The translations under genes and the position numbers were made by a program. A stretch of DNA of 64,000 bases, taken from contig JADBKR010000008.1 in the NCBI GenBank assembly GCA_014896295.1, positions 496,001 through 560,000 of the forward strand, given 5' to 3'. The stretch comes from Limnochordaceae bacterium (GTDB taxonomy: Bacteria; Bacillota; Limnochordia; Limnochordales; Geochordaceae). The notes beneath the pieces were generated by a model that had not been told where the DNA came from, searched no databases, and saw only the letters and a program-made list of their open reading frames with translations. Numbering within the stretch: position 1 is the first letter of the stretch; every line of letters begins with the position of its first letter. Below, piece after piece: positions 1 through 64,000 of the stretch.

Positions 1-1
1 G

Positions 2-346
2 GCCATGGGAGGCCATGCAGACGCCTCCATGGGGATGACCAGCGCCATTTTCCTCACGTTGGTCAACGACAGCGGGACCACGCGCTACCTGGTGGCGGCG
101 AAGTCCGACGTGGCCGACGCGGTGGAGCTCCATGAGACCCGGATCGTCGACAACGTCATGAAGATGCAGCCGGTGGCCCGCATCGAGGTACCGGCCAAGG
201 GGCGGGCCCAGCTCAAACCTGGCGGGTACCACATCATGCTGCTCGGGCTCCGCCGCACCCTGGCGCAAGGGGACCGCTTCCAGGCCACCCTGGTCTTCGA
301 CGACGGCTCCGAGCTGGCGGTCGACGTACCCGTCGAGATGCGCTGA
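2..346 (+). CDS. PCu(A)C-type copper chaperone (5' end outside window)
   Basis: The product is a periplasmic or extracytoplasmic copper(I)-binding chaperone of the PCu(A)C (DUF461) family, which delivers copper to cuproenzymes such as cytochrome oxidase. The visible part carries the family pattern of one His and several Met ligands: an ELHE segment, an NVMKM segment, and the GGYHIMLLGL motif near the C-terminus. The reading frame is open to the first base of the window, so the ATG at 5 is probably internal and the N-terminus with its signal peptide is missing. The next gene, on the opposite strand, is a Cu/Zn superoxide dismutase, which also fits extracytoplasmic copper handling. The family call is confident; the partner enzyme is not known. 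Confidence 0.82.
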   Translation, partial: AMGGHADASMGMTSAIFLTLVNDSGTTRYLVAAKSDVADAVELHETRIVDNVMKMQPVARIEVPAKGRAQLKPGGYHIMLLGLRRTLAQGDRFQATLVFDDGSELAVDVPVEMR

Positions 347-435
347 AAGCGCCGCGCGACCCTCCTCCACCCGGGCCCGGGTCGCGGGGCGGCCGGTGGC
401 CGACAACGCACCCTGAGCGGCCACGCAGGGGCCGC

Positions 436-1029
436 TCAGGGCCTCTGGATGACGCCACAAGCGAGGCGCTTGCCGGAGGCCCCTGCCGGCTGTGTGCGAT
501 AGTCGTCCGGGTTTTCGTGGATGATGACCGCGCGCCCGAGGATGGCCGCGACACTGAGGCGTGACGTGAAGAACGTCATGGACGCCCGGCCGGCGTTGGA
601 GAAGAGCACCGGGAAGTCACCGGCATGGTTGCCGTGGGGCTGGCCGCTGTCGTCGAAATGCCCCCCTGCGGCCAGGAACGGATCGGTCGCGTCGCCCACC
701 GTGCAGTCGCCCTTCTCGTGGATGTGGAACCCATGGGGCCCGATGGGCGCCCTCCCCGGCGTCGCCGGGGCGTAGGGCGGCAATCCCTCGACCTCCACGG
801 TCACCCGAACGCCCCCTTGGGTCTCCTGGAAGCGGATCGTTCCGGAGATCTCAGGCGCCAGCGGCCCCCCGCGCACGTACGCCACGGCCTCCGGCGGCTT
901 GCCGATGTTGCGCAGCACCCTCGCCGCGGCCAGGAGGGCCACGAGCGCCAGGACCAGCGCCGCCACCACGATCCGGTCTCGCCGGCCGGATGGGTCGCTC
1001 GCCCGCCTGCTGCCCACCAGGGGCACCAC
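436..1029 (-). CDS. sodC: Cu/Zn superoxide dismutase family protein
   Basis: The enzyme should disproportionate superoxide outside the cytoplasmic membrane. A hydrophobic segment at about residues 20-38 is a signal anchor. The metal-binding motifs are in order: GFHIHEKGDC (copper histidines and the first disulfide Cys), GGHFDDSGQPHGNHAGD (bridging and zinc ligands), GRAVIIHENPDDY (last copper His), and GKRLACGVI with the second disulfide Cys near the C-terminus. At 197 residues it has the usual length for a bacterial membrane-tethered form. The start is a GTG with no clear ribosome binding site. It converges with the copper chaperone gene to its left. Confidence 0.9.
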   Translation of the reverse strand: MVPLVGSRRASDPSGRRDRIVVAALVLALVALLAAARVLRNIGKPPEAVAYVRGGPLAPEISGTIRFQETQGGVRVTVEVEGLPPYAPATPGRAPIGPHGFHIHEKGDCTVGDATDPFLAAGGHFDDSGQPHGNHAGDFPVLFSNAGRASMTFFTSRLSVAAILGRAVIIHENPDDYRTQPAGASGKRLACGVIQRP

Positions 1030-1077
1030 CCCCGGGGAAACGATATGGGGGCGATGGCGGCGCCAGCACCGACGAGG

Positions 1078-3339
1078 CTATCCTTGCTCTTCCTCGGCCT
1101 TCCCCAGGTAGCGATCGAACCAGTCGACGATCCGGTCGAGGCGGAAGACCCGGTGCCACGGCTTACCGCCGCGGCTCAGGCCGTGGCTCTCCCCGGCGAA
1201 GCGCACGAACTCCACCGGAACCTTGCGCCACTTGAGCGCCGTGTAGAGCTGCTCCGCCTGTTCGATGGGACAGCGCAGGTCCATCTCTGAGTGCAGAATC
1301 AGGGTCGGCGTATGGATCTGGCCGGCGTAGTGGATGGGCGACATCGACAGGTAGCGGGGCGCGTCGGCCCACGGGGGCTGGCGCAGGTCGTAAAGGTCGA
1401 AGACGCCGATATCGCTCGTGCCGAAGAAACTGTGCTCGTTGGTCACGCTGCGCATGGTCACGGCCGCCTTGAAGCGGTCGGTGTGGCCGATGATCCAGTT
1501 GGTCATGTAGCCTCCGTAGCTGCCGCCCGCCACGCCCAACCGCTCGGGGTCGATGAAGTCGAACCGCTCCAGCGCGGCGTCGACCAGGGCCATGACGTCG
1601 CGGTAATCGAGATGGCCCCAGTCCCCCCGGATGGCCGCGCAGAACGCCTGCCCGTACCCCTGGCTGCCCCGCGGGTTGGTGTAGATGACGCCGTACCCCC
1701 GGGCGGCGAGCAACTGGAACTCGAAGAAGAAGGCGTGGGCGTACATGGCCATGGGCCCGCCGTGAATCTCGAGGACGACCGGGTAGCGCCGCCCCGGCCG
1801 GGCCCCTACGGGGCGGATGGCCCACCCGTCGAGGCGCAGCCCCCCGGACTCGAACGCGAAGGGCTCCGGCTCCGACAGCTCCACCTCCCCGAGGAGCGCC
1901 CCGTTGGCGTGGGAAAGCTGGCGCAAGCCCGCGAGGCTCCGGTACGGAGGCCCGTCCAGGCGACCGGCCCATACCTCTCCCGGTCGCAGCGGGTCGGTCA
2001 TGACCACGGCCACCTGCCCCGAGCGAGAGCGAACGCTCACTGCCTGGATGACCTGGCGCCCCTCGATCAGGGGCGTGATGGGCACGGCCGGCGCAGGCCC
2101 GGCCGTCGTTTCGCCGGGCAGCCCGAACCAGAGCAGGTCCACCGAGCCCCTGCGGCTCACCTGGGCGAACAGCCCCGACCCGTCGGCAGCCCACACCACG
2201 CCGTCGCCGCCGTCCCCGGCCACGTCGGTCAGGGCCTGGTTGCCGACACAAAGGTCGGCCGCGGCGGTGAGGGAGATCGGAGGGCGCTCGTTGCGGGCCA
2301 GGTCGAGCAGGTAGAGGTGATGGTTGCTGTACTGGTCGTACTCCAGGTCGAAAGCCGTGAAGGCGAGATGCCTGCCGTCGGGCGAGGCCATGACGTCCGT
2401 CACCCGGAGCTCGGACCGGGTCAGCTTCTCCAGGCCCGGGCCGGTCTCAGGCGCCGCGCCTTGCGCCGGCTCGTGGGGGGCAGGGAGGAGGTAGACGTCG
2501 CTCCAACGCTGGTAGTCTGCATCGGGGTCGGGATTGGCGACGATGGCAAGGCGCGATCCGTCGGCCAGCCAGTCGCATGCCCGGACGTCCCACTCTCCTG
2601 CCGTGAGCTGCACCGGGTCCGGGATGGAGGCCGGGCCTGCGGGCACGCTCGCACCGTCAGCCTGCGCGGACCGGCCGCCCGCCTCCTGCCCTGCCACTTC
2701 GTCCAGGAAGACGAGGAAGAGGTGGCGCCGCTTGCGGCCGAAGAAGCCCACCCCGTCTTCCTTGTAGAGCAGCCGGGTGATGACCTGCACGTCCCGGTTG
2801 AACCGGCGGTACGGCTCCTTCTCGTCGGGGTCCTCGTCTCCCAGCCGCTCGAGCCCCCTTTCGGTGTCGAGCACGGCCACGAACGCGATGCGCCGGCCGT
2901 CGGGCGCCCAGACGGGCACGCCCGCCCCGTGCTTGAGCCGGGTCAGGGGACGGGCCTCGCCCCCATCGGCCGGCATCACGAAGAGCTGGAAGGGCGCCGT
3001 CTCCTGCCCCCGAGACGTCGCTCCGCCTCCGGCCCTGCTCGCCTCGGGCGGCACCAGGGGCCTGTCCGACAAGAAGGCCAGCCACCGGCCGTCCGGCGAC
3101 CAGCGAGGCGCCTTGTCCTGGCCCGGCCCCGCAGTGAAGGCTCGCGCCGGCCCGGAGCCATCGGCCGGCGCCACCATGATCCGGGAGCGATACTGGTCGG
3201 CCTCCGGGTCGATCCACCGCTCGACCCACGCGACGTTGCGCCCGTCTGGCGACAGCTGCACGTCGCCCACGAAGCGCATCCGCAGCAGATCCTTCGACTC
3301 GAGGCGCCGCTTGCGCGGCGCAGGGCCCGATGTCTCCAT
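1078..3339 (-). CDS. S9 family serine peptidase (prolyl oligopeptidase/acylaminoacyl-peptidase type)
   Basis: This is a roughly 753-residue peptidase with an N-terminal beta-propeller, shown by repeated SPDGR/WSPDGRW blades from about residue 25 to 400. A C-terminal alpha/beta-hydrolase domain follows. The nucleophile lies in GGSYGGY (Ser607 with the chosen start). The acid is in HSEMDLRCP and the catalytic His in GESHGLSRGG. It probably cleaves short or N-acylated peptides in the cytoplasm, since no signal peptide is visible. I chose the ATG at 3339 because the propeller homology begins soon after it (RKRRLESKDLLRM). A GTG at 3378 would add 13 residues. It lies 24 bp or more after the small membrane protein gene and may share its transcript. 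Confidence 0.9.
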   Translation of the reverse strand: METSGPAPRKRRLESKDLLRMRFVGDVQLSPDGRNVAWVERWIDPEADQYRSRIMVAPADGSGPARAFTAGPGQDKAPRWSPDGRWLAFLSDRPLVPPEASRAGGGATSRGQETAPFQLFVMPADGGEARPLTRLKHGAGVPVWAPDGRRIAFVAVLDTERGLERLGDEDPDEKEPYRRFNRDVQVITRLLYKEDGVGFFGRKRRHLFLVFLDEVAGQEAGGRSAQADGASVPAGPASIPDPVQLTAGEWDVRACDWLADGSRLAIVANPDPDADYQRWSDVYLLPAPHEPAQGAAPETGPGLEKLTRSELRVTDVMASPDGRHLAFTAFDLEYDQYSNHHLYLLDLARNERPPISLTAAADLCVGNQALTDVAGDGGDGVVWAADGSGLFAQVSRRGSVDLLWFGLPGETTAGPAPAVPITPLIEGRQVIQAVSVRSRSGQVAVVMTDPLRPGEVWAGRLDGPPYRSLAGLRQLSHANGALLGEVELSEPEPFAFESGGLRLDGWAIRPVGARPGRRYPVVLEIHGGPMAMYAHAFFFEFQLLAARGYGVIYTNPRGSQGYGQAFCAAIRGDWGHLDYRDVMALVDAALERFDFIDPERLGVAGGSYGGYMTNWIIGHTDRFKAAVTMRSVTNEHSFFGTSDIGVFDLYDLRQPPWADAPRYLSMSPIHYAGQIHTPTLILHSEMDLRCPIEQAEQLYTALKWRKVPVEFVRFAGESHGLSRGGKPWHRVFRLDRIVDWFDRYLGKAEEEQG

Positions 3340-3402
3340 GACTACCGCCCACCGCCTCTCTTCGACTCGCTCGCTCACCGGGCCGGATGGTGCATCGTCG
3401 TC

Positions 3403-3753
3403 TCACGACCCCGCTCCGGCCTTGCGCTCTCCGGCCGCCGCCATCTCCACGAGCCCCAGGGCCAGGATGCCGAGCAGCACGTGCAAGAGGGTAAAGCCCC
3501 TCCCCTGTACGGACTGGGACAAGATGGCAGCTCCCGTCAGCAAGGGCAACAAGGGGGCAAAGCGCGCGGCCGCCCGCAGGCCCGGTACGGGTACGTCCTC
3601 TCTCGGGCGAAAGGCCGCCAGCGCCAGGAGCGCGATCACCACCCCGAGCGTGACGTGCGTCTCCCACAGGGGCCCTGCCCGCAACAGCCCACCGAACCGG
3701 CTGAGGCCCATCAGCGCCTGTACGTAAAACAGGATCCGTAACAGAAGGGTCAT
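3403..3753 (-). CDS. Small four-helix membrane protein of unknown function
   Basis: I do not recognise a family with certainty. The 116-residue product has about four hydrophobic segments: near residues 3-22, 34-50, 66-80 and 88-105, with a short charged C-terminus (GERKAGAGS). The ATG at 3753 was chosen over an in-frame GTG at 3786 because it has an AGGGGG sequence about five bases upstream and the membrane segment starts directly after it. The overall shape resembles small cytochrome b561-like or DoxX-like proteins, but no haem-binding histidine pattern is clear. It lies upstream of the S9 peptidase on the same strand. Confidence 0.6.
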   Translation of the reverse strand: MTLLLRILFYVQALMGLSRFGGLLRAGPLWETHVTLGVVIALLALAAFRPREDVPVPGLRAAARFAPLLPLLTGAAILSQSVQGRGFTLLHVLLGILALGLVEMAAAGERKAGAGS

Positions 3754-3825
3754 GCCTTCCCCCTGCCCGCAGGACACGTGGTGCAACGCTACAGTATGCC
3801 ACGCGGCGTGATACCCGGGGCCTCC

Positions 3826-5490
3826 TCAGGTCAGCATCGGCATCCGGATGCCCGTGCGTCGCGCCGTCTCGATGGCCTTTTCGTACCCGGCGTCCGCGTG
3901 GCGCACCACGCCGAGCCCCGGATCCGTCGTGAGCACCCGCCCGAGCCTCCGCGCGGCGGCGTCGGTCCCGTCAGCCACGACCACCATGCCGGCGTGCAGC
4001 GCGTACCCGATACCGACGCCCCCGCCGTGATGGACGGCCACCCAGGTGGCCCCGGAGACCGCGTTGAGCAGCGCGTTGAGGATGGGCCAGTCGGCGATGG
4101 CGTCGCTCCCGTCCTTCATGCCCTCGGTCTCCCGGTTGGGCGAGGCCACCGAGCCGGCGTCGAGGTGATCCCGCCCGATGACCACGGGCGCCTTCACCTC
4201 GCCTCGCCGCACCAGATCGTGGATGATGAGCCCCATCTTTGCCCGCTCTCCATAGCCCAGCCAGCAGATCCGGGCCGGCAATCCCTGGAAGCGCACCTTC
4301 TGGCTCGCCATGCGGATCCAGCGGGCCAGCCGCTCGTTGTCGGGGAACGCCTCGAGCACCGCCCGGTCGATCCGGTAGATGTCCTCTGGGTCGCCCGAGA
4401 GGGCCGCCCACCGGAAGGGCCCTTTGCCCTCGCAAAAGAGGGGCCGGATGAAGGCGGGCACGAACCCGGGGTAGTCGAAGGCCCGCTCGAGCCCCGCCTC
4501 TTTGGCCTGCTGGCGGATGTTGTTGCCGTAGTCGAACGCGACGGCCCCGCGCTCCTTCATGTCGAGAATCGCCTGCACGTGCACCCGGATCGACTCCCGG
4601 GCCCGCCGCACGTACTCCTTCGGATCGCTGCGCCGTAGCCGGGCCGCCGCCTCCAGGTCGAGCCCGGAGGGGATGTAGCCGTTGAGCGGGTCGTGCGCCG
4701 ACGTCTGGTCGGTGACCACGTCGGGGATCCGTCCTCGCCGTACCAGCTCCGCGAAGACGTCGGAGGCGTTGGCGACCAGCCCGACGGAGAGCGACTCCTT
4801 GCGCTGCACCGCCTCGTCGACCCACCGCAGCGCCTCGTCCAGGCTCTCCGTCATCCGGTCGCAATACCCGGTCTCGATCCGGCGCCGGATCCGGGAGGCG
4901 TCCACCTCCACCACCAGCGCGACGCCCTCGTTCATCGTGATGGCCAGGGGTTGCGCGCCGCCCATGCCTCCGCAGCCGCCGGTGAGCACCCACCGTCCCC
5001 GCAGCGTACCCCCGAAGTGCTGTGCGGCCGCCTGCGCGAACGTCTCGAACGTGCCTTGCAGGATGCCCTGGGTGCCGATATAGATCCAGCTTCCGGCGGT
5101 CATCTGCCCGAACATCGTGAGCCCCAGCGCTTCGAGCTCCCAGAACTTCTCCCACGTCGCCCAGGCGGGGACCAGCAGGCTGTTGGCCATGAGCACGCGC
5201 GGCGCGTCCTCGTGGGTGCGGAAGACCGCTACCGGCTTTCCCGACTGGATGAGCAGGGTCTCGTCCTCTTCGAGCTCCTGCAAGGTGGCCACGATGCGGT
5301 CGAACGCTTCCCAGTTGCGCGCGGCCTTTCCCGCTCCGCCGTACACGATGAGCTCTTCCGGCTTCTCGGCGACCTCCGGGTCCAGGTTGTTCATGAGCAT
5401 CCGCAGGGCGGCCTCCTGCTGCCAGCCCTTGCACCGGAGCTGGGTGCCCCGGGGAGCTCGAATCACCCGGGCCGCTGCTTGCTGGGCCAT
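3826..5490 (-). CDS. hutU: Urocanate hydratase
   Basis: The enzyme converts urocanate to imidazolone propionate in histidine degradation. The start at 5490 gives 554 residues, the normal family length. Hallmarks are the N-terminal [21 protein letters not shown] segment, the NAD-binding [14 protein letters not shown] region, the [17 protein letters not shown] motif, and the conserved [17 protein letters not shown] near the C-terminus. The open frame extends to 5859, but the extra residues are low-complexity and lack homology; GGGAGAGGGG-like sequence lies upstream of 5490. No other hut gene is adjacent, so histidine catabolism is either dispersed or incomplete here. It is divergent from the BlaI-type repressor. 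Confidence 0.95.
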
Positions 5491-5615
5491 GGCTGCGTCG
5501 CCCCTCTCCCGTCGCTGGATCAGAGCCGAGCGTGCATTACCCGCAAGGCGCGGCGCTTCCTCCAGGGACATCCGTCCCGTGCCCCCGTCCCCCACTGGCC
5601 GGTGACATCCGTCCA

Positions 5616-5645
5616 TTGGCGGGACGGCCGGTCGGCAGGTATGGT
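5616..5645 (+). promoter_or_regulatory. Candidate promoter of the BlaI-type repressor gene
   Basis: A TTGGCG -35-like hexamer (5616-5621) is separated by 18 bases from TATGGT (5640-5645). Transcription would begin near 5652, exactly where the palindromic operator begins, which fits autorepression. The match to the sigma-A consensus is only moderate. Confidence 0.4.
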
Positions 5646-5653
5646 GAGCCTGT

Positions 5654-5672
5654 ACACTACAAGGTGTAGCGT
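5654..5672. promoter_or_regulatory. Palindromic operator 1, BlaI/CopY-like
   Basis: The site reads ACACTACA, AGG spacer, TGTAGCGT: two 8-base arms with one mismatch around a 3-base centre. The core is TACA-AGG-TGTA, close to the TACA/TGTA dyad known for BlaI and CopY operators. It lies between hutU and the repressor gene. A second copy with the same left arm (ACACTAC) and the same 8-3-8 layout precedes the respiratory genes at 7154-7172. Confidence 0.6.
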
Positions 5673-5732
5673 CCGCCGGTCGTACTCTTGCGCTGGCCAG
5701 GCGTGCGCTGGGGACAATGGCGAGGAGAGCCC

Positions 5733-6218
5733 ATGACACCGCGTCGTGGATCACGAGACGACGCCCCCGGAGCGGCGGGCACCTCCGCAACAGGAGCGCC
5801 GGGCCTGGGCGAGCTCGAGGCTCAGGTGATGGAGGCGCTGTGGGCGATGGGGGAGGCAAGCATCCGGGACGTGTGGGAGCGGCTGCGCCCGGGCCGGAAG
5901 CGACCCCTCGCCTTCAACACGGTCATGACCGTGATGAACCGGCTCGTGGAAAAGGGGCTTCTCCGGCGCAGCGGTGCTCGCGGCCACTACCTCTTCCGGC
6001 CTGCCCTTTCTCGGGAAGCGTACGCCAGGGACCTGGCCCGCACCATCAACCGTCGTATCTTCGATGTCTTCCAGGACGCAGCCGTCGCCGGGTTCGTGGA
6101 GTCCATCCGGGAGCTCGACACGGAGTCCTTGCGCCAGCTCGAGGCATTCATCCACCGGGAGCGGGTGAGCAGGGGTGATGAGCCGTCTCCGCAGGCCGGC
6201 GAGCCACCCGCCGGCTGA
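5733..6218 (+). CDS. BlaI/MecI/CopY family transcriptional repressor
   Basis: This is a 161-residue winged-helix repressor. After a short Pro/Gly-rich leader, the family signature starts at about residue 24 ([21 protein letters not shown]), followed by the recognition region ([19 protein letters not shown]) and a C-terminal dimerisation helix region containing the FVESIRELD segment. Repressors of this family dimerise on TACA/TGTA palindromes and are cleaved after signalling by an M56 peptidase. The ATG at 5733 has GAGGAGA six bases upstream. Its partner, an M56 peptidase gene, begins ten bases after its stop codon. No beta-lactamase is present; the likely targets are itself and the reductase operon just downstream. 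Confidence 0.92.
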
Positions 6219-6228
6219 GGAGGGCAGC

Positions 6229-7080
6229 GTGAGCCGGATGGCCCGGCAAGATCTCCTGGCAAGCCTCGCCTTCTGGCTCTTGCCGGGTGCGGCCGCCGCG
6301 GCCACGGCCGGCATCGTGGCGGGCCTCGCCGTGCACGGGCTGACCCCGCGGATGGGATGGTGCTGGGGAGCCCTCAAGTGCACCCGCACGTACGGCCGAT
6401 GGTTCTTCTTCACGCTTTTCCTGATGCTGGCCTTCACCGTGGCGGGAGCCGCCGTTTCCCTCGCGCGCCGCATCCGGGCGAGCCGGCGCCTCCTCGCCGG
6501 GCTGCTGGAGCTCCGGACACCGGCTCCGGCGCGCCTGCAGCGCCTTGCCAGGAGCCTGGGGATGGAGCAGCGGATCGACGTGGTGGACGAGGCGGCACCC
6601 GTCGTCTTCACGCACGGGCTGCTGCGGCCGAGGGTCCTCCTTTCCCGGGGAATCCTGGACCGCCTGAGCGACGAGGAGCTGGCCGCCGTGCTGGCCCACG
6701 AGCGCTACCACGTGCTCCGCCACGACCCGTTGCGCGTGCTGGTGGCGGGGGCGGCCGCGGACGCCCTCTTCTACCTGCCGGCCGCCGGCGAACTCCATCG
6801 TTGGTGGGACTCGGCCCGGGAGCTGGCCGCCGACGCGGCCGCCGTGGTGGCGCTCGGCCGGCTCCATCTGGCGCAGGCGCTGCACAAGCTCGCCTCCTGG
6901 CGCGAGGAACCGTCGCCCTTCGCCATCGCCGGCGCGATGGGCGTGCTGGACTTGCGCATCACGCAGCTTGTCCATCCGGAACGGGCCTCCAACCGTATCC
7001 GGCTCTCTTTGCGCGCCCTGGCTGTGGCCAGCCTCTTCGCCGGGCTGTTGCTCGCCGGCTTCTTCGGGAGGTGCAGGTAG
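6229..7080 (+). CDS. M56 family membrane metallopeptidase, BlaR1-like without sensor domain
   Basis: The product is the presumed signal-activated protease of the adjacent BlaI-type repressor. Hydrophobic segments lie near residues 8-33, 62-84 and 262-281. The zinc motif HERYH is at residues 157-161, and a downstream ELAADAAAV helix supplies the third ligand Glu. At 283 residues it lacks the extracytoplasmic penicillin-binding sensor domain of BlaR1, so what it senses is unknown. The GTG at 6229 was chosen because an AGGAGGG sequence sits just upstream and the membrane segment follows directly. An in-frame ATG at 6175 would overlap the repressor gene. Confidence 0.88.
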   Translation: MSRMARQDLLASLAFWLLPGAAAAATAGIVAGLAVHGLTPRMGWCWGALKCTRTYGRWFFFTLFLMLAFTVAGAAVSLARRIRASRRLLAGLLELRTPAPARLQRLARSLGMEQRIDVVDEAAPVVFTHGLLRPRVLLSRGILDRLSDEELAAVLAHERYHVLRHDPLRVLVAGAAADALFYLPAAGELHRWWDSARELAADAAAVVALGRLHLAQALHKLASWREEPSPFAIAGAMGVLDLRITQLVHPERASNRIRLSLRALAVASLFAGLLLAGFFGRCR

Positions 7081-7152
7081 GGGCTCCGGGCCCGGGGCTT
7101 CGCCATCGTTGGGGGGCCGTGGAGCTTCGACACAGGCGATTTCATGGGCCAA

Positions 7153-7173
7153 GACACTACGGGGCGTAGTGTC
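7153..7173. promoter_or_regulatory. Palindromic operator 2 upstream of the reductase operon
   Basis: This is a perfect inverted repeat of two 9-base arms, GACACTACG and CGTAGTGTC, around GGG. Its left half-site ACACTAC and 8-3-8 geometry match operator 1 in front of the BlaI-type gene. It ends 15 bases before the start codon of the ferredoxin subunit, which is a position suited to blocking RNA polymerase. Confidence 0.68.
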
Positions 7174-7188
7174 AGCGGGCAGAAAGGA

Positions 7189-7887
7189 ATGGGGATCTCC
7201 TTGAGCGATGCTGCACGCGCGGCGGGCGCCCGGGTGGCACCCGCCGCGCCCCGAGGTCCCAAGTGGGCCATGGTCATCGACCTGGCCAAGTGCGTGGGGT
7301 GCGACACCTGCACGGTGTCGTGCAAGGCCGAGAACCGCACGCCGCCCGGCGTTTCGTACAACGTCCTCGTCGAAGAGGAGGTCGGCGCGTTCCCCAACGT
7401 GCGCCGCGTCCGGATCCCCCGGCCGTGCATGCAGTGCGACAACGCCCCCTGCGTCCAGGTCTGCCCGGTCGGCGCGACGTTCAAGATGGACAACGGCATC
7501 GTGGCGATCGACTACGACCGCTGCATCGGGTGCCGCTACTGCATGGCCGCCTGCCCCTACGGAGCCCGTTCCTTCGACTTCGGAGAGAGCTACGAGGACG
7601 AGATGGAAGGGTTCGACGAGGTCCAGGCGCCGGAGTACGGGATCGCCCGGGGGCGGCGCGAACGCGGGAGTTCTCCTGTGGGTAACGTGCGCAAGTGCCA
7701 CTTCTGCTTCCACCGCCTGCAACGGGGCGAGGAGCCTGCCTGCGTCGAGACCTGCGTGGCCAACGCCCGGTATTTCGGTGACCTCAACGACCCCAACAGC
7801 GTGGTCTCCCAGCTGGTCGCCAGCCCCCGGGCGTTTCGGCTCAAAGAGGAACTGGGCACCGAGCCCAGGGTCTGGTACCTGCGGTAG
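7189..7887 (+). CDS. Four-cluster [4Fe-4S] ferredoxin subunit of a molybdenum reductase (TtrB/PsrB/DmsB type)
   Basis: This is the electron-transfer subunit that links the membrane quinol oxidase to the catalytic subunit. Sixteen cysteines form four cluster motifs: [11 protein letters not shown], then [13 protein letters not shown], then [11 protein letters not shown], and the split CHFCFHR...CVETC near the C-terminus. It is 232 residues long and has no Tat signal, so it would be exported together with the catalytic subunit. The ATG at 7189 has AAAGGA immediately upstream; a TTG at 7201, with the same AAAGGA 12-13 bases away, is an alternative start. It is the first gene of a three-gene operon and lies just after operator 2. 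Confidence 0.93.
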
Positions 7888-7929
7888 CCGGCCGACCGGC
7901 TGCGGTCAACGGGAGAGGAGGAAGGGGTC

Positions 7930-9147
7930 ATGGCAGTGTCGCATTCGTCGGGCACCCTGACCTGGCGCACGCGCGCCGCGGCAAAGGCGGAGATCTGGAC
8001 CCGACCCACGCCCGGGAGGATCGTGGTTTTGCTCGCCCTGGCGGCGGGGCTGGCCGTGGGGGTCTGGGCGCTCGCCGTCCGGCTCGGGCAAGGGCTGTCC
8101 AGCACCTGGCTCACGTCGATCACGCCCTGGGGCGCCTGGGTCGCCTTTTACATCTTCTTCGTGGGCTTGAGCGCGGGCGCGTTCTTGCTGTCGTCGGCCG
8201 TATACGTCCTGGGCCGCCACGACCTCGAACCTGTCGGGCGGGAGGCCCTCGTCGTCGCGATCTTGAGCATGGGCGCCGCCCTGGGCTTCATCGCGCTGGA
8301 TCTGGGGCGGATCGACCGGGCGCTCGCGGCGTTCTTCTTCTGGAACCCGACGAGCGTGCTGGCGTGGGAGATGCGCTTTTACATCCTGTACGTCGCCATC
8401 CTGGCAGCCGAACTGTGGCTCTCCCTCCGGGCCGGCCGCGACGCGCGCGCCCGCCGGTGGCTCAAGGTGCTCGGTATCAGCGGGATTCCCATCGCCATCT
8501 TCGGTGTCCACGGGGGCACGGGGCTGTTGTTCGCGGTGCTCAAAGCGCGCCCGCTCTGGAACAGCGGTCTCTATCCGGTCCTGTTCGTCGTATCGGCCCT
8601 GGTCTCCGGCACGGCGCTGGTGACGCTGCTCTACGCCCTGCGCCCCGTGGTGTGGCGCCGGAACGTCGACCGATCGCTGCTCTCGAGCCTGAGCCGCACG
8701 CTGCTGGCTTTCCTTGCGGTCGAGGGCGGGCTCGAGCTGTTCGAGTACCTCGTGGCCGCCTACCGTGGCGAGCCCCTGGAAGGGCAGGCCCTTCGTCTCA
8801 TGTGGTCCGGCGACCTGGCCTGGCTGTTTTGGGGTGTCCAGGTGCTGCTCGGCATGGTGGTGCCCACCGTGATCCTGCTCCGCCGGCCGGATCGACCCGC
8901 GGCGGTGGCGGCCGGCGCCGGCCTGGTCATCGCCGGCATCCTGGCGGTACGGTTCAACATCGTGCTGCCGCAGATGCTGGCGCCGGTGATGGAGGGGCTG
9001 CCGGCCGGGGTCTACCTGCCCTCGGCCGTCGAGTGGGGCGCCTCGCTGGGCATCCTCAGCGCCTTTACCGGCACCTATCTGGCCTCCGGGACATGGCTAC
9101 CGCTGCATGATGGCGAGGCCACCGACGCCGGGCGAGAGGATCGGTGA
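7930..9147 (+). CDS. NrfD/PsrC-family membrane quinol-oxidising subunit
   Basis: A 405-residue integral membrane protein with about nine hydrophobic helices, starting near residue 30. NrfD/PsrC/TtrC proteins oxidise menaquinol in the membrane and pass electrons to the ferredoxin subunit. The helix-rich sequence includes TPWGAWVAFYIFFVGLSAGAF and an acidic helix EGGLELFEYLVAAY, as in the family. GAGGAAGGGG precedes the ATG. The gene starts 42 bases after the ferredoxin gene and overlaps the catalytic subunit gene by four bases (GTGA), so translation is probably coupled. Confidence 0.92.
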   Translation: MAVSHSSGTLTWRTRAAAKAEIWTRPTPGRIVVLLALAAGLAVGVWALAVRLGQGLSSTWLTSITPWGAWVAFYIFFVGLSAGAFLLSSAVYVLGRHDLEPVGREALVVAILSMGAALGFIALDLGRIDRALAAFFFWNPTSVLAWEMRFYILYVAILAAELWLSLRAGRDARARRWLKVLGISGIPIAIFGVHGGTGLLFAVLKARPLWNSGLYPVLFVVSALVSGTALVTLLYALRPVVWRRNVDRSLLSSLSRTLLAFLAVEGGLELFEYLVAAYRGEPLEGQALRLMWSGDLAWLFWGVQVLLGMVVPTVILLRRPDRPAAVAAGAGLVIAGILAVRFNIVLPQMLAPVMEGLPAGVYLPSAVEWGASLGILSAFTGTYLASGTWLPLHDGEATDAGREDR

Positions 9148-12100
9148 GCGAGCCCATGTCACCCACCCAGGAGAAGGTGACCCGCCGCCGGCTACTGGTA
9201 GGGGCCGGCGCGCTCGGACTGGCCGCGGCCGCCGCCGGGGGCGTCATGCTCTCGGCCGCCCGCCGGATTCCCGTGGTGCGGGGGGCCGGACGGCCCGGCC
9301 CGTCCGGCAACGCCCCGCACGGGATCGGCAACTCCTTTGGCGATTTCGGCGCGCAGGACGTCATCTACACCGTCTGTGAGCAGTGCAACACCCACTGCAC
9401 CATCGCGGTGCGGCTGCAGGAGGGCGCCGACGGCCGCCGCAGGGTGCGGAAGATCGCCGGCAACCCCTATAGCCCGCTCAACACGGTGCCCTTCGGGCCC
9501 ATCCCGTACGAGACCGGGCCGGAGCAGGCAGCAGCAGGGGCAGGGCCGGAGGCCTTGCGCCGGACGGGCCGCTCGCTCAGGGGAGGACGCACCTGCCTCA
9601 AAGGGCAGGCCGGCATCCAGACGGTTTACGACCGGCTGCGCCTCACCCGGCCGCTGCGGCGGGCCGGTCCCCGGGGAAGCGGGCGCTGGGAGAGCGTCTC
9701 GTGGGAGGAGGCGCTCGACGAGATCGTCAACGGCAGCAAGGTCCTCGGCACCCCGGGGCTACGCGACGTGTGGGCCTACGTCTCCCAGGAACAGGTGCAA
9801 GCCGACCTCGCCCGCCTCCAGGCCGGCCAGCTGAGCCAGGAAGCCTTCCGAGAGCGCTACCGCAACGTGCTCATCGACCCCGACGTGCCTCAGCTCGGCC
9901 CGCGCGCCAACCAGGTGGTCAACCTGGGGGGCGACCGGCGAGATTTCATGCACGGCCGCTTCTGGCCCGCCAGCGTCGGCAGCCTCAACGCGTACGACCA
10001 CGGCGGGGTCTGCGGCGCAAGCGGCGTGCTGGGCACGGTGAGGTCGTTCAACCCCCGCAAGAAAAAACAGCGCCTGTACGTCGACCTCCAGCACTGCGAG
10101 TTCGCCATCGTCTGGGGCACCAATCCCATGGTCGCCAACAAAGGGCCCACCTGGCTCGCCCCCGCGCTGACCGAGGCGCTCGCCAGGGGCATGAAGATGG
10201 CGGTCATCGACCCGCGCCTGAGCGAGACCGCCAACAAGGCCCACTGGTGGGTGCCCATCGCCCCGGGCACGGACGGCGCCCTGGCGCTCGGGATGGCCCG
10301 GTGGATCGTGGAGCACGGCCGCTACGACGCCCGATACCTCGCCAACCCCAACCGTGAGGCGGCCCGGGCCGACGGTGAGCCCACGTGGACCGACGCCACG
10401 CACCTCGTGCGCCTCGACCGCCCGGAGCGCCCCAAGCTGCGCCTGTCCGACCTGGGCATGACCTCGAAGGAGGAGGACGACTACGTCGTGGCGCTGCCGG
10501 GCGGTAAGGTCGCCGCCGCCGGGCAGGCTCCCGAAGGGGTGCTGGAGTTCGACGGCCGGGTCGGGGGAATTCCCGTCAAGTCGGTCTTCACCCTGTTCAA
10601 GGAACGGGTGCTGGAGCGAACCCTCGAGGAGTACGCCTCCATCTCGGGCGTCGACGTCGAGACCATCGAGCGGCTCGCGGCGGAGTTCACCTCCCACGGC
10701 AAGCGCGTGGGCATCATCGCCTACCGGGGCCCGGCCATGCACGCCAACGGGTACGAGGCGCTTCGCGCCATCAACGCCCTCAACCATCTCGTGGGCAACC
10801 ACGACTGGAAGGGCGGGAGCATCACCACCGGCGCCCACTTCCAGGAACTGAAGGGGCGCTACGACCTCCTGGCGGTGCCGGGCGGGTTGAAGCCCTGGGG
10901 TATCCCCCTCGCTCGTAACGGCGTGGCGTACGAACGCACTCCCCTCTTCCAGAGGGACGGCTACCCGGCGCGGCGCCCCTGGTTTCCGCTGGGCGGCAAC
11001 ACGGTGCAAGAAGTGCTGGCCAGCGCGGCGGAGGGCTATCCTTACCGGATCGGGGCGCTGTTCGTGCACCGGCTCTCCCCTGTGCTCTCCCTGCCGGCGG
11101 GCTCCCGGATCGCCGAGACGTTGAAGGATACCCGGGCGATCCCGCTTTTGGTCGTGATGGACGTCGAGATGAGCGAGACCGCGTCGTTCGCCGACTTCGT
11201 CCTCCCGGACCTCACCTACCTCGAGCGCTGGGGGCGGGAGACCATCTACCCCAACGCCCTGCAGCGCATCAGCAGCGTCATGCAGCCGGTGGTGCGCGCC
11301 TTCGACGGCCCGCGGGCGGTGGAGGACGTCTGGATCGCGATCGGGCGGCGCATGGGGTGGCCCGGGGTGGGAGAGGGGGCTTTTGCGGACGGAGGCTCGC
11401 TCGAGTCGGCGGAAGACTTCTACCTGAAGATGGTGGCCAACATCGCCCTCGACCGCACCCCCGTGCCCGACGCCTCGCCGGCGGAGATGGAGATGTTCGA
11501 GAAGAGCCGGCGCACGGCGCTGGGGCCGGCGTTCGACGTGGAGCGCTGGAAGCGGGCCGTGCGGCCCGAGGAGTGGCCCAAGGTCGTCACCGTGCTCAAC
11601 CGGGGTGGGCGCTTCGAGCCCCCTGGCCAGGAATACGAGGGAGAGTGGGTACGCTACCGGTTGGAGGACGAGGCCCACTTTTACGACGAGGGCACCGCCG
11701 CCGCCCGTCATCCGTACGACGGACGGCTGATGGACGGCCTGCCCCGCTGGCAGCCCCCCGTCTCCTTCGCGGGCAAGCCGCTGGAGCAGGTGGGCACCCG
11801 GGGATTGCGCCGCCCGCTCCGGCTCATCAACTGGAAGGCACGCCACATCGGCACGCACCGTAATATCCAGGATGCGTGGCTGCGGGAGATCGCTTCCGAC
11901 AACCCGCTGTGGATCCATCCGGCGGACGCCGCGGCGCGGGGTATCCGGAACGGCGACCGGGTGCGCATCCGGTCGGCGCTCCTGGAGGTCGAGGGACGCG
12001 CGCTGGTCACGCAGGCCATCCGGCCGGGCACCGTGGGAGCGTGCTACAACTTCGGGCACTTCGCGTACGGCGCAGCCGGCTACACCATCGACGGGCACCT

Positions 12101-12308
12101 GGTGAAGCCCGCGCGCCGGTACGGCCATACGCCGTTCCGCCTGGGCGGGCCGGGTAACCAGGCGGGGTACGCCGCCGGGCGCGGCGAGGGTTTTTCGGTC
12201 AACCACCTGCTCCCGGAGGATCCCGACGCCCCAGGGGCGGGGGTCTCCGACGTGCTGGGGGCCGGGGCCGCGCAGTACGACGTGTGGGTCGACGTGAGCC
12301 GGGCATAG
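9144..12308 (+). CDS. Tat-exported molybdopterin oxidoreductase catalytic subunit, TtrA/SrdA-like
   Basis: This is the large catalytic subunit (1054 residues) of a DMSO-reductase-family enzyme. A twin-arginine signal (TRRRLLVGAGALG) starts near residue 13. The [4Fe-4S] motif CEQCNTHC is near residue 77, with the fourth ligand in RTCLKG. A probable molybdenum-ligand cysteine lies in YDHGGVCGASG. The C-terminal cofactor-binding domain includes HIGTHRNIQDAWLRE and NGDRVRIRS. Length, the large insertions and pairing with an NrfD subunit resemble tetrathionate reductase TtrA and selenate reductase SrdA more than polysulfide reductase. The substrate cannot be fixed from sequence alone; tetrathionate, selenate, arsenate or another oxyanion remain possible. 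No dedicated TorD-type chaperone gene is adjacent. Confidence 0.85.
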   Translation: MSEPMSPTQEKVTRRRLLVGAGALGLAAAAAGGVMLSAARRIPVVRGAGRPGPSGNAPHGIGNSFGDFGAQDVIYTVCEQCNTHCTIAVRLQEGADGRRRVRKIAGNPYSPLNTVPFGPIPYETGPEQAAAGAGPEALRRTGRSLRGGRTCLKGQAGIQTVYDRLRLTRPLRRAGPRGSGRWESVSWEEALDEIVNGSKVLGTPGLRDVWAYVSQEQVQADLARLQAGQLSQEAFRERYRNVLIDPDVPQLGPRANQVVNLGGDRRDFMHGRFWPASVGSLNAYDHGGVCGASGVLGTVRSFNPRKKKQRLYVDLQHCEFAIVWGTNPMVANKGPTWLAPALTEALARGMKMAVIDPRLSETANKAHWWVPIAPGTDGALALGMARWIVEHGRYDARYLANPNREAARADGEPTWTDATHLVRLDRPERPKLRLSDLGMTSKEEDDYVVALPGGKVAAAGQAPEGVLEFDGRVGGIPVKSVFTLFKERVLERTLEEYASISGVDVETIERLAAEFTSHGKRVGIIAYRGPAMHANGYEALRAINALNHLVGNHDWKGGSITTGAHFQELKGRYDLLAVPGGLKPWGIPLARNGVAYERTPLFQRDGYPARRPWFPLGGNTVQEVLASAAEGYPYRIGALFVHRLSPVLSLPAGSRIAETLKDTRAIPLLVVMDVEMSETASFADFVLPDLTYLERWGRETIYPNALQRISSVMQPVVRAFDGPRAVEDVWIAIGRRMGWPGVGEGAFADGGSLESAEDFYLKMVANIALDRTPVPDASPAEMEMFEKSRRTALGPAFDVERWKRAVRPEEWPKVVTVLNRGGRFEPPGQEYEGEWVRYRLEDEAHFYDEGTAAARHPYDGRLMDGLPRWQPPVSFAGKPLEQVGTRGLRRPLRLINWKARHIGTHRNIQDAWLREIASDNPLWIHPADAAARGIRNGDRVRIRSALLEVEGRALVTQAIRPGTVGACYNFGHFAYGAAGYTIDGHLVKPARRYGHTPFRLGGPGNQAGYAAGRGEGFSVNHLLPEDPDAPGAGVSDVLGAGAAQYDVWVDVSRA

Positions 12309-12315
12309 GGAAGGC

Positions 12316-12340
12316 GAGTGGGGGCGGGCACGCCCCGCTC
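12316..12340. terminator. GC-rich hairpin between convergent genes
   Basis: GGGGCG (12321-12326), a GGCA loop and CGCCCC (12331-12336), extended by GAG/CTC, form a stable hairpin between the converging reductase and ytaF genes. No T-run follows on either strand, so it may be a barrier or mRNA-stabilising element rather than a classical terminator. Confidence 0.35.
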
Positions 12341-12343
12341 CCC

Positions 12344-12931
12344 TCACAGCAGCTGGCGCAAACCGAGCCACACCAGGAGCGCCCCTGCCACCAGAGGGCC
12401 CCTGTTCCCGAGCCAGCGTGCCGCATAGTGGGTCGCCAGGCGGTCCCCGCCCCAAAGGGCCAGGTAGCTGAACAGCGCCGTCACGAAGGCGGTGGGCAGG
12501 GCCCCCAGATGCCACAGACCGGCGACGAACCCGTTGGCCAGGCAGTTGAGGCCCAGGGCCGTCCCGAGGAGCAGCCCCTCGGCGAGGCCGATCGAGCCCG
12601 ACCGGTCGAGGTCGGCCCGATGGGGCTCGCGCAGCAGCCCCAGGATCGGGCTCCGCCGGGGCGCCGCCCGGTGCTCCGCCGCCATGAAGTACACGCCCAT
12701 GGCGATGAGCAGGAGCGCGCCCGCGGTGCTGGCCACGCTCGCTCGCACCAACCCGCGGACGAAATGGCCGGCCGAGGCCGACAACACCGTGAAGAGGAAA
12801 GCTTCCAGCGCCACCACCAAATGGGCGCCGGCCGGAACGTGGATGGCTCCCGCTCCCAGCGCCATCCCTACGCCGAGGTTGTCGAGGTTGGCTGCGATCC
12901 CGATGACCAACAACTGCAGCCACGTGACCAT
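12344..12931 (-). CDS. ytaF: YtaF-type sporulation membrane protein (MntP superfamily)
   Basis: The product is a six-helix membrane protein of the YtaF branch of the MntP (putative manganese efflux) superfamily, found in endospore formers. The first repeat has IGIAANLDNLGVGMALG; the second has DLDRSGSIGLAEGLLLGTALGLNCLANG. YtaF proteins carry the DxDxSGxI segment before the second repeat, which MntP lacks. In the second repeat the expected LSLDA aspartate is replaced by Asn (LGLNCLANG), so transport activity may be altered. The ATG at 12931 places the first helix at the N-terminus; another in-frame start at 13003 would add a hydrophilic 24-residue leader. Confidence 0.8.
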   Translation of the reverse strand: MVTWLQLLVIGIAANLDNLGVGMALGAGAIHVPAGAHLVVALEAFLFTVLSASAGHFVRGLVRASVASTAGALLLIAMGVYFMAAEHRAAPRRSPILGLLREPHRADLDRSGSIGLAEGLLLGTALGLNCLANGFVAGLWHLGALPTAFVTALFSYLALWGGDRLATHYAARWLGNRGPLVAGALLVWLGLRQLL

Positions 12932-13039
12932 CGCTCCCGAAGCCGCCCCTTCCCGGGCCGCGCCGGGGAGCGGGTCGCCCGGCCCCCCGGATCGTCCCTG
13001 CATCCTATGGGGCGGGCAGCCTCAGGGGTTCTCGGCCTC

Positions 13040-13717
13040 TCAGCGGGCGAACACGTGGCGCCCGATCCGGCGTACCACCGGGCGATTCCAGACCCAGGGG
13101 CTCGAGGTGCGGGCCGGGTTGTAGTAGTAGACGGCGCCTCCGGTCGGATCCCACCCGGCGAGCGCGTCCAGGACGGCCCTGTAAGATGCCTGGTCGGGCC
13201 GCAGGTTGATCTGCCCGTCGTATACCGCCGTGAAGGCCCACGGCTCGAAGACGACCTGCTCGACCGTGTGGGGAAAGCGCGGGTCGTCGAGCCGGTTGAG
13301 GACCACGGCCGCCACGGCGACTTTCCCCACGTAGGGCTCCCCCCGAGCCTCGCCGTAGACCAGCCGCGCCATCAGCTCCAGCTCCCACGGCGTGACGGAG
13401 CGGCGCCACTGGCCGTCCCGGGGGCGGCGCTGGTCGGAGACAAGTGGCCCGGCCTTCACGTCGTGGCCGGCGATGCGCTCCAACCCGGCGGGATCGCGCG
13501 CCGCGACCTGCGACGCATCCGTCTCCATTCGAGCGCTCGACGCTCCCGTGAGCGCCACGGAGAGCAGGGCGCCTGCCTGGGCCACCACGACGATGACCAG
13601 CAAGATCCATGCCGAAGCCCGCAACAGCCGTCCTGTGTCACCCGGCGGGCGACCCGGAGCGGACTGCGCCATCCACGGCGAGCGGGACCACGGTGCCACT
13701 TCCTCTTCGCCGGTCAC
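13040..13717 (-). CDS. sleB: SleB-type cell wall (cortex) hydrolase
   Basis: The protein has one membrane anchor near residues 32-54 and a C-terminal Hydrolase_2 (SleB/CwlJ) domain. Domain motifs are LMARLVYGEARGEP, which contains the catalytic Glu, then VAVAAVVLNRLDDPRFP and GGAVYYYNPART. SleB-like lytic transglycosylases degrade spore cortex peptidoglycan at germination; without the N-terminal PG_binding domain of true SleB it could also act on vegetative wall. GAGGGG precedes the GTG start. It follows the dpp-type transporter on the same strand. Confidence 0.88.
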   Translation of the reverse strand: MTGEEEVAPWSRSPWMAQSAPGRPPGDTGRLLRASAWILLVIVVVAQAGALLSVALTGASSARMETDASQVAARDPAGLERIAGHDVKAGPLVSDQRRPRDGQWRRSVTPWELELMARLVYGEARGEPYVGKVAVAAVVLNRLDDPRFPHTVEQVVFEPWAFTAVYDGQINLRPDQASYRAVLDALAGWDPTGGAVYYYNPARTSSPWVWNRPVVRRIGRHVFAR

Positions 13718-13858
13718 GGCCCGCGCTCACCCCTCCCCCAAGCCGTCGGTCGCCCGCCTGCCGCGCTGGAGCTGGCTACGGCGACGACGCTGCACGGATC
13801 TCCATGGTAACCGGGAAAGAGCCCGGGCCCAAGGGCAAGCCGGTGGCAACGGTACCGC

Positions 13859-14746
13859 TCACTGCCTGGTCGGATCGAGCGCGTCGCGCAGCGCGTCCCC
13901 CAGGAAGTTGAAGCCGAGCACGGTGACCATGATGGCGAGCCCGGGGAAGACGGAATACCACCAGGCGTTGAAGATGTAACTCTGTCCCGTGTTGACCATG
14001 GTGCCCCAGCTGGGGATGGGCTGCTGGATGCCGAGCCCCAGGAAGCTGAGGGTCGCCTCGTTGAGGATGGCGCCGGCCGTCCCCAGAGTGCCCGCCACGA
14101 TCATGGGGGCAATCCCGTTGGGCAGGATGTGGCGCAGCAAGACGCGCCCCGGCGAGGCTCCCACGGCGTACGCGGCCGTCACGTACTCCAGCTCCTTGAG
14201 GGCGAGCACCTGGCTGCGCATCAGGCGCGCCTCGCTCGGCCATCCGATGACCCCGAGGGCCGCGGCGATGGTGGTGGGCGTCGGCTCGAGGATGGCCACC
14301 ACCGCGATGAGGAACAACAGGGACGGGATGGCGAAGAAGATGTCGGTCACGCGCATCACGACGTCGTCGAAGCGCCCGCCCAGGTAGCCGGCCAGGCCTC
14401 CCACGACCATGCCGATGGCAAGGGAGACGCCCTCGGCGACGAGGCCGATGCGCAGGGAGATCCGGGCTCCGTACACGATCCGGCTCAGGATGTCCCGGCC
14501 CAGCTCGTCGGTGCCGAGCGGATGCTCCGGCGAAGGCGGCTTGAGCCTCGCCTCCACGATGTTTTGCTCGAAGGGGTCGTACGGGGCGATGGCCGGCGCC
14601 GCCACGGCCACCACCACGAGCGCGAGCACGATGGCGAGACCCGCCAGGCCGAGACGGTGCCGCCCGAAGGCGGCCACGAAGCGGCCTCGTGGCGAGCGCA
14701 CCGCCGCCTCGACCGTCGCGGGCTCCACCCAGGCTTGCTGGCTCAC
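13859..14746 (-). CDS. dppC: Dipeptide/oligopeptide ABC transporter permease, DppC/OppC type
   Basis: This 295-residue inner-membrane permease begins with an OppC_N helix (GLAGLAIVLALVVVAVAAPAI), followed by a five-helix BPD_transp_1 core. The HPLGTDELGRDILSR motif is diagnostic for DppC/OppC. The EAA loop that contacts the ATPase lies near the middle (ALKELEYVTAAYAVGASPGR). It starts 12 bases after dppB and forms an operon with the upstream binding protein. ATPase genes (dppD, dppF) are not present in this operon. Confidence 0.93.
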   Translation of the reverse strand: MSQQAWVEPATVEAAVRSPRGRFVAAFGRHRLGLAGLAIVLALVVVAVAAPAIAPYDPFEQNIVEARLKPPSPEHPLGTDELGRDILSRIVYGARISLRIGLVAEGVSLAIGMVVGGLAGYLGGRFDDVVMRVTDIFFAIPSLLFLIAVVAILEPTPTTIAAALGVIGWPSEARLMRSQVLALKELEYVTAAYAVGASPGRVLLRHILPNGIAPMIVAGTLGTAGAILNEATLSFLGLGIQQPIPSWGTMVNTGQSYIFNAWWYSVFPGLAIMVTVLGFNFLGDALRDALDPTRQ

Positions 14747-14757
14747 AGGCTACCCCT

Positions 14758-15702
14758 TCACTCGTACCGGATCCTCGGGTTGACCAGAGCGTAGGTGAGG
14801 TCGATCAGCAGGTTGACCGTCACGAAGATGAGGGAGCCGAACAAGAGCGTCCCGAGGATGACCGGCGTATCCCGCCGCATGATGGCTGCCACCACCGCCC
14901 GCCCGAGGCCGGGCCAGTTGAAGACGGTCTCCGTCACCACGGAGCCGCCCATCAAATACCCCACGTCGAGCCCGATGACGGTCACCACGGGCACCAGGGC
15001 GTTCTTGAGCTGGTGGCGCAGCACGACCCGCCACCGCGACAGCCCCTTGGCCGAGGCCGTGACGATGTAGGGCTGGGATCGCACCTCCAGCATGGAGGAT
15101 CGGGTGATGCGGGCGATGGTGGCCGACAGGTGGGTCCCCAGCACCAGGGAGGGCAGGACCATGTAGATGAGCTCGCCACCCCCGTAGCCCGCTACCGGGA
15201 AGAGGGCCACCCCGTACCGATCCTGGGTCAAGAACATCTTGGCCAGGATCGCCTGCCAGAAGACCGGCATGGCGACGCCGATCAGCGCCAGGAGCATGAG
15301 CGTGTGGTCGATCCACGTGTACTGGCGCTCGGCGGCCACGATCCCGGCCGGCAGCCCCACGGCGACGGCCACCAGCATCCCTCCCGCCATCAGCTGCAAC
15401 GTCCTTGGGAAGCGGTAGCCGATGACCTCGCGCACCGGCTGCTCCAGGACGTACGAGTCGCCCAGGTCTCCGCGCACCGTGCGGCCCAGGAAGCGCACAT
15501 ACTGCACGTACCAGGGGTCGTCCAGCCCGAGACGCTGGCGTACCCGCGCAATGGTCTCCGGGTCGGCGCGCCGGTAGCTCTCGCCCATCACCGCCCGGAC
15601 GGGGTCGCCCGGCATGAGGTACGAGAGCACGAAGATGACGGTGAACACGCCCCACAGGGTGGGGATGGCGAGGGCCAGGCGCCGGATCACGTAGCGCAGC
15701 AT
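14758..15702 (-). CDS. dppB: Dipeptide/oligopeptide ABC transporter permease, DppB/OppB type
   Basis: A 314-residue permease with six helices. The first helix follows the start directly (LRYVIRRLALAIPTLWGVF), and the family motif YLMPGDPVRAVMG comes next. The EAA loop is ITRSSMLEVRSQPYIVTASAKG. It pairs with DppC to form the membrane channel of a peptide or related-substrate importer. It lies 55 bases after the binding-protein gene, with a strong hairpin between them. Confidence 0.93.
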   Translation of the reverse strand: MLRYVIRRLALAIPTLWGVFTVIFVLSYLMPGDPVRAVMGESYRRADPETIARVRQRLGLDDPWYVQYVRFLGRTVRGDLGDSYVLEQPVREVIGYRFPRTLQLMAGGMLVAVAVGLPAGIVAAERQYTWIDHTLMLLALIGVAMPVFWQAILAKMFLTQDRYGVALFPVAGYGGGELIYMVLPSLVLGTHLSATIARITRSSMLEVRSQPYIVTASAKGLSRWRVVLRHQLKNALVPVVTVIGLDVGYLMGGSVVTETVFNWPGLGRAVVAAIMRRDTPVILGTLLFGSLIFVTVNLLIDLTYALVNPRIRYE

Positions 15703-15715
15703 CGTACGAGTAGAC

Positions 15716-15749
15716 GGTGCGGGGGCCGCTCGACGGGCGGCCCCGCACC
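15716..15749 (-). repeat. Intercistronic hairpin between binding-protein and permease genes
   Basis: GGTGCGGGGGCCGC and GCGGCCCCGCACC form a 13-bp stem with one bulged G and a 7-base loop in the transcript. No T-run follows, so it should stabilise the upstream binding-protein message or weaken read-through rather than terminate fully. A similar element follows the binding-protein gene of the ribose-type operon. Confidence 0.6.
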
Positions 15750-15757
15750 CGGCCTCC

Positions 15758-17386
15758 TCACTGCTCGAGCCAGACGTACTTCATGGGAGTGCGGTACGTG
15801 CCGGCCGAGGCAACGTAGAAGTCGCGCACGTACGGCTTCACCCAGTAAAACACCTTGCTGTACGACAGCGGCACCCACGGCACGTCGGCCAGGATCATCT
15901 CGTGGATCTTCTTATAGAGAGCGTTGCGCTTGGCCGGGTCGGTCGTCGCCGTCGCCTGGTCGATCAGCTTGTCCACCTCGGGGTTGTCGTACTTGGTGTC
16001 GTCCCTGCCCTTGTAGAACAGGAAGTTGAAGACCTCGCTGGGATCCTCGAAGTCGGCGCTCCAGCCGCTCAGGAAGAGGGCGACTTCGTCCTCCCCGACG
16101 TGGCTCCAGTACGTGGTGTTGTCCTCGGACTTGAGCTTGATGCGGATCCCTACCCGCCGCAGCATCTCCTGGATGGCCGCATGGGTGGGCTCCGTCGCGC
16201 TGGACGCATAGTAGTAGTAGGTAATCTCCGGCAGCCCTTTTCCGCCGGGGTACCCCGCCTCGGCCAGCAGCTGCTTGGCCCGCTCCGGATCGTACGGGTA
16301 CCCTTCGACGTCCGCAGCCGGCATGGAGGGCGGGAGCACGCCCTTGTCCGCAGGGTAGCGGGCACCCTCCATGAGCACGTTCCACAGCTCGTCCTTGTTG
16401 ATGGCGTAGTTGAAGGCGAGCCGCAGGGCCCGGTTGTCCTTGAAGGGCGCCGCCGTCCACTTGAAGCCCAGGTACCGCACGTTGAGGCCCGGCAGCTCGT
16501 GGTACTCTTTGGCAAACTCGCTCTTGACCGCCGCCAGCTGGCCCGGCGGCGCGTCGAGCAGGACGTCGAGCTCTCCCTGGCGGTACTGGAACACCTGGGT
16601 GTTGGGGTCGGGCACGTTGATGAAGGTCAGGACGTCGAGCTTGGGATACCCCTTCTGCCAGTAGTCGGGGTTCTTGACCAGCGTGATGTGGTCGTCCCGG
16701 CGCCACTCCTTGAAGACGAACGGCCCGGTGCCTACCGGGTGGTTGGAAAACTGCGCGCCGAGCTGCTCGTACGCCTCCTGCGGCACGACGTAGGCGTTGA
16801 CCAGGTCGTAGAGGAAGCGGTGGTTGGGCGCTTCCAGGGTGATCTGCAGCGTGTAGTCGTCGAGCGCCCGCAGCCCCTCGACGTCCTTCGCCTTGCCCTC
16901 GGTGAACGCCTTGGCTCCCTTGACCGCCTCCAGGTACTCCGGGTGCTCGGAGACCGCGGTATCCCCGCTCAGGAACATCTTGAAGGACCAGATCCAGTCC
17001 CGGGCCTTGACCTCGCGGTCCTTGTACGTCACCCCCGGCGCCGCCTGGAACCGGACCCCCTTGCGCAGGCGGAAGGTATAGACCTTACCGTCCGGAGAGA
17101 TCTCCCAGCGCTCGGCAAGCTCCGGCACGACCTGGCTCGTCTTGGGGTCGAACGTGACCAGCCCTTCGTACACGTTGTTGATGATACGGCGGGTCGCGAC
17201 GGTCGTCGAACGGAACGGGTTGAGGTGCTCGGGATCGGCCGCAATCGGGTAGCGAAACGTCATGGGACTCCGAGAGGCGGCTTGCGCCACCTCGCTTCCG
17301 CCCACCGGACCTCCTGCAGATAGGGCGAAACTGCCAACGAGGACGAGCCCCGCCAGGACGGCTATCCCGGCGCGCGCACCTTTCAT
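15758..17386 (-). CDS. Extracytoplasmic peptide-binding protein (SBP family 5) of ABC transporter
   Basis: This 542-residue solute-binding protein has a signal peptide (KGARAGIAVLAGLVLVGSFALSAGG) and no lipobox cysteine in the right place. The family 5 signature lies in INNVYEGLVTFDPKTSQVVPELAERWEIS (quoted in parts), where the ELAERWEIS end is typical. Ligands in this family are di- or oligopeptides, nickel, or sugars; the substrate is not predictable here. The ATG at 17386 begins the signal peptide and has AGGAAGGAG upstream. It is the first gene of the three-gene operon and is divergent from the ROK regulator gene. Confidence 0.92.
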   Translation of the reverse strand: MKGARAGIAVLAGLVLVGSFALSAGGPVGGSEVAQAASRSPMTFRYPIAADPEHLNPFRSTTVATRRIINNVYEGLVTFDPKTSQVVPELAERWEISPDGKVYTFRLRKGVRFQAAPGVTYKDREVKARDWIWSFKMFLSGDTAVSEHPEYLEAVKGAKAFTEGKAKDVEGLRALDDYTLQITLEAPNHRFLYDLVNAYVVPQEAYEQLGAQFSNHPVGTGPFVFKEWRRDDHITLVKNPDYWQKGYPKLDVLTFINVPDPNTQVFQYRQGELDVLLDAPPGQLAAVKSEFAKEYHELPGLNVRYLGFKWTAAPFKDNRALRLAFNYAINKDELWNVLMEGARYPADKGVLPPSMPAADVEGYPYDPERAKQLLAEAGYPGGKGLPEITYYYYASSATEPTHAAIQEMLRRVGIRIKLKSEDNTTYWSHVGEDEVALFLSGWSADFEDPSEVFNFLFYKGRDDTKYDNPEVDKLIDQATATTDPAKRNALYKKIHEMILADVPWVPLSYSKVFYWVKPYVRDFYVASAGTYRTPMKYVWLEQ

Positions 17387-17627
17387 GGCCGGACACGCTC
17401 CTTCCTGCGCTGCGCGATGGCTGCGTCGTCGCAACCTGGTGCCCCGAGGTTTCGACACCCCTGGACAAAGCCCTCTCCCCGGGGGACACCTGCCAGCAGG
17501 AGACGAGGGGGGCCGACGCCGAATGGGACTTGCTTAGAAAGGACACGAAAGTAAGACGCGCTCGCATCAACCCGGCCGCCGCGAAGCATCCACCCCCCAG
17601 GCAGCCCGCCTGCACAATCGCAGGGCG

Positions 17628-18764
17628 GTGCTGGAGCACATCGAGCAGGATGGCCCGATCTCGAGGGTCGCCCTGGCAGCCGCCCTCGGGCTCAGCCAGC
17701 CGACCGTTTCCCAGGTGGTGGCGGAGCTCATGGCCGCGCGGCTCGTGGAGGAGGTCGGTACGGGCCTCTCCCGGGGCGGGCGACGCCCGGTGCTCCTGCA
17801 GCTCTCAGACCAGGCGGGCTACATCGCGGCCGTGGATCTCGGCGGGACCCGGTCCCGCCTCGCGCTGTTCACCCTGCGGGGGCACCGCCTGGTCGACGAG
17901 ACGGGGGCTCTGCCCGCGGCCACCACGCCCGAGCAGGCCGTTCGGCTGATCGCAGACCAGGTGCGGCGCATCACCCGGGCCGCGCCGGTGCCGAAGCCGC
18001 TGCTCGCGGTGGGCGTGGCGGTGCCGGGGGTGACCGACCCCGCCACGGGGGTCGTGAAGCTCGCGCCCGCCCTCGGATGGGAAGAGGCTCCTTTGGGGCA
18101 CCTGCTCGCAGTTGAACTGGGCTTGCCCGTCGTCCTCGACAACGACGTCAACGCGGCCGCCCTGGCCGAGTTGCGCTTCGGTGACGGCCGGGCCTGGACG
18201 AGCTTCGTTTTCGTCTGGGTGGGCACGGGGGTCGGCGCAGGGATCGTGCTGGACGGGCAGCTTTACCGCGGGTCGGGTAACTGCGCCGGGGAGATCGGTT
18301 ATCTCATCGTGGACGGCCCGGGCCCGGAGCGGCAAGGACCTCTGGGCTTCGGGCACCTCGAGCGCAGGCTCGCGATCCCGTACCTGGTGGAGCGGGCTCG
18401 GGCTGCTCACCTTGCCAGGCCGACCGCGGACGACCAGGCGGCCCTGGGAGCCCTCTTCACCGCCGCCCGCGAAGGGCGGCCCGAGGCGTCGGCCGTCGTC
18501 GACGAGGTCATCGAGAGGCTGGCCCGGGCGCTGACCAACGTCGCGGTCATCCTCGCCCCGCAGGCGATCGTCCTGGGAGGGCCCGTGGGCGCCCTGGTGC
18601 AGCACATCGTGCCCCAGCTGGCCGGCCGCTTGAGGGCGCTTTCGCCCATCGTCCCCGAGATCCGGGCCTCGCGGCTCGGCGACCGGGCCGGCCTCGTGGG
18701 GGCGGCGGCGCTGGCCGCCATGCACGCCAAGGCGTCGATCCTGGAGCGGTTCGAGAGGGGGTGA
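17628..18764 (+). CDS. ROK family transcriptional regulator
   Basis: An N-terminal winged helix (ISRVALAAALGLSQPTVSQVV) is fused to a sugar-kinase-like ROK domain, which contains the phosphate-binding VDLGGTRSRLALF segment. The inducer pocket includes LDNDVNAAALAE and GAGIVLDGQLYRG. The zinc-binding Cys cluster of many ROK proteins appears absent; only a single Cys (GNCAGEIGY) is found there. The only conventional start is the GTG at 17628, yet the preceding in-frame codons read LHNRRA, which is typical of ROK N-termini, so translation may begin upstream from a non-standard codon. It probably controls the downstream sugar transporter operon, which starts 68 bases after its stop codon. Confidence 0.88.
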   Translation: MLEHIEQDGPISRVALAAALGLSQPTVSQVVAELMAARLVEEVGTGLSRGGRRPVLLQLSDQAGYIAAVDLGGTRSRLALFTLRGHRLVDETGALPAATTPEQAVRLIADQVRRITRAAPVPKPLLAVGVAVPGVTDPATGVVKLAPALGWEEAPLGHLLAVELGLPVVLDNDVNAAALAELRFGDGRAWTSFVFVWVGTGVGAGIVLDGQLYRGSGNCAGEIGYLIVDGPGPERQGPLGFGHLERRLAIPYLVERARAAHLARPTADDQAALGALFTAAREGRPEASAVVDEVIERLARALTNVAVILAPQAIVLGGPVGALVQHIVPQLAGRLRALSPIVPEIRASRLGDRAGLVGAAALAAMHAKASILERFERG

Positions 18765-18832
18765 GGCGCCCGTCGCCAGGCGCCGGGTGCCGGAGGGACC
18801 GACAGTTCCGGGAGTCGAAGGGGGAGCCAGGC

Positions 18833-19897
18833 TTGCGGAGACTTCGCAGCATGCGCACGTGGATGGCAGCGCTGGTCGTCCTGGCGGCAGCCGCTACGCT
18901 TGCTACCGCACCCGCCGTGGCGGCCGCCAAGAAACCGCCGTACACCGTGGCCATCAGCAACGGGTTCGTCGGCAGCGAGTGGCGCATCCAGATGGTGGAG
19001 AGCGCCAAGAAGGTGTTCGACGAGTACAAGAGCAAAGGGCTCGTCAAGGGTGATCTCTACGTCAACCACGCAGGCCCCGACGTGACCGCGCAGATCGCCC
19101 AGATCCGCAACATGATCAACCGCGGCTTCGACGTGATCATCATCAACCCCAACTCCCAGACCGCGCTCAACCCGGTCATCGAAGAGGCCGCCGACCGCGG
19201 GATCGTGGTCATCGTGGTCGACCAGGAAGTGACGAGCCCCAAGGCCGTCAACGTCGTCATCGACCAGGCCGAGTGGGCCCGGATCTCGGCCCGGTGGCTG
19301 GCCGAGAAGCTCCAGGGCAAGGGTAACATCGTGGTCATCAACGGCCTGGCGGGCCACCCGGCCAACGAGGACCGCTGGCGCGGCGCCCGCGAGGTCTTCG
19401 GCCGGTACCCCGGCATCAAGATCCTGACCATGACCCACGCCAACTGGGACCAGGCCACCGGCCAGCAGGTGATGTCCAACCTGCTCGCCACCTATCCCAA
19501 CATCGACGGGGTCTGGGTCCAGGACGGCATGGCGGAGGGCGCGCTGCGAGCGGTGCTGGCCTCGGGCCGGAAGTTGCCGCTCATGTCCGGTGAGGCTCGG
19601 GTCGGCTACATGCGCCTCTGGGACCAGCTGAAGAAGGAAAAGGGCTTCCAGGCCATCGGCGTGGTCAACCCGCCGGGAGTCGCCGCCAGCGGGCTGCGGA
19701 TCGCCATGCAGATCCTGCAGGGCCGCCAGTTCAAGGACGGCGTGCTCGCCCGGGGCAACACGCTCTACGTGCCCATCCCCGGCATCGTCACCAACGACAA
19801 CTTCGACGAGCTGTGGGCCAAGTACAAGGATCATCCCGACGCCTACGCACTCGACGGGTGGCTGACCGAGGAGGAGGCCCGGTCCTACTTCAAGTGA
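18833..19897 (+). CDS. Sugar ABC transporter substrate-binding protein, RbsB-like (peripla_BP_4)
   Basis: This 354-residue periplasmic-binding protein has a signal peptide (MRTWMAALVVLAAAATLA) cleaved after AVAAA. The mature part starts with YTVAISNGFVGSEWRIQM and has the family's two-lobe pattern (IIINPNSQTALNPVIEEA, GLAGHPANEDRW, VWVQDGMAEGAL). Ligands of this type include ribose, inositol and other monosaccharides. The TTG at 18833 was chosen because GGGGGAG lies six bases upstream; the ATG at 18851 has no good site. It is the first transport gene of the operon. Confidence 0.9.
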   Translation: MRRLRSMRTWMAALVVLAAAATLATAPAVAAAKKPPYTVAISNGFVGSEWRIQMVESAKKVFDEYKSKGLVKGDLYVNHAGPDVTAQIAQIRNMINRGFDVIIINPNSQTALNPVIEEAADRGIVVIVVDQEVTSPKAVNVVIDQAEWARISARWLAEKLQGKGNIVVINGLAGHPANEDRWRGAREVFGRYPGIKILTMTHANWDQATGQQVMSNLLATYPNIDGVWVQDGMAEGALRAVLASGRKLPLMSGEARVGYMRLWDQLKKEKGFQAIGVVNPPGVAASGLRIAMQILQGRQFKDGVLARGNTLYVPIPGIVTNDNFDELWAKYKDHPDAYALDGWLTEEEARSYFK

Positions 19898-19919
19898 GGC
19901 CGGGCCGGGACTGATACGC

Positions 19920-19969
19920 CGGAGGGAGGGCGGCCGCCCGGGCGCAAGGGGGCCGCGGGCCTCCCTCCG
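19920..19969 (+). repeat. Large intercistronic hairpin after the sugar-binding protein gene
   Basis: CGGAGGGAGG (19920-19929) pairs with CCTCCCTCCG (19960-19969), and inside it GCGGCC pairs with GGCCGC, leaving a 15-base loop and a GGG bulge. No T-tract follows. Such a structure would protect the binding-protein mRNA from 3' decay and reduce expression of the ATPase and permease genes. Confidence 0.65.
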
Positions 19970-20007
19970 CCGCACCTCTTGATTGGATCGAGGAAGGAGC
20001 AAGCACC

Positions 20008-21534
20008 GTGCCGCACCTCGAGGCGGTGGGCATCGAAAAGCGGTTCGGGGGCGTCGTGGCTCTGCAGGGAGCTTCGTTCGAATGTCGCCCCGGCGAGGTC
20101 CATGCGCTCCTCGGAGCCAACGGCTCGGGGAAGAGCACCCTGGCCAAGATCCTGACCGGCGTCGTGGCGCCCGACGCGGGGGTCGTGAAGGTCGACGGGC
20201 GGCAGGTGTCCATTTCAGGCCCCTCCGACATGTACCGCCTCGGGATCGCTGCGGTCTACCAGGAACTGAGCCTCGTGCCCCAGCTCTCCGTCGCAGAGAA
20301 CATCCTGCTCGGTCATGAACGCGTGCACCGTGGCCTGGTCGACGAGCCCGCCACGTGGCGGCTCGCCGCCGAGTGCCTGGAGCCTTTCACCCGGAGCCTG
20401 GGCCGCCGGTTGCCCCTGCACCTGGTGGTCGCGGAGCTGTCGCCTGCCGAGCAGCAGATGGTCGAGATCGCCAAGGCGCTATCCCGCCGGCCCCGGCTCC
20501 TGATCCTCGACGAGGCGACGGCCTCCTTGCGCAGCCGGGAAGTCGACGCGCTCTTCGAGGTGGTGCGCCGGCTGCGGGCGGAAGGGCGTACCGTCGTCTT
20601 CATTTCCCATCGCCTGGAGGAGGTGTACCGGGTCTGCGACCGGGCCACGGTGCTCCGCAACGGGCAAACGGCGGCGACGGTCTCGCTCTCCACCACGACG
20701 CCGGATGACCTGCTGCGGCTGATGGTGGGCGACGTGGAGGCGCCTGCACGCCAACCGAGGCCCCCGGTGGCAGGCCCGCAGCAACCCGTGCTGCGGGTCG
20801 AGCAGCTGGTGTCGGGGCGGGTGTTGCGGGGCGTCTCCCTCGCGGTTGGCAGGGGCGAGGTCGTGGGGCTGGGCGGGCTGCAGGGCCAGGGGCAGTCGGA
20901 GCTGCTCAAGGCGCTGTTCGGTGCGCTTCCCGCCCAGTGGCGCCGGTACGAGATCGACGGCCGGCCGGCCAGGGTGCACAGGGTGGCCGACGCCATCCGC
21001 CGGGGAGTGGTGCTCATCCCGGGCAACCGGAGCCAGGAGGGGCTGTTCATGCCCCGCCCGATCCTGGAAAATCTCACGCTACCGAGCCTGGGGCGGCGCT
21101 CCCGGATGGGGCTGCTTTCGAACGCACGCGAACAGAGCGCCGCCCGGCAAGCGGTCGAGTCGCTGGAGATCAAGGTCGCCGACCTCCTGCAGCCCGTCTC
21201 CAGCCTCAGTGGCGGCAACCAGCAGAAGGTGGTCGTCGGCAAGTGGCTGCTGAGCCAGCCCCGCCTGCTCCTGATGGATGACCCCACCAAAGGGGTGGAC
21301 GTGCGTGCACGGCTGGAACTCTACCGCTCGATCGAGCAGATGCGGGCGAGCGGTCTCGGGGTGTTGCTCAACTCCAGCGACGACACGGAGCTCCTGACCC
21401 TCTGCGACCGGGTGCTGGTGATGTACGAGGGCCAGATCGTCGACGAGCTCCGGGGAGAGCGCCTCACCGAGCAAGAGCTGGTGGCCGCAGGCTTGCGCCT
21501 GGTCCGTGGGGAGAGGGTGACGTCGGGTGGGTGA
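20008..21534 (+). CDS. Sugar ABC transporter ATP-binding protein, RbsA/MglA-like
   Basis: A 508-residue tandem-ATPase subunit. The first domain has an intact Walker A (GANGSGKSTLAK) and Walker B LLILDEATASL, where the usual DEPTASL is changed to DEATASL. Its signature is ELSPAEQQM. The second domain has the usual degenerate P-loop (GGLQGQGQSELLKALFG) without lysine, the signature SLSGGNQQKV, and LLMDDPTKGVDV. AAGGAG precedes the GTG start. The gene overlaps the following permease gene by eight bases. Confidence 0.95.
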   Translation: MPHLEAVGIEKRFGGVVALQGASFECRPGEVHALLGANGSGKSTLAKILTGVVAPDAGVVKVDGRQVSISGPSDMYRLGIAAVYQELSLVPQLSVAENILLGHERVHRGLVDEPATWRLAAECLEPFTRSLGRRLPLHLVVAELSPAEQQMVEIAKALSRRPRLLILDEATASLRSREVDALFEVVRRLRAEGRTVVFISHRLEEVYRVCDRATVLRNGQTAATVSLSTTTPDDLLRLMVGDVEAPARQPRPPVAGPQQPVLRVEQLVSGRVLRGVSLAVGRGEVVGLGGLQGQGQSELLKALFGALPAQWRRYEIDGRPARVHRVADAIRRGVVLIPGNRSQEGLFMPRPILENLTLPSLGRRSRMGLLSNAREQSAARQAVESLEIKVADLLQPVSSLSGGNQQKVVVGKWLLSQPRLLLMDDPTKGVDVRARLELYRSIEQMRASGLGVLLNSSDDTELLTLCDRVLVMYEGQIVDELRGERLTEQELVAAGLRLVRGERVTSGG

Positions 21535-22546
21535 ACGAGGCGCTCCGGGAGAGCTCCTGCTGGGCGCCGGGGTGCCGGGGCCGACCCCGAGCGAACGGCT
21601 TCGCCGGGGATTACCGTTGTGGATCAGCCTGGTCGTGCTCGCCGCCGTGGTGGCCGTGAACGGCGCCCTGCAGCCCAACTTCTTCGAGATGCCCGTGCTG
21701 CGGGCCAACGTGGCCACCTTCCTGCCTCTCATCGCGGCGGCGGTGGGCCAGACGCTGGTGGTGCTGACGGGAGCCATCGACCTCTCGGTCGGCGGGATCG
21801 TGACCCTGGTCAACGTGGTCACGGTCAGCTTGCTGAGCGATCTAGGGCCACAGCCCGGCACCGGGAGCGTCCTGCTGGCGCTCGCCGCGGGCCTCCTGGT
21901 CGGAGTCCTGACCGGCACCGTCAACGGGCTGCTCGTGGCGCACCTGCGGCTGCAGTCGATCATCGCGACCTTTGCCACGAGTTTCGTCTGGATGGGCCTG
22001 GCCCTTTACGTGATGCCCACGCCGGGCGGCAGCGTGCCCGAGCTCGTTTACCGGACGTACCGGGGTTATTTCCTGGGAATACCCGTGGTCGCCTGGGTCG
22101 TGCTGGTGGTGCTCGGGCTGTGGTGGGTGATCAAGCGCACCCGCCTCGGGCGGTACCTGTACGCCGTCGGTGGCAACGCCGCCAGCGCGTACGCGAGCGG
22201 CGTCCCCGTCTCCCTCGTCATGGTGGCGGCCTATGCGCTCGAGGGCCTGTTTGCCGGGATAGCCGGACTCGCCCTGACCGCCGATATCGCCTCGGGCGAC
22301 CCGCTGGTGGGTGAGCCGCTGACCCTCTCCTCCATCACCGCGGTGGTCATCGGAGGGACCAGGCTGGCGGGCGGCGTAGGGGGAGCCGGAGGATCGGCGG
22401 CAGGGGCTGCCGTCCTCGGCCTCATCCGTAACGTGATCTTCTTCGCCAACGTCCCGCCCTTTTACCAGGACTTCATATCCGGCCTGATCGTCATCGGCGC
22501 GCTGGCCGCGGCGGCGCTCGGCTCGGTGAGGAGGCGGTCCGCGTGA
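21527..22546 (+). CDS. Sugar ABC transporter permease 1, RbsC-like (BPD_transp_2)
   Basis: This membrane permease of 339 residues and about eight to ten helices contains the family segment LVVLTGAIDLSVGGIVTL and the ATPase-contact region RYLYAVGGNAASAYASGV. It overlaps the ATPase gene upstream and the second permease gene downstream (four bases, GTGA), so the three are probably translationally coupled. The two permeases differ in sequence and probably form a heterodimer. Confidence 0.94.
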   Translation: MGERGAPGELLLGAGVPGPTPSERLRRGLPLWISLVVLAAVVAVNGALQPNFFEMPVLRANVATFLPLIAAAVGQTLVVLTGAIDLSVGGIVTLVNVVTVSLLSDLGPQPGTGSVLLALAAGLLVGVLTGTVNGLLVAHLRLQSIIATFATSFVWMGLALYVMPTPGGSVPELVYRTYRGYFLGIPVVAWVVLVVLGLWWVIKRTRLGRYLYAVGGNAASAYASGVPVSLVMVAAYALEGLFAGIAGLALTADIASGDPLVGEPLTLSSITAVVIGGTRLAGGVGGAGGSAAGAAVLGLIRNVIFFANVPPFYQDFISGLIVIGALAAAALGSVRRRSA

Positions 22547-23562
22547 AGTCCCCGCAGCCGCTCGCCGCGCAGCAGTGGAGGCAGCACGCCCCGGCCGGCG
22601 CCCTGGCCACCGGCGCCCGGCGCCTTGGGCGTAACCCCACCCTGGTCGCCGTGTTGCTGGTGGTGGTGCTGTTCGCCCTGGGGCAGGCGCTGTCACCGGG
22701 CTTTCTCAGCTACGGCCAGGTGCTCAACGTCTTGCGGATCGCATCGTTCCTCGGGATCGTGGCGGCCGGGCAGACCCTGGTCGTCATCTCGGGCGGGGAG
22801 GGCATCGACCTGTCGGTCGGCGCCGTCATGAGCCTGGCTGCCGTCATGACGGCCCACATCACGCTGGCGAGGGATGCGCTGCTGCTGCAGGCGCTCGCCG
22901 CGGTCCTCTTGACCGGGTTTGCCCTGGGCGCCCTCAACGGAGTCGGCATCGCTTACTTGCGAATCCCCCCGCTGGTCATGACCCTGGGCATGACGGGCGT
23001 GGTGCAGGGGTTGACGCTCGTATACACCCAGGGACAGCCCAAAGGGCGGGCGGCGCCCTTGCTCAACGAAATCGTGGTACACCCGTGGGTGCTGGGGATC
23101 CCGGGCATTCTCTTCTTGTGGCTTGCGGTCGCGATAGGGATGAGCGTCTTGTTGAGCCGGACCTCCTTTGGAAGGCGGCTTTACGCCATCGGAGCCAACC
23201 GGACGGCCGCGTTCTTGTCCGGCATCCACGTACCCCGGATGGTGGTGGCGACGTACGCCCTCAGCGGCGCGCTGGCCGCCCTGGCGGGCTATCTTTTCGT
23301 GGGATACACCACCACTGTCTTCCTCGACATCGGCGGCGACTACGTGCTGCGCTCCGTCGCCGCGGTGGTGGTCGGGGGGACCTCGCTGGCAGGGGGCGCC
23401 GGGAGCTACACCGGTTCGGTGGTCGGCGCGGTGGTGCTCACGGTGCTCGAGGCCATCCTGACCACGCTTCGCATGGGGGAGGCGGGGCGGCAGGTCGTGC
23501 ACGGCCTCGTGCTGGTGCTGCTCTTGGCCGCGTACGGGCGCCAGCGCCGGTTGCGGCAGTAA
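22543..23562 (+). CDS. Sugar ABC transporter permease 2, RbsC-like
   Basis: A second, diverged 339-residue permease with the same landmarks: TLVVISGGEGIDLSVGAVMS and RRLYAIGANRTAAFLSGI. Together with the first permease and the fused ATPase it would complete an importer of the ribose/autoinducer-2/inositol class. A small hairpin with a GAAA tetraloop (CTTCGC-GAAA-GCGAAG, 23566-23581) follows its stop codon, before the dehydrogenase gene. Confidence 0.94.
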   Translation: MKSPQPLAAQQWRQHAPAGALATGARRLGRNPTLVAVLLVVVLFALGQALSPGFLSYGQVLNVLRIASFLGIVAAGQTLVVISGGEGIDLSVGAVMSLAAVMTAHITLARDALLLQALAAVLLTGFALGALNGVGIAYLRIPPLVMTLGMTGVVQGLTLVYTQGQPKGRAAPLLNEIVVHPWVLGIPGILFLWLAVAIGMSVLLSRTSFGRRLYAIGANRTAAFLSGIHVPRMVVATYALSGALAALAGYLFVGYTTTVFLDIGGDYVLRSVAAVVVGGTSLAGGAGSYTGSVVGAVVLTVLEAILTTLRMGEAGRQVVHGLVLVLLLAAYGRQRRLRQ

Positions 23563-23627
23563 CGCCTTCGCGAAAGCGAAGCGCGGGCCACCCGTGGCAG
23601 GAAGCTGGGAAAGGGGTAGGGAGCGAA

Positions 23628-24887
23628 ATGGCCAGGCGGATCGGAGTGGGCTTCGTAGGCAGCGGGTTCATCGCGCGATTCCACGCGAGGAGCTGGGTGG
23701 GGGTACGCGACGGCGACATCGTGGCCGTCGCCTCGCCCAATCCTCAGTCTCGCGAGGAGTTCGCCGAGCTGTGCCGGGAGCTCGAGGTCGGAGAGGTTGC
23801 CGGATACGACGACGTGGCCGCCATGGTGCGCCAGAGCGACGTCGAGGCCGTCTGGATCACGGCGCCCAACCACGTGCGGGTGCCGCTGGTGCAGGCGATC
23901 GTCGACGAGGTGCGGGCCGGGCGCTCCAAGGTCCGGGCCATCGCCATCGAAAAGCCGCTCGCCCGTAACGTGGCCGAGGCGCGCAAGCTGGTCGAGATGG
24001 TCGAGGGCGCCGGGCTGCTGCACGCGTACCTGGAAAACCAGGTCTTCGCCCCCTCGCTCACCCGGGGCAAAGAGATCGCCTGGCGGCGCGGCGCCGCCTT
24101 GTCGGGTACGCCTTACCTGGCCCGGGCCGCCGAAGAGCACGGCGGGCCGCACCGGCCGTGGTTTTGGAGGGGGCCGCTGCAGGGCGGCGGCGTGCTGAGC
24201 GACATGATGTGCCACTCGGTGGAGGCCGGGAGGTACATGTTGACGCCTCCCGACCGGCCCGACTATCTGCGCCCGGTGGCGGTCACCGCCAGCATCGCCA
24301 ACCTCAAGTGGAGCCGGCCGCGCTACGCGGAGCTGCTGCGCCGGCAAACCGGCGGCGAAGTGGACTACGGCCGCGCGCCGGCCGAGGACTACGCCAGCGC
24401 CGAGATCGTCTACGAGACGGCCGACGGGGAACTGGTCATCACCCAGGCCAACACGTCGTGGAGCTTCTCGGGAGCAGGCCTGCGCCTGACGTTCGAGCTG
24501 CTCGGGCCCGAGTACTCCCTGTCGATCAACACGCTCGAGCCCGAGTCCAAGATCTTCTTCAGCCGCAACGTGCAGGGCCCGGCCGGGGAGGATCTGGTCG
24601 AAAAGCAGGCGGCCGAGCAGGGCCAGATGCCCTACCTGGGAGACGAGGCCCACGTCTACGGCTACACCGCCGAAAACCAGCACGTGACGGCCGCCTTCGC
24701 GCACGGCCGGATGCCGAGGGAGACCCTGCGGGACGGGCTGCTCGTCACACAGCTCCTGATGGCGGCCTACCGGGCGGCCGAGGCGGGCATGACCATGCGC
24801 TTTGCGCCGGACAACCTGGACGAGTTCGTGCCGCTGGTGCAGCAGGATCGCTGGTCGCCGCGGCAGATCGCCGAGCGGGCGCACTGA
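23628..24887 (+). CDS. Gfo/Idh/MocA family sugar dehydrogenase
   Basis: This NAD(P)-dependent dehydrogenase of 419 residues starts with a Rossmann fold (IGVGFVGSGFIARFHARSW). It has the family's catalytic EKPLARN lysine motif and a GGGVLSDMMCHSVEAGRYM segment with the catalytic Asp/His. Members oxidise inositols, sugar acids or glycosides; its place as last gene in a sugar-import operon suggests it acts on the imported compound. GGGAGCGAA precedes the ATG. The open frame extends upstream to 23085, but that part overlaps the permease in another frame and is not real. Confidence 0.92.
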   Translation: MARRIGVGFVGSGFIARFHARSWVGVRDGDIVAVASPNPQSREEFAELCRELEVGEVAGYDDVAAMVRQSDVEAVWITAPNHVRVPLVQAIVDEVRAGRSKVRAIAIEKPLARNVAEARKLVEMVEGAGLLHAYLENQVFAPSLTRGKEIAWRRGAALSGTPYLARAAEEHGGPHRPWFWRGPLQGGGVLSDMMCHSVEAGRYMLTPPDRPDYLRPVAVTASIANLKWSRPRYAELLRRQTGGEVDYGRAPAEDYASAEIVYETADGELVITQANTSWSFSGAGLRLTFELLGPEYSLSINTLEPESKIFFSRNVQGPAGEDLVEKQAAEQGQMPYLGDEAHVYGYTAENQHVTAAFAHGRMPRETLRDGLLVTQLLMAAYRAAEAGMTMRFAPDNLDEFVPLVQQDRWSPRQIAERAH

Positions 24888-24942
24888 CCGGGCAAAGGGC
24901 TGAGGGCCCAAACGACAGAGCTGCGACGTCCGACGCCAGGAA

Positions 24943-24975
24943 GATGGGGCGGCATCCTGCCGCCCCATCGCTTTT
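24943..24975 (+). terminator. Rho-independent terminator of the sugar-transport operon
   Basis: A perfect 11-bp stem (GATGGGGCGGC / GCCGCCCCATC) with a 5-base loop (ATCCT) is followed by GC and TTTT. It lies 55 bases after the dehydrogenase stop codon. This is the clearest intrinsic terminator in the window. Confidence 0.88.
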
Positions 24976-25151
24976 CCACGGCCGTTCGCTACTCGCCCGG
25001 AAGCGCCGGCGAGAAAGCCGCGGCCGGCCGGTCAGATGACGGCCGTCGGTAGGCCGCGCAGACAGCGGCCCAGGGTATCACGAGAGTGGGCAACGCCTGA
25101 TGAGGCATGGTACATTGGGTCCAGGCTTCTACGGGAAAGGGATGGCCGGCC

Positions 25152-25550
25152 GTGGTGTCACGAGCAGGGGACTGGATCAGCCAGGCGCAGCGGGACCTCG
25201 AGCAGGCCGAGGATTCCCGCCGCGCGGGCCGTCACGAGTGGGCGTGCTTCGCCGCACAGCAAGCGGCCGAGAAAGCGGTCAAGGCCCTCCACCTGTACTT
25301 CGGCCAGGAGGCCTGGGGCCATGTCATCGCCCGTCTTCTAGGCGAATTGCCTCCGGCCATCGCGGTGCCGGCCGATCTCGTGGACAAAGCCCATGTCCTC
25401 GACGGTTTCTACATCGCCCCCCGTTACCCGAACAGTCATCCGGAAGGGGCCCCCTTCCAGCATTTCGGGTCGCTGCAGAGTGAGGAGGCGATCCGGTATG
25501 CCCGTGAGATCATTGCGTTCGTCAGTGATGAGATGGCCCGGCCGCGATGA
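25152..25550 (+). CDS. HEPN domain protein (putative toxin of a HEPN/MNT pair)
   Basis: This 132-residue helical protein has the HEPN pattern: WISQAQRDLEQAEDSRRAGRH at the N-terminus, then CFAAQQAAEKAVKALHLYFG, and an RYPNSH segment that supplies the R-x4-H motif found in HEPN ribonucleases. It is followed by, and overlaps by 23 bases, a minimal nucleotidyltransferase gene. Such pairs act as toxin-antitoxin systems in which the MNT partner AMPylates and silences the HEPN RNase. The start is uncertain: GTG at 25152 fits the domain boundary, while an ATG at 25107 is also in frame. A terminator isolates it from the upstream operon. Confidence 0.85.
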   Translation: MVSRAGDWISQAQRDLEQAEDSRRAGRHEWACFAAQQAAEKAVKALHLYFGQEAWGHVIARLLGELPPAIAVPADLVDKAHVLDGFYIAPRYPNSHPEGAPFQHFGSLQSEEAIRYAREIIAFVSDEMARPR

Positions 25551-25893
25551 AGTGGACCGGGCGATCCGGGAGTGGGCGCATACGGCGGCCTCGCAGGACC
25601 CGCGGGCGCTCCGGATCGGCTACTTTGGCTCATACGCCAGAGGCGATTGGGGCGTTGGCAGCGACCTCGATCTCGTCGTGGTGGTCGCATCATCGGAGCA
25701 GCCCTTCGAGCGCCGGGGCAGCGGGTGGTATCCGAAGGGTGTCCCGGTGCCGGTCGATGTCCTCGTGTACACGCTGGACGAATGGGAGCGGCTGCAGGAA
25801 ACGAGCCCGTTCGCCCGGCGGGCGGCGGACGAAACCATCTGGGTCTACGTCCGGGCTGGGTCCCCGGATGGGCAGAGGGAGCATGGATCCTAA
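25528..25893 (+). CDS. Minimal nucleotidyltransferase (MNT, putative antitoxin)
   Basis: This 121-residue nucleotidyltransferase has the catalytic motif GSYARGDWGVGSDLDL (GS-x10-DxD) near residue 35 and a downstream VPVDVLVYT strand that supplies the third acidic residue. It overlaps the HEPN gene in the +1 frame, the usual layout of HEPN/MNT pairs. The ATG at 25528 has no clear ribosome binding site; translational coupling with the HEPN gene is likely. Its last four bases overlap the 3' end of the convergent histidine kinase gene. Confidence 0.85.
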   Translation: MRWPGRDEVDRAIREWAHTAASQDPRALRIGYFGSYARGDWGVGSDLDLVVVVASSEQPFERRGSGWYPKGVPVPVDVLVYTLDEWERLQETSPFARRAADETIWVYVRAGSPDGQREHGS

Positions 25894-27920
25894 TGGGCAC
25901 CCGGTACGCGCCATCGAGGAAGCCGCGGCCAGCTTCGTGGTGTGCGACCCGGAGATGGTCGCGTCGCGGCGATCCCCGTCAAGGGGATCCAGACGGTCAG
26001 GGTGGTGCCCAGGCCCGGGCGGCTGTCGATGTGCCACGCTCCCCCCATCTCCACGACCCGCGCTGCGATGCTGCGCAGGCCCAACCCCGGTTGCAGCGTC
26101 GCCGGGTCGAATCCGGCCCCGTCGTCCCGAATGCTGAGGCGGAGTTGCCCGTCGGGCATCACGTCCAGGTGCACCTCCGCCCGGGCAGCTCCGGCATGGA
26201 CGGCGATGTTGTTGAAGGCCTCTTCCAGTACCCGATAGGCGGCGAGACGGATGGACTCCGGGATACGGTTGTCGGCCACGTTGTCCAGTGCGGCGAGGCG
26301 CTCGCTCACCTGCACGTCCACGTCGAAGCGGTCGCGAAAGCGCTGTGCCAGGGAACGCACGGCAGGCACGAGCCCCACCCGGATGATGGACGGATGCAGC
26401 AGGTGGCTCGCCTCTCGAACCTCCCGCTCTCGTACCGCCTCGAGCAGCCCTCGTGCCGATGACAACAGCTCCCGTGCTCGCTCGGGCTGGGCGGCCAACT
26501 CGGCCTCTGCCTCGCTGACCTGGTGGACGGCGACCAGGAGCCGGGTCTGGACAGCCCCGTGCAGCATCTCGGCGATGTTCCGGCGTAGCTGTTCCTCCCG
26601 TTCGGTCAGCATCCGGCGGGAGCGTTGGAGTTCCGTGAAGGCATGGGAAAAGCGCTGGGCCAGGAGCACCGATTGGGAGAGGATGAGGGCGAACAGCCCC
26701 AAGGGCAGCAACTCCGCGGTGAACGCCAGATGATTGTAGTTCAACAGGTCGTTGATGAGCGCTGCGAACAACGCCGCCGCCCCGGCGAGAAAGATGTACG
26801 CGCCGTCTCGCCGGCGCAGGACGGCCCTCACCATCCCGGCCAGGGCATATGCCACGAACGGCACGAGGGACCCCTCGTAGACCGGCACGACCCAGGAGGC
26901 CAGGTAGGCGGGGGCGGCCAGGGAAACCATGCCGGCAGCGGCCACTCCCGTGGCGAGCCGCACGGCCGACTTTGGCACCTCGTAGGGGTACAGCCCGTTG
27001 AGCAGCAGAAAGAAGAGCGGTAGGGCAAGGTAATCGGTCAGGTATTCCAGGCGAAGCTCGATGCCCGTGGGAAACTGCGGGGCCAGCCGCAGCCACAGTT
27101 CCTCGCCCGTTACAGTGGTGCGCAGCGCGATGGTCAGGCAGAACAGCCCGAAATAGAGAGCCACCCGTTCGTTCCGGCGCGACAGGTAGAGCGCCACGTG
27201 GTAGAGGGCCATGATGAGAATGGCGCCCAGCAAGAAGACGGCCTGCCCGAGGCTCCAGGCCTGCCGGCGCTGGAGGGCACCGGCAGGGCCGAGGGCGATG
27301 CGGCTCCAGATGCCGTTGCACCGGTGATAGAAATTGGAGACCTGCACCACGACGTCGATGGTCGGCCCCTGCGGGTAGAACGATGCCAGGACGGGGAGGT
27401 ACTGGGGCTGCTCGGTCTCCGGAGAGACGCCCACGCGCCCGTTGGATGCCACCTCCTGCCCGTTGACCCACAGCCGGTAGGCGGAGCAGATGTACCCGAT
27501 GGAGAGCGCGAGGGGCTCGTGCGGCTCCTGCCATCCCTTCGAATCCAGCCGGATCTGGAGCCGGTACGTGGCATAGCCCGTGGCGGGGAGCGGGTGACCC
27601 TGGAGGTGCAGGCGAGTCCACGGGCCGGGTACCGGCACGTAGCCGTCAGGTGGCAATGGCCCGGACGAGGCGAAGTCGGCCGGCTCCAGGAGACGCTGCC
27701 AGTACAAGGCCCACTCCCCGTCCAGCCAGAGGAGCTCGTCTCTGGCCGGACGCCACCCCTCGAGATCCAACACCCCGGCCTGGGCCCTCGGCGTCGCTGC
27801 GAACACGACGCCTCCCCCCGCTCCCCAGGAGGCCGGCCCCGCCCACACCAGCCCCACCCCGAGGATGACGGGCAGCGTCATGACCAGCCGGCGTCTACCG
27901 CAAAACCCGCCCTGGCCCAC
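25890..27920 (-). CDS. 7TM-DISM sensor histidine kinase, HisKA_3-like
   Basis: A 676-residue sensor kinase. An N-terminal signal segment is followed by an extracytoplasmic 7TMR-DISMED2 sensory domain (about residues 50-210, jelly-roll type, with GEWALYWQRLLEP and WVNGQEVASNGRVG). A 7TM_7TMR-DISM membrane block spans about 220-420, followed by a coiled coil and a HisKA_3-like dimerisation domain with the box MLHGAVQTRLLVAV. The C-terminal HATPase has EEAFNNIAVHA, IRDDGAGFD and GLGLRSIAARV. The Asp usual after the phospho-accepting His (LHD) is Gly here. No response regulator gene is adjacent. The start is taken as GTG at 27920; an ATG at 27881 lacks a ribosome binding site. Confidence 0.88.
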   Translation of the reverse strand: MGQGGFCGRRRLVMTLPVILGVGLVWAGPASWGAGGGVVFAATPRAQAGVLDLEGWRPARDELLWLDGEWALYWQRLLEPADFASSGPLPPDGYVPVPGPWTRLHLQGHPLPATGYATYRLQIRLDSKGWQEPHEPLALSIGYICSAYRLWVNGQEVASNGRVGVSPETEQPQYLPVLASFYPQGPTIDVVVQVSNFYHRCNGIWSRIALGPAGALQRRQAWSLGQAVFLLGAILIMALYHVALYLSRRNERVALYFGLFCLTIALRTTVTGEELWLRLAPQFPTGIELRLEYLTDYLALPLFFLLLNGLYPYEVPKSAVRLATGVAAAGMVSLAAPAYLASWVVPVYEGSLVPFVAYALAGMVRAVLRRRDGAYIFLAGAAALFAALINDLLNYNHLAFTAELLPLGLFALILSQSVLLAQRFSHAFTELQRSRRMLTEREEQLRRNIAEMLHGAVQTRLLVAVHQVSEAEAELAAQPERARELLSSARGLLEAVREREVREASHLLHPSIIRVGLVPAVRSLAQRFRDRFDVDVQVSERLAALDNVADNRIPESIRLAAYRVLEEAFNNIAVHAGAARAEVHLDVMPDGQLRLSIRDDGAGFDPATLQPGLGLRSIAARVVEMGGAWHIDSRPGLGTTLTVWIPLTGIAATRPSPGRTPRSWPRLPRWRVPGAH

Positions 27921-27990
27921 CAGCCCTGCTCCGAGGAGTACCCGCAGCCCTCCGGGTACTCCCTCGATCCCGCAAACTCCTGAAATGACT

Positions 27991-28064
27991 TGGCTGGGGC
28001 GCCTGGATTCGAACCAGGACTAGGAGATCCAAAGTCTCCCGTGCTGCCGTTACACAACGCCCCA
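27991..28064 (-). tRNA. trnQ: tRNA-Gln (anticodon UUG), CCA encoded
   Basis: The reverse strand folds into a cloverleaf. The acceptor arms are TGGGGCG and CGCCCCA, the anticodon stem GGAGA/TCTCC encloses loop CTTTGGA with anticodon TTG, and the T arm is CCTGG-TTCGAAT-CCAGG. The discriminator base is G, as expected for tRNA-Gln, and CCA is encoded (27991-27993). Confidence 0.97.
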
Positions 28065-28075
28065 GCGCGCTCTCC

Positions 28076-28084
28076 AGTATACCA
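28076..28084 (-). promoter_or_regulatory. Extended -10 promoter of tRNA-Gln
   Basis: On the reverse strand TGGTATACT gives an extended -10 element (TGn plus TATACT) about 12 bases before the mature tRNA 5' end. The -35 region is poor, which an extended -10 can compensate. Confidence 0.55.
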
Positions 28085-28125
28085 GACGGCCCGGGCGGGA
28101 CGAAAGGCCGGGTGAAGCGCCGGCT

Positions 28126-29016
28126 TCAGGCGCCGGCTCCTGCCTGGGCCGGCGGGCCGAGGAAGCGCCGGGCCAGCTCCAGGTCGGACGGCTTGTCCAC
28201 GTCGATGCCGATCTCCGCGTACGGGGTGGCGACCGCCTTCCCGCGGATGTCCAGCATCCGCCCCACCCGCTGCTCTGCCTCGGCTACCGTCAAGCGCCCC
28301 AACATGAACCGCACCACGGCTCGCAGTCCCAGGAGGCGAGCCAGCGTCAACGGGCTCTTGCGGGCCTCGATGGCGCGGGTCAAGAGCGGCCGGGTGAGTT
28401 CGACGATGTCCCGGCGCACCAGGAACACGTTACCTCCCGTGAACGACCCGTCGGCCAGCTTCACCCACGTGCGCTTGACCCCCGGATAGCGGTGTTCGCC
28501 CATACGACGCTCGACGATGGAGTACCAGACGTCCTGCATCTCGGGAGACTGTTCGCACCGCCGGACGAAGTCGTCCACCATGTGGGCCTTCATGAGCGGG
28601 ATGTCGCTCGTGACCACCAGTACGTGCTCCGTGGTCGCCTCGGCCAGGCCCCGCTCGAGGTTGTCAATGAGGCGGGCACCCGGCGCAACGGCCTTGAGGC
28701 GCGTGCCCGCCGGTTCGCCGAGCGCCTTGCGGGCCGCCTCCACGACCGGGCCGGGGCCTACCATCACGATCCCCGACACCCGGCGGGCCTGTGCCAGCGC
28801 CTCTACCACGTAGGCCACCATGGGCCGGCCCTCGATGGGGATGAGGGCCTCGTAAGGAGCCTCGCTCACTTCCCGCAGGCGGCCCCGGTTACCGGCCGCG
28901 GCCAGCACTACCGCGTCGAGGCGCGGCGCCAGGGTGATCCCCTGGCCCCACGCCGCCGGATCCGAAGGCCGCTGCAACGGCCCGGCTCCCGAGCTCTCAA
29001 AGGGCGTGCTCGTCAT
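28126..29016 (-). CDS. Nucleotidyltransferase family protein (MobA/IspD-like NTP transferase)
   Basis: A 296-residue protein with an N-terminal NTP-transferase fold: LDAVVLAAAGNRGRLREV resembles the glycine-rich nucleotide loop. VVTSDIPLMKAHMVDDFV is the metal-binding Asp region, and IGIDVDKPSDLELARRFL is the C-terminal motif seen in MobA- and cobalamin-type nucleotidyltransferases. The substrate is unknown. The ATG at 29016 has GGAAGGTGG just upstream and overlaps the 3' end of the GntR gene by 20 bases. An ATG at 29034 is possible but lacks a site. It stands with ispE and a GntR regulator, so a role in isoprenoid or envelope-precursor metabolism is possible but unproven. Confidence 0.75.
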   Translation of the reverse strand: MTSTPFESSGAGPLQRPSDPAAWGQGITLAPRLDAVVLAAAGNRGRLREVSEAPYEALIPIEGRPMVAYVVEALAQARRVSGIVMVGPGPVVEAARKALGEPAGTRLKAVAPGARLIDNLERGLAEATTEHVLVVTSDIPLMKAHMVDDFVRRCEQSPEMQDVWYSIVERRMGEHRYPGVKRTWVKLADGSFTGGNVFLVRRDIVELTRPLLTRAIEARKSPLTLARLLGLRAVVRFMLGRLTVAEAEQRVGRMLDIRGKAVATPYAEIGIDVDKPSDLELARRFLGPPAQAGAGA

Positions 29017-29803
29017 CCCCGCCACCTTCCTCATCGCCGCCGCGCGCCGCCACGGTACGCCGGCCGCGAGCGCCTCGGGGCATGCCCTGGCCCTGGTCCT
29101 TGCCCGACCGGGCGATGAGCTCCATCAGGGCGTTTTCCGCGCTCTCGATGTGGTCCCGGGCCAGGCGCGACGCCTTTTCGCCGTCCCGGGCCGCGATGGC
29201 TTCCACGATGCGCCGGTGCTCTTCCAGGGCCCGGCGCATGCGCGGCCCGTGCGACAGCGTCATGGTGCGGTAGCGCATGACCTGTTCGCTGAGCAGGCTG
29301 AGCATCTGCTTGAGCCGGGAGTTGCCCGCCATCTGGTAGATGGCCTCGTGGAAGCGGGTGTCGACCTCGATGAGCCGGGTGATGTCGCCCTGGTTGATGC
29401 AGGCGTCGTACTCCACCAGGACGCGCTCCGTGCGCTCCAGGTCCTCGTCGCTGGCGCGTTCGGCCGCGAGCTGGGCTGCCAGGGCTTCCAGCGCCTTGCG
29501 CACGTCGAAGATCTCGGCGACGTCCTTGAGGGAGATGTCGGCCACGTACGCCCCCTTGCGGGGGATCATGACCACGAAGCCATCGTGCTCCAGCTTGCGG
29601 ATCGCTTCGCGCACGGGGGTGCGGCTCACGCCGAGCTCGTCGGCCAGCTGCACCTCCATGAGCCGCTCGCCGGGCGGCAAGGCGCCCGAGATGATCGCCT
29701 CCCGCAGCGCTTCGAAGACCAGCTCGCGAAGCGGTTTATAATTATCCAGCTTGAGCGGCGACAGCGGACCCGGCACGGGCGCCCAGCTCCCTTCCCTCAG
29801 CAC
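28997..29803 (-). CDS. GntR family transcriptional regulator, FadR subfamily (FCD domain)
   Basis: This 268-residue regulator has an N-terminal winged helix (LREAIISGALPPGERLMEVQ, then GVSRTPVREAIRKLEHDGFV) and a C-terminal all-helical FCD domain with the metal/ligand-binding pattern VDTRFHEAIYQMAGN and ALEEHRRIVEAI. The FCD ligand is often a carboxylate. Start is GTG at 29803, with AAGG about nine bases upstream. It lies 24 bases after ispE and overlaps the nucleotidyltransferase gene that follows. Confidence 0.92.
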   Translation of the reverse strand: MLREGSWAPVPGPLSPLKLDNYKPLRELVFEALREAIISGALPPGERLMEVQLADELGVSRTPVREAIRKLEHDGFVVMIPRKGAYVADISLKDVAEIFDVRKALEALAAQLAAERASDEDLERTERVLVEYDACINQGDITRLIEVDTRFHEAIYQMAGNSRLKQMLSLLSEQVMRYRTMTLSHGPRMRRALEEHRRIVEAIAARDGEKASRLARDHIESAENALMELIARSGKDQGQGMPRGARGRRTVAARGGDEEGGGDDEHAL

Positions 29804-29827
29804 GGGGCTGCCTTGACGTGCATTCTA

Positions 29828-30862
29828 TCACAATCCTCCGCCGCCCCCGGAAGGGATCCGGGCCGCGAAGACCCACGCGCGGAGCCCCTCCTCCCGCAAC
29901 CGCCTCTCGACCGCCTCTCTGCATGTCTGCAGCGCCCCCGGGTCTACCAGGCCGAACACCGCGCATCCGCTGCCCGTCACCGAAACTCCCATGCACGCGG
30001 GGACGTCTCGTAGGATGCGCTGGAGCCGCTCCGTCGATCGGCAGAGCCTGGCCGCCGCGAGGGCCAGATCGTTCCACAACGAAGCCGCCAGTCCGGCGAG
30101 ATCCCCCCGGGCCAGCGCGTCGACCGCAGCCTCCACCGGCGCCAGGCTCCGTGCCTCGTGAGCGGGGCGCTCTCCGGCGTCCCACAGGCGATACGCTTCC
30201 CTCGTAGAGGCGCTCTGTTCGGGCACCACCACGACGCATCCGGCCTGGAGCCGGACGCAGACGTGCCGCAGCACCTCCCCTGCCCCGCCGGCCCGCTGGG
30301 CTCCGCCCCGCACGCAAAAGGCCACGTCCGCGCCCACCCGGGCTGCGACCTCCTCCAGCTCCCGGGTTGCCAGGCCCAGGTTCCACAGCCGGTTGAGCGC
30401 CCGCAGCGTCGCCGCGGCATCGGCGCTCCCTCCGCCGAGCCCGGCCCCGACCGGAATGGCCTTGACGAGGCGCAGCTCCACCCCGTGCCCGGCGGCGCCC
30501 GGCTTCGGCGGGTGCGCCCGGTGCAGGGCCGCCGCCGCCCGCACCACGAGGTTGGGATGCTCGAGGGCGCCGGGCTGCCCCAGGTCCGCTTCGGCCTCGA
30601 GCGCCACCCCGCTTTCCGCCAGCCACGGGGCCAGCGGGCCCTCGGCGCGAACACGCAGCCGTCCCGGGGCCAACCCCGGAGCGTACTCCGCCCGCACCTC
30701 GTCGGCGGGCGGGTCGACGCTCACCATCACCCCGTCGAGTTCGTGATACCCGTCAGGTCGCCGCCCCAGCACCCGCAGCACCAGGTTGAGCTTGGCAGGA
30801 GCACGCTCGGCTAGCGCGCCGCCACGACCACCCCGCTCACCAGATCCCGCAGCCAGATCCAC
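29828..30862 (-). CDS. ispE: 4-diphosphocytidyl-2-C-methyl-D-erythritol kinase
   Basis: This GHMP kinase phosphorylates CDP-methylerythritol in the MEP isoprenoid pathway. Motifs are APAKLNLVLRVLGRRPDGYHE at the N-terminus, the ATP-binding PVGAGLGGGSADAAA, and the C-terminal VSVTGSGCAVFG. No ATG, GTG or TTG lies close before APAKLNL; the nearest is the GTG at 30862, which overlaps the carboxypeptidase gene by 52 bases and gives 344 residues. A Gly/Arg-rich stretch of about 17 residues then precedes the homology. The true start may be non-canonical. Downstream is the GntR gene. Confidence 0.92.
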   Translation of the reverse strand: MDLAAGSGERGGRGGALAERAPAKLNLVLRVLGRRPDGYHELDGVMVSVDPPADEVRAEYAPGLAPGRLRVRAEGPLAPWLAESGVALEAEADLGQPGALEHPNLVVRAAAALHRAHPPKPGAAGHGVELRLVKAIPVGAGLGGGSADAAATLRALNRLWNLGLATRELEEVAARVGADVAFCVRGGAQRAGGAGEVLRHVCVRLQAGCVVVVPEQSASTREAYRLWDAGERPAHEARSLAPVEAAVDALARGDLAGLAASLWNDLALAAARLCRSTERLQRILRDVPACMGVSVTGSGCAVFGLVDPGALQTCREAVERRLREEGLRAWVFAARIPSGGGGGL

Positions 30863-32199
30863 AGGCGGCTCAACCCCGAAGCGGGTCGCACCGCCCCGGT
30901 GGTCACCACCGGCACCCTCGCGAGCGGGGTACCCTTCATGCTCGCCACTACCCACCCGACTTCCTGCCCCTCCGGGATGGGGGGTTTGAGGCCGGGCTTC
31001 CATACGACCTGGCGCGTCAGCCCGTCGCTTCGACCGCCCAGGGTGAGCACCGTGAGGGTTCTGGCGGCCTTCACGGGCACCGCCCCGGGCTGGGCGCCCC
31101 GCAGCCGCAGCTCGCCCACTTTCTCCTCGGCCAGGGCGGCCACCGCCGGCCGGTACGCCCGGAATCCGAACTCGAGCAGCGACGCCGTCTGGCTCACCCG
31201 GGTCTGGTCGCTGTCGGTCTTCATGACCACGGCGACCAGGCGGCGCCCGTCACGCTGCGCCGTCGCCGCCACCGAGTACCCGGCATCGGTCGTATAGCCC
31301 GTCTTGAGCCCGTCGACCCCCTCGATCGCCCCCAGTAGATGGTTGGTGTTGTCCATGATCAGCAACGGGTTTTCCCTGAACGTCTCCCGCCGTACCGAGG
31401 TCCACTGCAGCACTTCCGGATACTGGGTGATGAGCGCGCGCGCCATGATCGCCACTTCCCGCGCCGTCGTCACGTTGGGGTCGGGCCCTGTGTCGGGCGG
31501 TAGCCCATCCGGGTTGACGAAGTGGGTATGCGTCATGCCCAGGTCCTTGGCCTTCTGGTTCATGAGGGTCACGAACGCCCCGACCGTTCCCGCCACGTGC
31601 TCCGCCACGGCTACCGCCGCGTCGTTGGCCGAGGCGATGGCGATGGCCCGCATCATCTTCTCCAGGGGGAAAGTCTCGCCCGCGACCAGGTAGACCTGAG
31701 ATCCCCCCATGGCCTCCGCGTTGCGGCTCACCCGGACGGGGTCCTTGAGCGACACGTACCCCTGCTTCACCGCGTCCATCGTCACGAGCATCGTCATGAT
31801 CTTGGCGATGCTCGCCGGGTGCACCGTGGTGTCCGCGCTCTTCTCGAACAGCACCTGGCCCGTCTCGGCGTCGATCAAGATGGCCGCCGGAGCGTTGACG
31901 TCGAACCCCACCTCCTGTGGGCCTGGCCCCCGCAACTCCATGGGCGCGGCCGTCCCGGCCGTCCCTGCCTGCCCGGGCCCTTCGGGCGGGCCGCCGGGAG
32001 GCGTGCTCCCGCCAGGCCGCCCACCCATCCGCCACAGGGCGGCTATGGCCAGCGCCACCACGACGACGGCGGCCGCGGGGAGCCACCGAGGCCGGCTGCC
32101 GGCCGCGCCCTTGGCGGATGCCGTCGCGTGGGCACCGCCATCAGGAGCGAAATCCCTGCGCGATCGCGACGATGAACGCGCCCCTCTGGGCCATCGCAC
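30811..32199 (-). CDS. dacF: D-alanyl-D-alanine carboxypeptidase (PBP5/DacF family)
   Basis: This low-molecular-weight penicillin-binding protein trims the stem peptide of peptidoglycan outside the membrane. A signal anchor lies near residues 40-57 and is followed by a Gly/Pro-rich linker. The peptidase S11 motifs are HPASIAKIMT (nucleophile Ser in SxxK), SAN (in AIASANDAAVAVAEH) and KTG (in GVDGLKTGYT). A PBP5_C beta domain and a C-terminal amphipathic/hydrophobic helix (SRLWIWLRDLVSGVVVAA) complete it, which is typical for membrane attachment. DacF-like enzymes are common near sporulation genes, but vegetative function is equally possible. Confidence 0.92.
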   Translation of the reverse strand: MRWPRGARSSSRSRRDFAPDGGAHATASAKGAAGSRPRWLPAAAVVVVALAIAALWRMGGRPGGSTPPGGPPEGPGQAGTAGTAAPMELRGPGPQEVGFDVNAPAAILIDAETGQVLFEKSADTTVHPASIAKIMTMLVTMDAVKQGYVSLKDPVRVSRNAEAMGGSQVYLVAGETFPLEKMMRAIAIASANDAAVAVAEHVAGTVGAFVTLMNQKAKDLGMTHTHFVNPDGLPPDTGPDPNVTTAREVAIMARALITQYPEVLQWTSVRRETFRENPLLIMDNTNHLLGAIEGVDGLKTGYTTDAGYSVAATAQRDGRRLVAVVMKTDSDQTRVSQTASLLEFGFRAYRPAVAALAEEKVGELRLRGAQPGAVPVKAARTLTVLTLGGRSDGLTRQVVWKPGLKPPIPEGQEVGWVVASMKGTPLARVPVVTTGAVRPASGLSRLWIWLRDLVSGVVVAAR

Positions 32200-32269
32200 T
32201 GCCCTCCAGCACCTTCCCCATTGCGGAGTTACCAGGGCCGGCGCCCGTCACGGCCGCAATCGCCCTGCC

Positions 32270-33469
32270 TCAGGCGCCGAACTTCACCAGCCGGCCGGCA
32301 TGGGCCAGCATGAGCGGCAGGAGCTCGACCGCCCGCACGTGCCCCAGGCTCCCCCTGGCGCACTCGCTTTCGCCGAACTTCTGGATCCACCGGTCCTTGC
32401 GGGCCGTCCGGGCCCACAGGAGCGCCGGCACCGGATGCCACGAGTGCATCTTCAGCGCGGCGGGCGTCGAGTGGTCGCCCGTGATGAGCAGCACGTCCGG
32501 CTTGCGCTCGATGAGGGGAGGGAGCGCCGCGTCGACCGCCTCGATCACCCGGCTCTTGCGCGCCCAATCCCCGTCTTCCCCTGCGCTGTCGGTCCCTTTG
32601 ACGTGGATGAAGAGGAAGTCGTGCTCCTCCCACAGCTCGAGCGCCTTTGCGATGGCGTCCTTCGGCTCCGGGCCGGGCACGACCGTCTCCATCCCGACCA
32701 GCCGGGCCAGCCCCCGGTACATCGGGTAGTAGGCGATGGCCACCGCCCGGATGCCGAACAGCTGCGGGAGCTGGGGCAGCGCCGGCTGCCGGTCGAACCC
32801 CCGGAGCAGGATGGCGTTGGCCGGATGCTCGTGCTCGAGCACCCGGTACGCCTGGCGGATGAACTCGTTGACCACGGCCGCGCTCTTCTCGGCCTCGGGC
32901 GCCGTGGGCCGGACCTCCAGTGCCGGCACCCCGGTCTTTTGCGGGTCGGAGTCGCTCAGGTGCGGCGAGAGCCCGGGCCCGGAGAAGATCACCACCGCCC
33001 GGTGCTGCATCTCGGGCTCTACGTGCACGCTGACGCCGTCCAGGCGGATCCGCTCGTTGAGCAGCGCGGCCAGACGCCGGCACTCCTCCGTCGAGATCCG
33101 GCCGGCCCGGCGGTCGACGATGACGTCCCCCTGACGGGTCGCGAAGTTGGCTCGAGCCGCCACGTCCTGGGGGCCCAGGGACAACCCCACTCCCAGTGCC
33201 GAAAGCACCCCTCGCCCGACGACGTACCGCTGCGGATCGTAGCCGAACAGCGCCAGATGGCCCGGACCGCTCCCCGGCGTCACGCCGGGTGCGACCGGCA
33301 TCGACAGCCCGCATGATGCATCCTTCGCCAGGGCGTCCATGTGAGGAGTGCGGGCAGCCTCGAGTTCGGTCAGGCCCGTCTCCGGGTGCGGCAGGCCCCC
33401 CAGCCCGTCCATGACCAGGAGCACCATCTTACCGCCGCTTTGCGCCAGAGGCTGCAGGAATTCCAGCAA
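32270..33469 (-). CDS. apgM: 2,3-bisphosphoglycerate-independent phosphoglycerate mutase, archaeal type
   Basis: This enzyme interconverts 2- and 3-phosphoglycerate. It belongs to the ApgM family of the alkaline-phosphatase superfamily, with the metal/nucleophile region VLLVMDGLGGLPHPETG, the segment TPGSGPGHLALFGYD that holds the active-site Ser/His, and C-terminal metal ligands in HVKGTDSAGEDGD and ITGDHSTPAALKMHSWHPVP. The TTG at 33469 was chosen because AAAGGAG lies nine bases upstream and ApgM proteins begin a short helix before the DG motif. The frame is open to an ATG at 33553. It is divergent from the proline dehydrogenase gene. Confidence 0.9.
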   Translation of the reverse strand: MLEFLQPLAQSGGKMVLLVMDGLGGLPHPETGLTELEAARTPHMDALAKDASCGLSMPVAPGVTPGSGPGHLALFGYDPQRYVVGRGVLSALGVGLSLGPQDVAARANFATRQGDVIVDRRAGRISTEECRRLAALLNERIRLDGVSVHVEPEMQHRAVVIFSGPGLSPHLSDSDPQKTGVPALEVRPTAPEAEKSAAVVNEFIRQAYRVLEHEHPANAILLRGFDRQPALPQLPQLFGIRAVAIAYYPMYRGLARLVGMETVVPGPEPKDAIAKALELWEEHDFLFIHVKGTDSAGEDGDWARKSRVIEAVDAALPPLIERKPDVLLITGDHSTPAALKMHSWHPVPALLWARTARKDRWIQKFGESECARGSLGHVRAVELLPLMLAHAGRLVKFGA

Positions 33470-33644
33470 TGGCTCCAACTCCTTTCCCACCCGGGCCGAC
33501 CATACATCTACCACCTGTAACGGCAGGTTCCCTGTCCTCCATAATCTGCTCATGCTGGGGCCGGGTCACTCATCGGGCGGCGCCCTCACCGCCGACAGGT
33601 TGTCCCGTCAGGGCCGTTGAATACAGCCTTTGGGGGCGGACGCA

Positions 33645-34565
33645 GTGGCTACGGCTCAGACTTTCCGGAGGGTATTCCTGGGTGTCGCTGGCAACCCGGC
33701 CGTGACCCGGCTGGCGACCCGCCACGGCCTTTCGCTTGGCGCTCGCCGTTTCGTGGCAGGGGAGACCCTCGAGGAAGGGATCGCGGCGGTTCGGGCCCTG
33801 CGAGCGAGAGGTATGCTCGCCACGCTCGACTTCCTCGGCGAGAAGGTGGCCGGCCTGGCCGACGCCGCCGAGGCAGCGTCCATGTACCGGCGGATGGTGC
33901 AGGCGCTGGCCTCGGCCGGCCTCGAGCCCAACGTCTCGCTCAAGCTGAGCCAGTTCGGCTTGACCATCGATAGAGCCACCTGCGCGCAAAACGCGCGCGG
34001 CGTCGTCGAGGCGGCCGCCCAGGTGGGCGGGTTCGTCCGCATCGACATGGAAGAGTCAGCCCTGGTGGACGCCACCCTCGACGTCTACCGCACGCTGGCC
34101 CGCCAGTTCCCCGGGCGGGTCGGCATCGTGCTGCAGGCTTACCTGTACCGGACCCGGCAAGACCTCGAGAGCCTCCTGCCGGTCGGGCTCAACGTGCGGT
34201 TGTGCAAGGGCGCCTACAGCGAGCCGTCGTCCGTGGCCTTCCCCAAAAAGCGCGACGTCGACGAGAGCTTCCTCCGGCTGCTCCGCACGTCGCTCGCCCA
34301 GGCGCGCTTCACCGCCGTGGCCACCCACGACGAGCGCATCATCCGGGCGGCGCTGGAGTTGAGCCGGGAGCTCCATGCGGAGGGTCGCTACGAGTTCCAG
34401 ATGCTGTACGGGGTCAAGCCGCGTCTCGCCCAGCGGCTCGTGGCCGAAGGACACCGCCTGCGCATCTACGTGCCGTTCGGCACCCACTGGTACCCCTACT
34501 TCATCCGCCGGTTGGCCGAGCGTCCCGCCAACCTGGCCTTCGTCGTGCGCGGCCTGTGGAGCTGA
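33645..34565 (+). CDS. Proline dehydrogenase (PutA/FadM-type PRODH)
   Basis: An FAD-dependent (beta/alpha)8-barrel enzyme of 306 residues that oxidises proline to pyrroline-5-carboxylate. Seen are FVAGETLEEGIAAVRALRA at the start of the barrel, NVSLKLSQFGL, FVRIDMEESAL, IVLQAYLYRT, VRLCKGAYSEP, and the C-terminal EFQMLYGVKPRLAQRL and YVPFGTHWYPYFIRRLAERP. The last motif binds substrate through the RRLxE arginines. It is a monofunctional Gram-positive-type enzyme; no P5C dehydrogenase gene is near. The GTG at 33645 is preferred over a TTG at 33630 because GGGGCGGA precedes it. Confidence 0.93.
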   Translation: MATAQTFRRVFLGVAGNPAVTRLATRHGLSLGARRFVAGETLEEGIAAVRALRARGMLATLDFLGEKVAGLADAAEAASMYRRMVQALASAGLEPNVSLKLSQFGLTIDRATCAQNARGVVEAAAQVGGFVRIDMEESALVDATLDVYRTLARQFPGRVGIVLQAYLYRTRQDLESLLPVGLNVRLCKGAYSEPSSVAFPKKRDVDESFLRLLRTSLAQARFTAVATHDERIIRAALELSRELHAEGRYEFQMLYGVKPRLAQRLVAEGHRLRIYVPFGTHWYPYFIRRLAERPANLAFVVRGLWS

Positions 34566-34596
34566 GCGAAAGCACCGCTGCCCCGCAGCAGGCCGT

Positions 34597-36622
34597 TCAG
34601 CCCCCGGCGGCCTCGCCGGCGGCGGGCTTCTTCACGTGCTTCCGGATCGCCCGCACCAGCTCGCAGGCCTGTTCGTAGCGCCCGAAGGAAGGGACGACGT
34701 AAACGCCGGCCACGTAGGGGCTCGCCTCGACGGCCACCTGCAGGGCGACCTCCATGCCCACCTGCTCGGCCGCGTCGCGCGCCTTTTCCAGGGCCCGGCG
34801 GATCCGCTCCGGGATGGAGATCCCGGGCACCTCGTGGTGTAAGTACTCGGCGTGCTGGTAGCTGCGCAGGGGTAGCACCCCGAGGAGCAGCGGGATCGGA
34901 GCGCCTCCCAGGCGGTCGAGCACCCGCAGGAGCGGGTCGAGCTCGAACAGCGGCTGGGTCATGGCAAAGTGGGCGGCCGCCTCGACTTTCTTCCGGAAGC
35001 GCTCGATCTCGGTGTCGAGGTCCCGGGCCGCGGGGCTGAGCGCCACTCCGATGAGGAACTGGGTGGCCTGGCCGATGCTACGGCCGGCCACGTCCACCCC
35101 CTGGTTGAGCTGGGCGAGCACGCGCACCAGTCCGATGGAGTCGATGTCGTACACGGCGCTTGCGTGTGCGTAGTTGCCGAGCCCCGGGGGATCGCCGGTG
35201 AGAGCCAGGATGTTGCGGATACCCATGGCGTGGGCGCCCAGCAGGTCGGCCTGGATGCCCATCAGGTTACGGTCGCGGGTCGTGAAGTGGAGGATGGTCT
35301 CGATCCCGGTCTCGGCCTGGATGAGGTGGGCCGCAGCCAGAGAAGACATGCGGACCTGCGCCATCGGGCTGTCCCCGACGTTGACCGCATCGGCGCCGCT
35401 CTCCCGGATGGAGCGCGCCCCCCCGAGCAGCTTCTGGACCACCGGGCCCCGGGGCGGGTCGAGCTCCACGCTGATGACGAACCGGCGCCCCAGGGCGAGC
35501 GCAAGCCCGGACCGGCCGCCCTGGGCGCTCTCCTCCCGGCCCGGCACCCCGGCGGCCTCGCGCCCGGCAGGCACGGGCCGCCCCTCGTGCGTCGCTCCGG
35601 GCGGGGAGACGACCACCGTCGTGCTCCCGGCGCCCCCGGCCTCGGGAGCGCGCTGCCGCTCGACGCGGGGCGGCCCCTGCATTCCCTGCAGAGCCTGCGC
35701 CCAGTCCGGGGGAAGCGTGTGCCCGAGAGCGTCGAGCGCCTGGCGCATGGCCCGGATGTGGTCGGGCGTCGTGCCACAGCAGCCGCCGACCACTTGCACG
35801 CCGGGCTCTCCCGCGAAACGCCGGGCGAACTCGCCGAAGTACTCGGGGATGGCCACGTAAACGAAACGCCCGCCCACCACGGTTGGCAGTCCCGCGTTGG
35901 GCATGGCGGAGAAGCGTTGGAACGGCCCCCCGGCCTCGCGCAACGCCCGCACCGCATCCAGCACGGGGGCCGGCCCCGACGCCGCAGTTGACTCCGATCA
36001 CTTCGGGCCGCAGCTCCGAAGCGAGCTCGGCCAGCGCGTCCGCCGCCTCTTTGGGGCTGGCGCCGAGCAGGGTGCGGCCTTCGGATGAAAAGCTCATCTC
36101 GGCGATGACGGGCAGCTTCGAGGCCTCCCGGGCTGCCCTCACGGCCAGCACGAGCTCCCGCGGATCCGACATGGTCTCGATGATGAACAGGTCCACCCCG
36201 CCGGCCAGCAGCGCGTCTACCTGCTCCCGGAAGGCGTCCAACGCCGCCTGCTCGCTCAGCGCCCCGATGGGAGCGAGCGGCCTGCCCGTCGGCCCGACAT
36301 CGCCCGCGATCAGCACCGGCACGCCGGCGGTCTCCCGCGCCGCCCGGGCGATCTTGACGCCGGCCACGTTGATGGCCCGCACCTGGTCTTCCAGCCCGTG
36401 GGCCGCGAGCCGCACCCGGTTGGCGCCGAAGGTGTTGGTCGTCACCAGCTCGGCGCCGGCCAGGATGTAGTCGAGGTGCACCCCTCGGACCAGGTCGGGG
36501 TTGGTGAGGTTGAGCGCGTCGAAAGAGCCCTCCAGGGGCGCGCCCCGAGCATAGAGCAGGGTACCCATGGCGCCGTCGGCGAGCAGGATCCGCCCCGACG
36601 CCAGTGCCTGCTCGAAGCTCAT
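34597..36622 (-). pseudogene. Bifunctional homocysteine S-methyltransferase / methylenetetrahydrofolate reductase, frameshifted
   Basis: The N-terminal half (from ATG 36622) is a homocysteine S-methyltransferase domain like the first module of MetH, with ILLADGAMGTLLYARG and the first zinc Cys in IGVNCGVGAGP. The frame is then lost: the rest of the module, with VQVVGGCCGTTPDHI carrying two more zinc cysteines, and the MTHFR domain (FVISVELDPPRGP, ILALTGDPPGLGNY, AAAHFAMTQPLFE) lie in another frame up to 34597. A run of five G at 35965-35969 is one base too long; deleting one restores a continuous 674-codon gene. Such fusions (YitJ-like) make methylene-THF into methyl-THF and transfer the methyl group to homocysteine. 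The gene is either truly broken, a sequencing error, or read by a frameshift. It overlaps the MetE-like gene by four bases. Confidence 0.85.
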
Positions 36623-37590
36623 GCGAGACCCCGCTCGGCTTTCACCTGGCGTACCGCCTCCACCATGTTGCGGAGCTTCGCCTCGGCCTCCTGCCAGGTC
36701 CGCGTCTTGAGGCCGCAATCGGGGTCGATGTACAGCCGCTCCGGGTCGAGCACGTCCAGGGCCCGCTCGATGTTACGCTTGATCTGCTCGACCGGCTCGA
36801 CGACGTGGCTGTGGACGTCCACGACGCCGAGTGCGATCTCCTTGTGCGGACGCTGGCGCCGGAACAGCTCCAGGATGCCGAAGTCGTTGTTGGCCGCCTC
36901 CAGGTCGAGCTGATCCACCGGCAGGTCCAGCATACGCGGGTAGATCTTCTCGAAGTGACCGTAGCAGATGTGCGTGATGGTGTGGGCCGAAAGGCCCTTC
37001 GTGACGATGCCGAGCGCCTCGATGGCAAGCTCGATCTCCTCGGGCCGGGTCGAGATGGCCGGCTCGTCGATCTGGATGTAACGAGCGCCCGCCCGCTCCA
37101 GATCGACGGCCTCCTCGTGGATCACCTCGGCCATCCTGAGCACCAGCGCCCGCCGGGTCGGGTAGTAGTCGTTGAACGACCAGTCGGCCATCGTGTACGG
37201 CCCGGTGAGCATCCCCTTGACCGGCCGGTCGGTCAGGCTCTGCGCAAAGCGGAAGGCCTCGGTGGCCATGGGCTGGCGGCGTTCGATGGGGCCGACGACG
37301 ATGGGCTTGCGATAGTAGCGGTTGCCGTACGAGCGCACCGGGGGGCTGATGGCGAATCCGCCGAGCTGCTCGGCGAAGTAGGTCGTCATGTCGCCCCGCT
37401 CCATCTCGCCGTGCACCAGGATGTCGACGCCGAGCCGCTCCTGCAGGCGGATGCACTCCTCCGTGGCGCGCCGCTCGAGCCGGCCCAGCTCCTCCCGGGA
37501 GATCTCGCCGCGGGAGAAGCGGTTGCGGGCCTGCACCAGGTAGTCCGGTTTGGGGAAGCTCCCCACGCTGGTCGTCCGTAGCGTTGCCAT
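36619..37590 (-). CDS. MetE-like methionine synthase (core MetE, C-terminal domain type)
   Basis: This 323-residue protein corresponds to the catalytic C-terminal barrel of cobalamin-independent methionine synthase. The N-terminal motif VGSFPKPDYL, the substrate region TGPYTMADWS and IQIDEPAIS are family-like. The zinc ligands are present: HICYGHF (His-x-Cys) and DPDCGLKTR (last Cys). Single-domain core MetE proteins in bacteria and archaea often take methyl groups from methylcobamides or other carriers rather than from methyl-THF glutamates. It is followed by the MetH/MTHFR fusion (four-base overlap) and preceded by a second MetE-like gene. Confidence 0.86.
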   Translation of the reverse strand: MATLRTTSVGSFPKPDYLVQARNRFSRGEISREELGRLERRATEECIRLQERLGVDILVHGEMERGDMTTYFAEQLGGFAISPPVRSYGNRYYRKPIVVGPIERRQPMATEAFRFAQSLTDRPVKGMLTGPYTMADWSFNDYYPTRRALVLRMAEVIHEEAVDLERAGARYIQIDEPAISTRPEEIELAIEALGIVTKGLSAHTITHICYGHFEKIYPRMLDLPVDQLDLEAANNDFGILELFRRQRPHKEIALGVVDVHSHVVEPVEQIKRNIERALDVLDPERLYIDPDCGLKTRTWQEAEAKLRNMVEAVRQVKAERGLA

Positions 37591-37632
37591 GGCTCACTCG
37601 CCACTCTCCCTCTGTCTGCGGCGCGCCCGCGT

Positions 37633-38634
37633 CTACCCGCGGGCCGGCGCGCCGACTGCCAGATCCGCCGCCTCCTTGAGCACCCGCAGCTTCGCCAGAG
37701 CCCGGCTCTGGGGCAAGAACTCCAGCCCGCAGTTGGGGCTGACGGAGATCCGACCCATTCCCATGCGGCGGCCCACCGCCTCGATAGTGCGGGCCAGCTC
37801 GCCGGGCTGCTCGAGCCTCCATTCCCGGCCGTTGACCAGGCCCAAATTGACCGCCCGGGGAAAGCCGTGGGCCGCCAGGTATCCGGCCAGGTCAGGGCCG
37901 CTGGCCAGGTCGAGCCCCACCACGTCCACCATGTCCAGCGCCGCGAGCCGGTCGACCACGCCGGCCCCGTCCCGGAAATAGGTCGCCACCGTGACCGGGA
38001 CGTCGAGGTCTCGGGCCGCTTCCCGCAGCGCCTCCGCCGCCACCTTCCACTCCTCGTCGCTGGCGTCGAACAACAGGGACGGCTCGTCGAACTGGATGGC
38101 CCGCGCCCCAGCTTCGACCAGCGCCCGGGCCTCGAGCTGCAACGCCTGGGCGACGTCCATCGCCAGGTCCTGCCACGACCGGTAGTGCTCGTTGACGCTC
38201 AGCTTCACGAAGGTGAGGGGGCCGGGGAGAGCGACCTTCAGCGCTTTGCGGGCCATGGCCGCCGCCTGGCGCACCTCGTGGGCCAGGGACGACCCGCGCC
38301 ACCAGACCCGGCCTTTGACGACCGGCCTGCGGTAGTAGACGTTGTTGTCGAAGAAGCGGACGAGCCCGCCGATCTCCACGCTACCCAGATCCCGGGCGAA
38401 CGGCGTGACCAGGTCGTCCCAGCGCACCTGCCCGTCCGTCACGAGGTCGACCCCGGCCTCCTCCTGCTCCCGGATCACCCGCTCCACCGTCTGGAGCATG
38501 GCCTCTTCCAGCTCCCGCAGCGAGATCTGGCCCGCCTCGAACTGGTGAATGGCCCGGCGAATGTTGGGTCCCCCGCCCGCCTCGGGCAGTTTGGGATAGC
38601 TGCCAATGACCGTGACCTGCACGGCGCCCCTCAC
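37633..38634 (-). CDS. MetE-like protein lacking part of the zinc site
   Basis: This 333-residue relative of core MetE has VIGSYPKLPEAGG at the N-terminus, IQFDEPSLLFDAS, and VSPNCGLEFLP near the C-terminus, which keeps one Cys of the zinc site. Where its neighbour has His-x-Cys, it has VTVATYFRDG, so two ligands are missing. It may be a methyl-donor partner, a different methyltransferase, or a regulatory paralogue. It ends 43 bases before the next MetE-like gene and starts 12 bases after rfaE2, in one operon. A GTG at 38622 is an alternative start. Confidence 0.8.
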   Translation of the reverse strand: MRGAVQVTVIGSYPKLPEAGGGPNIRRAIHQFEAGQISLRELEEAMLQTVERVIREQEEAGVDLVTDGQVRWDDLVTPFARDLGSVEIGGLVRFFDNNVYYRRPVVKGRVWWRGSSLAHEVRQAAAMARKALKVALPGPLTFVKLSVNEHYRSWQDLAMDVAQALQLEARALVEAGARAIQFDEPSLLFDASDEEWKVAAEALREAARDLDVPVTVATYFRDGAGVVDRLAALDMVDVVGLDLASGPDLAGYLAAHGFPRAVNLGLVNGREWRLEQPGELARTIEAVGRRMGMGRISVSPNCGLEFLPQSRALAKLRVLKEAADLAVGAPARG

Positions 38635-38645
38635 TCCTCTCCTCC

Positions 38646-39146
38646 TCAGGCCGGGGGCTCGCTACCCGCTCGAATGCGCTCGATGAGGGCCGTGGTGGAG
38701 CGCCCTGCTTCCAGCGGCACCAGCACCAGGCGTGCGCCCGCTTCGCGAAGCGCCTCACGCTCCGGCAGCCCCTCCGGCGTGTAATCGGCCCCTTTGACGT
38801 AGACGTCGGGGCGGATGGCCAGGACCAGCGTACTGGCGGTCGGCTCGCCGAAGAGCACGACCCGGTCGACCGCCCGCAGCGCCGCCACCAGCCTGGCCCG
38901 CTCGTCCTGCGGGACGATGGGCCTGCCCGCCCCCTTCAACCGCCGTACGCTTTCGTCGGTGTTGACGCCGACGATGAGCGCGTCGGCCAGCGCCCTTGCC
39001 TTCTCCAGGACGGTGACGTGCCCGGCGTGGAGCAGGTCGAAGCAGCCGTTGGTGAGGGCCACCCTCCCCCCGCCGCGGCGAATCTCCCGGGCAAATGCCA
39101 CCGCCTGCTCCAGCGTGACGACCCGGCCGGCCCCGCCCGGCTCCAC
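38646..39146 (-). CDS. rfaE2: D-glycero-beta-D-manno-heptose 1-phosphate adenylyltransferase
   Basis: This 166-residue cytidylyltransferase-like protein matches the C-terminal half of HldE. Key motifs are VALTNGCFDLLHAGHVTVLEK (nucleotide-binding HxGH region), VGVNTDESVRRLKG, YVKGADYTPE, and the C-terminal GRSTTALIERI. It makes ADP-heptose from heptose 1-phosphate for glycan synthesis. It lies four bases after rfaE1. Confidence 0.92.
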   Translation of the reverse strand: MEPGGAGRVVTLEQAVAFAREIRRGGGRVALTNGCFDLLHAGHVTVLEKARALADALIVGVNTDESVRRLKGAGRPIVPQDERARLVAALRAVDRVVLFGEPTASTLVLAIRPDVYVKGADYTPEGLPEREALREAGARLVLVPLEAGRSTTALIERIRAGSEPPA

Positions 39147-39150
39147 GGCG

Positions 39151-40230
39151 CTACCGGCCCTCCTGGGGCATCGGAAGCGCGTACACCTCCGGCGCCCACG
39201 CCTCCAGCGCTTCCCGCACTTCTCCGGCGCTCACCGTGGCCACGCCGCGCTTGGCGACCACGAGCCCTGCCGCCACGTCGGCCAGCAGCGCCGCCGCCAC
39301 GGCGTGCTCCTCTCCGACCGTGAGGCCCAGCGCCAGCGCGGAGATCACCGTGTCGCCGGCGCCCGAGACATCATACACTTCACGCGGCCGGTACGCCATG
39401 AGCCGCAAAGGCCTGCGGCCGTCGCGAAAGAAAAGGGACATCCCCTCCTCGCCGCGGGTCAGCACCAGCAGGCGCACGTCGAGTTTGGCCAGAAGCTTTT
39501 GACCTGCTTCCACGAAGTCCTGCTCTACCCGCAAGGGGCGCCCCACGGCGTGCTCGGCCTCTCCCGTATTGGGGGTGGCGGCGAACGCGCCCCCGAAATC
39601 GAGCAAACGGTAGCGGGAATCCACGACCACCGGCGCGCCCCTGGCTTTCGCCGCCTCCATCGCCGCGTCCCGGACGGGCGGCGCCAGGGTGCCGGCGCCG
39701 TACTCCGACAGGATCACGGCGTCGGCCCTCGATGCGGCCAGCCTTGCGGCCTCCACCAGCCGGGCCAGCGCCTCTCCGTTCGCGAAGCCCCCCTCCCACC
39801 TGTCCAGGCGCAGCACCTGCTGCCACACCGTCTGCCGGCTGCCCGCCACGAACCGGGTCTTGACCGTCGTCGGCCTGCCGGCGTCCCGGACGAGGGTGTG
39901 GGCGATCCCCTGTTGCTCCATCAGCGCTTCCAGACGGTCCGCCGCCCGATCCTGACCCACGAGCCCCACGAGCTCCACACGGGCGCCGAGGGCCGACGCG
40001 TTGGCCGCCGCGTTGGCGGCTCCGCCCGCCCGCTCCTCGTCCCCTGCCCAGCGCAGGATCAGCACAGGAGCCTCTCGGGCGACCCGCTGGGGCTCGCCGT
40101 AAACGTAGCGGTCGAGGATCGGGTCGCCGATGACCGCGACGAGCCGGCCCTGGGCCCGCTCGAGGAGCGACGCCGCCTGGGAGGCGGCAACGTCGACGCG
40201 CTCACCCGGGGCGGAATGCGTCTCGTTCAA
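39151..40230 (-). CDS. rfaE1: D-glycero-beta-D-manno-heptose-7-phosphate kinase (PfkB family)
   Basis: This 359-residue carbohydrate kinase matches the N-terminal half of HldE. It has VIGDPILDRYVYGEPQRVARE, GGAANAAANASALGARV, and the PfkB signature DVSGAGDTVISALALGL with the catalytic Asp. It phosphorylates heptose 7-phosphate at C1. The two HldE activities are on separate adjacent genes here. It overlaps the upstream membrane-protein gene by 29 bases. Confidence 0.92.
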   Translation of the reverse strand: MNETHSAPGERVDVAASQAASLLERAQGRLVAVIGDPILDRYVYGEPQRVAREAPVLILRWAGDEERAGGAANAAANASALGARVELVGLVGQDRAADRLEALMEQQGIAHTLVRDAGRPTTVKTRFVAGSRQTVWQQVLRLDRWEGGFANGEALARLVEAARLAASRADAVILSEYGAGTLAPPVRDAAMEAAKARGAPVVVDSRYRLLDFGGAFAATPNTGEAEHAVGRPLRVEQDFVEAGQKLLAKLDVRLLVLTRGEEGMSLFFRDGRRPLRLMAYRPREVYDVSGAGDTVISALALGLTVGEEHAVAAALLADVAAGLVVAKRGVATVSAGEVREALEAWAPEVYALPMPQEGR

Positions 40231-41401
40231 GCCTGGTCTCCCTCCGAGCCGACCGGATCCACGGCACGGGTTCGGCGGCGACCCTCGAGCGCCTTCCGCC
40301 GGAGCCGGCGCGCCCGAGCCCGGGCCCGCCCGGCGGTTCGCCCTCGAAAGAGGTCCCCCTCTCGTCCAGCACGCCTCGCAGGGATCGCACGAACATGGCC
40401 CCGCCCACCGCCAGGCTCGCGTAAAACGTGAAGAACCGCCACGCCCCGACGAAGGCGGCGAGACGCCCTCCGGGCAACGCCCCGCGGAACAGGTACGCCA
40501 TCAAGAGCTCGGCCCCGCCGCTCCCGCCGGGCGTGGGGATGAACGCCTGGGCCAGGTTGAAGACGAGCTGCGCGAGGGCCGCGTAGGCCCATTCGATCCG
40601 CGCGCCCAGGCCGATCAAGACGCTCCAGGCGATCGAGAGGTACACGGCCCAGTACACTCCGGTGAGCAGCGTGGCGCTGGCCAGGAGCCAGGGCCGCTTG
40701 ATCACCAGCCGCCGCACGGCGAAGGCGAACCGCAGGCTTTCCCTGGCGCTCCGCGCCAGGGCCCGCTGCACCCATCGCCCGCGCCTCCCCTCCTGCCGCT
40801 TCCCCAGGCGGCGGCGCAGCATCAGGAAGAAGACCGCCAGCCAGCGGGGCCGCCACAGGATCCCGACCACGAACGCGGCCATCAGGGCCAGCGAAAGGAG
40901 CATCAGCAGGCTGAGCGCCGGCGTACTCCCGGCAATCGCTCCGAGCCCTCGCCAGGCGATGACCACCGGCCAGGCGGCGAGCAGCCACAGCACCACCAGT
41001 CCGGAGTCGATCACCGCCACCGCGGTGGCCTGGCCGAAGGTCAACCCTTCCCGGGTGAGCAGGTAGACGAAGACCGGCAGTCCGCCGGTGCTCGTCGGCG
41101 TGACGTGCGACACGAACACGCTCGCCAGGTAGTACCGGAACATCCGCCCGGCCGGCACGCGCACCTCCATCGCGCGGGCCAGCAACTGGGAGCGCCACGT
41201 GCGCAGCTGCCACGCCAGCAGCGTGAGGCCGCCGGCCAGGGCGAGCCACCACGGGTCGACCCAGCCGAGCTGGCGCGTGACATCGTCGCCATCTCTGACC
41301 CATATGAGAAGAGCGGCCACCGAGGCCGCTCCCACCGCCAAAGAGACGGTAACCCCGCGTGCTATGGCCCGCCGGCTGAGGCGGGAAGCCTGGCGCTGCA
41401 C
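40202..41401 (-). CDS. Lysylphosphatidylglycerol synthase-like membrane protein (YbhN/UPF0104)
   Basis: This membrane protein of about 399 residues and seven to eight helices belongs to the LPG_synthase_TM family. Typical features are the ASVFVSHVTPTSTGGLPVFV and AQAFIPTPGGSGGAELLMAYL loops. Members act as flippases or accessory membrane proteins in lipid and glycan export; the catalytic MprF domain is absent. The C-terminal 60 residues are Gly/Arg-rich and probably cytoplasmic. GTG at 41401, with GAGGAG ten bases upstream, is preferred over an in-frame start at 41458. It sits between the heptosyltransferase and rfaE genes. Confidence 0.82.
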   Translation of the reverse strand: MQRQASRLSRRAIARGVTVSLAVGAASVAALLIWVRDGDDVTRQLGWVDPWWLALAGGLTLLAWQLRTWRSQLLARAMEVRVPAGRMFRYYLASVFVSHVTPTSTGGLPVFVYLLTREGLTFGQATAVAVIDSGLVVLWLLAAWPVVIAWRGLGAIAGSTPALSLLMLLSLALMAAFVVGILWRPRWLAVFFLMLRRRLGKRQEGRRGRWVQRALARSARESLRFAFAVRRLVIKRPWLLASATLLTGVYWAVYLSIAWSVLIGLGARIEWAYAALAQLVFNLAQAFIPTPGGSGGAELLMAYLFRGALPGGRLAAFVGAWRFFTFYASLAVGGAMFVRSLRGVLDERGTSFEGEPPGGPGLGRAGSGGRRSRVAAEPVPWIRSARRETRLERDAFRPG

Positions 41402-41405
41402 CGCT

Positions 41406-42677
41406 TCACTGCTCCTCGAACTCGCGTATTTCGTGCGGGGCAGGCATCCGGCGAACACCCAGGAGCCGTCGCCGCCGCCAGGGGTGGGGGCGCTCCCGCC
41501 GGCCCCAGCGCAGCCGCGAAGGTGCCAGCGCCACCATCGCCTCCGGCGGCCAACCGTGGGGCGGAAGGGACGGCGGCCGTCCCAGGGAGCGGAGTGCCCG
41601 CAAGTGCAACCTGTCCAGCTGCCATTCCACGGCCGCCAGCACGTCCCTCGGGGTGATGGCCCGCATGCACTCGGCCGCCCCGTTGATCTGGCACAGGGCA
41701 GGGAAATGCTGGCGGCTCCCGTCGAGCCAGTGGAAGCAGGGACTGCAGGCAGGCGGCCTGCGAACCACGACGTCCAGCGGGCCGAGCGGCCGGAAGTTGT
41801 CCGGGTTGGTCGGTCCGAACAGCGCCACCACCGGCGTCCCCACCGCCACGGCCATGTGCATCGGCGCCGAGTCGTTGCCGATGAAGAGGTCCGACTGCTG
41901 GAGGATGGCCGCCGTCTGCTTGATCCCCGCCTGCCCCGCGACGACCAGGGGCTGGGCCAGGCGAGTCGCCTGGACGATGGCGTGGGCCAGCCCTACGTCG
42001 TCGCGGCCGCCGACCAGGATCACCTGTGCCCCGTACTGGCCCTCCAGGTAGTCGGCCACGTACGCGAAGCCCTCGGCCGGCCACCGCTTGGCCTGGAAAT
42101 GCCGGCCTCCGGGATGGATGGCCACGCGCAGGGGAGGACGGCTGCGGTGCCGGGCCAGCGTCTCGTGAGCCCAGCGGCGGTGCTCGTCGGGAAGCGGCAG
42201 GTCCATGGTCCTCCCGTCGGGCTCAGCCCCCAGCGCCGCCACGACGTCGAGGCAGTAGTCCACCGCGTGGCGCTCGCGCCGGTCGGGCACCCGGACGGTG
42301 TAGGACCATCCCAGCGTCTGGCTGTTGAAGCCTGCCCGCACCGACGCGCCCGTGAAGAGGGTCAACCAGCTGCCCACGTGGGACAGCGCCACGACCGCAT
42401 CGAAGTCCTCCTCGACCAGCTCCGACAGGATCCGGGGTAGCTTGAGCGGCCCCGGGCAGGTGATGAGCCGGTCGAGGTGCGGGTTACCCTCGAGAATCTC
42501 CCGGTTGGAGGACCAGGTCAGGTCGGCGATGTGAGCGCCGGGAAACCGCCGGCGGAGCGCGCGGATGGCCGGCGTCCCGAACAGGGTGTCTCCCAGGGGA
42601 CACAGCTGGATGACCAGGATCTTGCGAATGGCCGGGGCCGGGAGGCGTTGTGCACCTGGCCCTGTCGGATCCGGCAT
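41406..42677 (-). CDS. Glycosyltransferase family 9 (heptosyltransferase-like)
   Basis: This 423-residue GT-B glycosyltransferase resembles the LPS core heptosyltransferases. It has KILVIQLCPLGDTLFGTPAI at the N-terminus, VAIHPGGRHFQAKRWP at the linker to the donor domain, and LFIGNDSAPMHMAVAVGTPV (the GxDSxxMH donor-sugar motif) plus ALFGPTNPDNFRPLG. The genes that follow make ADP-heptose, which supports heptose as donor. GGAGGGG precedes the ATG. It is probably the first gene of a seven-gene operon. A positively charged tail of about 55 residues after the GT fold is unusual. Confidence 0.9.
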   Translation of the reverse strand: MPDPTGPGAQRLPAPAIRKILVIQLCPLGDTLFGTPAIRALRRRFPGAHIADLTWSSNREILEGNPHLDRLITCPGPLKLPRILSELVEEDFDAVVALSHVGSWLTLFTGASVRAGFNSQTLGWSYTVRVPDRRERHAVDYCLDVVAALGAEPDGRTMDLPLPDEHRRWAHETLARHRSRPPLRVAIHPGGRHFQAKRWPAEGFAYVADYLEGQYGAQVILVGGRDDVGLAHAIVQATRLAQPLVVAGQAGIKQTAAILQQSDLFIGNDSAPMHMAVAVGTPVVALFGPTNPDNFRPLGPLDVVVRRPPACSPCFHWLDGSRQHFPALCQINGAAECMRAITPRDVLAAVEWQLDRLHLRALRSLGRPPSLPPHGWPPEAMVALAPSRLRWGRRERPHPWRRRRLLGVRRMPAPHEIREFEEQ

Positions 42678-42798
42678 CCGTTCCCCTCCGGTCCTTGCCT
42701 GCCCGAAAACCCGCCATCAGCTTAGCATGGCCCTCCCTGCGCGACAACCCGGGGATGGGAGCGGATGCCAGCCCCTCCCGGGCCGCAGCGCTTCTCCT

Positions 42799-44565
42799 TC
42801 ACGCGCCCCGCAGGATGAACAGGCGCGTCCCGGCGGGCAGCGGGGCCGTCTCCTCGTAGGCTTCCAGGTCTGGATTGGCTGCCAGGATCTGCTGGGTCGC
42901 CGTGCGGTACCGGCGGGACAGCTTCCAGAGGGTATCACCCGCCTGGGTGACCACGAGGTAGATGAAGGGATCGGGCTCATTGCCAGACGGCCGCACCAAC
43001 ACCGCCTCGGCCACGACGTCCTGCGTCACCGGCGTCTCCGCCTCGGCCTGGCACGTGCCGGAGACGGTGAACTCCAGGGTTTGCCGGCTGATCAGGTCGA
43101 CCTCGGCCGTCATGGAGCCCGCCTGGGCTCGCACCTCCGCCTCCGGGCGCAGGTCGGGGATGGCGAGGACCTGTTCGATGGAAAGCGCCCCGGGCCAGGA
43201 GGCGAAGTGGAGGCCCTGGCTCTGGGGTTCGGCTTTGTAGGGCAGATAATAGATCCAGGGGGTGGCCGTCGCCGAGACGTGGACGCGGCCCGGTTCCGGC
43301 CTCGCCGTGATCGTGTCGACACCGACCCCGCTCCACACGATCCGCTCGATGGGTGGCAATCCCCCGGGCAGCTCCACGGTGGTGGACGCCGTGAAAGTGC
43401 GCCGCCCCTCTCCCGCCGGAGCTTCCACGCGCACCGCCACGGTGCGCTGCTCCACCGAGGCTGCGTCGGCCCGGATCGCCGCCACGACCGGTACGAGCTG
43501 GCTGGCCGTGGCCGTGGCGCGTACCTCCACCTGAGCGCTGACGGAGACCACGCCCTCGGAGCCCAGGATCCGGACCGAGGCATCCGTCACGAAGGCCTGG
43601 GCCTTGACCTGGCTGCCCTGACCGATGCCGTCGATGGCCAGGGTCGACTCGAACCCTTCCTGGCCCGGCCAGCTGGCCAGGTCGACGTGCCAGGCGCGGG
43701 CGGGCGCCTGGCGCTCGGCCGGCCCGGAACCGTCGGCGGCTTGCTCCTGGGCGGGTTCGGCCGGCGCACCGGCGTCGAGGGCGCTGCCCTGGGCGGCCGG
43801 CTGGTGCTGGTAGGCGTAGAGCAGTTCGTACGAGAGCTGCCCCTTCACCACCGCCTCGCCGGGCCGCACCTCGACGCCGGTGATCAGGGGCTGGACCCGG
43901 AGGTCCAGGACGCGCAAGGGCCTATCGCCGCCGCCCGGCACGTCCAGGGGCCGGGCGTCCTCGACGTTGATCCGGGCCGTAGCCCATCCCTGCACCACCT
44001 TCAGCCGCAGGTTGGCCGTCGACACGTCGACCCGATCGGGAGGGCTCGCCAGGACCTGGGTCACGACCCGGTTCTGTTCCGAGGCGACGCCGGTAAAGTG
44101 GACGCCCAGGACCACGTCCACGTCCGCGCTGCGACCGTCGGGGCGAAAACGGCCCTCGACGTCGCGCACCGTCACGTCGACCTGCCATGCCGCAGCTTCA
44201 CCCTCGGGCGGGATCTCGAGCCAGGCCGAGTACGAGAGCTCCCCGTCCATCCTACCGCCGTACACGGCGCCCACCGGGTCGGGCGCCTCGGACCCGGCGG
44301 CCACGTACACCACCCAGACGCGCACCCTTCCCTGCGCCTCGACGCGCCCGGAGGCGGGGTCGGGGGTCAACCGTTCCACGCTGGCCAGCGCCCTCCACCG
44401 GACGACCGAGGCGGCGTCCGGCAGTTCGCTGGGCAGGCGCAGGGTCCCCGACGCCGTGGCGTCCACGCTGCGGTCCTCGACGCGCCGGGTGAGCCGGAGC
44501 TCGCTCTCTTTGATGCGCACCGCCACGCTCTCGACCTCCCCACGTAAGCAGGCGTCTGCCTCCAT
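42799..44565 (-). CDS. SipL-like spore coat/cortex morphogenesis protein (DUF3794 repeats + LysM)
   Basis: This 588-residue protein has repeated SPOCS/DUF3794 domains, seen as beta-strand blocks with conserved ARINVEDARPLDVPGGG and FTVSGTC segments. A C-terminal LysM domain (VVTQAGDTLWKLSRRYRTATQQILAANPDL) follows. In clostridia SipL has this layout and tethers SpoIVA to the coat during sporulation. A Glu/Gln-rich insert lies near residues 250-275. The ATG at 44565 lacks a good ribosome binding site; a GTG about 14 codons downstream has GGGGAGGT eight bases before it and may be the true start. The frame stays open upstream to 45405, but that part lies opposite another gene. Confidence 0.83.
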   Translation of the reverse strand: MEADACLRGEVESVAVRIKESELRLTRRVEDRSVDATASGTLRLPSELPDAASVVRWRALASVERLTPDPASGRVEAQGRVRVWVVYVAAGSEAPDPVGAVYGGRMDGELSYSAWLEIPPEGEAAAWQVDVTVRDVEGRFRPDGRSADVDVVLGVHFTGVASEQNRVVTQVLASPPDRVDVSTANLRLKVVQGWATARINVEDARPLDVPGGGDRPLRVLDLRVQPLITGVEVRPGEAVVKGQLSYELLYAYQHQPAAQGSALDAGAPAEPAQEQAADGSGPAERQAPARAWHVDLASWPGQEGFESTLAIDGIGQGSQVKAQAFVTDASVRILGSEGVVSVSAQVEVRATATASQLVPVVAAIRADAASVEQRTVAVRVEAPAGEGRRTFTASTTVELPGGLPPIERIVWSGVGVDTITARPEPGRVHVSATATPWIYYLPYKAEPQSQGLHFASWPGALSIEQVLAIPDLRPEAEVRAQAGSMTAEVDLISRQTLEFTVSGTCQAEAETPVTQDVVAEAVLVRPSGNEPDPFIYLVVTQAGDTLWKLSRRYRTATQQILAANPDLEAYEETAPLPAGTRLFILRGA

Positions 44566-44567
44566 GC

Positions 44568-45914
44568 TTATGAGGGGGAGGGCCCGAGCTTGACCGCGGC
44601 CAGCGCGTTTTGTATGGCCGCGAGGGAGGCGGGTTCCGCCCGGTCCACGCCGGCGAGGGCCACGCCCCCCAGCCCCGCCCAGCGCATCCACCACATCCAA
44701 CGGGCCAGCTGCGCGGCGCCGTAGCGCACCAGGCGCGCCTGCCCGGCGGAAGATGCGTCCGGCTCCGACGGGTGCCGCCGGGTCAGCCGCCGTACCCGCA
44801 GCTGCCAGTTGAGCATGACTGCCTCGGTGCGGGTGAGGCGGCGCCGCTGGTCGCCTTCGATCAGCCACGTGGCCAGGTCGATCCCCAGCAGCACCGCCCA
44901 CGGGGGACGGAAAGGCCGCAAGCCTTGAACGAACGCCCGCACGGATTCGAAGGCCTGCTCCGGGGGGGCGCCGGGCAGCGGCGCCCACAGCACGATGCGT
45001 TCCCACACGCTGCCCAGCCGCCCCAGCTCCGACCCCTCCCAGCGCACCAGCGCTCGGCTCCCGCCGGTCACGGGCCTGCTGAGCCACGGCCGCACCCCGG
45101 CCAGGCGCAAGCCTTTCCCGACGCGGACCGCCGCTCCGGTCGGCAATGGGCGACTGCCGGGCCCGAGCGGCAGGTGCTCCGATTGCGGCGGGCCGGTGAG
45201 GATCACGCGCGGGGGACGCTCTGCGCGGGCAAGCCAGCGGGCCAGGGTGCCCGGCCGGGGCGGCAGGAGCGAGCGTCCCGGCTCGAGGATCGCGATGGCG
45301 ATCGGGCATCCGGGTGAAGAGGACAGGCGCTCGACCGGCGCGGCCCCGTCTCTCGCCGGCCGAATACGCCCCAAGCGGTCGACCTCCCACGTCGTCCACG
45401 GGCACGCCCGCCCGCTCCAGGGGGATGAGCCCTCCTCACCCGGCTGCCGCCCCGGGAGTCCCTCGTCCCACACGATGGCCAGCCGGCGGCGTACCTGGAT
45501 GGGGCGCCCTTTGGGAAGCGGCGCGCCGTGGAAGAGGCCGTTGTCGACCTCCAGCGCGCCGGGCGCCAGCTCCAGCAGCCGGGCGGCCTCCCGGAGGGTG
45601 ACGTGCGACCCGTTGCCGCCCACCGGGTGGGTCTCCACGGCCACCAGGGGATCGGCCAGCAACCCAAGCACCTGGCGCCCTGCGAGCCCGTCCACCGCCA
45701 GCCGGAAGGAGCGCTGGAAGGAGCGGACCGCTGCTTCCGTCAGTTCTCCGTACCACCCGTCCATGGGACCGTCGTAGAAGCCCAGGTCCGCGAGGCGGCG
45801 CTGGAGGTACGCCACCCAGGGCCCGTGGCTCCCGGCCCTCAACAGGGGCGGCCGGCCCGAGGGTGGCTGCACGGAGCCGGGTGCCGCCGGTCGGCGCTCA
45901 CCGCCATGGGCCAT
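44568..45914 (-). CDS. Peptidoglycan-binding protein with possible GH18-like C-terminus
   Basis: The protein has a PG_binding_1 domain (GPWVAYLQRRLADLGFYDGP, then DGWYGELTEAAVRSFQRSF) near residues 28-85. The central part is not recognised; it has GLFHGAPLPKGRPI and other LysM-like fragments. The C-terminus (WWMRWAGLGGVALAGVDRAEP) resembles the end of GH18 spore-type glycosylases such as YaaH, but catalytic acids are not apparent. It lies two bases before the SipL-like gene and after the amidase, so a sporulation or cell-wall role is likely. The ATG at 45914 is a choice among several in-frame starts up to 46013. Confidence 0.65.
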   Translation of the reverse strand: MAHGGERRPAAPGSVQPPSGRPPLLRAGSHGPWVAYLQRRLADLGFYDGPMDGWYGELTEAAVRSFQRSFRLAVDGLAGRQVLGLLADPLVAVETHPVGGNGSHVTLREAARLLELAPGALEVDNGLFHGAPLPKGRPIQVRRRLAIVWDEGLPGRQPGEEGSSPWSGRACPWTTWEVDRLGRIRPARDGAAPVERLSSSPGCPIAIAILEPGRSLLPPRPGTLARWLARAERPPRVILTGPPQSEHLPLGPGSRPLPTGAAVRVGKGLRLAGVRPWLSRPVTGGSRALVRWEGSELGRLGSVWERIVLWAPLPGAPPEQAFESVRAFVQGLRPFRPPWAVLLGIDLATWLIEGDQRRRLTRTEAVMLNWQLRVRRLTRRHPSEPDASSAGQARLVRYGAAQLARWMWWMRWAGLGGVALAGVDRAEPASLAAIQNALAAVKLGPSPS

Positions 45915-45961
45915 GCCCAACGCGCCCACCCCCGGCGCAGTATATGCCCCGGCCCGGCGCG

Positions 45962-46927
45962 TCAAGGCGAAGGATAGCCCCATACCACACCGTCCGCCTG
46001 AGCGGTGCTGCAAAAGCCCCGGATCCCCTCCAGGAGAGCCAGCGCCTCCTGGATGCGCCCCCAGGGATGGTTGAGCTTGCGCAGGATGTCGTCATCGCCG
46101 GGCAACGCGGCCTCCGTTACGGCCGCCGGGCAGCTGAGGCAGCTCAAAAACCCCACGTTGGCTTCCCGCACGCCCCGGCTGGGCAGGTGCAGCCCTCTCG
46201 CCAACGCCCCGGCCAGCGACGCGGCCAGCCGCCGGCTATCCTCCCGCCGGTAGAAGTACGCCTCGGCCCCTTGCAGCGACGCCTCGGGCAGGAGGCCGTG
46301 GTGGATGCTCACCGCCATGGCGGCGCGAAACCGCCTCGCCCGTGCGCACCGGTCGCCGGCGGTGAGGTCGACGTCGCTCACGCGGGTGAGGCCCACGACG
46401 GCGCCCGCCGCTTTGAGCAGCCGGCCCAGCCTCCTCGCCACGGACAGGTTGAGGTCCTTTTCGACCAGCCCGCCGCCCAGACTGCTCCCCGGATCCCGCC
46501 CCCCATGCCCGGGATCGAGGAGGATGCGCCATGACGACAGGTACGGATCGGGCCGAGTCAGAAAGACGACCCCCGCCCGGGTATCCACGCTTACCGAGGC
46601 CCCGCCGGCAAGGGCCACGGCATCGGCGGGAAAGATCAGCATGCCGTCGGACCAGTCGGGAGAGGCCGCCAGCGCGACCACGGCCCCGTCGCCGTCGAGG
46701 TGGGCCTGGGCCCGGCCACGGCGGAAGACCACGGTGCGACCCGTGCGGGGATCGTGCCAGCCCAGGACGTCCTCTCCCACGTCGAGTCGCGCTCCCCAGC
46801 GGGATGCGATGGCAGCGGCGTTGACCCACGCCGCCTGGCCGTCCAACCGGCCAACGGTCCCCTCCAGCACGCGTCCGTCCAGGACCACCCGCAACCGGCG
46901 GGCCCGGTACACATGGGAGGTGCTCAA
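45962..46927 (-). CDS. N-acetylmuramoyl-L-alanine amidase (Amidase_3) with copper-amine-oxidase-like N-terminal domain
   Basis: This 321-residue enzyme should cleave the lactyl-amide bond between MurNAc and the stem peptide. The C-terminal Amidase_3 domain has the zinc-binding DPGHGGRDPG, the Glu ligand in GGGLVEKDLNLSVARRLG, the His in AVSIHHGLLP, and a Glu in PAAVTEAALPGDDD. The N-terminal 140 residues resemble the Cu_amine_oxidN1 domain that is often fused to amidases and spore wall proteins. No signal peptide is visible, so it may act inside the mother cell, as expected for sporulation, or be exported in an unusual way. Confidence 0.85.
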   Translation of the reverse strand: MSTSHVYRARRLRVVLDGRVLEGTVGRLDGQAAWVNAAAIASRWGARLDVGEDVLGWHDPRTGRTVVFRRGRAQAHLDGDGAVVALAASPDWSDGMLIFPADAVALAGGASVSVDTRAGVVFLTRPDPYLSSWRILLDPGHGGRDPGSSLGGGLVEKDLNLSVARRLGRLLKAAGAVVGLTRVSDVDLTAGDRCARARRFRAAMAVSIHHGLLPEASLQGAEAYFYRREDSRRLAASLAGALARGLHLPSRGVREANVGFLSCLSCPAAVTEAALPGDDDILRKLNHPWGRIQEALALLEGIRGFCSTAQADGVVWGYPSP

Positions 46928-47037
46928 GGTGTGTTCCCAGCGTCCCTCGGAGGTCCGGCCCGCGGCCGGGCCTGTTTGGTGCGATCCGGTACCACCGTAT
47001 GCCCGGGACCGCGGTCGGGGTGAAGGAGCGAGGGCCG

Positions 47038-47508
47038 CTACTTGGTGTACTTGTCGGCGACCTTGGAGGCCCCGAACGAATCGGGCTTGATCCGCGCGTC
47101 GAAGCCGCTGCCCGTCACCATGCCGACGACTTCGCGGATGAGGTTCTTGGTCTCGCCGTGGCGGCCGATGTCGAGGTGGATCTCGATGTCGAAGTCCGCG
47201 TGACCGTTGGCAGCCAGCCGCGCCGCCAGCTGCCCGGCCACGTCGAGGCTTCGGGCCGCCTCGTAGAAGATGCGCTGGCGCAGGCTCCGGCCGAAGACCT
47301 CCCGCTCACGGGAGTAGAAATAGCGGGCGCCTTTGCCGACCCGGTGCACGATGACGGCGGTGACGAAGCTCGTCTCCTCGCGAAGCTGCGAGTCCGTACC
47401 GACGATGACACGGTACGTCGCTTCGGGCACCTCCCGGACGTACGCGATGATCTCCGCGAACATCGCGTCGAAATCCATCGGCCCTTTGGTCGGGCTGATG
47501 AACTGCAT
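47038..47508 (-). CDS. ykuK: YkuK family protein (DUF458, RNase H-like)
   Basis: This 156-residue protein has the DUF458 pattern of YkuK proteins. Conserved segments are YRVIVGTDSQLREETSFVTAV with acidic residues, and FDIEIHLDIGRHGETKNLI with the DxG motif. The fold is thought to be RNase H-like but no activity is established. The ATG at 47508 is preferred because AAGGTGG lies five bases upstream; an upstream start at 47601 would add a basic non-homologous leader. A strong promoter lies at 47604-47632. Confidence 0.83.
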   Translation of the reverse strand: MQFISPTKGPMDFDAMFAEIIAYVREVPEATYRVIVGTDSQLREETSFVTAVIVHRVGKGARYFYSREREVFGRSLRQRIFYEAARSLDVAGQLAARLAANGHADFDIEIHLDIGRHGETKNLIREVVGMVTGSGFDARIKPDSFGASKVADKYTK

Positions 47509-47603
47509 GCCCGCCACCTTCTGCACATCCGTAGACTGGACTGCGGGAGGCCACCTCCTCCGCCGCCGGTCGCTCGACGGCTCGTTGAGCCTGAGCCGCA
47601 CCG

Positions 47604-47632
47604 ATTATAACACCGGCCTCGGAGGGCAGCAA
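47604..47632 (-). promoter_or_regulatory. Sigma-A-type promoter of ykuK
   Basis: On the reverse strand TTGCTG (complement of 47627-47632), a 17-base spacer and an extended TGTTATAAT -10 (TATAAT complement of 47604-47609) form a near-consensus promoter. Transcription would start about 90 bases before the ykuK start codon. Confidence 0.75.
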
Positions 47633-47660
47633 TCGAGCCTGCGGCGCCGCCTGGACGGGC

Positions 47661-47690
47661 TTGACAGGAACGGGGGCCGCCTCCTAACAT
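47661..47690 (+). promoter_or_regulatory. Sigma-A-type promoter of the ABC-2 exporter
   Basis: TTGACA (47661-47666), an 18-base spacer and TAACAT (47685-47690) give a forward promoter. The -10 hexamer lies inside an inverted repeat (47676-47698), so a repressor could block it. Confidence 0.65.
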
Positions 47691-47698
47691 GAGGCGGC
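47676..47698. promoter_or_regulatory. Inverted repeat overlapping the -10 of the exporter promoter (candidate operator)
   Basis: GCCGCCTC (47676-47683), a seven-base centre CTAACAT and GAGGCGGC (47691-47698) form a perfect 8-bp dyad. It spans the -10 hexamer of the exporter promoter, a usual position for a repressor. No regulator gene is adjacent, so the protein that would bind is unknown. Confidence 0.5.
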
Positions 47699-47857
47699 AT
47701 GCGCTGGCGGCACTGAAAGAAAGGACCTGCGGCAATGCGGGAGCAGGGCCGGGGTCTTTTCGTCTTCGGGCGACCATTTCCCGCGTTTCGAGAAGCTCCC
47801 CTGGGGCTCTTCCTACCCCCGGCAAGATCCGCGAGAGGAAAGGCTGGTCCGCCTGTG

Positions 47858-48811
47858 ATGGCTTTCGAACCGCGTGACGACGACGCCGTCGTTTGCACCG
47901 GGTTGACCAAGCACTTCTGGGAAACGCCGGGCAACGATCGAGAAGCGCCTGACCCCGACGGGTCGGGTACGGCTCCCGGCAATGGGCACGAGAACGAAGG
48001 AAGCCCTGCGGCTGCTGTGCCCCGCCGAGCCGCCGCAGCGGCGTGGCGCCGCCTCTGGCCCGGCAGGCGCCCGCGCCGGCGGGTATCCGCCGTGGACGGG
48101 ATCGATCTTGCCGTGCGGCGCGGGGAGATTTTCGGCATCATCGGGCCCAACGGGTCGGGCAAGTCGACCCTGATCCGGCTGATGGCCACGCTGCTGATCC
48201 CGGACGGCGGCACCATCCGGATCTTCGGGCACGACGTCGCGCGAGAGCAGCTCGCGGTGCGCCGCCTCATCAACCGCGTCTCGGTGGAGGCGTCGTTCTT
48301 CAAGAAGCTCTCGGCCCTGGAGAACCTCAGCTACGCGGCGCGCCTGTACGACGTCCCGCCCCGAGACGCTCGCCGGGAAGCCTTGCGTATCCTGCACCGG
48401 CTCGGGCTGGCGGAGGCGAAACTGACCTGCCCGCTCGAGGAACTCTCCCGAGGTATGCAGCAGAAGGTCGCCATCGCCCGCGCGCTGTTGACCTCTCCTG
48501 TCCTGCTGCTCCTCGACGAACCCACCACCGGGCTCGACCCCCGCTCCAAGCGGGAGGTGCAGGAGTTCGTCCAGGAGGTCCGGCGGCAGCACGACGCCAC
48601 CGTGATCCTCACCACCCACGACATGGACGAGGCGGAGCGGCTGTGCGATCGGGTGGCGTTCATCATGCACGGGAAGATCGTGGCACAGGGCTCTCCGGAG
48701 CAGCTGAAGCGTTCGGCGCCCGGTCGCCGGGCTGCTACCCTGGAGGAGCTGTTCCTGATGCTTACGGGAAGCGACTGGAAGTCCGTGGTCCACACCGAGG
48801 AGGAAGCATAG
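47858..48811 (+). CDS. ABC transporter ATP-binding protein (ABC-2 exporter type)
   Basis: This 317-residue ATPase has a complete set of motifs: IIGPNGSGKSTLIRLMATLL (Walker A), LEELSRGMQQKVAIARALLTS (signature), LLLLDEPTTGLDPRS (Walker B) and LTTHDMDEAERLCD (H-loop). A Gly/Pro/Ala-rich insert of about 50 residues separates the first strand (CTGLTKHFW) from the rest of the domain (RRVSAVDGIDLAV); this is unusual. It is coupled to the permease gene one base downstream. Drug, lipid or polysaccharide export are all possible. The ATG at 47858 was chosen on codon usage; see the intergenic entry for the alternative. Confidence 0.9.
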   Translation: MAFEPRDDDAVVCTGLTKHFWETPGNDREAPDPDGSGTAPGNGHENEGSPAAAVPRRAAAAAWRRLWPGRRPRRRVSAVDGIDLAVRRGEIFGIIGPNGSGKSTLIRLMATLLIPDGGTIRIFGHDVAREQLAVRRLINRVSVEASFFKKLSALENLSYAARLYDVPPRDARREALRILHRLGLAEAKLTCPLEELSRGMQQKVAIARALLTSPVLLLLDEPTTGLDPRSKREVQEFVQEVRRQHDATVILTTHDMDEAERLCDRVAFIMHGKIVAQGSPEQLKRSAPGRRAATLEELFLMLTGSDWKSVVHTEEEA

Positions 48812-48812
48812 C

Positions 48813-49631
48813 GTGAGCAAGGCGGAACTCTGGCGGGAGCTGCGGGCGTCGCTTGCCTTCGTGGAACGCAACGTCAACTTGAGCCGGCGCTACCTGGGGT
48901 GGGAAGTCGTCTTCCTCGTCTATACCGTCGTCAACACCCTCAGCATCGGGCTCATCGGCGTGGGCGCGCCGGGGGTGCCCGCGGACGCCCGGCTCGTGCT
49001 CTACCTGTTGACCGGGGCGCTCTTGTGGAGCTTCCTCTCCGTGGTCTTCACGGAGGTGGGCCAGGCAGTGCAGTGGGAGCGTTGGGAGGGGACGATCGAG
49101 TACACCTTCATGGCCCCTATCCGGCTCGTGACGTACCTCTCGGGTAACTCCCTGTGGGCCGTGGGCTACGCCACGGTGCGTACCGTGGTGTTGCTCCTGG
49201 CGACGGCGGCGTTTTTCCGTCTGGACCTGTCCAGGGCCAACGCGCCGGGAGCCGCCCTGGTGCTGGTCGCGTCGGGGCTCTCGTTCGTGGGGCTGGGCCT
49301 GGTGGCCTCGGTGCTGCCTCTGCTCTCCACCGAGAAGGGGGCGCAGGCGACCAACATCTTTCAGGCGGTGCTGCTGCTGATCTCGGGCGTCTACTACGAC
49401 GTCACCGCCTTGCCCGCGTGGCTGCAGCCCCTGGCGTGGCTGAGCCCGGCCACGTACACGCTGCGGGCTACCCGCGCAGCGCTCATCGACGGCGCCGCGA
49501 CGGCGTCGCTGTTGCCCGACATCTTGCGGCTGGTAGCCATGGCGCTGGTGCTGGCCCCCCTCGGCTTCCTCGTTTTTCGTATGGGGGCGGTGTACGCTCT
49601 GCGTACCGGCAAGCTGAAGCGCAACGGCTGA
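48813..49631 (+). CDS. ABC-2 type transporter permease
   Basis: A 272-residue inner-membrane protein with about six helices. The first, [20 protein letters not shown], follows an N-terminal amphipathic stretch, and [20 protein letters not shown] and [21 protein letters not shown] are typical of ABC-2 exporters. Start is GTG one base after the ATPase stop codon, so the pair is translationally coupled. The cargo is unknown. Confidence 0.88.
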
Positions 49632-49743
49632 GGGCGGCCGGAAAAACCGGTCCGGCGGGTCCGTCTTGACTCTCCCACTGCACGGGGTCGTGCGATACAC
49701 TATTACCATCGTGCAAACGCATAAGCGGGCAGGGGGGGCGTCA

Positions 49744-50622
49744 ATGGCTCGTCCGGCAGCGGAGGCCGTCATCGCGCAGAAGGGGTACGCCGTCCCCGAA
49801 GCGCTGGTGAGCACCGAGTGGGTGGCGCAGCACCTGGAAGACCCGTCCGTTCGCGTCGTGGAATCGGACGAAGACGTCCTGCTCTACGACACGGGACATA
49901 TCCCCGGCGCGGTCAAGATCGACTGGCACACGGACCTGCAGGATCCCGTCGTGAGGGACTACATCGACCCGCAGCGTTTCGCTGCCCTGGCCTCGTCCAG
50001 GGGCATCTCCCGGGACACGACCGTGGTCTTTTACGGCGACAAGAACAACTGGTGGGCCTGCTACGCCTTCTGGGCGTTCAAGCTCTTCGGCCACCCCGAC
50101 TGCCGCATCATGGACGGAGGCCGCAAGAAATGGGAAGCCGAGGGGCGTCCCATGACCCGCGACGTTCCCTCGTACGCGCCCGCCTCCTATCCGGTGCCTC
50201 GGCGGGAGGACGCGCCCATCCGGGCGTTCCGGCAGGACGTGGAGGCCCACGTCCGCGCGGGGCGGCCGCTGGTCGACGTGCGTTCCCCGCAGGAGTACCG
50301 AGGAGAGCTCCTGCACATGCCCGACTACCCGCAGGAGGGCGCGCTGCGCGGCGGCCACATCCCGGGAGCCCGCAACGTGCCCTGGGTCATGGCGATCCAG
50401 GAGGACGGGACCTTCAAGCCTGCGGAGGCCCTGCGGGCCATTTACCAGGAGCAGGCGGGCCTTTCCCCCCAGGACGACATCGTGGCGTATTGCCGGATCG
50501 GGGAGCGTTCGGCGCACACCTGGTTCGTGCTCACATACCTTCTGGGGTACCCGAGGGTCCGCAACTACGACGGGTCGTGGACGGAATGGGGCAATCTCGT
50601 GAGGGCCCCCATCGAACGATGA
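49744..50622 (+). CDS. Sulfurtransferase with two rhodanese domains (thiosulfate/3-mercaptopyruvate type)
   Basis: This 292-residue protein has an inactive N-terminal rhodanese domain (from about residue 18, [21 protein letters not shown]) and an active C-terminal domain with [28 protein letters not shown] and the catalytic loop [12 protein letters not shown], where Cys250 is the persulfide carrier. CRIGERS is the loop of thiosulfate sulfurtransferases. The start ATG at 49744 has AGGGGGG upstream. It overlaps by four bases the Fe-S scaffold gene, so it may supply sulfur or handle thiosulfate near that pathway. Confidence 0.92.
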
Positions 50623-51086
50623 GCGCGGTGACTCCCGGGGAAGGCTGCACGACGCATGGGATCCCGGTCGCCGGCAAGCTCGACCCGGAGGCCCGGCTAC
50701 AGCTCGTCGTCGACCACTTCCAAAACCCGCGCCACTTCGGGGCACTGCCGGAGGCGACGGTGGTCCTGCCGGGCGGCAATCCGGGTTGCGGCGACGTGGT
50801 GGTCATGTACTTGCGCGCCGAGGGCGAGCGGCTGGTCGACGTAAAGTACGAGGGGCAGGGGTGCACGGTGAGCCAGGCGGCCGCCTCGCTCCTGCTCGAG
50901 CACCTGCACGCCACGGGCCTGGATCCGGACGCCATCCTGGCGATGGACTACCACTTCATGGAGGAGCTGTTGGGCGACGACCTGGTGCGGGCGCGCCCCC
51001 GCTGCGCGACCCTCGCCCTCGGCACGCTGAAGAGCGCCATCCAGGCGTGGCGTCGCAAGCTTCGGGCCGGGACCCATCAGGGCTGA
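50619..51086 (+). CDS. sufU: SufU/IscU-type iron-sulfur cluster scaffold protein
   Basis: This 155-residue NifU N-terminal-like scaffold has the three cluster cysteines in order: [21 protein letters not shown] and [15 protein letters not shown]. It starts at the ATGA overlap with the sulfurtransferase gene. The usual partners SufB, SufC, SufD and SufS are absent, so it acts with genes elsewhere. Its 3' end overlaps by ten bases the convergent ksgA gene. Confidence 0.88.
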
Positions 51087-51901
51087 GACGCCCGGAGCTG
51101 TAACAAGGCGGCGGCCAGGCGCACGAAAGCGGGCACGTCGAGCGCCTCGGCCCTGAGACCCCCGTCGATCCCGGCCCGCCGCAGCAGCTCCGCGGCGTCG
51201 TAAGGAGCCAGGTCGAGGGTGGCGAGGGCGTTCCTCAGCGTCTTGCGGCGCTGGCCGAAGGCGGCGCGAAGCACCGTCTCCAGCGCTTCCCCGAGCAAAG
51301 CGTCGGGCCGCCCCTCGTGGGGCTCGAGGCTGATCACGGTCGAGTCCACCTCGGGCGGGGGGAAAAAACAGCGCCGCGACACGTCGAACAGGCGGCGCAC
51401 CCGGGCGTGGGTGGCCACGGCCACTGTCAGCGAACCGTACGCCCCAGACCCGGGAGGGGCCACCAGGCGGTCGGCCACTTCCTTCTGCACCATCACGACC
51501 GCCCGGGCAAAGGCGCGGCTTCTTGCCAGGGCCAGCAGCAGCGGGCTCGTGATGGCGTAGGGCAGGTTGCCCGCCACCAGGCTCGGGGCGATGCGTTCGA
51601 GGCTGAGCGTCAGCACATCGGCGGCGACCACCCGCACCGGCCCGCCGGGGGCGTAGAGCTCGTGCTCCCGCAACACCCAGGCCAGAGCACGGGCCAGGCC
51701 GCCATCCTTCTCCACGGCGACGACCGAGCCGGCCCGCTCGCCCAGCGGGACGGTGATGGCGCCCAGGCCCGGGCCGATCTCCAGCACCCGATCGGCGGGG
51801 CCGGGAGCGACCGCGTCGGCCACCCGGCGTGCCACCCGGGGATCCACCAGGAAATGCTGGCTCAGCCGCCGCCGCGGCCGGAGCTCGAACCTGGCGAGCA
51901 A
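51077..51901 (-). CDS. ksgA: 16S rRNA (adenine1518/1519-N6,N6)-dimethyltransferase
   Basis: This 274-residue SAM-dependent enzyme methylates two adenines near the 3' end of 16S rRNA. Motifs are LSQHFLVD, the SAM-binding LEIGPGLGAIT, DVLTLSL and the catalytic NLPYAITSPLL. FGQRRKTLRNAL near the end is family-specific. The start shown is a TTG with no ribosome binding site; the in-frame codons upstream already read like KsgA (PSGVRAL) but hold no ATG, GTG or TTG after the nearest stop. It follows yabE on the same strand, as in Bacillus. Confidence 0.93.
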   Translation of the reverse strand: MLARFELRPRRRLSQHFLVDPRVARRVADAVAPGPADRVLEIGPGLGAITVPLGERAGSVVAVEKDGGLARALAWVLREHELYAPGGPVRVVAADVLTLSLERIAPSLVAGNLPYAITSPLLLALARSRAFARAVVMVQKEVADRLVAPPGSGAYGSLTVAVATHARVRRLFDVSRRCFFPPPEVDSTVISLEPHEGRPDALLGEALETVLRAAFGQRRKTLRNALATLDLAPYDAAELLRRAGIDGGLRAEALDVPAFVRLAAALLQLRASQP

Positions 51902-51944
51902 CGCCCGTACGCCGGACGGCGTGGCGGGATCGATCGGCTGCCTC

Positions 51945-52994
51945 TCAGTCGAGGACGTAGACGGTCACCGGCCGGCGTCCGAAGTGGAGCGCTTCGCGCA
52001 GGGTGTTGAAGCCGAGGTCGATCCGCCTGCCTTTGATGGCGCCCCCTACGTCGCCTGCCACGGCCAGGCCGTAGCCCGGGATGTACAGCCGCGTCCCCAG
52101 CGGAATCACGCGCGGATCCACCGCGACCACGCCCAGCCCCGCCCGCATGCCGGTCGCCGTGACCCCGTCGGCGGAGCGACCGGTGCTCTCCGGCCCGGGG
52201 TAATAGGCCGTGGCGATCATGGGCAACGCCTCCCGGTACCGGATCACGCCGGCCGGCGTCCGGAGCGTGCGCCAGACGATGCGGGTCCCGACCCCGATGA
52301 TCTGAGCGACCGGCTCCTGGATCCTGCGGGCCGCGACCACGGTCGTGGAGACCAGCTTGCCGTCCTCGTAGCGCAGGCGCTCCGTGTACTCGACCACGCC
52401 CTCGCGCCCCTCGCGCAAGATCCCCGTCTTGCCCTTCTCCCACCGGGGTTCCGCCCACCGCAAAGTCTTGAACGGAATGGGCTCGCGCCGGGTCCGGGTC
52501 ACTTCCTGCACCCGTACGACCCGCACCGTGGTGCCGGGCGTCACCGGTTGGTCGAGAGCCGGGGTCACCTCGTCGAGCGGCCCGAGCCTGATCGCTCGCT
52601 CCCGGAGCAGCTCGCCAACGGTGCCCCCGACGGCCAGGGTTTCGACCTGCTTGCCGTCCACGGTCACGATCACGTCGAAGGCGCGCTGCACCCGGATGGT
52701 CATGCCCGGGCGCACCTTGACCCCGAGGGCGGGCTCCGTCCGGTCACCCTCCCGCAGCTGCACGCCCAACTGCCGAAGCGCGCCAGCGACGTTGCCCCGG
52801 AACACCCGCCCCGCAACGACCCCCTCCTCCCCGTCGACGATCCGTACGGGGTGCAGCAGTACGGCCTGGCCCGCCCAGGCCAGTACTGCCAGCGCCGCAC
52901 AAAAAAGCGTCCCGCGCAGCGCAGCTCCGAAGCGAAGGGGTGCGGGAGCCGCCGGCCAGGGTTCCGGGGGCGAAGCGGCGCCGGGCTGCATCAT
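51945..52994 (-). CDS. yabE: YabE-like protein with DUF348, G5 and 3D domains
   Basis: A 349-residue exported wall protein. A signal anchor lies near residues 24-44. Two DUF348 ubiquitin-like modules follow, then a G5 domain (near residues 150-230, TRTRREPIPFKTLRW) and a C-terminal 3D domain with ATAYYPGPESTGRSADG, VDPRVIPLGTRLYIPGYG and DVGGAIKGRRIDL, which carries the three catalytic Asp. Such RpfB-like or YabE-like proteins cut peptidoglycan. It overlaps by four bases the small gene upstream and precedes ksgA, as expected. Confidence 0.9.
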   Translation of the reverse strand: MMQPGAASPPEPWPAAPAPLRFGAALRGTLFCAALAVLAWAGQAVLLHPVRIVDGEEGVVAGRVFRGNVAGALRQLGVQLREGDRTEPALGVKVRPGMTIRVQRAFDVIVTVDGKQVETLAVGGTVGELLRERAIRLGPLDEVTPALDQPVTPGTTVRVVRVQEVTRTRREPIPFKTLRWAEPRWEKGKTGILREGREGVVEYTERLRYEDGKLVSTTVVAARRIQEPVAQIIGVGTRIVWRTLRTPAGVIRYREALPMIATAYYPGPESTGRSADGVTATGMRAGLGVVAVDPRVIPLGTRLYIPGYGLAVAGDVGGAIKGRRIDLGFNTLREALHFGRRPVTVYVLD

Positions 52995-53212
52995 GGCGCA
53001 GCCCCGCCGGCCGGAGAGGCGCCGCCTGCCTGGCCCCGCCCGAGCCGCCGCAACCGGCCGGCTACCTCCCCGGGCGAGAGCTGCTCGATCTGGTCGATGA
53101 CCTCGATCGCCTCCTCCAGCTCCGCCTCCTCCAGGATCCCCTCCTGGTGGAGCCGGTAGTAGGCGTCCGCCAGGCGCAGCCGCACCCGCTCGAGCCGGTC
53201 GACGAGATCCAT
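52991..53212 (-). CDS. Small helical protein of unknown function
   Basis: I do not recognise the family. The 73-residue product is rich in Glu, Leu and Arg in its first 45 residues (RLERVRLRLADAYYRLHQEG), suggesting a coiled-coil, with a Gly/Ala tail. It sits between dnaB (nine bases upstream) and yabE (four-base overlap), with ribosome-independent coupling likely. It is real by position and codon usage. Confidence 0.65.
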   Translation of the reverse strand: MDLVDRLERVRLRLADAYYRLHQEGILEEAELEEAIEVIDQIEQLSPGEVAGRLRRLGRGQAGGASPAGGAAP

Positions 53213-53221
53213 GGCCGTGTA

Positions 53222-54658
53222 CTACTCCTGCTCTTCGAGGTCGACGAACCGGGTATACTCCCGGATGAAGCGCAGCCGTGCCACGCCTGTCGGGCCGCGC
53301 CGCTGCTTGGCCACGATGACCTCGACGACGCCTTCGGTACCCTTCTCTTTGGCCTTGTCGGGATGGTAGTAGTCGTCCCGGTACAAAAACATGACCACGT
53401 CGGCGAACTCCTCGATGTTGCCGCTGTCCCGCAGGTCCGACATCACCGGGCGCTTGTTGTCTCGAGCCTCGACGCCCCGGTTGAGCTGCGAGAGCAGGAT
53501 GATGGGGACGTCCAGCTCGCCCGCCAGGTCCCGCAGCTCTCGTACGATGTCGCCCACGACCAGCGCCCAGTTTTTGTTGGCCTCCGACGGAGGGCGGATC
53601 AGCTGGAGGTAGTCGATGACGATCAGGCCGAGGTCCTTGTGCGTCGCCTTGACCCGGCGCGCCTTGGCCCGGATGTCGGCCGCCGTGAGCCCCCGCCGGT
53701 CTACCACCAGAATCGGCAGCTCGTGCAGTTCGTTGAAGATCGACTGAGTCCGGGCGAACTTGCCGGGATCGAGGCGGGTGTTGTACTCGAACGAGGTGAT
53801 GGGCGACCCGCCCTCCTGCAGGCGGAACAACTCGCTGATGACGATGCGGTCGCCGATCTGCTCGTCATCCATCTCCAGGGAAAAGATCAGCACCGGCACC
53901 CGCTCGTAGCGGGCGACGTGCACCGCGAAGTTGAGGGCCAGCGCGGTCTTGCCCATGCTGGGCCGGGCCGCCAGGATGATCAGGTCTTTCTTCTTGAAGC
54001 CCGTCGTCAGCCCGTCGATGGATGGGAAGCTGACGTTGAGCCCGGGATTGCGCTTGCCTTCGCTGCGCTCCACCAGGTTGAAATAGCAGCGCGCCAGGAC
54101 GTCCCGGAGCGGCTTGATGTCCTCCTCGAGCGCACCTTCCTCGCTGGTCGCCTCGAACATCCACTGCTGGGCCTGGGACTGGCAGTCCGTCAGGGAAGGC
54201 GTGGTCTCGAACAGGATCATCTGCTCGATGCGCTGCGCCGCCTCCAGGATGCGCCGCCGGGCCTGCTTGTCCAGCAAGACGTCAACCGCCGGCTCCAGCT
54301 CCGCGGCCGTGCCGAAAGAGTCGGTCAGCTCGAGCAGGGCGCCTTCCGGGTCCGGCACGTCCGGCTCCTTGCGGAGCCGGTTGAAGACCTGGGTGAACGA
54401 GATCCGCCCCGTGGAATGGTACAGCTCTTCGATGATCCGGTAGATGGCCCGGTGCACCCGATCGTAGAAATGGGCCGCGCGGAGCCTGTCCATCACCAGG
54501 TCGGCCTTGTCGGGGTACTTGAGCAGGATGCCGAGCACCCGCCGCTCCGCGTCAGGGTCGAAGGGTACGAAGCTGCCGCGCGCCTCCGGCGCGACGGCCG
54601 CTCCCTGCCCCGGGGCCCTGCGCGACAGGGGCACTGCGCTCTCAATGGCCACGTCCAT
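53222..54658 (-). CDS. dnaB: Replicative DNA helicase DnaB
   Basis: This 478-residue hexameric helicase unwinds DNA at the fork. The N-terminal domain (from about residue 33, DPDAERRVLGILLKYP) is followed by a linker and a RecA-like C-terminal domain. Motifs are LIILAARPSMGKTALALN (Walker A), LGLIVIDYLQLI (Walker B) and ILLSQLNRGVEARDNKRP, with DRRGLTAADIRAKARR. It ends nine bases before the small helical gene and overlaps dnaD by 17 bases. Confidence 0.97.
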   Translation of the reverse strand: MDVAIESAVPLSRRAPGQGAAVAPEARGSFVPFDPDAERRVLGILLKYPDKADLVMDRLRAAHFYDRVHRAIYRIIEELYHSTGRISFTQVFNRLRKEPDVPDPEGALLELTDSFGTAAELEPAVDVLLDKQARRRILEAAQRIEQMILFETTPSLTDCQSQAQQWMFEATSEEGALEEDIKPLRDVLARCYFNLVERSEGKRNPGLNVSFPSIDGLTTGFKKKDLIILAARPSMGKTALALNFAVHVARYERVPVLIFSLEMDDEQIGDRIVISELFRLQEGGSPITSFEYNTRLDPGKFARTQSIFNELHELPILVVDRRGLTAADIRAKARRVKATHKDLGLIVIDYLQLIRPPSEANKNWALVVGDIVRELRDLAGELDVPIILLSQLNRGVEARDNKRPVMSDLRDSGNIEEFADVVMFLYRDDYYHPDKAKEKGTEGVVEVIVAKQRRGPTGVARLRFIREYTRFVDLEEQE

Positions 54659-55568
54659 ACAGCTCCTTCCACCGCCGGATGCGTTCCGGGTCGACGGGCC
54701 GGTACGCTTCCGCGTTGGGCACGCCGGTCATCGGGGCGTCGCTGCGGTCCGCGCCGGCCCGCCCGGCAGGCGCGGGCGATGCCGCGGGCGCGCCAGGGCC
54801 GGCAGCCTGCCCGCCCCGGGCGGGCGCGTGGATGACCGAGGCGAGCGAAGGCCGCCGCAACACGTCCTCCCACGTGCGCACCCCCTGGTTGTACCAGTTG
54901 CGCAGCACGCCCTCCAGGTAGCTGAAGCTGGCGAACTCGGCCGACCGGGCCGTCTGCTCGATGGCGAGAGCCACGACGTCCGTGGCCATGTGGCGCTCGG
55001 TGATCCACTCGCCGAGCCGCTGGGCCTGGGTGTCGCTGATGAGCCCGATCCGCTGGTGGTACCAGTCGAGTACTCCCCGCACGTCCGTCGGAAGGGTTGA
55101 CTCCCCGTTCGGCTCGTAGCCGGCACCCCCTTCGGGGGTGGCCGCCTCCGGCCCGTGAGCCGGCTCGGCGGACGCGGCGGCCTCCTGGCGGGCGCCGTCG
55201 GTCTCCGGGGAAGGGTGGCCCGCTCCGTCGGGCGGAGGGCCGAATTGCCGGGCGAACTCTGCCCCGGGCAGCGGCTCGTGGACGCGCAGTCCCTGCCCGC
55301 TCACCGGCTCGACCAGCCGGTACAGCCCGAGCGTCCGCAGCGCCTCGGCCGCCTCGAGGGGCGGCATGCGAAGGCTTCGGGCCAGGTACGAGGCCGGGTC
55401 CTCGTCATCCGGGGTGCCGCCGTGCTCGGCTGCGAAGCGCAAGACCAGCCAGGCACTCACAGCCTGCCACCCCATGCGCGGGGCATACAGGGTCAGGAGC
55501 TCCTCGGGCACCGGCAGGTACCGGCGCGCGGTCGGCGCAGGCTCGATCCGTAGGCGTCGGCGTCCCAT
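54642..55568 (-). CDS. dnaD: DnaD domain primosome protein
   Basis: This 308-residue primosomal protein has a winged-helix N-terminus (YLPVPEELLTLYAPRMGW) and a DnaB_2/DnaD C-terminal domain (residues about 165-235) with the conserved FSYLEGVLRNWYNQGV. A Pro/Glu/Ala-rich linker separates them. It helps load DnaB on DNA with PriA and DnaI; here it is next to dnaB. The gene overlaps dnaB, so both should be made together. Confidence 0.88.
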   Translation of the reverse strand: MGRRRLRIEPAPTARRYLPVPEELLTLYAPRMGWQAVSAWLVLRFAAEHGGTPDDEDPASYLARSLRMPPLEAAEALRTLGLYRLVEPVSGQGLRVHEPLPGAEFARQFGPPPDGAGHPSPETDGARQEAAASAEPAHGPEAATPEGGAGYEPNGESTLPTDVRGVLDWYHQRIGLISDTQAQRLGEWITERHMATDVVALAIEQTARSAEFASFSYLEGVLRNWYNQGVRTWEDVLRRPSLASVIHAPARGGQAAGPGAPAASPAPAGRAGADRSDAPMTGVPNAEAYRPVDPERIRRWKELYGRGH

Positions 55569-55589
55569 GCTGTGCCTCCGTGACAGGGT

Positions 55590-56723
55590 CTACTGGGCAG
55601 AGTTCTGCCTGGCCCCGACCCCTCCCTTCGGCTGCCGCGAAGGTGCCCAGTGAGCCTGGGCGGCCCGCAGGGCCGCCCGGGTGCGGTGCATCTCGATGGC
55701 GATGGTCACCAGACGGTCGAGCAAACGGGAGTAAGGCAGCCCCGACGCCTCCCACAGGCGTGGGTACATGCTTACGGCCGTGAAGCCGGGGATGGTGTTG
55801 ATCTCGTTGACCCACACCTTCCCGTCCGGCTTCACGAAAAAGTCGACCCGCGCCATCCCCCAGGCGTCCACCGCCTGGAAGGCGGCCAGCGCGAGCCGCC
55901 GCACCTCGCCGGCCACCGCGGGGTCCAGCTCGGCCGGTACCACGAGCCGGGTCCCCTCGTCGTAATACTTGGCCTCGTAATCGTAAAAGGCGCGGCGGGG
56001 CAGGATCTCCCCCGGCACCGACGCTTCCGGCTCGTCGGCGCCCAACACGCTGCACTCGACCTCCCGGGCGGGAGCCGCCGACGCCTCCACGAGCGCCTTG
56101 CGGTCGTACGAGAAGGCTTCGTCCAGGGCGCTGCGAGCCTGCTCGGGGCCCTCGGCCTGCTGCACGCCCACGCTCGACCCCAGATTGGCGGGCTTCACGA
56201 AGGCCGGAAACCCCGGATGCCTGGCGATCGCCTCCAGCACCCGGTCCGGATGGCGCAGCCACTCGTTGCGCCGCACCACCCGGTACGCCACCACGGGCAG
56301 GCCGGCCGCCCGGAAGACGGCCTTCATGAGGTCTTTGTCCATGCCCACGGCGCTGGCCGCCACGCCGGCTCCCACGTACGGGACCTCGGCGAGCTCGAAC
56401 ACCGCCTGGATGGTCCCATCTTCGCCCATTGGCCCGTGGAGCAGGGGAAAGGCCACGTCGATGGGGGGATTGGCGGGGTGCCCTGGCTGGGGCACCACGA
56501 CCACCGGCTGCAACGCGTCGACGTGCCCGGCCGCCAGGGCGTCCAGTACCCGAGCGGGGTCATCCCCGGTGTACCACCGGCCCTCCCGTGTCACGGCGAT
56601 GGGAAACAGTTCGTACCGATCCGGGTCCAGGGCCCTTACGACCGAGCGGGCGGACATGATGGAGACCTCGTGTTCCCCTGAGCGCCCGCCGAAAAGCAGT
56701 GCCAAGCGCAGCCTCTTGCTCAA
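55590..56723 (-). CDS. ddl: D-alanine-D-alanine ligase
   Basis: This 377-residue ATP-grasp enzyme joins two D-Ala for peptidoglycan. It has LALLFGGRSGEHEVSI, PLLHGPMGEDGTIQ, FVKPANLGSSVGV (ATP-binding), ARVDFFVKPDGKVWVNEINT and IPGFTAVSMYP. The TTG at 56723 is used, with GGAGG seven bases upstream; the frame is open far upstream to 57857 but that part is antisense to the permease. It precedes dnaD. A Gly/Arg tail of 30 residues is unusual. Confidence 0.94.
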   Translation of the reverse strand: MSKRLRLALLFGGRSGEHEVSIMSARSVVRALDPDRYELFPIAVTREGRWYTGDDPARVLDALAAGHVDALQPVVVVPQPGHPANPPIDVAFPLLHGPMGEDGTIQAVFELAEVPYVGAGVAASAVGMDKDLMKAVFRAAGLPVVAYRVVRRNEWLRHPDRVLEAIARHPGFPAFVKPANLGSSVGVQQAEGPEQARSALDEAFSYDRKALVEASAAPAREVECSVLGADEPEASVPGEILPRRAFYDYEAKYYDEGTRLVVPAELDPAVAGEVRRLALAAFQAVDAWGMARVDFFVKPDGKVWVNEINTIPGFTAVSMYPRLWEASGLPYSRLLDRLVTIAIEMHRTRAALRAAQAHWAPSRQPKGGVGARQNSAQ

Positions 56724-56822
56724 CGTCGTCCCTCCGTGTTCCTCGCGCCGGTTGTGCGTTACCCCTCTTATGCGTTTCCCCCGGACATGCTGCCCTTGCC
56801 ACGGGCGTAAGTCTTCTGCGCC

Positions 56823-58076
56823 GTGCAACACTCGGACGCTTCCCGCCGCCGCCCGATGGGCCTCGTCAGCGCCTGGGCGCTGGGCGTGGGCACCATGGTC
56901 GGAACGGGCATCTTCGCCCTTTCGGCCGACGCGGCGCGCTACGCCGGTCCGGCCGCGGTGGCCAGCTACCTCCTGGCAGGATTGGCCTGCCTCGTGCTGG
57001 CACTCAACTTCGGCCTCCTGGCTTCCGGCCGCCCTGTCTCCGGAGGGCCGTACGTCTACATCCGCGACGGCCTGGGGCCTCTCGTGGGCATCGTGGCGGG
57101 CTGGCAGCTGTGGCTCGGGATGGCGCTGTCCGCCTCCTTTTATGCCGTCGGCTTCGCGCGGTATCTCACCTATTTCTGGCCGGGCTCCCCGGCGAAGGGG
57201 GTCGCGGCGGCTACGGTGGCGCTCGTTTCCGTCGTCAACGTGATGGTGCCACGAGCCGCCTCCGTCCTGCAAAACCTTTCGGTAGGGTTTCTGCTTTTGG
57301 TCCTCGGGGGCCTCGTGGTCCTGGGTATTCCGCGTGTGGAGCCCGCGTTCTGGGTGCCGGTCGCGCCGTACGGGTGGCGGCCGGCGGTGGAGATCGTGCC
57401 CCTGGTCTTCACCTCTTACCTCGGCTTCGAGATGATCGCCCAGGCGGGCAACGCCTTCCGTGATCCGCGGCGCACCGTGCCGCTGGCGATGGTGGCGTCG
57501 GTGGCGACGGTGACCGCGCTGTACAGCGGCATCATGGTCGTGAGCCTGGGGGTCATCCACCACGTCGACCTGGCTCAGTCGCCGACCCCGCTCGCAGAGG
57601 TGGCTCGGCGACTCATGGGCCGGCCGGGGGCGGCCGTGGTCGCCATCGGGGGCATGGTGGCCGCTCTCTCCTCGGCCAACGGGGTCGTCCTCGCCTCCCT
57701 GGAGCTGGCGAGGGTCATGACCGGGGAGGGCTTCTGGCCCCCCTCCGGGTCCCGTGGCCGCCTCCCGGCGGCCGAACTGGCGGCCACGGCGGTCGCCGTG
57801 GCCGGCACCGCGGCCGGCGACCTGGAGTGGCTGGCGCGCGGCGTCGGCGTCCTCCATCTCCTGCCCTTCACGCTGGTCCCCATCACGCTGCTGCAGCTGT
57901 CGACGTCCCGCCGCGCCCGGCAGGTAACCCGAATGGCGCCGGCCTCCTCCGCCGTCGCCGTGGCAGGCATCGCGGTGATGGCCTTCGTGGTGAGGCAGTT
58001 ACGGTGGCCCGAGGTGCAGACCGCGGCATGGCTGAGCGCTCCGGCCCTGTTATGGGTGTGGCGGATGCGGCGGTAA
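56823..58076 (+). CDS. APC family amino-acid permease
   Basis: This 417-residue transporter of about 12 helices starts with the family segment GLVSAWALGVGTMVGTGIFAL, where the GxGxGxGIF-like motif binds amino acid backbone. It has a GGPYVYIRDGLG loop and VFTSYLGFEMIAQAGNAFRDP, typical of APC transporters. Substrate is unknown. It is the only forward gene between 51.1 and 64 kb, convergent with aroE, which it overlaps by 27 bases. The GTG start lacks a clear ribosome binding site; an ATG at 56856 is possible. Confidence 0.87.
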   Translation: MQHSDASRRRPMGLVSAWALGVGTMVGTGIFALSADAARYAGPAAVASYLLAGLACLVLALNFGLLASGRPVSGGPYVYIRDGLGPLVGIVAGWQLWLGMALSASFYAVGFARYLTYFWPGSPAKGVAAATVALVSVVNVMVPRAASVLQNLSVGFLLLVLGGLVVLGIPRVEPAFWVPVAPYGWRPAVEIVPLVFTSYLGFEMIAQAGNAFRDPRRTVPLAMVASVATVTALYSGIMVVSLGVIHHVDLAQSPTPLAEVARRLMGRPGAAVVAIGGMVAALSSANGVVLASLELARVMTGEGFWPPSGSRGRLPAAELAATAVAVAGTAAGDLEWLARGVGVLHLLPFTLVPITLLQLSTSRRARQVTRMAPASSAVAVAGIAVMAFVVRQLRWPEVQTAAWLSAPALLWVWRMRR

Positions 58077-58967
58077 CACCTCTTGCGCGGGTACCCGCAG
58101 CTCCCGGGCGAGGGCCCGAGCCATCGCGTCCACCGGGGCGTCCTGACCCGTCCAGAGGGCGAAAGCCTGCACTCCCTGGTAGAGCAGCATCGCCGCGCCC
58201 GGCACCACGGCCAGGCCGGCGCTCCGGGCCGCGCGCACGAGCGGCGTGACCGGCGGGCGATAGACCATCTCCAGGATGGCGGCACTGCCCGGCAGGCGCT
58301 CCGGGGCGACGAGGCCCGCGAGCCTTTCCCCCGCCGCATCGCCCTCCTCGCCCGTACTCTCCATGCCTGCCGGCGTGGCCTGGATCACCAGGTCCACCCC
58401 CCGCCTGGCGAGCGTCCCGGCCAGCGAGCCGTCCAACGGGAAAGCCTCGGTCGCCCCCAGCTCCTCCACCAGGGCGGCGGCCCGTTCCGGGCGACGGGCA
58501 CAGACACCGACCCAGGGGCTTCCTGCCCGCAGGCAAGCGTAGACGGCCGCCCTGGCCGCTCCGCCGGCGCCGAGTACCAGCACCCGGCGCTCACCCGCCT
58601 CCACGCCCCACGCCCGCAGGGCCAGGATGACCCCGGCCACGTCGGTGTTGTGACCCGACAAGCGCCCCCGGGCCGGGTCTGCCACGATGGTGTTGACGGC
58701 TCCGGTCGCGCGGGCCTCCTCCGACAGGTCGTCCATCCACCGCAGCACGGCTCGCTTGTGGGGAATGGTCACGTTGGCACCTGCGAAGCCCAGGCCCCTC
58801 AGGCCCGCCACCGCGAGCTCGAGCCGCTCGGGGGGCACCTCGAAGAGAAGATACGCCCACGCGGCCATCCGGAGGGCCCGGAAGGCGGCCCGGTGCATGG
58901 CAGGAGACGCCGAATGGCGCACCGGGTAGCCGAGCAGGCCTACGATGCGCGGGAGACCGTGCGCCAT
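58050..58967 (-). CDS. aroE: Shikimate 5-dehydrogenase
   Basis: This 305-residue NADP-dependent enzyme reduces 3-dehydroshikimate. Motifs are GLLGYPVRHSASPAMHRAA (shikimate binding), GANVTIPHKRAVL (catalytic Lys), GHNTDVAG, the nucleotide-binding VLVLGAGGAARAAVYA, and QATPAGM. It overlaps lonC upstream by 28 bases and the permease gene downstream. The long open frame reaching 59783 is antisense-like extension; the ATG at 58967 fits homology. Confidence 0.94.
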   Translation of the reverse strand: MAHGLPRIVGLLGYPVRHSASPAMHRAAFRALRMAAWAYLLFEVPPERLELAVAGLRGLGFAGANVTIPHKRAVLRWMDDLSEEARATGAVNTIVADPARGRLSGHNTDVAGVILALRAWGVEAGERRVLVLGAGGAARAAVYACLRAGSPWVGVCARRPERAAALVEELGATEAFPLDGSLAGTLARRGVDLVIQATPAGMESTGEEGDAAGERLAGLVAPERLPGSAAILEMVYRPPVTPLVRAARSAGLAVVPGAAMLLYQGVQAFALWTGQDAPVDAMARALARELRVPAQEVLPPHPPHP

Positions 58968-60838
58968 GCCGGATCCCCGAAGGCCAGGTCGAGGGCCTCC
59001 TCGATACGCCGCACCCCCACCGCCAGGTCCGTCGCCAGCTCCGGGGGCACGTCCGGAAGGTTGGCAGCCGGCAGGATGACCCGCTGCATCCCGCTCTCCC
59101 GCGCCGCCCAGACCTTCTCCATGATGGCCCCCACCGGCTTGACCTCGCCCCACAGCGACAGCTCCCCGGTCATCGCCACGTCCTGCCGCACCGGCTTTTG
59201 GAGCAAGGCGCTGATGACCGCGCAAGCCAGGGCCAGGCCTGCCGAGGGGCCGTCGATCCTCCCGCCCCCCACGACGTTGACGTGCACGTCGTACTCCGCC
59301 ATCTCCACCCCGAGCAGGCTTCGCGCCAGGGAAGCCGCGACGAAGACCGAGTCGCGGGCCATCGATCCGGCCGCCTCGTTGAACCGGATGGTGCCCTCGC
59401 CCCTGCCCCTCGCCTCGAAGGCCACCGCCTCCACCTCGAGCACCACCCCCCGGTAACCGGCTGCACCCAGGCCCAGGACCCGTCCCACCCTGGGCTCGCT
59501 CGACGCCCGGACCCGGGCTCCCGACATCAAGCGAGCCGAGCGAAGCGCCTCCTCGACGTGTTCCCGGCGGACCGCGAGCTCGGCGCCATCGGCCTTGCCT
59601 TCTTGTGCCGCATAACCGTAGGCGTCCGCGAGGATGGACACGGCTCTGCGGCCGTCGGGTGCATGCTGGGCGATGAGCGCGCCCACGCCGGGCTCGATGG
59701 GAATCCCGGCCCGGGCCGCCGCCTGCTCGACGATGGTGCGGATATCGGACGGGGACAGGGGCTGGAAGAAGACTTCGGCACACCGGCTCCGCAGCGCCGG
59801 ATTGATCTCCTCGGGGCTACGCGTCGTGGCCCCCACGAGGACGAACGCGGCGGGCGCGCCCTCCTCGAAGAGCTTTCGAATGTACTTGGGCACCCGAGGG
59901 TCGGCGGGGTCGTAGTAGGCCGAGTCGAAGCGGACCCGGCGATCCTCGAGTACCTTCAACAGCTTGCTCTGCAGCAGCGGGTCGAGTTCGCCCACTTCGT
60001 CGATGAACAGGACGCCGCCGTGCGCCTCGGTGACCAGCCCGATCTTGGGCTCCGGGATCCCCAACTCGGCCAGCTCCCGCCGGGCACCCTGGTAGATGGG
60101 GTCGTGGACGCTTCCGAGCAGGGGGTTGGTCGCCTCTCTCGGATCCCACCGCAGGGTGGCGCCGTCCACCTCGACGAACGGGGCGTCCTTTGCGAACGGC
60201 GTATGGGGCATCGCCCTGGCGGCCTCCAGCACCAACCGGGCAACGGTGGTCTTGCCCACCCCCGGAGGGCCATACAGCAGAACGTGCTGGGGCATGGGCG
60301 TCGCGAGCTTCGCCATCAGGGCCCGCACGGCGCGCTGTTGGCCCACGACCTCTTCCAGCCGGCTCGGCCGCAAGGCCTGTCCGAGCGGCCCGAACCCCAC
60401 CCGGCGGTGCTCGAGGCGTTCGAGCTCGGCGTACTTGCGCAGCGTGGCCGCGTTGTCGGGGCCTGCCTCCTCTTTGAGCACCTGGTTGCGCAGTTCCTGG
60501 AGATACTTGGCGTGCTGGCGCTGGATCCGTTCGGTGATGCGCCGCTCGAGCCTTTCCTGGACACGTTTTTTGGCCAGCTGCTCGGCCATCCGTTCCTCGA
60601 TCTGCTCGACGAGGGCCCGGGCTTCTTCCTCGCCGGAGACCACCGAGGTCGGCTCTTCGTGGAGGATCCGCACGAGGGCCGTGAGCTGCTTGTGAGGGTC
60701 CGGCGAGCGCATCAGATCGAGGGCACCCACCTTGGCCGCGTGGAGGACCAGGCGCTCCGCGCCGTACAGCCGGCGGGCGAGATCCCACAGAGCCCGCACC
60801 TCCCGTGCCAGCTCCGGTGCTGCCCCCGTCCGGGCCAT
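58940..60838 (-). CDS. lonC: Lon family ATP-dependent protease, endospore-type (LonC)
   Basis: A 632-residue membrane-free AAA+ protease. The N-terminal domain (residues 1-140: LVLHAAKVGALDLMR, then charged helices) fits the spore-specific Lon subfamily. The AAA domain has VLLYGPPGVGKTTVARLVLE and GGVLFIDEVGELD; both Walker motifs look intact. The protease domain has the catalytic Ser in DGPSAGLALACAVISALL and Lys in VKPVGAIMEKV. It overlaps rplI by one base in an ATGA arrangement. It is likely made in the forespore or mother cell, based on the family. Confidence 0.88.
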   Translation of the reverse strand: MARTGAAPELAREVRALWDLARRLYGAERLVLHAAKVGALDLMRSPDPHKQLTALVRILHEEPTSVVSGEEEARALVEQIEERMAEQLAKKRVQERLERRITERIQRQHAKYLQELRNQVLKEEAGPDNAATLRKYAELERLEHRRVGFGPLGQALRPSRLEEVVGQQRAVRALMAKLATPMPQHVLLYGPPGVGKTTVARLVLEAARAMPHTPFAKDAPFVEVDGATLRWDPREATNPLLGSVHDPIYQGARRELAELGIPEPKIGLVTEAHGGVLFIDEVGELDPLLQSKLLKVLEDRRVRFDSAYYDPADPRVPKYIRKLFEEGAPAAFVLVGATTRSPEEINPALRSRCAEVFFQPLSPSDIRTIVEQAAARAGIPIEPGVGALIAQHAPDGRRAVSILADAYGYAAQEGKADGAELAVRREHVEEALRSARLMSGARVRASSEPRVGRVLGLGAAGYRGVVLEVEAVAFEARGRGEGTIRFNEAAGSMARDSVFVAASLARSLLGVEMAEYDVHVNVVGGGRIDGPSAGLALACAVISALLQKPVRQDVAMTGELSLWGEVKPVGAIMEKVWAARESGMQRVILPAANLPDVPPELATDLAVGVRRIEEALDLAFGDPAWRTVSRAS

Positions 60839-61320
60839 CAGCCCTCGCTTCCCTGCGCCGGGGCGCCCTCCGCCTGCTCGGCCTCGACGACCAGGTTCAC
60901 GCTGGCCGTGATCCCGGCAGCGAGCCGCAGCGTCACGGGAAAGCTGCCCAGCTGCTTGACGGGCGCCTCGAGTTCGATGCGCCGCCGGTCCACCTCTGCC
61001 CCGAACTGGGCCCGCAGCGCCTCCGCCACGTCGCCCGCCGTCACGGAACCGAACAGCCGGCCGCCTTCGCCCGCCCGGGCCCGGATCGTCACGCTCTGCC
61101 CTTCCAGCCGCTGGGCAAGCGCCGAGGCTTCCTGCTGCTCCCGCTCGATGCGCCGCCTCACCAGCGCCTGCTGGTGCTCCACGGCCTTCACGCTGCCGCC
61201 GGTCGCCTGGATGGCGAGCTTGCGCGGCAGGAGGTAGTTGCGCCCGTACCCGTCGGCCACGGTCACCACTTCGCCCGCCCGGCCGACTCCTTTGACGTCC
61301 TGCGTAAGGATGACCTTCAC
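60838..61320 (-). CDS. rplI: Large ribosomal subunit protein bL9
   Basis: This 160-residue L9 has the N-terminal RNA-binding motif KVILTQDVKGVGRAGEVVTV and GYGRNYLLPRKLA, a long central helix, and a C-terminal domain with GGRLFGSVTAGDVAEAL. GTG at 61320 is the start, with GGAGAAGGG upstream. The Glu/Ala tail is longer than usual. It overlaps lonC and lies 80 bases after the DUF2232 gene. Confidence 0.96.
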   Translation of the reverse strand: MKVILTQDVKGVGRAGEVVTVADGYGRNYLLPRKLAIQATGGSVKAVEHQQALVRRRIEREQQEASALAQRLEGQSVTIRARAGEGGRLFGSVTAGDVAEALRAQFGAEVDRRRIELEAPVKQLGSFPVTLRLAAGITASVNLVVEAEQAEGAPAQGSEG

Positions 61321-61400
61321 GTGCAAACCACACCCTTCTCCGGCTGCCCCGCCAGGTTCGCCCCCGGCGCCCAGGCTCGTTGCCGGCAGCCGCTGTGAGG

Positions 61401-62456
61401 CTACAGTCGGCGGAAGTTGAACCACGGATCGAAAAAGCCCGCCACGCCGAGGCCGATCTGGCCCAGGGAGACGGCGGCGAACCCACCGGCGCCGCCCACC
61501 GCAAGGGCCGGCGTCCAGAACATCAGCAAGAAGACCAACAGCAGCCGCACGCCCTTGCTCACCTGCAGGCGTTCGAGCCAGAACCAGAGCAAGGAGAGCC
61601 CCTGCACGAGGCAGATGAGGCCGCCGACTACGAGCAAGTTTGCGCTCACCATCTCCCACGCGCCCTGGCGCAAGCCCATCAGCGGCAAGAGGCTGCCAGC
61701 CCCCAGCGCGATGGGCCCTGCCATGGAGGAGCGCCACCGGGCGAACGGCGCGAACCACTCGAGCTTCTCGCCCATCCGGCCGAGCACCTGGCGCACCGCC
61801 CAGTGGTTGACGAACGCGCTTACGAGCGACGCCCACAGGATCCCTGCCGGAAAAAGCAGGCGTACCAGGGTGAGGATCCCCTTCTGGGCTTCCTCCAGGA
61901 GCTTCACCTGCTCCTCGGGGATGCCCATCCCGCGGTACCAGCCGGCCGCCTTGGTGAAGCTCTCCTCGTAGATTTTCAGGAACGTCTCGATGGGGTTGAC
62001 CCCGCTGATCCCCAGGGAGATGCCCAGGCTGGCCAGCGTGGCCACGATCCCGGCGCCCGTCGCCACCCAGAGCGTGGTACGAGGCGACCACTTGCGATGC
62101 AAGGAGACGCCGAGCCCGAGCGACAAGAGGCCTGCCGGCACCAGCATCAGGACGGAGCCGATGCCCCCGCCCAGCACGCCGCTCAACAGGGCGGTGACGA
62201 CCCACGCCATGACGCCGGTGCCGGGCCCGTACCGGAAGATGAGCAAGGTGATGGGCGCCGGCAAGACCATCGCCAGGAAGGGCACGTACAGCGATAGCCA
62301 CGCCAGTACCACGGTGACGGCCGCCAGCACGCCACCTTCGGTGAGTCGCCGGACGCGATGGCGCGCCTCGCCTTCGCGGGAAACCGGGGTCCGAACGCCT
62401 ATGGCCGACCTCCACCCTGGAAATGGCGATATAGTGCGCTGAAGTCGCCGTACCAC
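61401..62456 (-). CDS. DUF2232 (YybS-like) membrane protein
   Basis: This membrane protein of about eight helices belongs to the DUF2232/YybS family of Firmicutes, which stand in the rpsR-rplI neighbourhood. Homology begins at RRLTEGGVLAAVTVVLAWLSLY. The listed GTG start at 62456 overlaps the MazG-like gene by 58 bases and gives a leader of about 37 residues. A perfect ribosome binding site (GGGTGGAGGT) lies five bases before an in-frame ATA at about 62400, but no ordinary start follows it, so the real start may be non-canonical. Function is unknown, perhaps in cell envelope biogenesis. Confidence 0.85.
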   Translation of the reverse strand: MVRRLQRTISPFPGWRSAIGVRTPVSREGEARHRVRRLTEGGVLAAVTVVLAWLSLYVPFLAMVLPAPITLLIFRYGPGTGVMAWVVTALLSGVLGGGIGSVLMLVPAGLLSLGLGVSLHRKWSPRTTLWVATGAGIVATLASLGISLGISGVNPIETFLKIYEESFTKAAGWYRGMGIPEEQVKLLEEAQKGILTLVRLLFPAGILWASLVSAFVNHWAVRQVLGRMGEKLEWFAPFARWRSSMAGPIALGAGSLLPLMGLRQGAWEMVSANLLVVGGLICLVQGLSLLWFWLERLQVSKGVRLLLVFLLMFWTPALAVGGAGGFAAVSLGQIGLGVAGFFDPWFNFRRL

Positions 62457-62797
62457 TGCTCGAGCTCGTGCCCTTGCTCGGTCATGGCGCGCAGCCGGCT
62501 CTCCGCTTTCATGTCGAGGCGGGTAGGGCTGATGCCGAGCCGGCGGCCCAGCAGGTAAGCCGTGACCACCAGGGTCGCCAGCGCGTCGGCGATGCCCTCG
62601 TCGCTCGCCCTCAGTACCGCCCGGTAGACGCCGGCCAGCGCCGCGGCCAGTTCAGCCTTGACGTGCTCGATGGCACGCAGGTTACGGGCCAGGTCGGTCT
62701 CCGGCGGCTTGCCGGCCGCCGCGCTCTCTTGCATGCTCGATCCGGCCACCCCCGTGCCGTGGAGCCCGGCCGTCGCCGGACCCACGAGGGCGGGCAT
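62399..62797 (-). CDS. MazG-like family protein
   Basis: This 132-residue helical protein matches the MazG-like family (PF12643 type) often found between rpsR and yybS in Firmicutes. Conserved are NLRAIEHVKAELAAALAGVYRA, DALATLVVTAYLLGRRLGI, and EQGHELEQWYGDFSALYRHF. It may be a nucleotide pyrophosphohydrolase relative, but the EExxE motif of true MazG is not seen. The ATG at 62797 has AAGAGGGG seven bases upstream; a shorter start at 62734 is possible. Confidence 0.8.
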   Translation of the reverse strand: MPALVGPATAGLHGTGVAGSSMQESAAAGKPPETDLARNLRAIEHVKAELAAALAGVYRAVLRASDEGIADALATLVVTAYLLGRRLGISPTRLDMKAESRLRAMTEQGHELEQWYGDFSALYRHFQGGGRP

Positions 62798-62845
62798 GCG
62801 CCCGCCCCTCTTGCACCTCGGCCCGCCGCTCGGCGGCAAGCCGCC

Positions 62846-63073
62846 TCAGTCGGCCACGAACGGGAGCAGCGCCAGGTGCCGGGCGCGCTTCATGGCCACC
62901 GTCAGCTGGCGCTGGTGGCGGGCGCAGTTACCCGAGATCCTCCGGGGGAGGATCTTGGCTCGCTCCGTCATGTACTTGCGCAGCCGGTTGACGTCCTTGT
63001 AGTCGACCCACTGGATCTTGTCCACGCAGAAGGCGCACACCTTGCGGCGGCGCTTGGAACGCTCTTTGGGCAC
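62846..63073 (-). CDS. rpsR: Small ribosomal subunit protein bS18, zinc-type
   Basis: This 75-residue protein has the conserved [23 protein letters not shown] core. A CAFC pair at residues 13-16 and [10 protein letters not shown] suggest the zinc-binding (C+) form. It pairs with S6 on the 30S platform. GTG start; its place between ssb and the MazG-like gene is standard for the phylum. Confidence 0.96.
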
Positions 63074-63125
63074 GCGTACATCCCGAGCCTTTCATGTGCC
63101 GATCCGGGCCCCCTTTGCGGAGGGC

Positions 63126-63545
63126 TCAAAAGGGAGTCTCGTCGGCAGCAGGCAGGTCCTCGGCTCCCTCGCTGGCGAACTCGTCGCCGGCCTCCGGGGC
63201 GGGCCCGCCCTCGTCCGTGCCCTTGGGACGGGGCTCCAGGAAAGCCACCCGGTCAGCCACCACTTCCGCGGCGATCCGGCGTATACCGTTTTGGTCGTCG
63301 TAGCTGCGGATCTGGAGCCGGCCGTCGACCCCCACGAGGCGGCCCTTGCGCACGTAGGCGCCAACCGTCTCGGCCAGCTTGCGCCAGCAGACGACGTCGA
63401 TGAAATCCGTCTCCCGCTGGCCCTGCTGGTTGGTGAACGGGCGATCCACCGCGATGCGGAAGCGGGTCACCGCCGCTCCTGCTCCGGTGTACCGCAACTC
63501 CGCGTCCTTGACGGCCCGTCCCACGAGCACGATGCGGTTGACCAT
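63126..63545 (-). CDS. ssb: Single-stranded DNA-binding protein
   Basis: This 139-residue protein has an OB-fold (VNRIVLVGRAVKDAELRYT, FIDVVCWRKLAETVGAYVRKG, VDGRLQIRSYDDQNGIRR) and an acidic tail ending DETPF, the tip that binds replication and repair partners. GGTGAGGGGTGAGGG precedes the ATG. It lies nine bases after rpsF. Confidence 0.96.
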   Translation of the reverse strand: MVNRIVLVGRAVKDAELRYTGAGAAVTRFRIAVDRPFTNQQGQRETDFIDVVCWRKLAETVGAYVRKGRLVGVDGRLQIRSYDDQNGIRRIAAEVVADRVAFLEPRPKGTDEGGPAPEAGDEFASEGAEDLPAADETPF

Positions 63546-63554
63546 GGGAAGCCC

Positions 63555-63878
63555 TCACCCCTCACCGACTGGTGCAGTCTGGGTCTGCGTCTGGCGCCTG
63601 ACGACCAGGTGCCGCAAGACTGCGTCGGTGATGCGCAGGACCCGCTCAAGCTCCCGCGAAACGGAGGGCTCGGCGTCGAAATGGAGCAGGACGTAATAGC
63701 CCTCGTTCTGGCGCTTGATGGGATAGGCCAGGCGACGCCTCCCCCACCGCTCGACGTTGACGACCGAGCCGCCGCCGTCGGTGATGATCTTCTGCAGGCG
63801 GCCGACCGCGGCCTCGATGGCCTCGTCGCTGTCGAGCTGGGGGCTCAGCACCACCACAGCCTCGTACGGGCGCACCAC
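63555..63878 (-). CDS. rpsF: Small ribosomal subunit protein bS6
   Basis: This is the S6 protein of the 30S platform, with RPYEAVVVLSPQLDSDEAIE, VERWGRRRLAYPIKRQNEGYYVLLHF and RVLRITDAVLRHLVVRR. The start was set at the GTG at 63878 because AGGAGGT (63887-63893) lies eight bases away; a GTG at 63884 is only two bases from it. It is the first gene of the operon rpsF-ssb-rpsR. Confidence 0.96.
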   Translation of the reverse strand: MVRPYEAVVVLSPQLDSDEAIEAAVGRLQKIITDGGGSVVNVERWGRRRLAYPIKRQNEGYYVLLHFDAEPSVSRELERVLRITDAVLRHLVVRRQTQTQTAPVGEG

Positions 63879-63956
63879 TGGCACCCACCTCCTCCCTGTG
63901 GACGACCGGCACCCCGGGAACCTTCACAGGCCCGGGGGCAGGGGGGTAGCGCGGCC

Positions 63957-63965
63957 ATTATATCA
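63957..63965 (-). promoter_or_regulatory. Extended -10 promoter of the rpsF operon
   Basis: On the reverse strand TGATATAAT has TGn and a perfect TATAAT (complement of 63957-63962). A -35 element at normal spacing is not clear. Transcription would start about 70 bases before the rpsF start codon. Confidence 0.7.
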
Positions 63966-64000
63966 CGCCAGCGGTGTCCCGGGGCCCAACGCCTCCAGCC

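Follow-up and report, generated by a model that had tools for sequence, protein, structure and literature searches.

Known forms of methionine synthase related to the locus

Split MetE, in which the N and C parts of the methionine synthase MetE are encoded by two mostly adjacent genes, is known from archaea (P. furiosus PF1268/PF1269) and from Sulfobacillus sp. hq2, as laid out in the sections on this enzyme in Price, Deutschbauer and Arkin 2021 (PMC7857596). According to these sections, 106 of 107 split-MetE genomes carry no other known methionine synthase, the C part is called by a 200-bit phmmer rule against PF1269, and the N part was screened by asking that Meth_synt_1 score higher than Meth_synt_2, a search filter for which the authors themselves call their list incomplete. 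Fused MetE (E. coli b3829; T. maritima 1XPG) instead carries both barrels on one chain with a linker, and its N-barrel zinc site is described, in the relevant part of Pejchal and Ludwig 2004 (PMC539065), as disabled by substitutions that include Tyr232 and Asp253. The MesA-MesD core synthases are presented, in the portions of PMC7857596 and PMC7005905 devoted to them, as a single zinc barrel that is homologous to the C half of MetE and comes without an N-terminal barrel. The term "split methionine synthase" is also found in PMC12478193 and PMC12366255, where the passages that use it mean a MetH-like split enzyme and not MetE, and the word "methionine" occurs nowhere in the main text of the Limnochordia paper PMC11456536. 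Split MetE itself is already known, mainly from archaea and from one named bacterium; what is added here is its occurrence in several bacterial groups, some of them distant from the host lineage.

Two adjacent genes follow the barrel order of MetE

The window analysed here, a stretch of 64,000 nucleotides from a Limnochordaceae bacterium, carries, as the original prediction had it, three genes in tandem; all are on its minus strand. The first encodes P0001 (37633..38634, minus strand; 333 aa, GTG start) and lies 11 nt downstream of a cytidylyltransferase-like gene on the same strand (38646..39146, minus strand; Pfam CTP_transf_like). A gap of 42 nt separates it from the adjacent second gene, which encodes P0002 (36619..37590, minus strand; 323 aa). 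The third (34597..36622, minus strand) is a homocysteine S-methyltransferase/MTHFR fusion gene of the PRK08645 type with a one-base insertion, and its ATGA at 36622 shares four bases with the stop of P0002, an overlap that had also been foreseen. Both Pfam domains of MetE, Meth_synt_2 and Meth_synt_1, match both P0001 and P0002, which are 31% identical over 323 positions. E. coli MetE (1-751) gives a single continuous alignment that spans both genes, and the order P0001 then P0002 is the order of the MetE barrels. Since a genome of the same species (G225) also has two ORFs of 333 and 323 aa, the separation of the N and C genes is not a sequencing artefact. Very probably, the pair is a MetE divided into two subunits, made of an N barrel without zinc and of a C barrel with zinc and homocysteine sites; the "split methyl-transfer machine" suggested earlier was therefore correct in kind, the two proteins being the two MetE barrels.

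Zinc and substrate residues distinguish the two proteins

P0002 was assigned as the catalytic zinc subunit from its PRK04326 match, its residues, its place in the tree and its AF2 model. It passes the NCBIfam PRK04326 equivalog (423 bits, cut-off 406), used here as a stand-in for the PF1269-type test, a trait shared with the split MetE of archaea and Sulfobacillus. The fused-MetE model TIGR01371 (cut-off 929.95) was reached neither by P0002 (310 bits) nor by P0001 (130 bits), and P0002 stayed below the curated cut-offs of three other NCBIfam models of core synthases, presumably linked to MesA-MesD (PRK00957, 190/258; PRK09121, 161/392; PRK01207, 209/399; score/cut-off). The original prediction had credited the downstream protein with only a His-x-Cys and the last Cys of the zinc site; these are indeed there, and Glu231 completes the set, so that all four MetE zinc ligands (His207, Cys209, Glu231 and Cys292) are found on P0002, and on P0002 only. 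Together with Trp137 and Asp175, they are invariant in 13/13 C proteins (alignment A2). As in fused MetE, with which the pair has both barrels, the zinc ligands, the homocysteine residues and Trp561 in common, S433, E484, W561, D599, H641, C643, E665, H694 and C726 are kept in all 16 bacterial split C proteins.

Two positions set the bacterial C proteins apart. The Arg that binds the glutamate tail (E. coli R515) is kept in 16/16 bacterial split C proteins vs 0/13 archaeal ones (a set that includes L104 and L105, which have no N gene in the flank examined), the pattern expected if only bacteria use polyglutamyl folate. The pterin-anchoring E605 (T. maritima Glu583) is Glu in 31/31 fused MetE proteins and Thr in 16/16 bacterial split C proteins, and the segment that bears it counts 32 residues in the latter vs 42-43 in fused MetE. 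Pterin recognition must therefore differ from that of fused MetE. The residue counts include near-identical rows, which were left out of the trees, and cover fused, bacterial and archaeal sets from which a more diverged pair family (L117-L128) and single-gene relatives (L129-L133) were set aside.

P0001 was assigned as the N-terminal, non-zinc subunit from Pfam, the tree, its residues and its AF2 model. At the zinc-ligand columns it has Ala217, Tyr219, Asp242 and Cys302, which bears out the earlier observation that the upstream protein keeps only the last Cys. Arg93, Tyr219 and Asp242 are invariant in 20/20 N proteins (alignment A1), and in the 154-row alignment Tyr and Asp occupy the C643/E665 columns in 31/31 fused N halves, 22/22 bacterial split N proteins and 12/12 archaeal ones. 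Judged from these residues, the "zinc-poor" site of P0001 is the normal signature of a MetE N barrel, and calling both proteins core MetE homologues is a mistake in the case of P0001. Lys117 and His124 of the fused N barrel are replaced by Arg and Tyr, respectively, in 22/22 bacterial split N proteins (154-row alignment); H124 corresponds to T. maritima His111, one candidate proton donor. P0001 fails the published N-part filter because its Meth_synt_2 score (125 bits) is higher than its Meth_synt_1 score (88 bits).

The AF2 models of both proteins (pLDDT 89.4 for P0001 and 92.0 for P0002) match MetE-type barrels, at Z 31-37 and Z 31-40, respectively, and 3rpd, a single-barrel synthase, is the top structural match of both. 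A call of N or C from structure alone was dropped, as the P0001 model fits both barrels equally well (Z 35.4 vs an N barrel and 34.7 vs a C barrel); the N/C assignment of P0001 thus rests on residues and on the tree.

The pair is linked to MTHFR and, in some relatives, to SAM riboswitches

The original prediction had proposed a survey of the co-occurrence of the two paralogues. In the bacterial genomes surveyed, one scan of which scored at most five candidates per genome, N comes before C on the same strand in 30/30 loci with both genes in the stretch examined, and eight of the 38 genomes with an N gene have no C gene in that stretch, two of them having a C-like gene on another contig. L175 and L185 are the same genomes as L024 and L022 and were counted once; other duplicates between the collections may remain. 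In 14/30 loci, the very next gene after the pair is a methyltransferase-MTHFR gene. A SAM riboswitch (RF00162; 60-91 bits, gathering 44.4) lies upstream of the N gene in seven of the 30 loci, with 19-94 bases between the end of its aptamer and the matched N region, and is absent in the other 23. The MTHFR linkage and the SAM riboswitches support a route to methionine that starts from methylfolate. No SAM riboswitch lies in the window itself, where neither an Rfam match in 34000-44000 (E up to 1), nor a promoter-like site in 34300-40400, nor a terminator-like match around the operon was found; a leader belonging to the pair is not obvious here.

In the host genome (97% complete), these two proteins are the only Meth_synt_2 matches, no fused MetE was found, as in the archaeal and Sulfobacillus systems, and MetH gave no match above the cut-off, the best corrinoid-module match reaching 19 bits. 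An S-methyltransferase domain is, however, present in this genome.

These data bear on the possibility that P0002 is a stand-alone core synthase of the MesA-D type with a corrinoid methyl donor, P0001 being a paralogue of other function. Its complete zinc and homocysteine residues, the missing pterin Glu and the single-barrel 3rpd at the head of the structural matches would all suit such an enzyme. However, the protein encoded before it bears the MetE N-barrel signature and precedes C in every locus with both, MTHFR is linked in nearly half of these loci, and the host lacks a MetH-type corrinoid module above the cut-off, which makes this reading improbable. The adjoining N-barrel gene, the retained Arg for the glutamate tail and the MTHFR linkage likewise speak against the folate-independent role mentioned in the original prediction, yet the pterin Glu of fused MetE is absent.

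Phylogeny argues against a recent fission

In the tree of 71 rows (IQ-TREE), a single branch with support 100/100 separated the N proteins, including P0001, from the C proteins. The C halves of fused MetE clustered with the bacterial split C proteins (100/99), which formed a single clade with moderate support only (89/85 in one tree, 64/36 in the other). Placement of the fused N halves among the split N proteins came with weak inner support and long branches, and the bacterial split N proteins did not form one clade. That the fused C halves are the nearest kin of the split C proteins of the host phylum was neither rejected nor established (p-AU 0.234).

We also considered that the pair may be a fused MetE of this lineage recently split by a frameshift or a stop, as fused MetE occurs in relatives of the same order and in G002 of the same family. 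A tree in which the C proteins of the host and G001 were forced to group with the C halves of the fused MetE of G002, G004 and G007 was rejected (p-AU 3.8e-7), the pair is common to distant bacterial groups, and the linker and longer loop of fused MetE are missing; a recent local fission is thus very unlikely.

Since split C groups with fused C and no recent fission is seen, the bacterial split form of MetE may preserve a pre-fusion state. A tentative scenario, which we hold at slightly less than even chances, is that the N/C duplication came first, that the pair stayed adjacent in the order N-C, that fused MetE arose once from such a bacterial pair, and that the Glu605 loop and the linker were gained only after fusion. 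If the loop was gained that late, the split enzyme would grip the pterin differently, and Glu185, which is invariant in the C part, could perhaps hold it instead.

The methyltransferase-MTHFR fusion is intact in a genome of the same species

The third gene shares the domain order and family of the PRK08645 S-methyltransferase/MTHFR fusions, known in B. subtilis as YitJ, and differs by its one-base break and by standing in one gene row with a split MetE. Its S-methyl_trans and MTHFR Pfam matches fall in two frames, and the two pieces score 435 and 213.5 when taken singly (full-length PRK08645 cut-off 453). In a blastn comparison with G225 (97.3% identity), an alignment of 7000 columns had no gap other than one extra base near 35980 (35975..35985, minus strand). 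The fusion is open in G225 (a frame of 675 codons) and in G001 (661 aa), these open relatives having been scanned with Pfam only. Its MTHFR half is the sole MTHFR match in the host genome. The idea that the pair stands in for the broken fusion draws on the frameshift in this assembly, but the base is absent from the same-species genome and the pair adjoins an open fusion in G225, G001, G357 and G194, which leaves this idea without support and hardly credible.

A predicted folate-dependent split MetE in bacteria

Altogether, the basis in hand for a split MetE consists of homology, the N/C assignment, the zinc and homocysteine residues, gene order, the MTHFR linkage and the SAM riboswitches of some relatives, from which complex formation, methylfolate use and catalysis are predicted. 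Placed face to face like the barrels of fused MetE, the N and C subunits would associate into a cleft that holds 5-methyl-tetrahydrofolate polyglutamate, and the 5-methyl-THF would be made by the MTHFR part of the gene that follows. The zinc-bound homocysteine thiolate would then take the methyl group directly, without cobalamin. Weighing against this reading are the missing pterin Glu, the Arg and Tyr in place of Lys117 and His124, the higher Meth_synt_2 score and equal N and C structural fit of P0001, the single-barrel 3rpd as top match of both models, the eight genomes in which no C gene accompanies N in the stretch examined, and the lack of a SAM riboswitch in the window and in most pair loci. 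Compared with archaeal split MetE, the pair belongs to a bacterial branch, keeps the tail-binding Arg, is linked to a methyltransferase-MTHFR fusion and, in some relatives, follows a SAM riboswitch.

The case for split MetE has so far come from comparing genomes and from a single archaeal protein complex that has been reported, and that it uses methyl-pterins is a prediction. With bacterial pairs that lie beside MTHFR and, in relatives, behind SAM riboswitches, the predicted use of methyl-THF becomes testable with ordinary folates, and the route and timing of the fusion that gave the two-barrel MetE can be studied on a form that occurs in nature.

Adjacent genes encode the N- and C-terminal barrels of a probable split MetE

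Two neighboring ORFs on the minus strand, encoding P0001 (38634-37633, 333 aa) and P0002 (37590-36619, 323 aa), are both spanned by one continuous alignment of E. coli MetE residues 1-751, and their products share 31% identity. P0002 matched Meth_synt_2 in Pfam (293 bits) and passed the NCBIfam equivalog PRK04326 (423 versus a cut-off of 406), and P0001 matched Meth_synt_2 (125 bits) and Meth_synt_1 (88 bits). Price and others call such pairs split MetE; they found them mainly in archaea, name one bacterium (Sulfobacillus sp. hq2), and refer to a reported PF1268-PF1269 complex (PMC7857596). The screen described there for the N part requires that Meth_synt_1 outscores Meth_synt_2 when both match, whereas P0001 scores higher against Meth_synt_2 and thus fails it; the authors describe their list as incomplete owing to the difficulty of recognizing the N part (PMC7857596).

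Residues were read at the columns of E. coli MetE after aligning 154 MetE-like sequences, and near-identical rows were included in the counts. At the four zinc columns, P0002 carries His207, Cys209, Glu231 and Cys292, and P0001 carries Ala217, Tyr219, Asp242 and Cys302. The C643 and E665 columns are Tyr and Asp in all N sequences counted (fused N halves 31/31, bacterial split N 22/22, archaeal split N 12/12), corresponding to Tyr232 and Asp253 in the T. maritima enzyme, which are listed among the substitutions that, following gene duplication, disabled the binding of zinc and homocysteine (PMC539065). The last zinc Cys is kept in 27/31 fused and 16/22 bacterial split N sequences, whereas most archaeal split N proteins carry a different residue there. 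On the C side, the homocysteine residues S433, E484 and D599 are present in all 16 bacterial split C proteins, and E665 is retained in 8/13 archaeal ones. A single 100/100 branch parts N from C proteins (IQ-TREE, 71 rows).

AlphaFold2 models of P0001 and P0002 (pLDDT 89.4 and 92.0) matched MetE-type barrels at Z 31-37 and 31-40, respectively, the next matches being uroporphyrinogen decarboxylase and a Methanosarcina methyltransferase at Z of about 24. The best match of both models was the single-barrel synthase 3rpd, and these model matches alone do not separate an N from a C status for P0001.

Split and fused MetE differ at pterin and folate-tail residues

All 31 fused C halves have the pterin-anchoring Glu605 (T. 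maritima Glu583), whereas all 16 bacterial split C proteins have Thr in its place, and the D599-640 segment measures 32 residues in the bacterial split C proteins against 42-43 in fused proteins. Glu185, invariant in split C proteins (13/13), is a candidate replacement for Glu605. In the N barrel, K117 of fused MetE is replaced by Arg in 34/34 split N proteins and H124 by Tyr in 32/34. The tail-binding R515 is Arg in fused C (31/31) and bacterial split C (16/16) proteins and in 0/13 archaeal split C proteins, a pattern of residues that would fit the use of polyglutamyl folate in bacteria and of other pterins in archaea.

The split form occurs in several bacterial groups

Gene neighbors and kin suggest that our genome belongs to Limnochordia (Bacillota). 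Searching with P0001 and scoring at most five candidates per genome, we found the pair in 5/398 genomes of its phylum: our genome, G225 (same species), G001 (same family), and G357 and G194, which belong to one other family, at a guess Sulfobacillus. With an N-protein profile, split N was detected in two more phyla: in 14/60 genomes of the one that includes a Zixibacteria MAG (G591 among them had no C match) and in 7/100 of the one to which a record titled Actinobacteria bacterium belongs. In the three phylum searches, a fused MetE was seen in none of the 26 genomes, and two of them (G624 and G638) had a further single-barrel match. A wider contig scan gave 20 loci; one was a fused MetE, and Omnitrophota and two archaea were among the others.

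MetH was not found over the cut-off in our genome or G001, the two searched among the five pair genomes of our phylum, or in any of 12 further genomes, comprising 11 bacterial and archaeal genomes with a pair or N gene plus G432, which has separate pterin- and B12-module matches. The small split MetE genomes of the Omnitrophota loci L026, L030, L031 and L037 (G426, G429, G430 and G435) matched no MetH model at all.

Archaea (L117-L128) also have another, more divergent type of MetE-like gene pair, with similar matches among L161-L167. It comprises an N-like protein of about 316-340 aa and a zinc-barrel protein of about 330-375 aa that has Glu where the tail-binding Arg would align, and the one pair scanned scored under the PRK04326 cut-off.

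In a 49-row tree, fused C (100/100), bacterial split C (89/85) and archaeal split C (100/99) proteins stood apart; in the 71-row tree, with N proteins as outgroup, the first two clustered at 100/99. A recent fission of a fused MetE in this lineage was rejected (p-AU 3.8e-7); fused MetE is present in relatives, even in one of the same family. With the N side of the tree poorly resolved, the simplest reading of these sequences is that the split state would be ancestral, followed by one fusion.

Gene order and regulation

Over the N loci of 38 bacterial genomes, ours included, the C gene lay within the examined stretch in 30, always downstream and on the same strand, although several kb away in three Omnitrophota loci (L030, L031 and L037). 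A methyltransferase-MTHFR gene directly follows the pair in 14 of these 30 loci (5/5 in our phylum and nine in the Zixibacteria phylum) and lies 3.6 kb beyond it in L019; it directly follows the pair in 0/7 loci of the Actinobacteria-titled phylum and 0/5 Omnitrophota loci. The archaeal locus L034 has an MTHFR-like gene (27 bits against a cut-off of 24) ahead of the pair.

Rfam scans of all 30 pair loci placed a SAM riboswitch just 5' of the N gene in seven, two of them in G357 and G194 and the other five among the seven loci of the Actinobacteria-titled phylum, 19-94 bases separating the aptamer end from the matched N region; none was detected in the window. Four genomes from a single phylum (L022/L185, L186, L187 and L190) have a TPP riboswitch directly downstream of split MetE, and the gene after that of L022 encodes a cytosine/purine/thiamine permease.

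In the window, the P0001 gene sits 11 nt behind a cytidylyltransferase-like gene. The stretch 38646-42677 holds this gene and PfkB kinase, LPG_synthase_TM and heptosyltransferase-family genes, which suggests ADP-heptose or LPS-like synthesis, and a SipL/LysM protein is encoded at 42799-45405.

A methyltransferase-MTHFR fusion follows the pair

The third gene (34597-36622, minus strand), a homocysteine S-methyltransferase-MTHFR fusion, starts at 36622 in an ATGA overlapping the stop of the P0002 gene and is read in two frames. Across 7 kb, the window is 97.3% identical to G225 with a single gap, one extra base near 35980 (35975-35985) that breaks the fusion frame in our assembly and may be either an error of the assembly or a trait of the strain. 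The fusion is open in G225 (675 codons) and in G001 (661 aa), and its MTHFR half is the sole MTHFR match in our genome. The S-methyltransferase half keeps three cysteines (NC and GGCC motifs, which have a zinc role) in relatives with an open gene (G225, L097; G001, L098; G357, L099; and L032), and thus may offer a second route to methionine, judging from these motifs. Despite these cysteines, no MetH match over the cut-off was found in our genome, G001 or the genome of L032.

As for the pair itself, the N and C subunits most likely form the MetE double barrel; MTHFR from the same gene row would supply 5-methyl-THF, and zinc-bound homocysteine would accept the methyl group directly.
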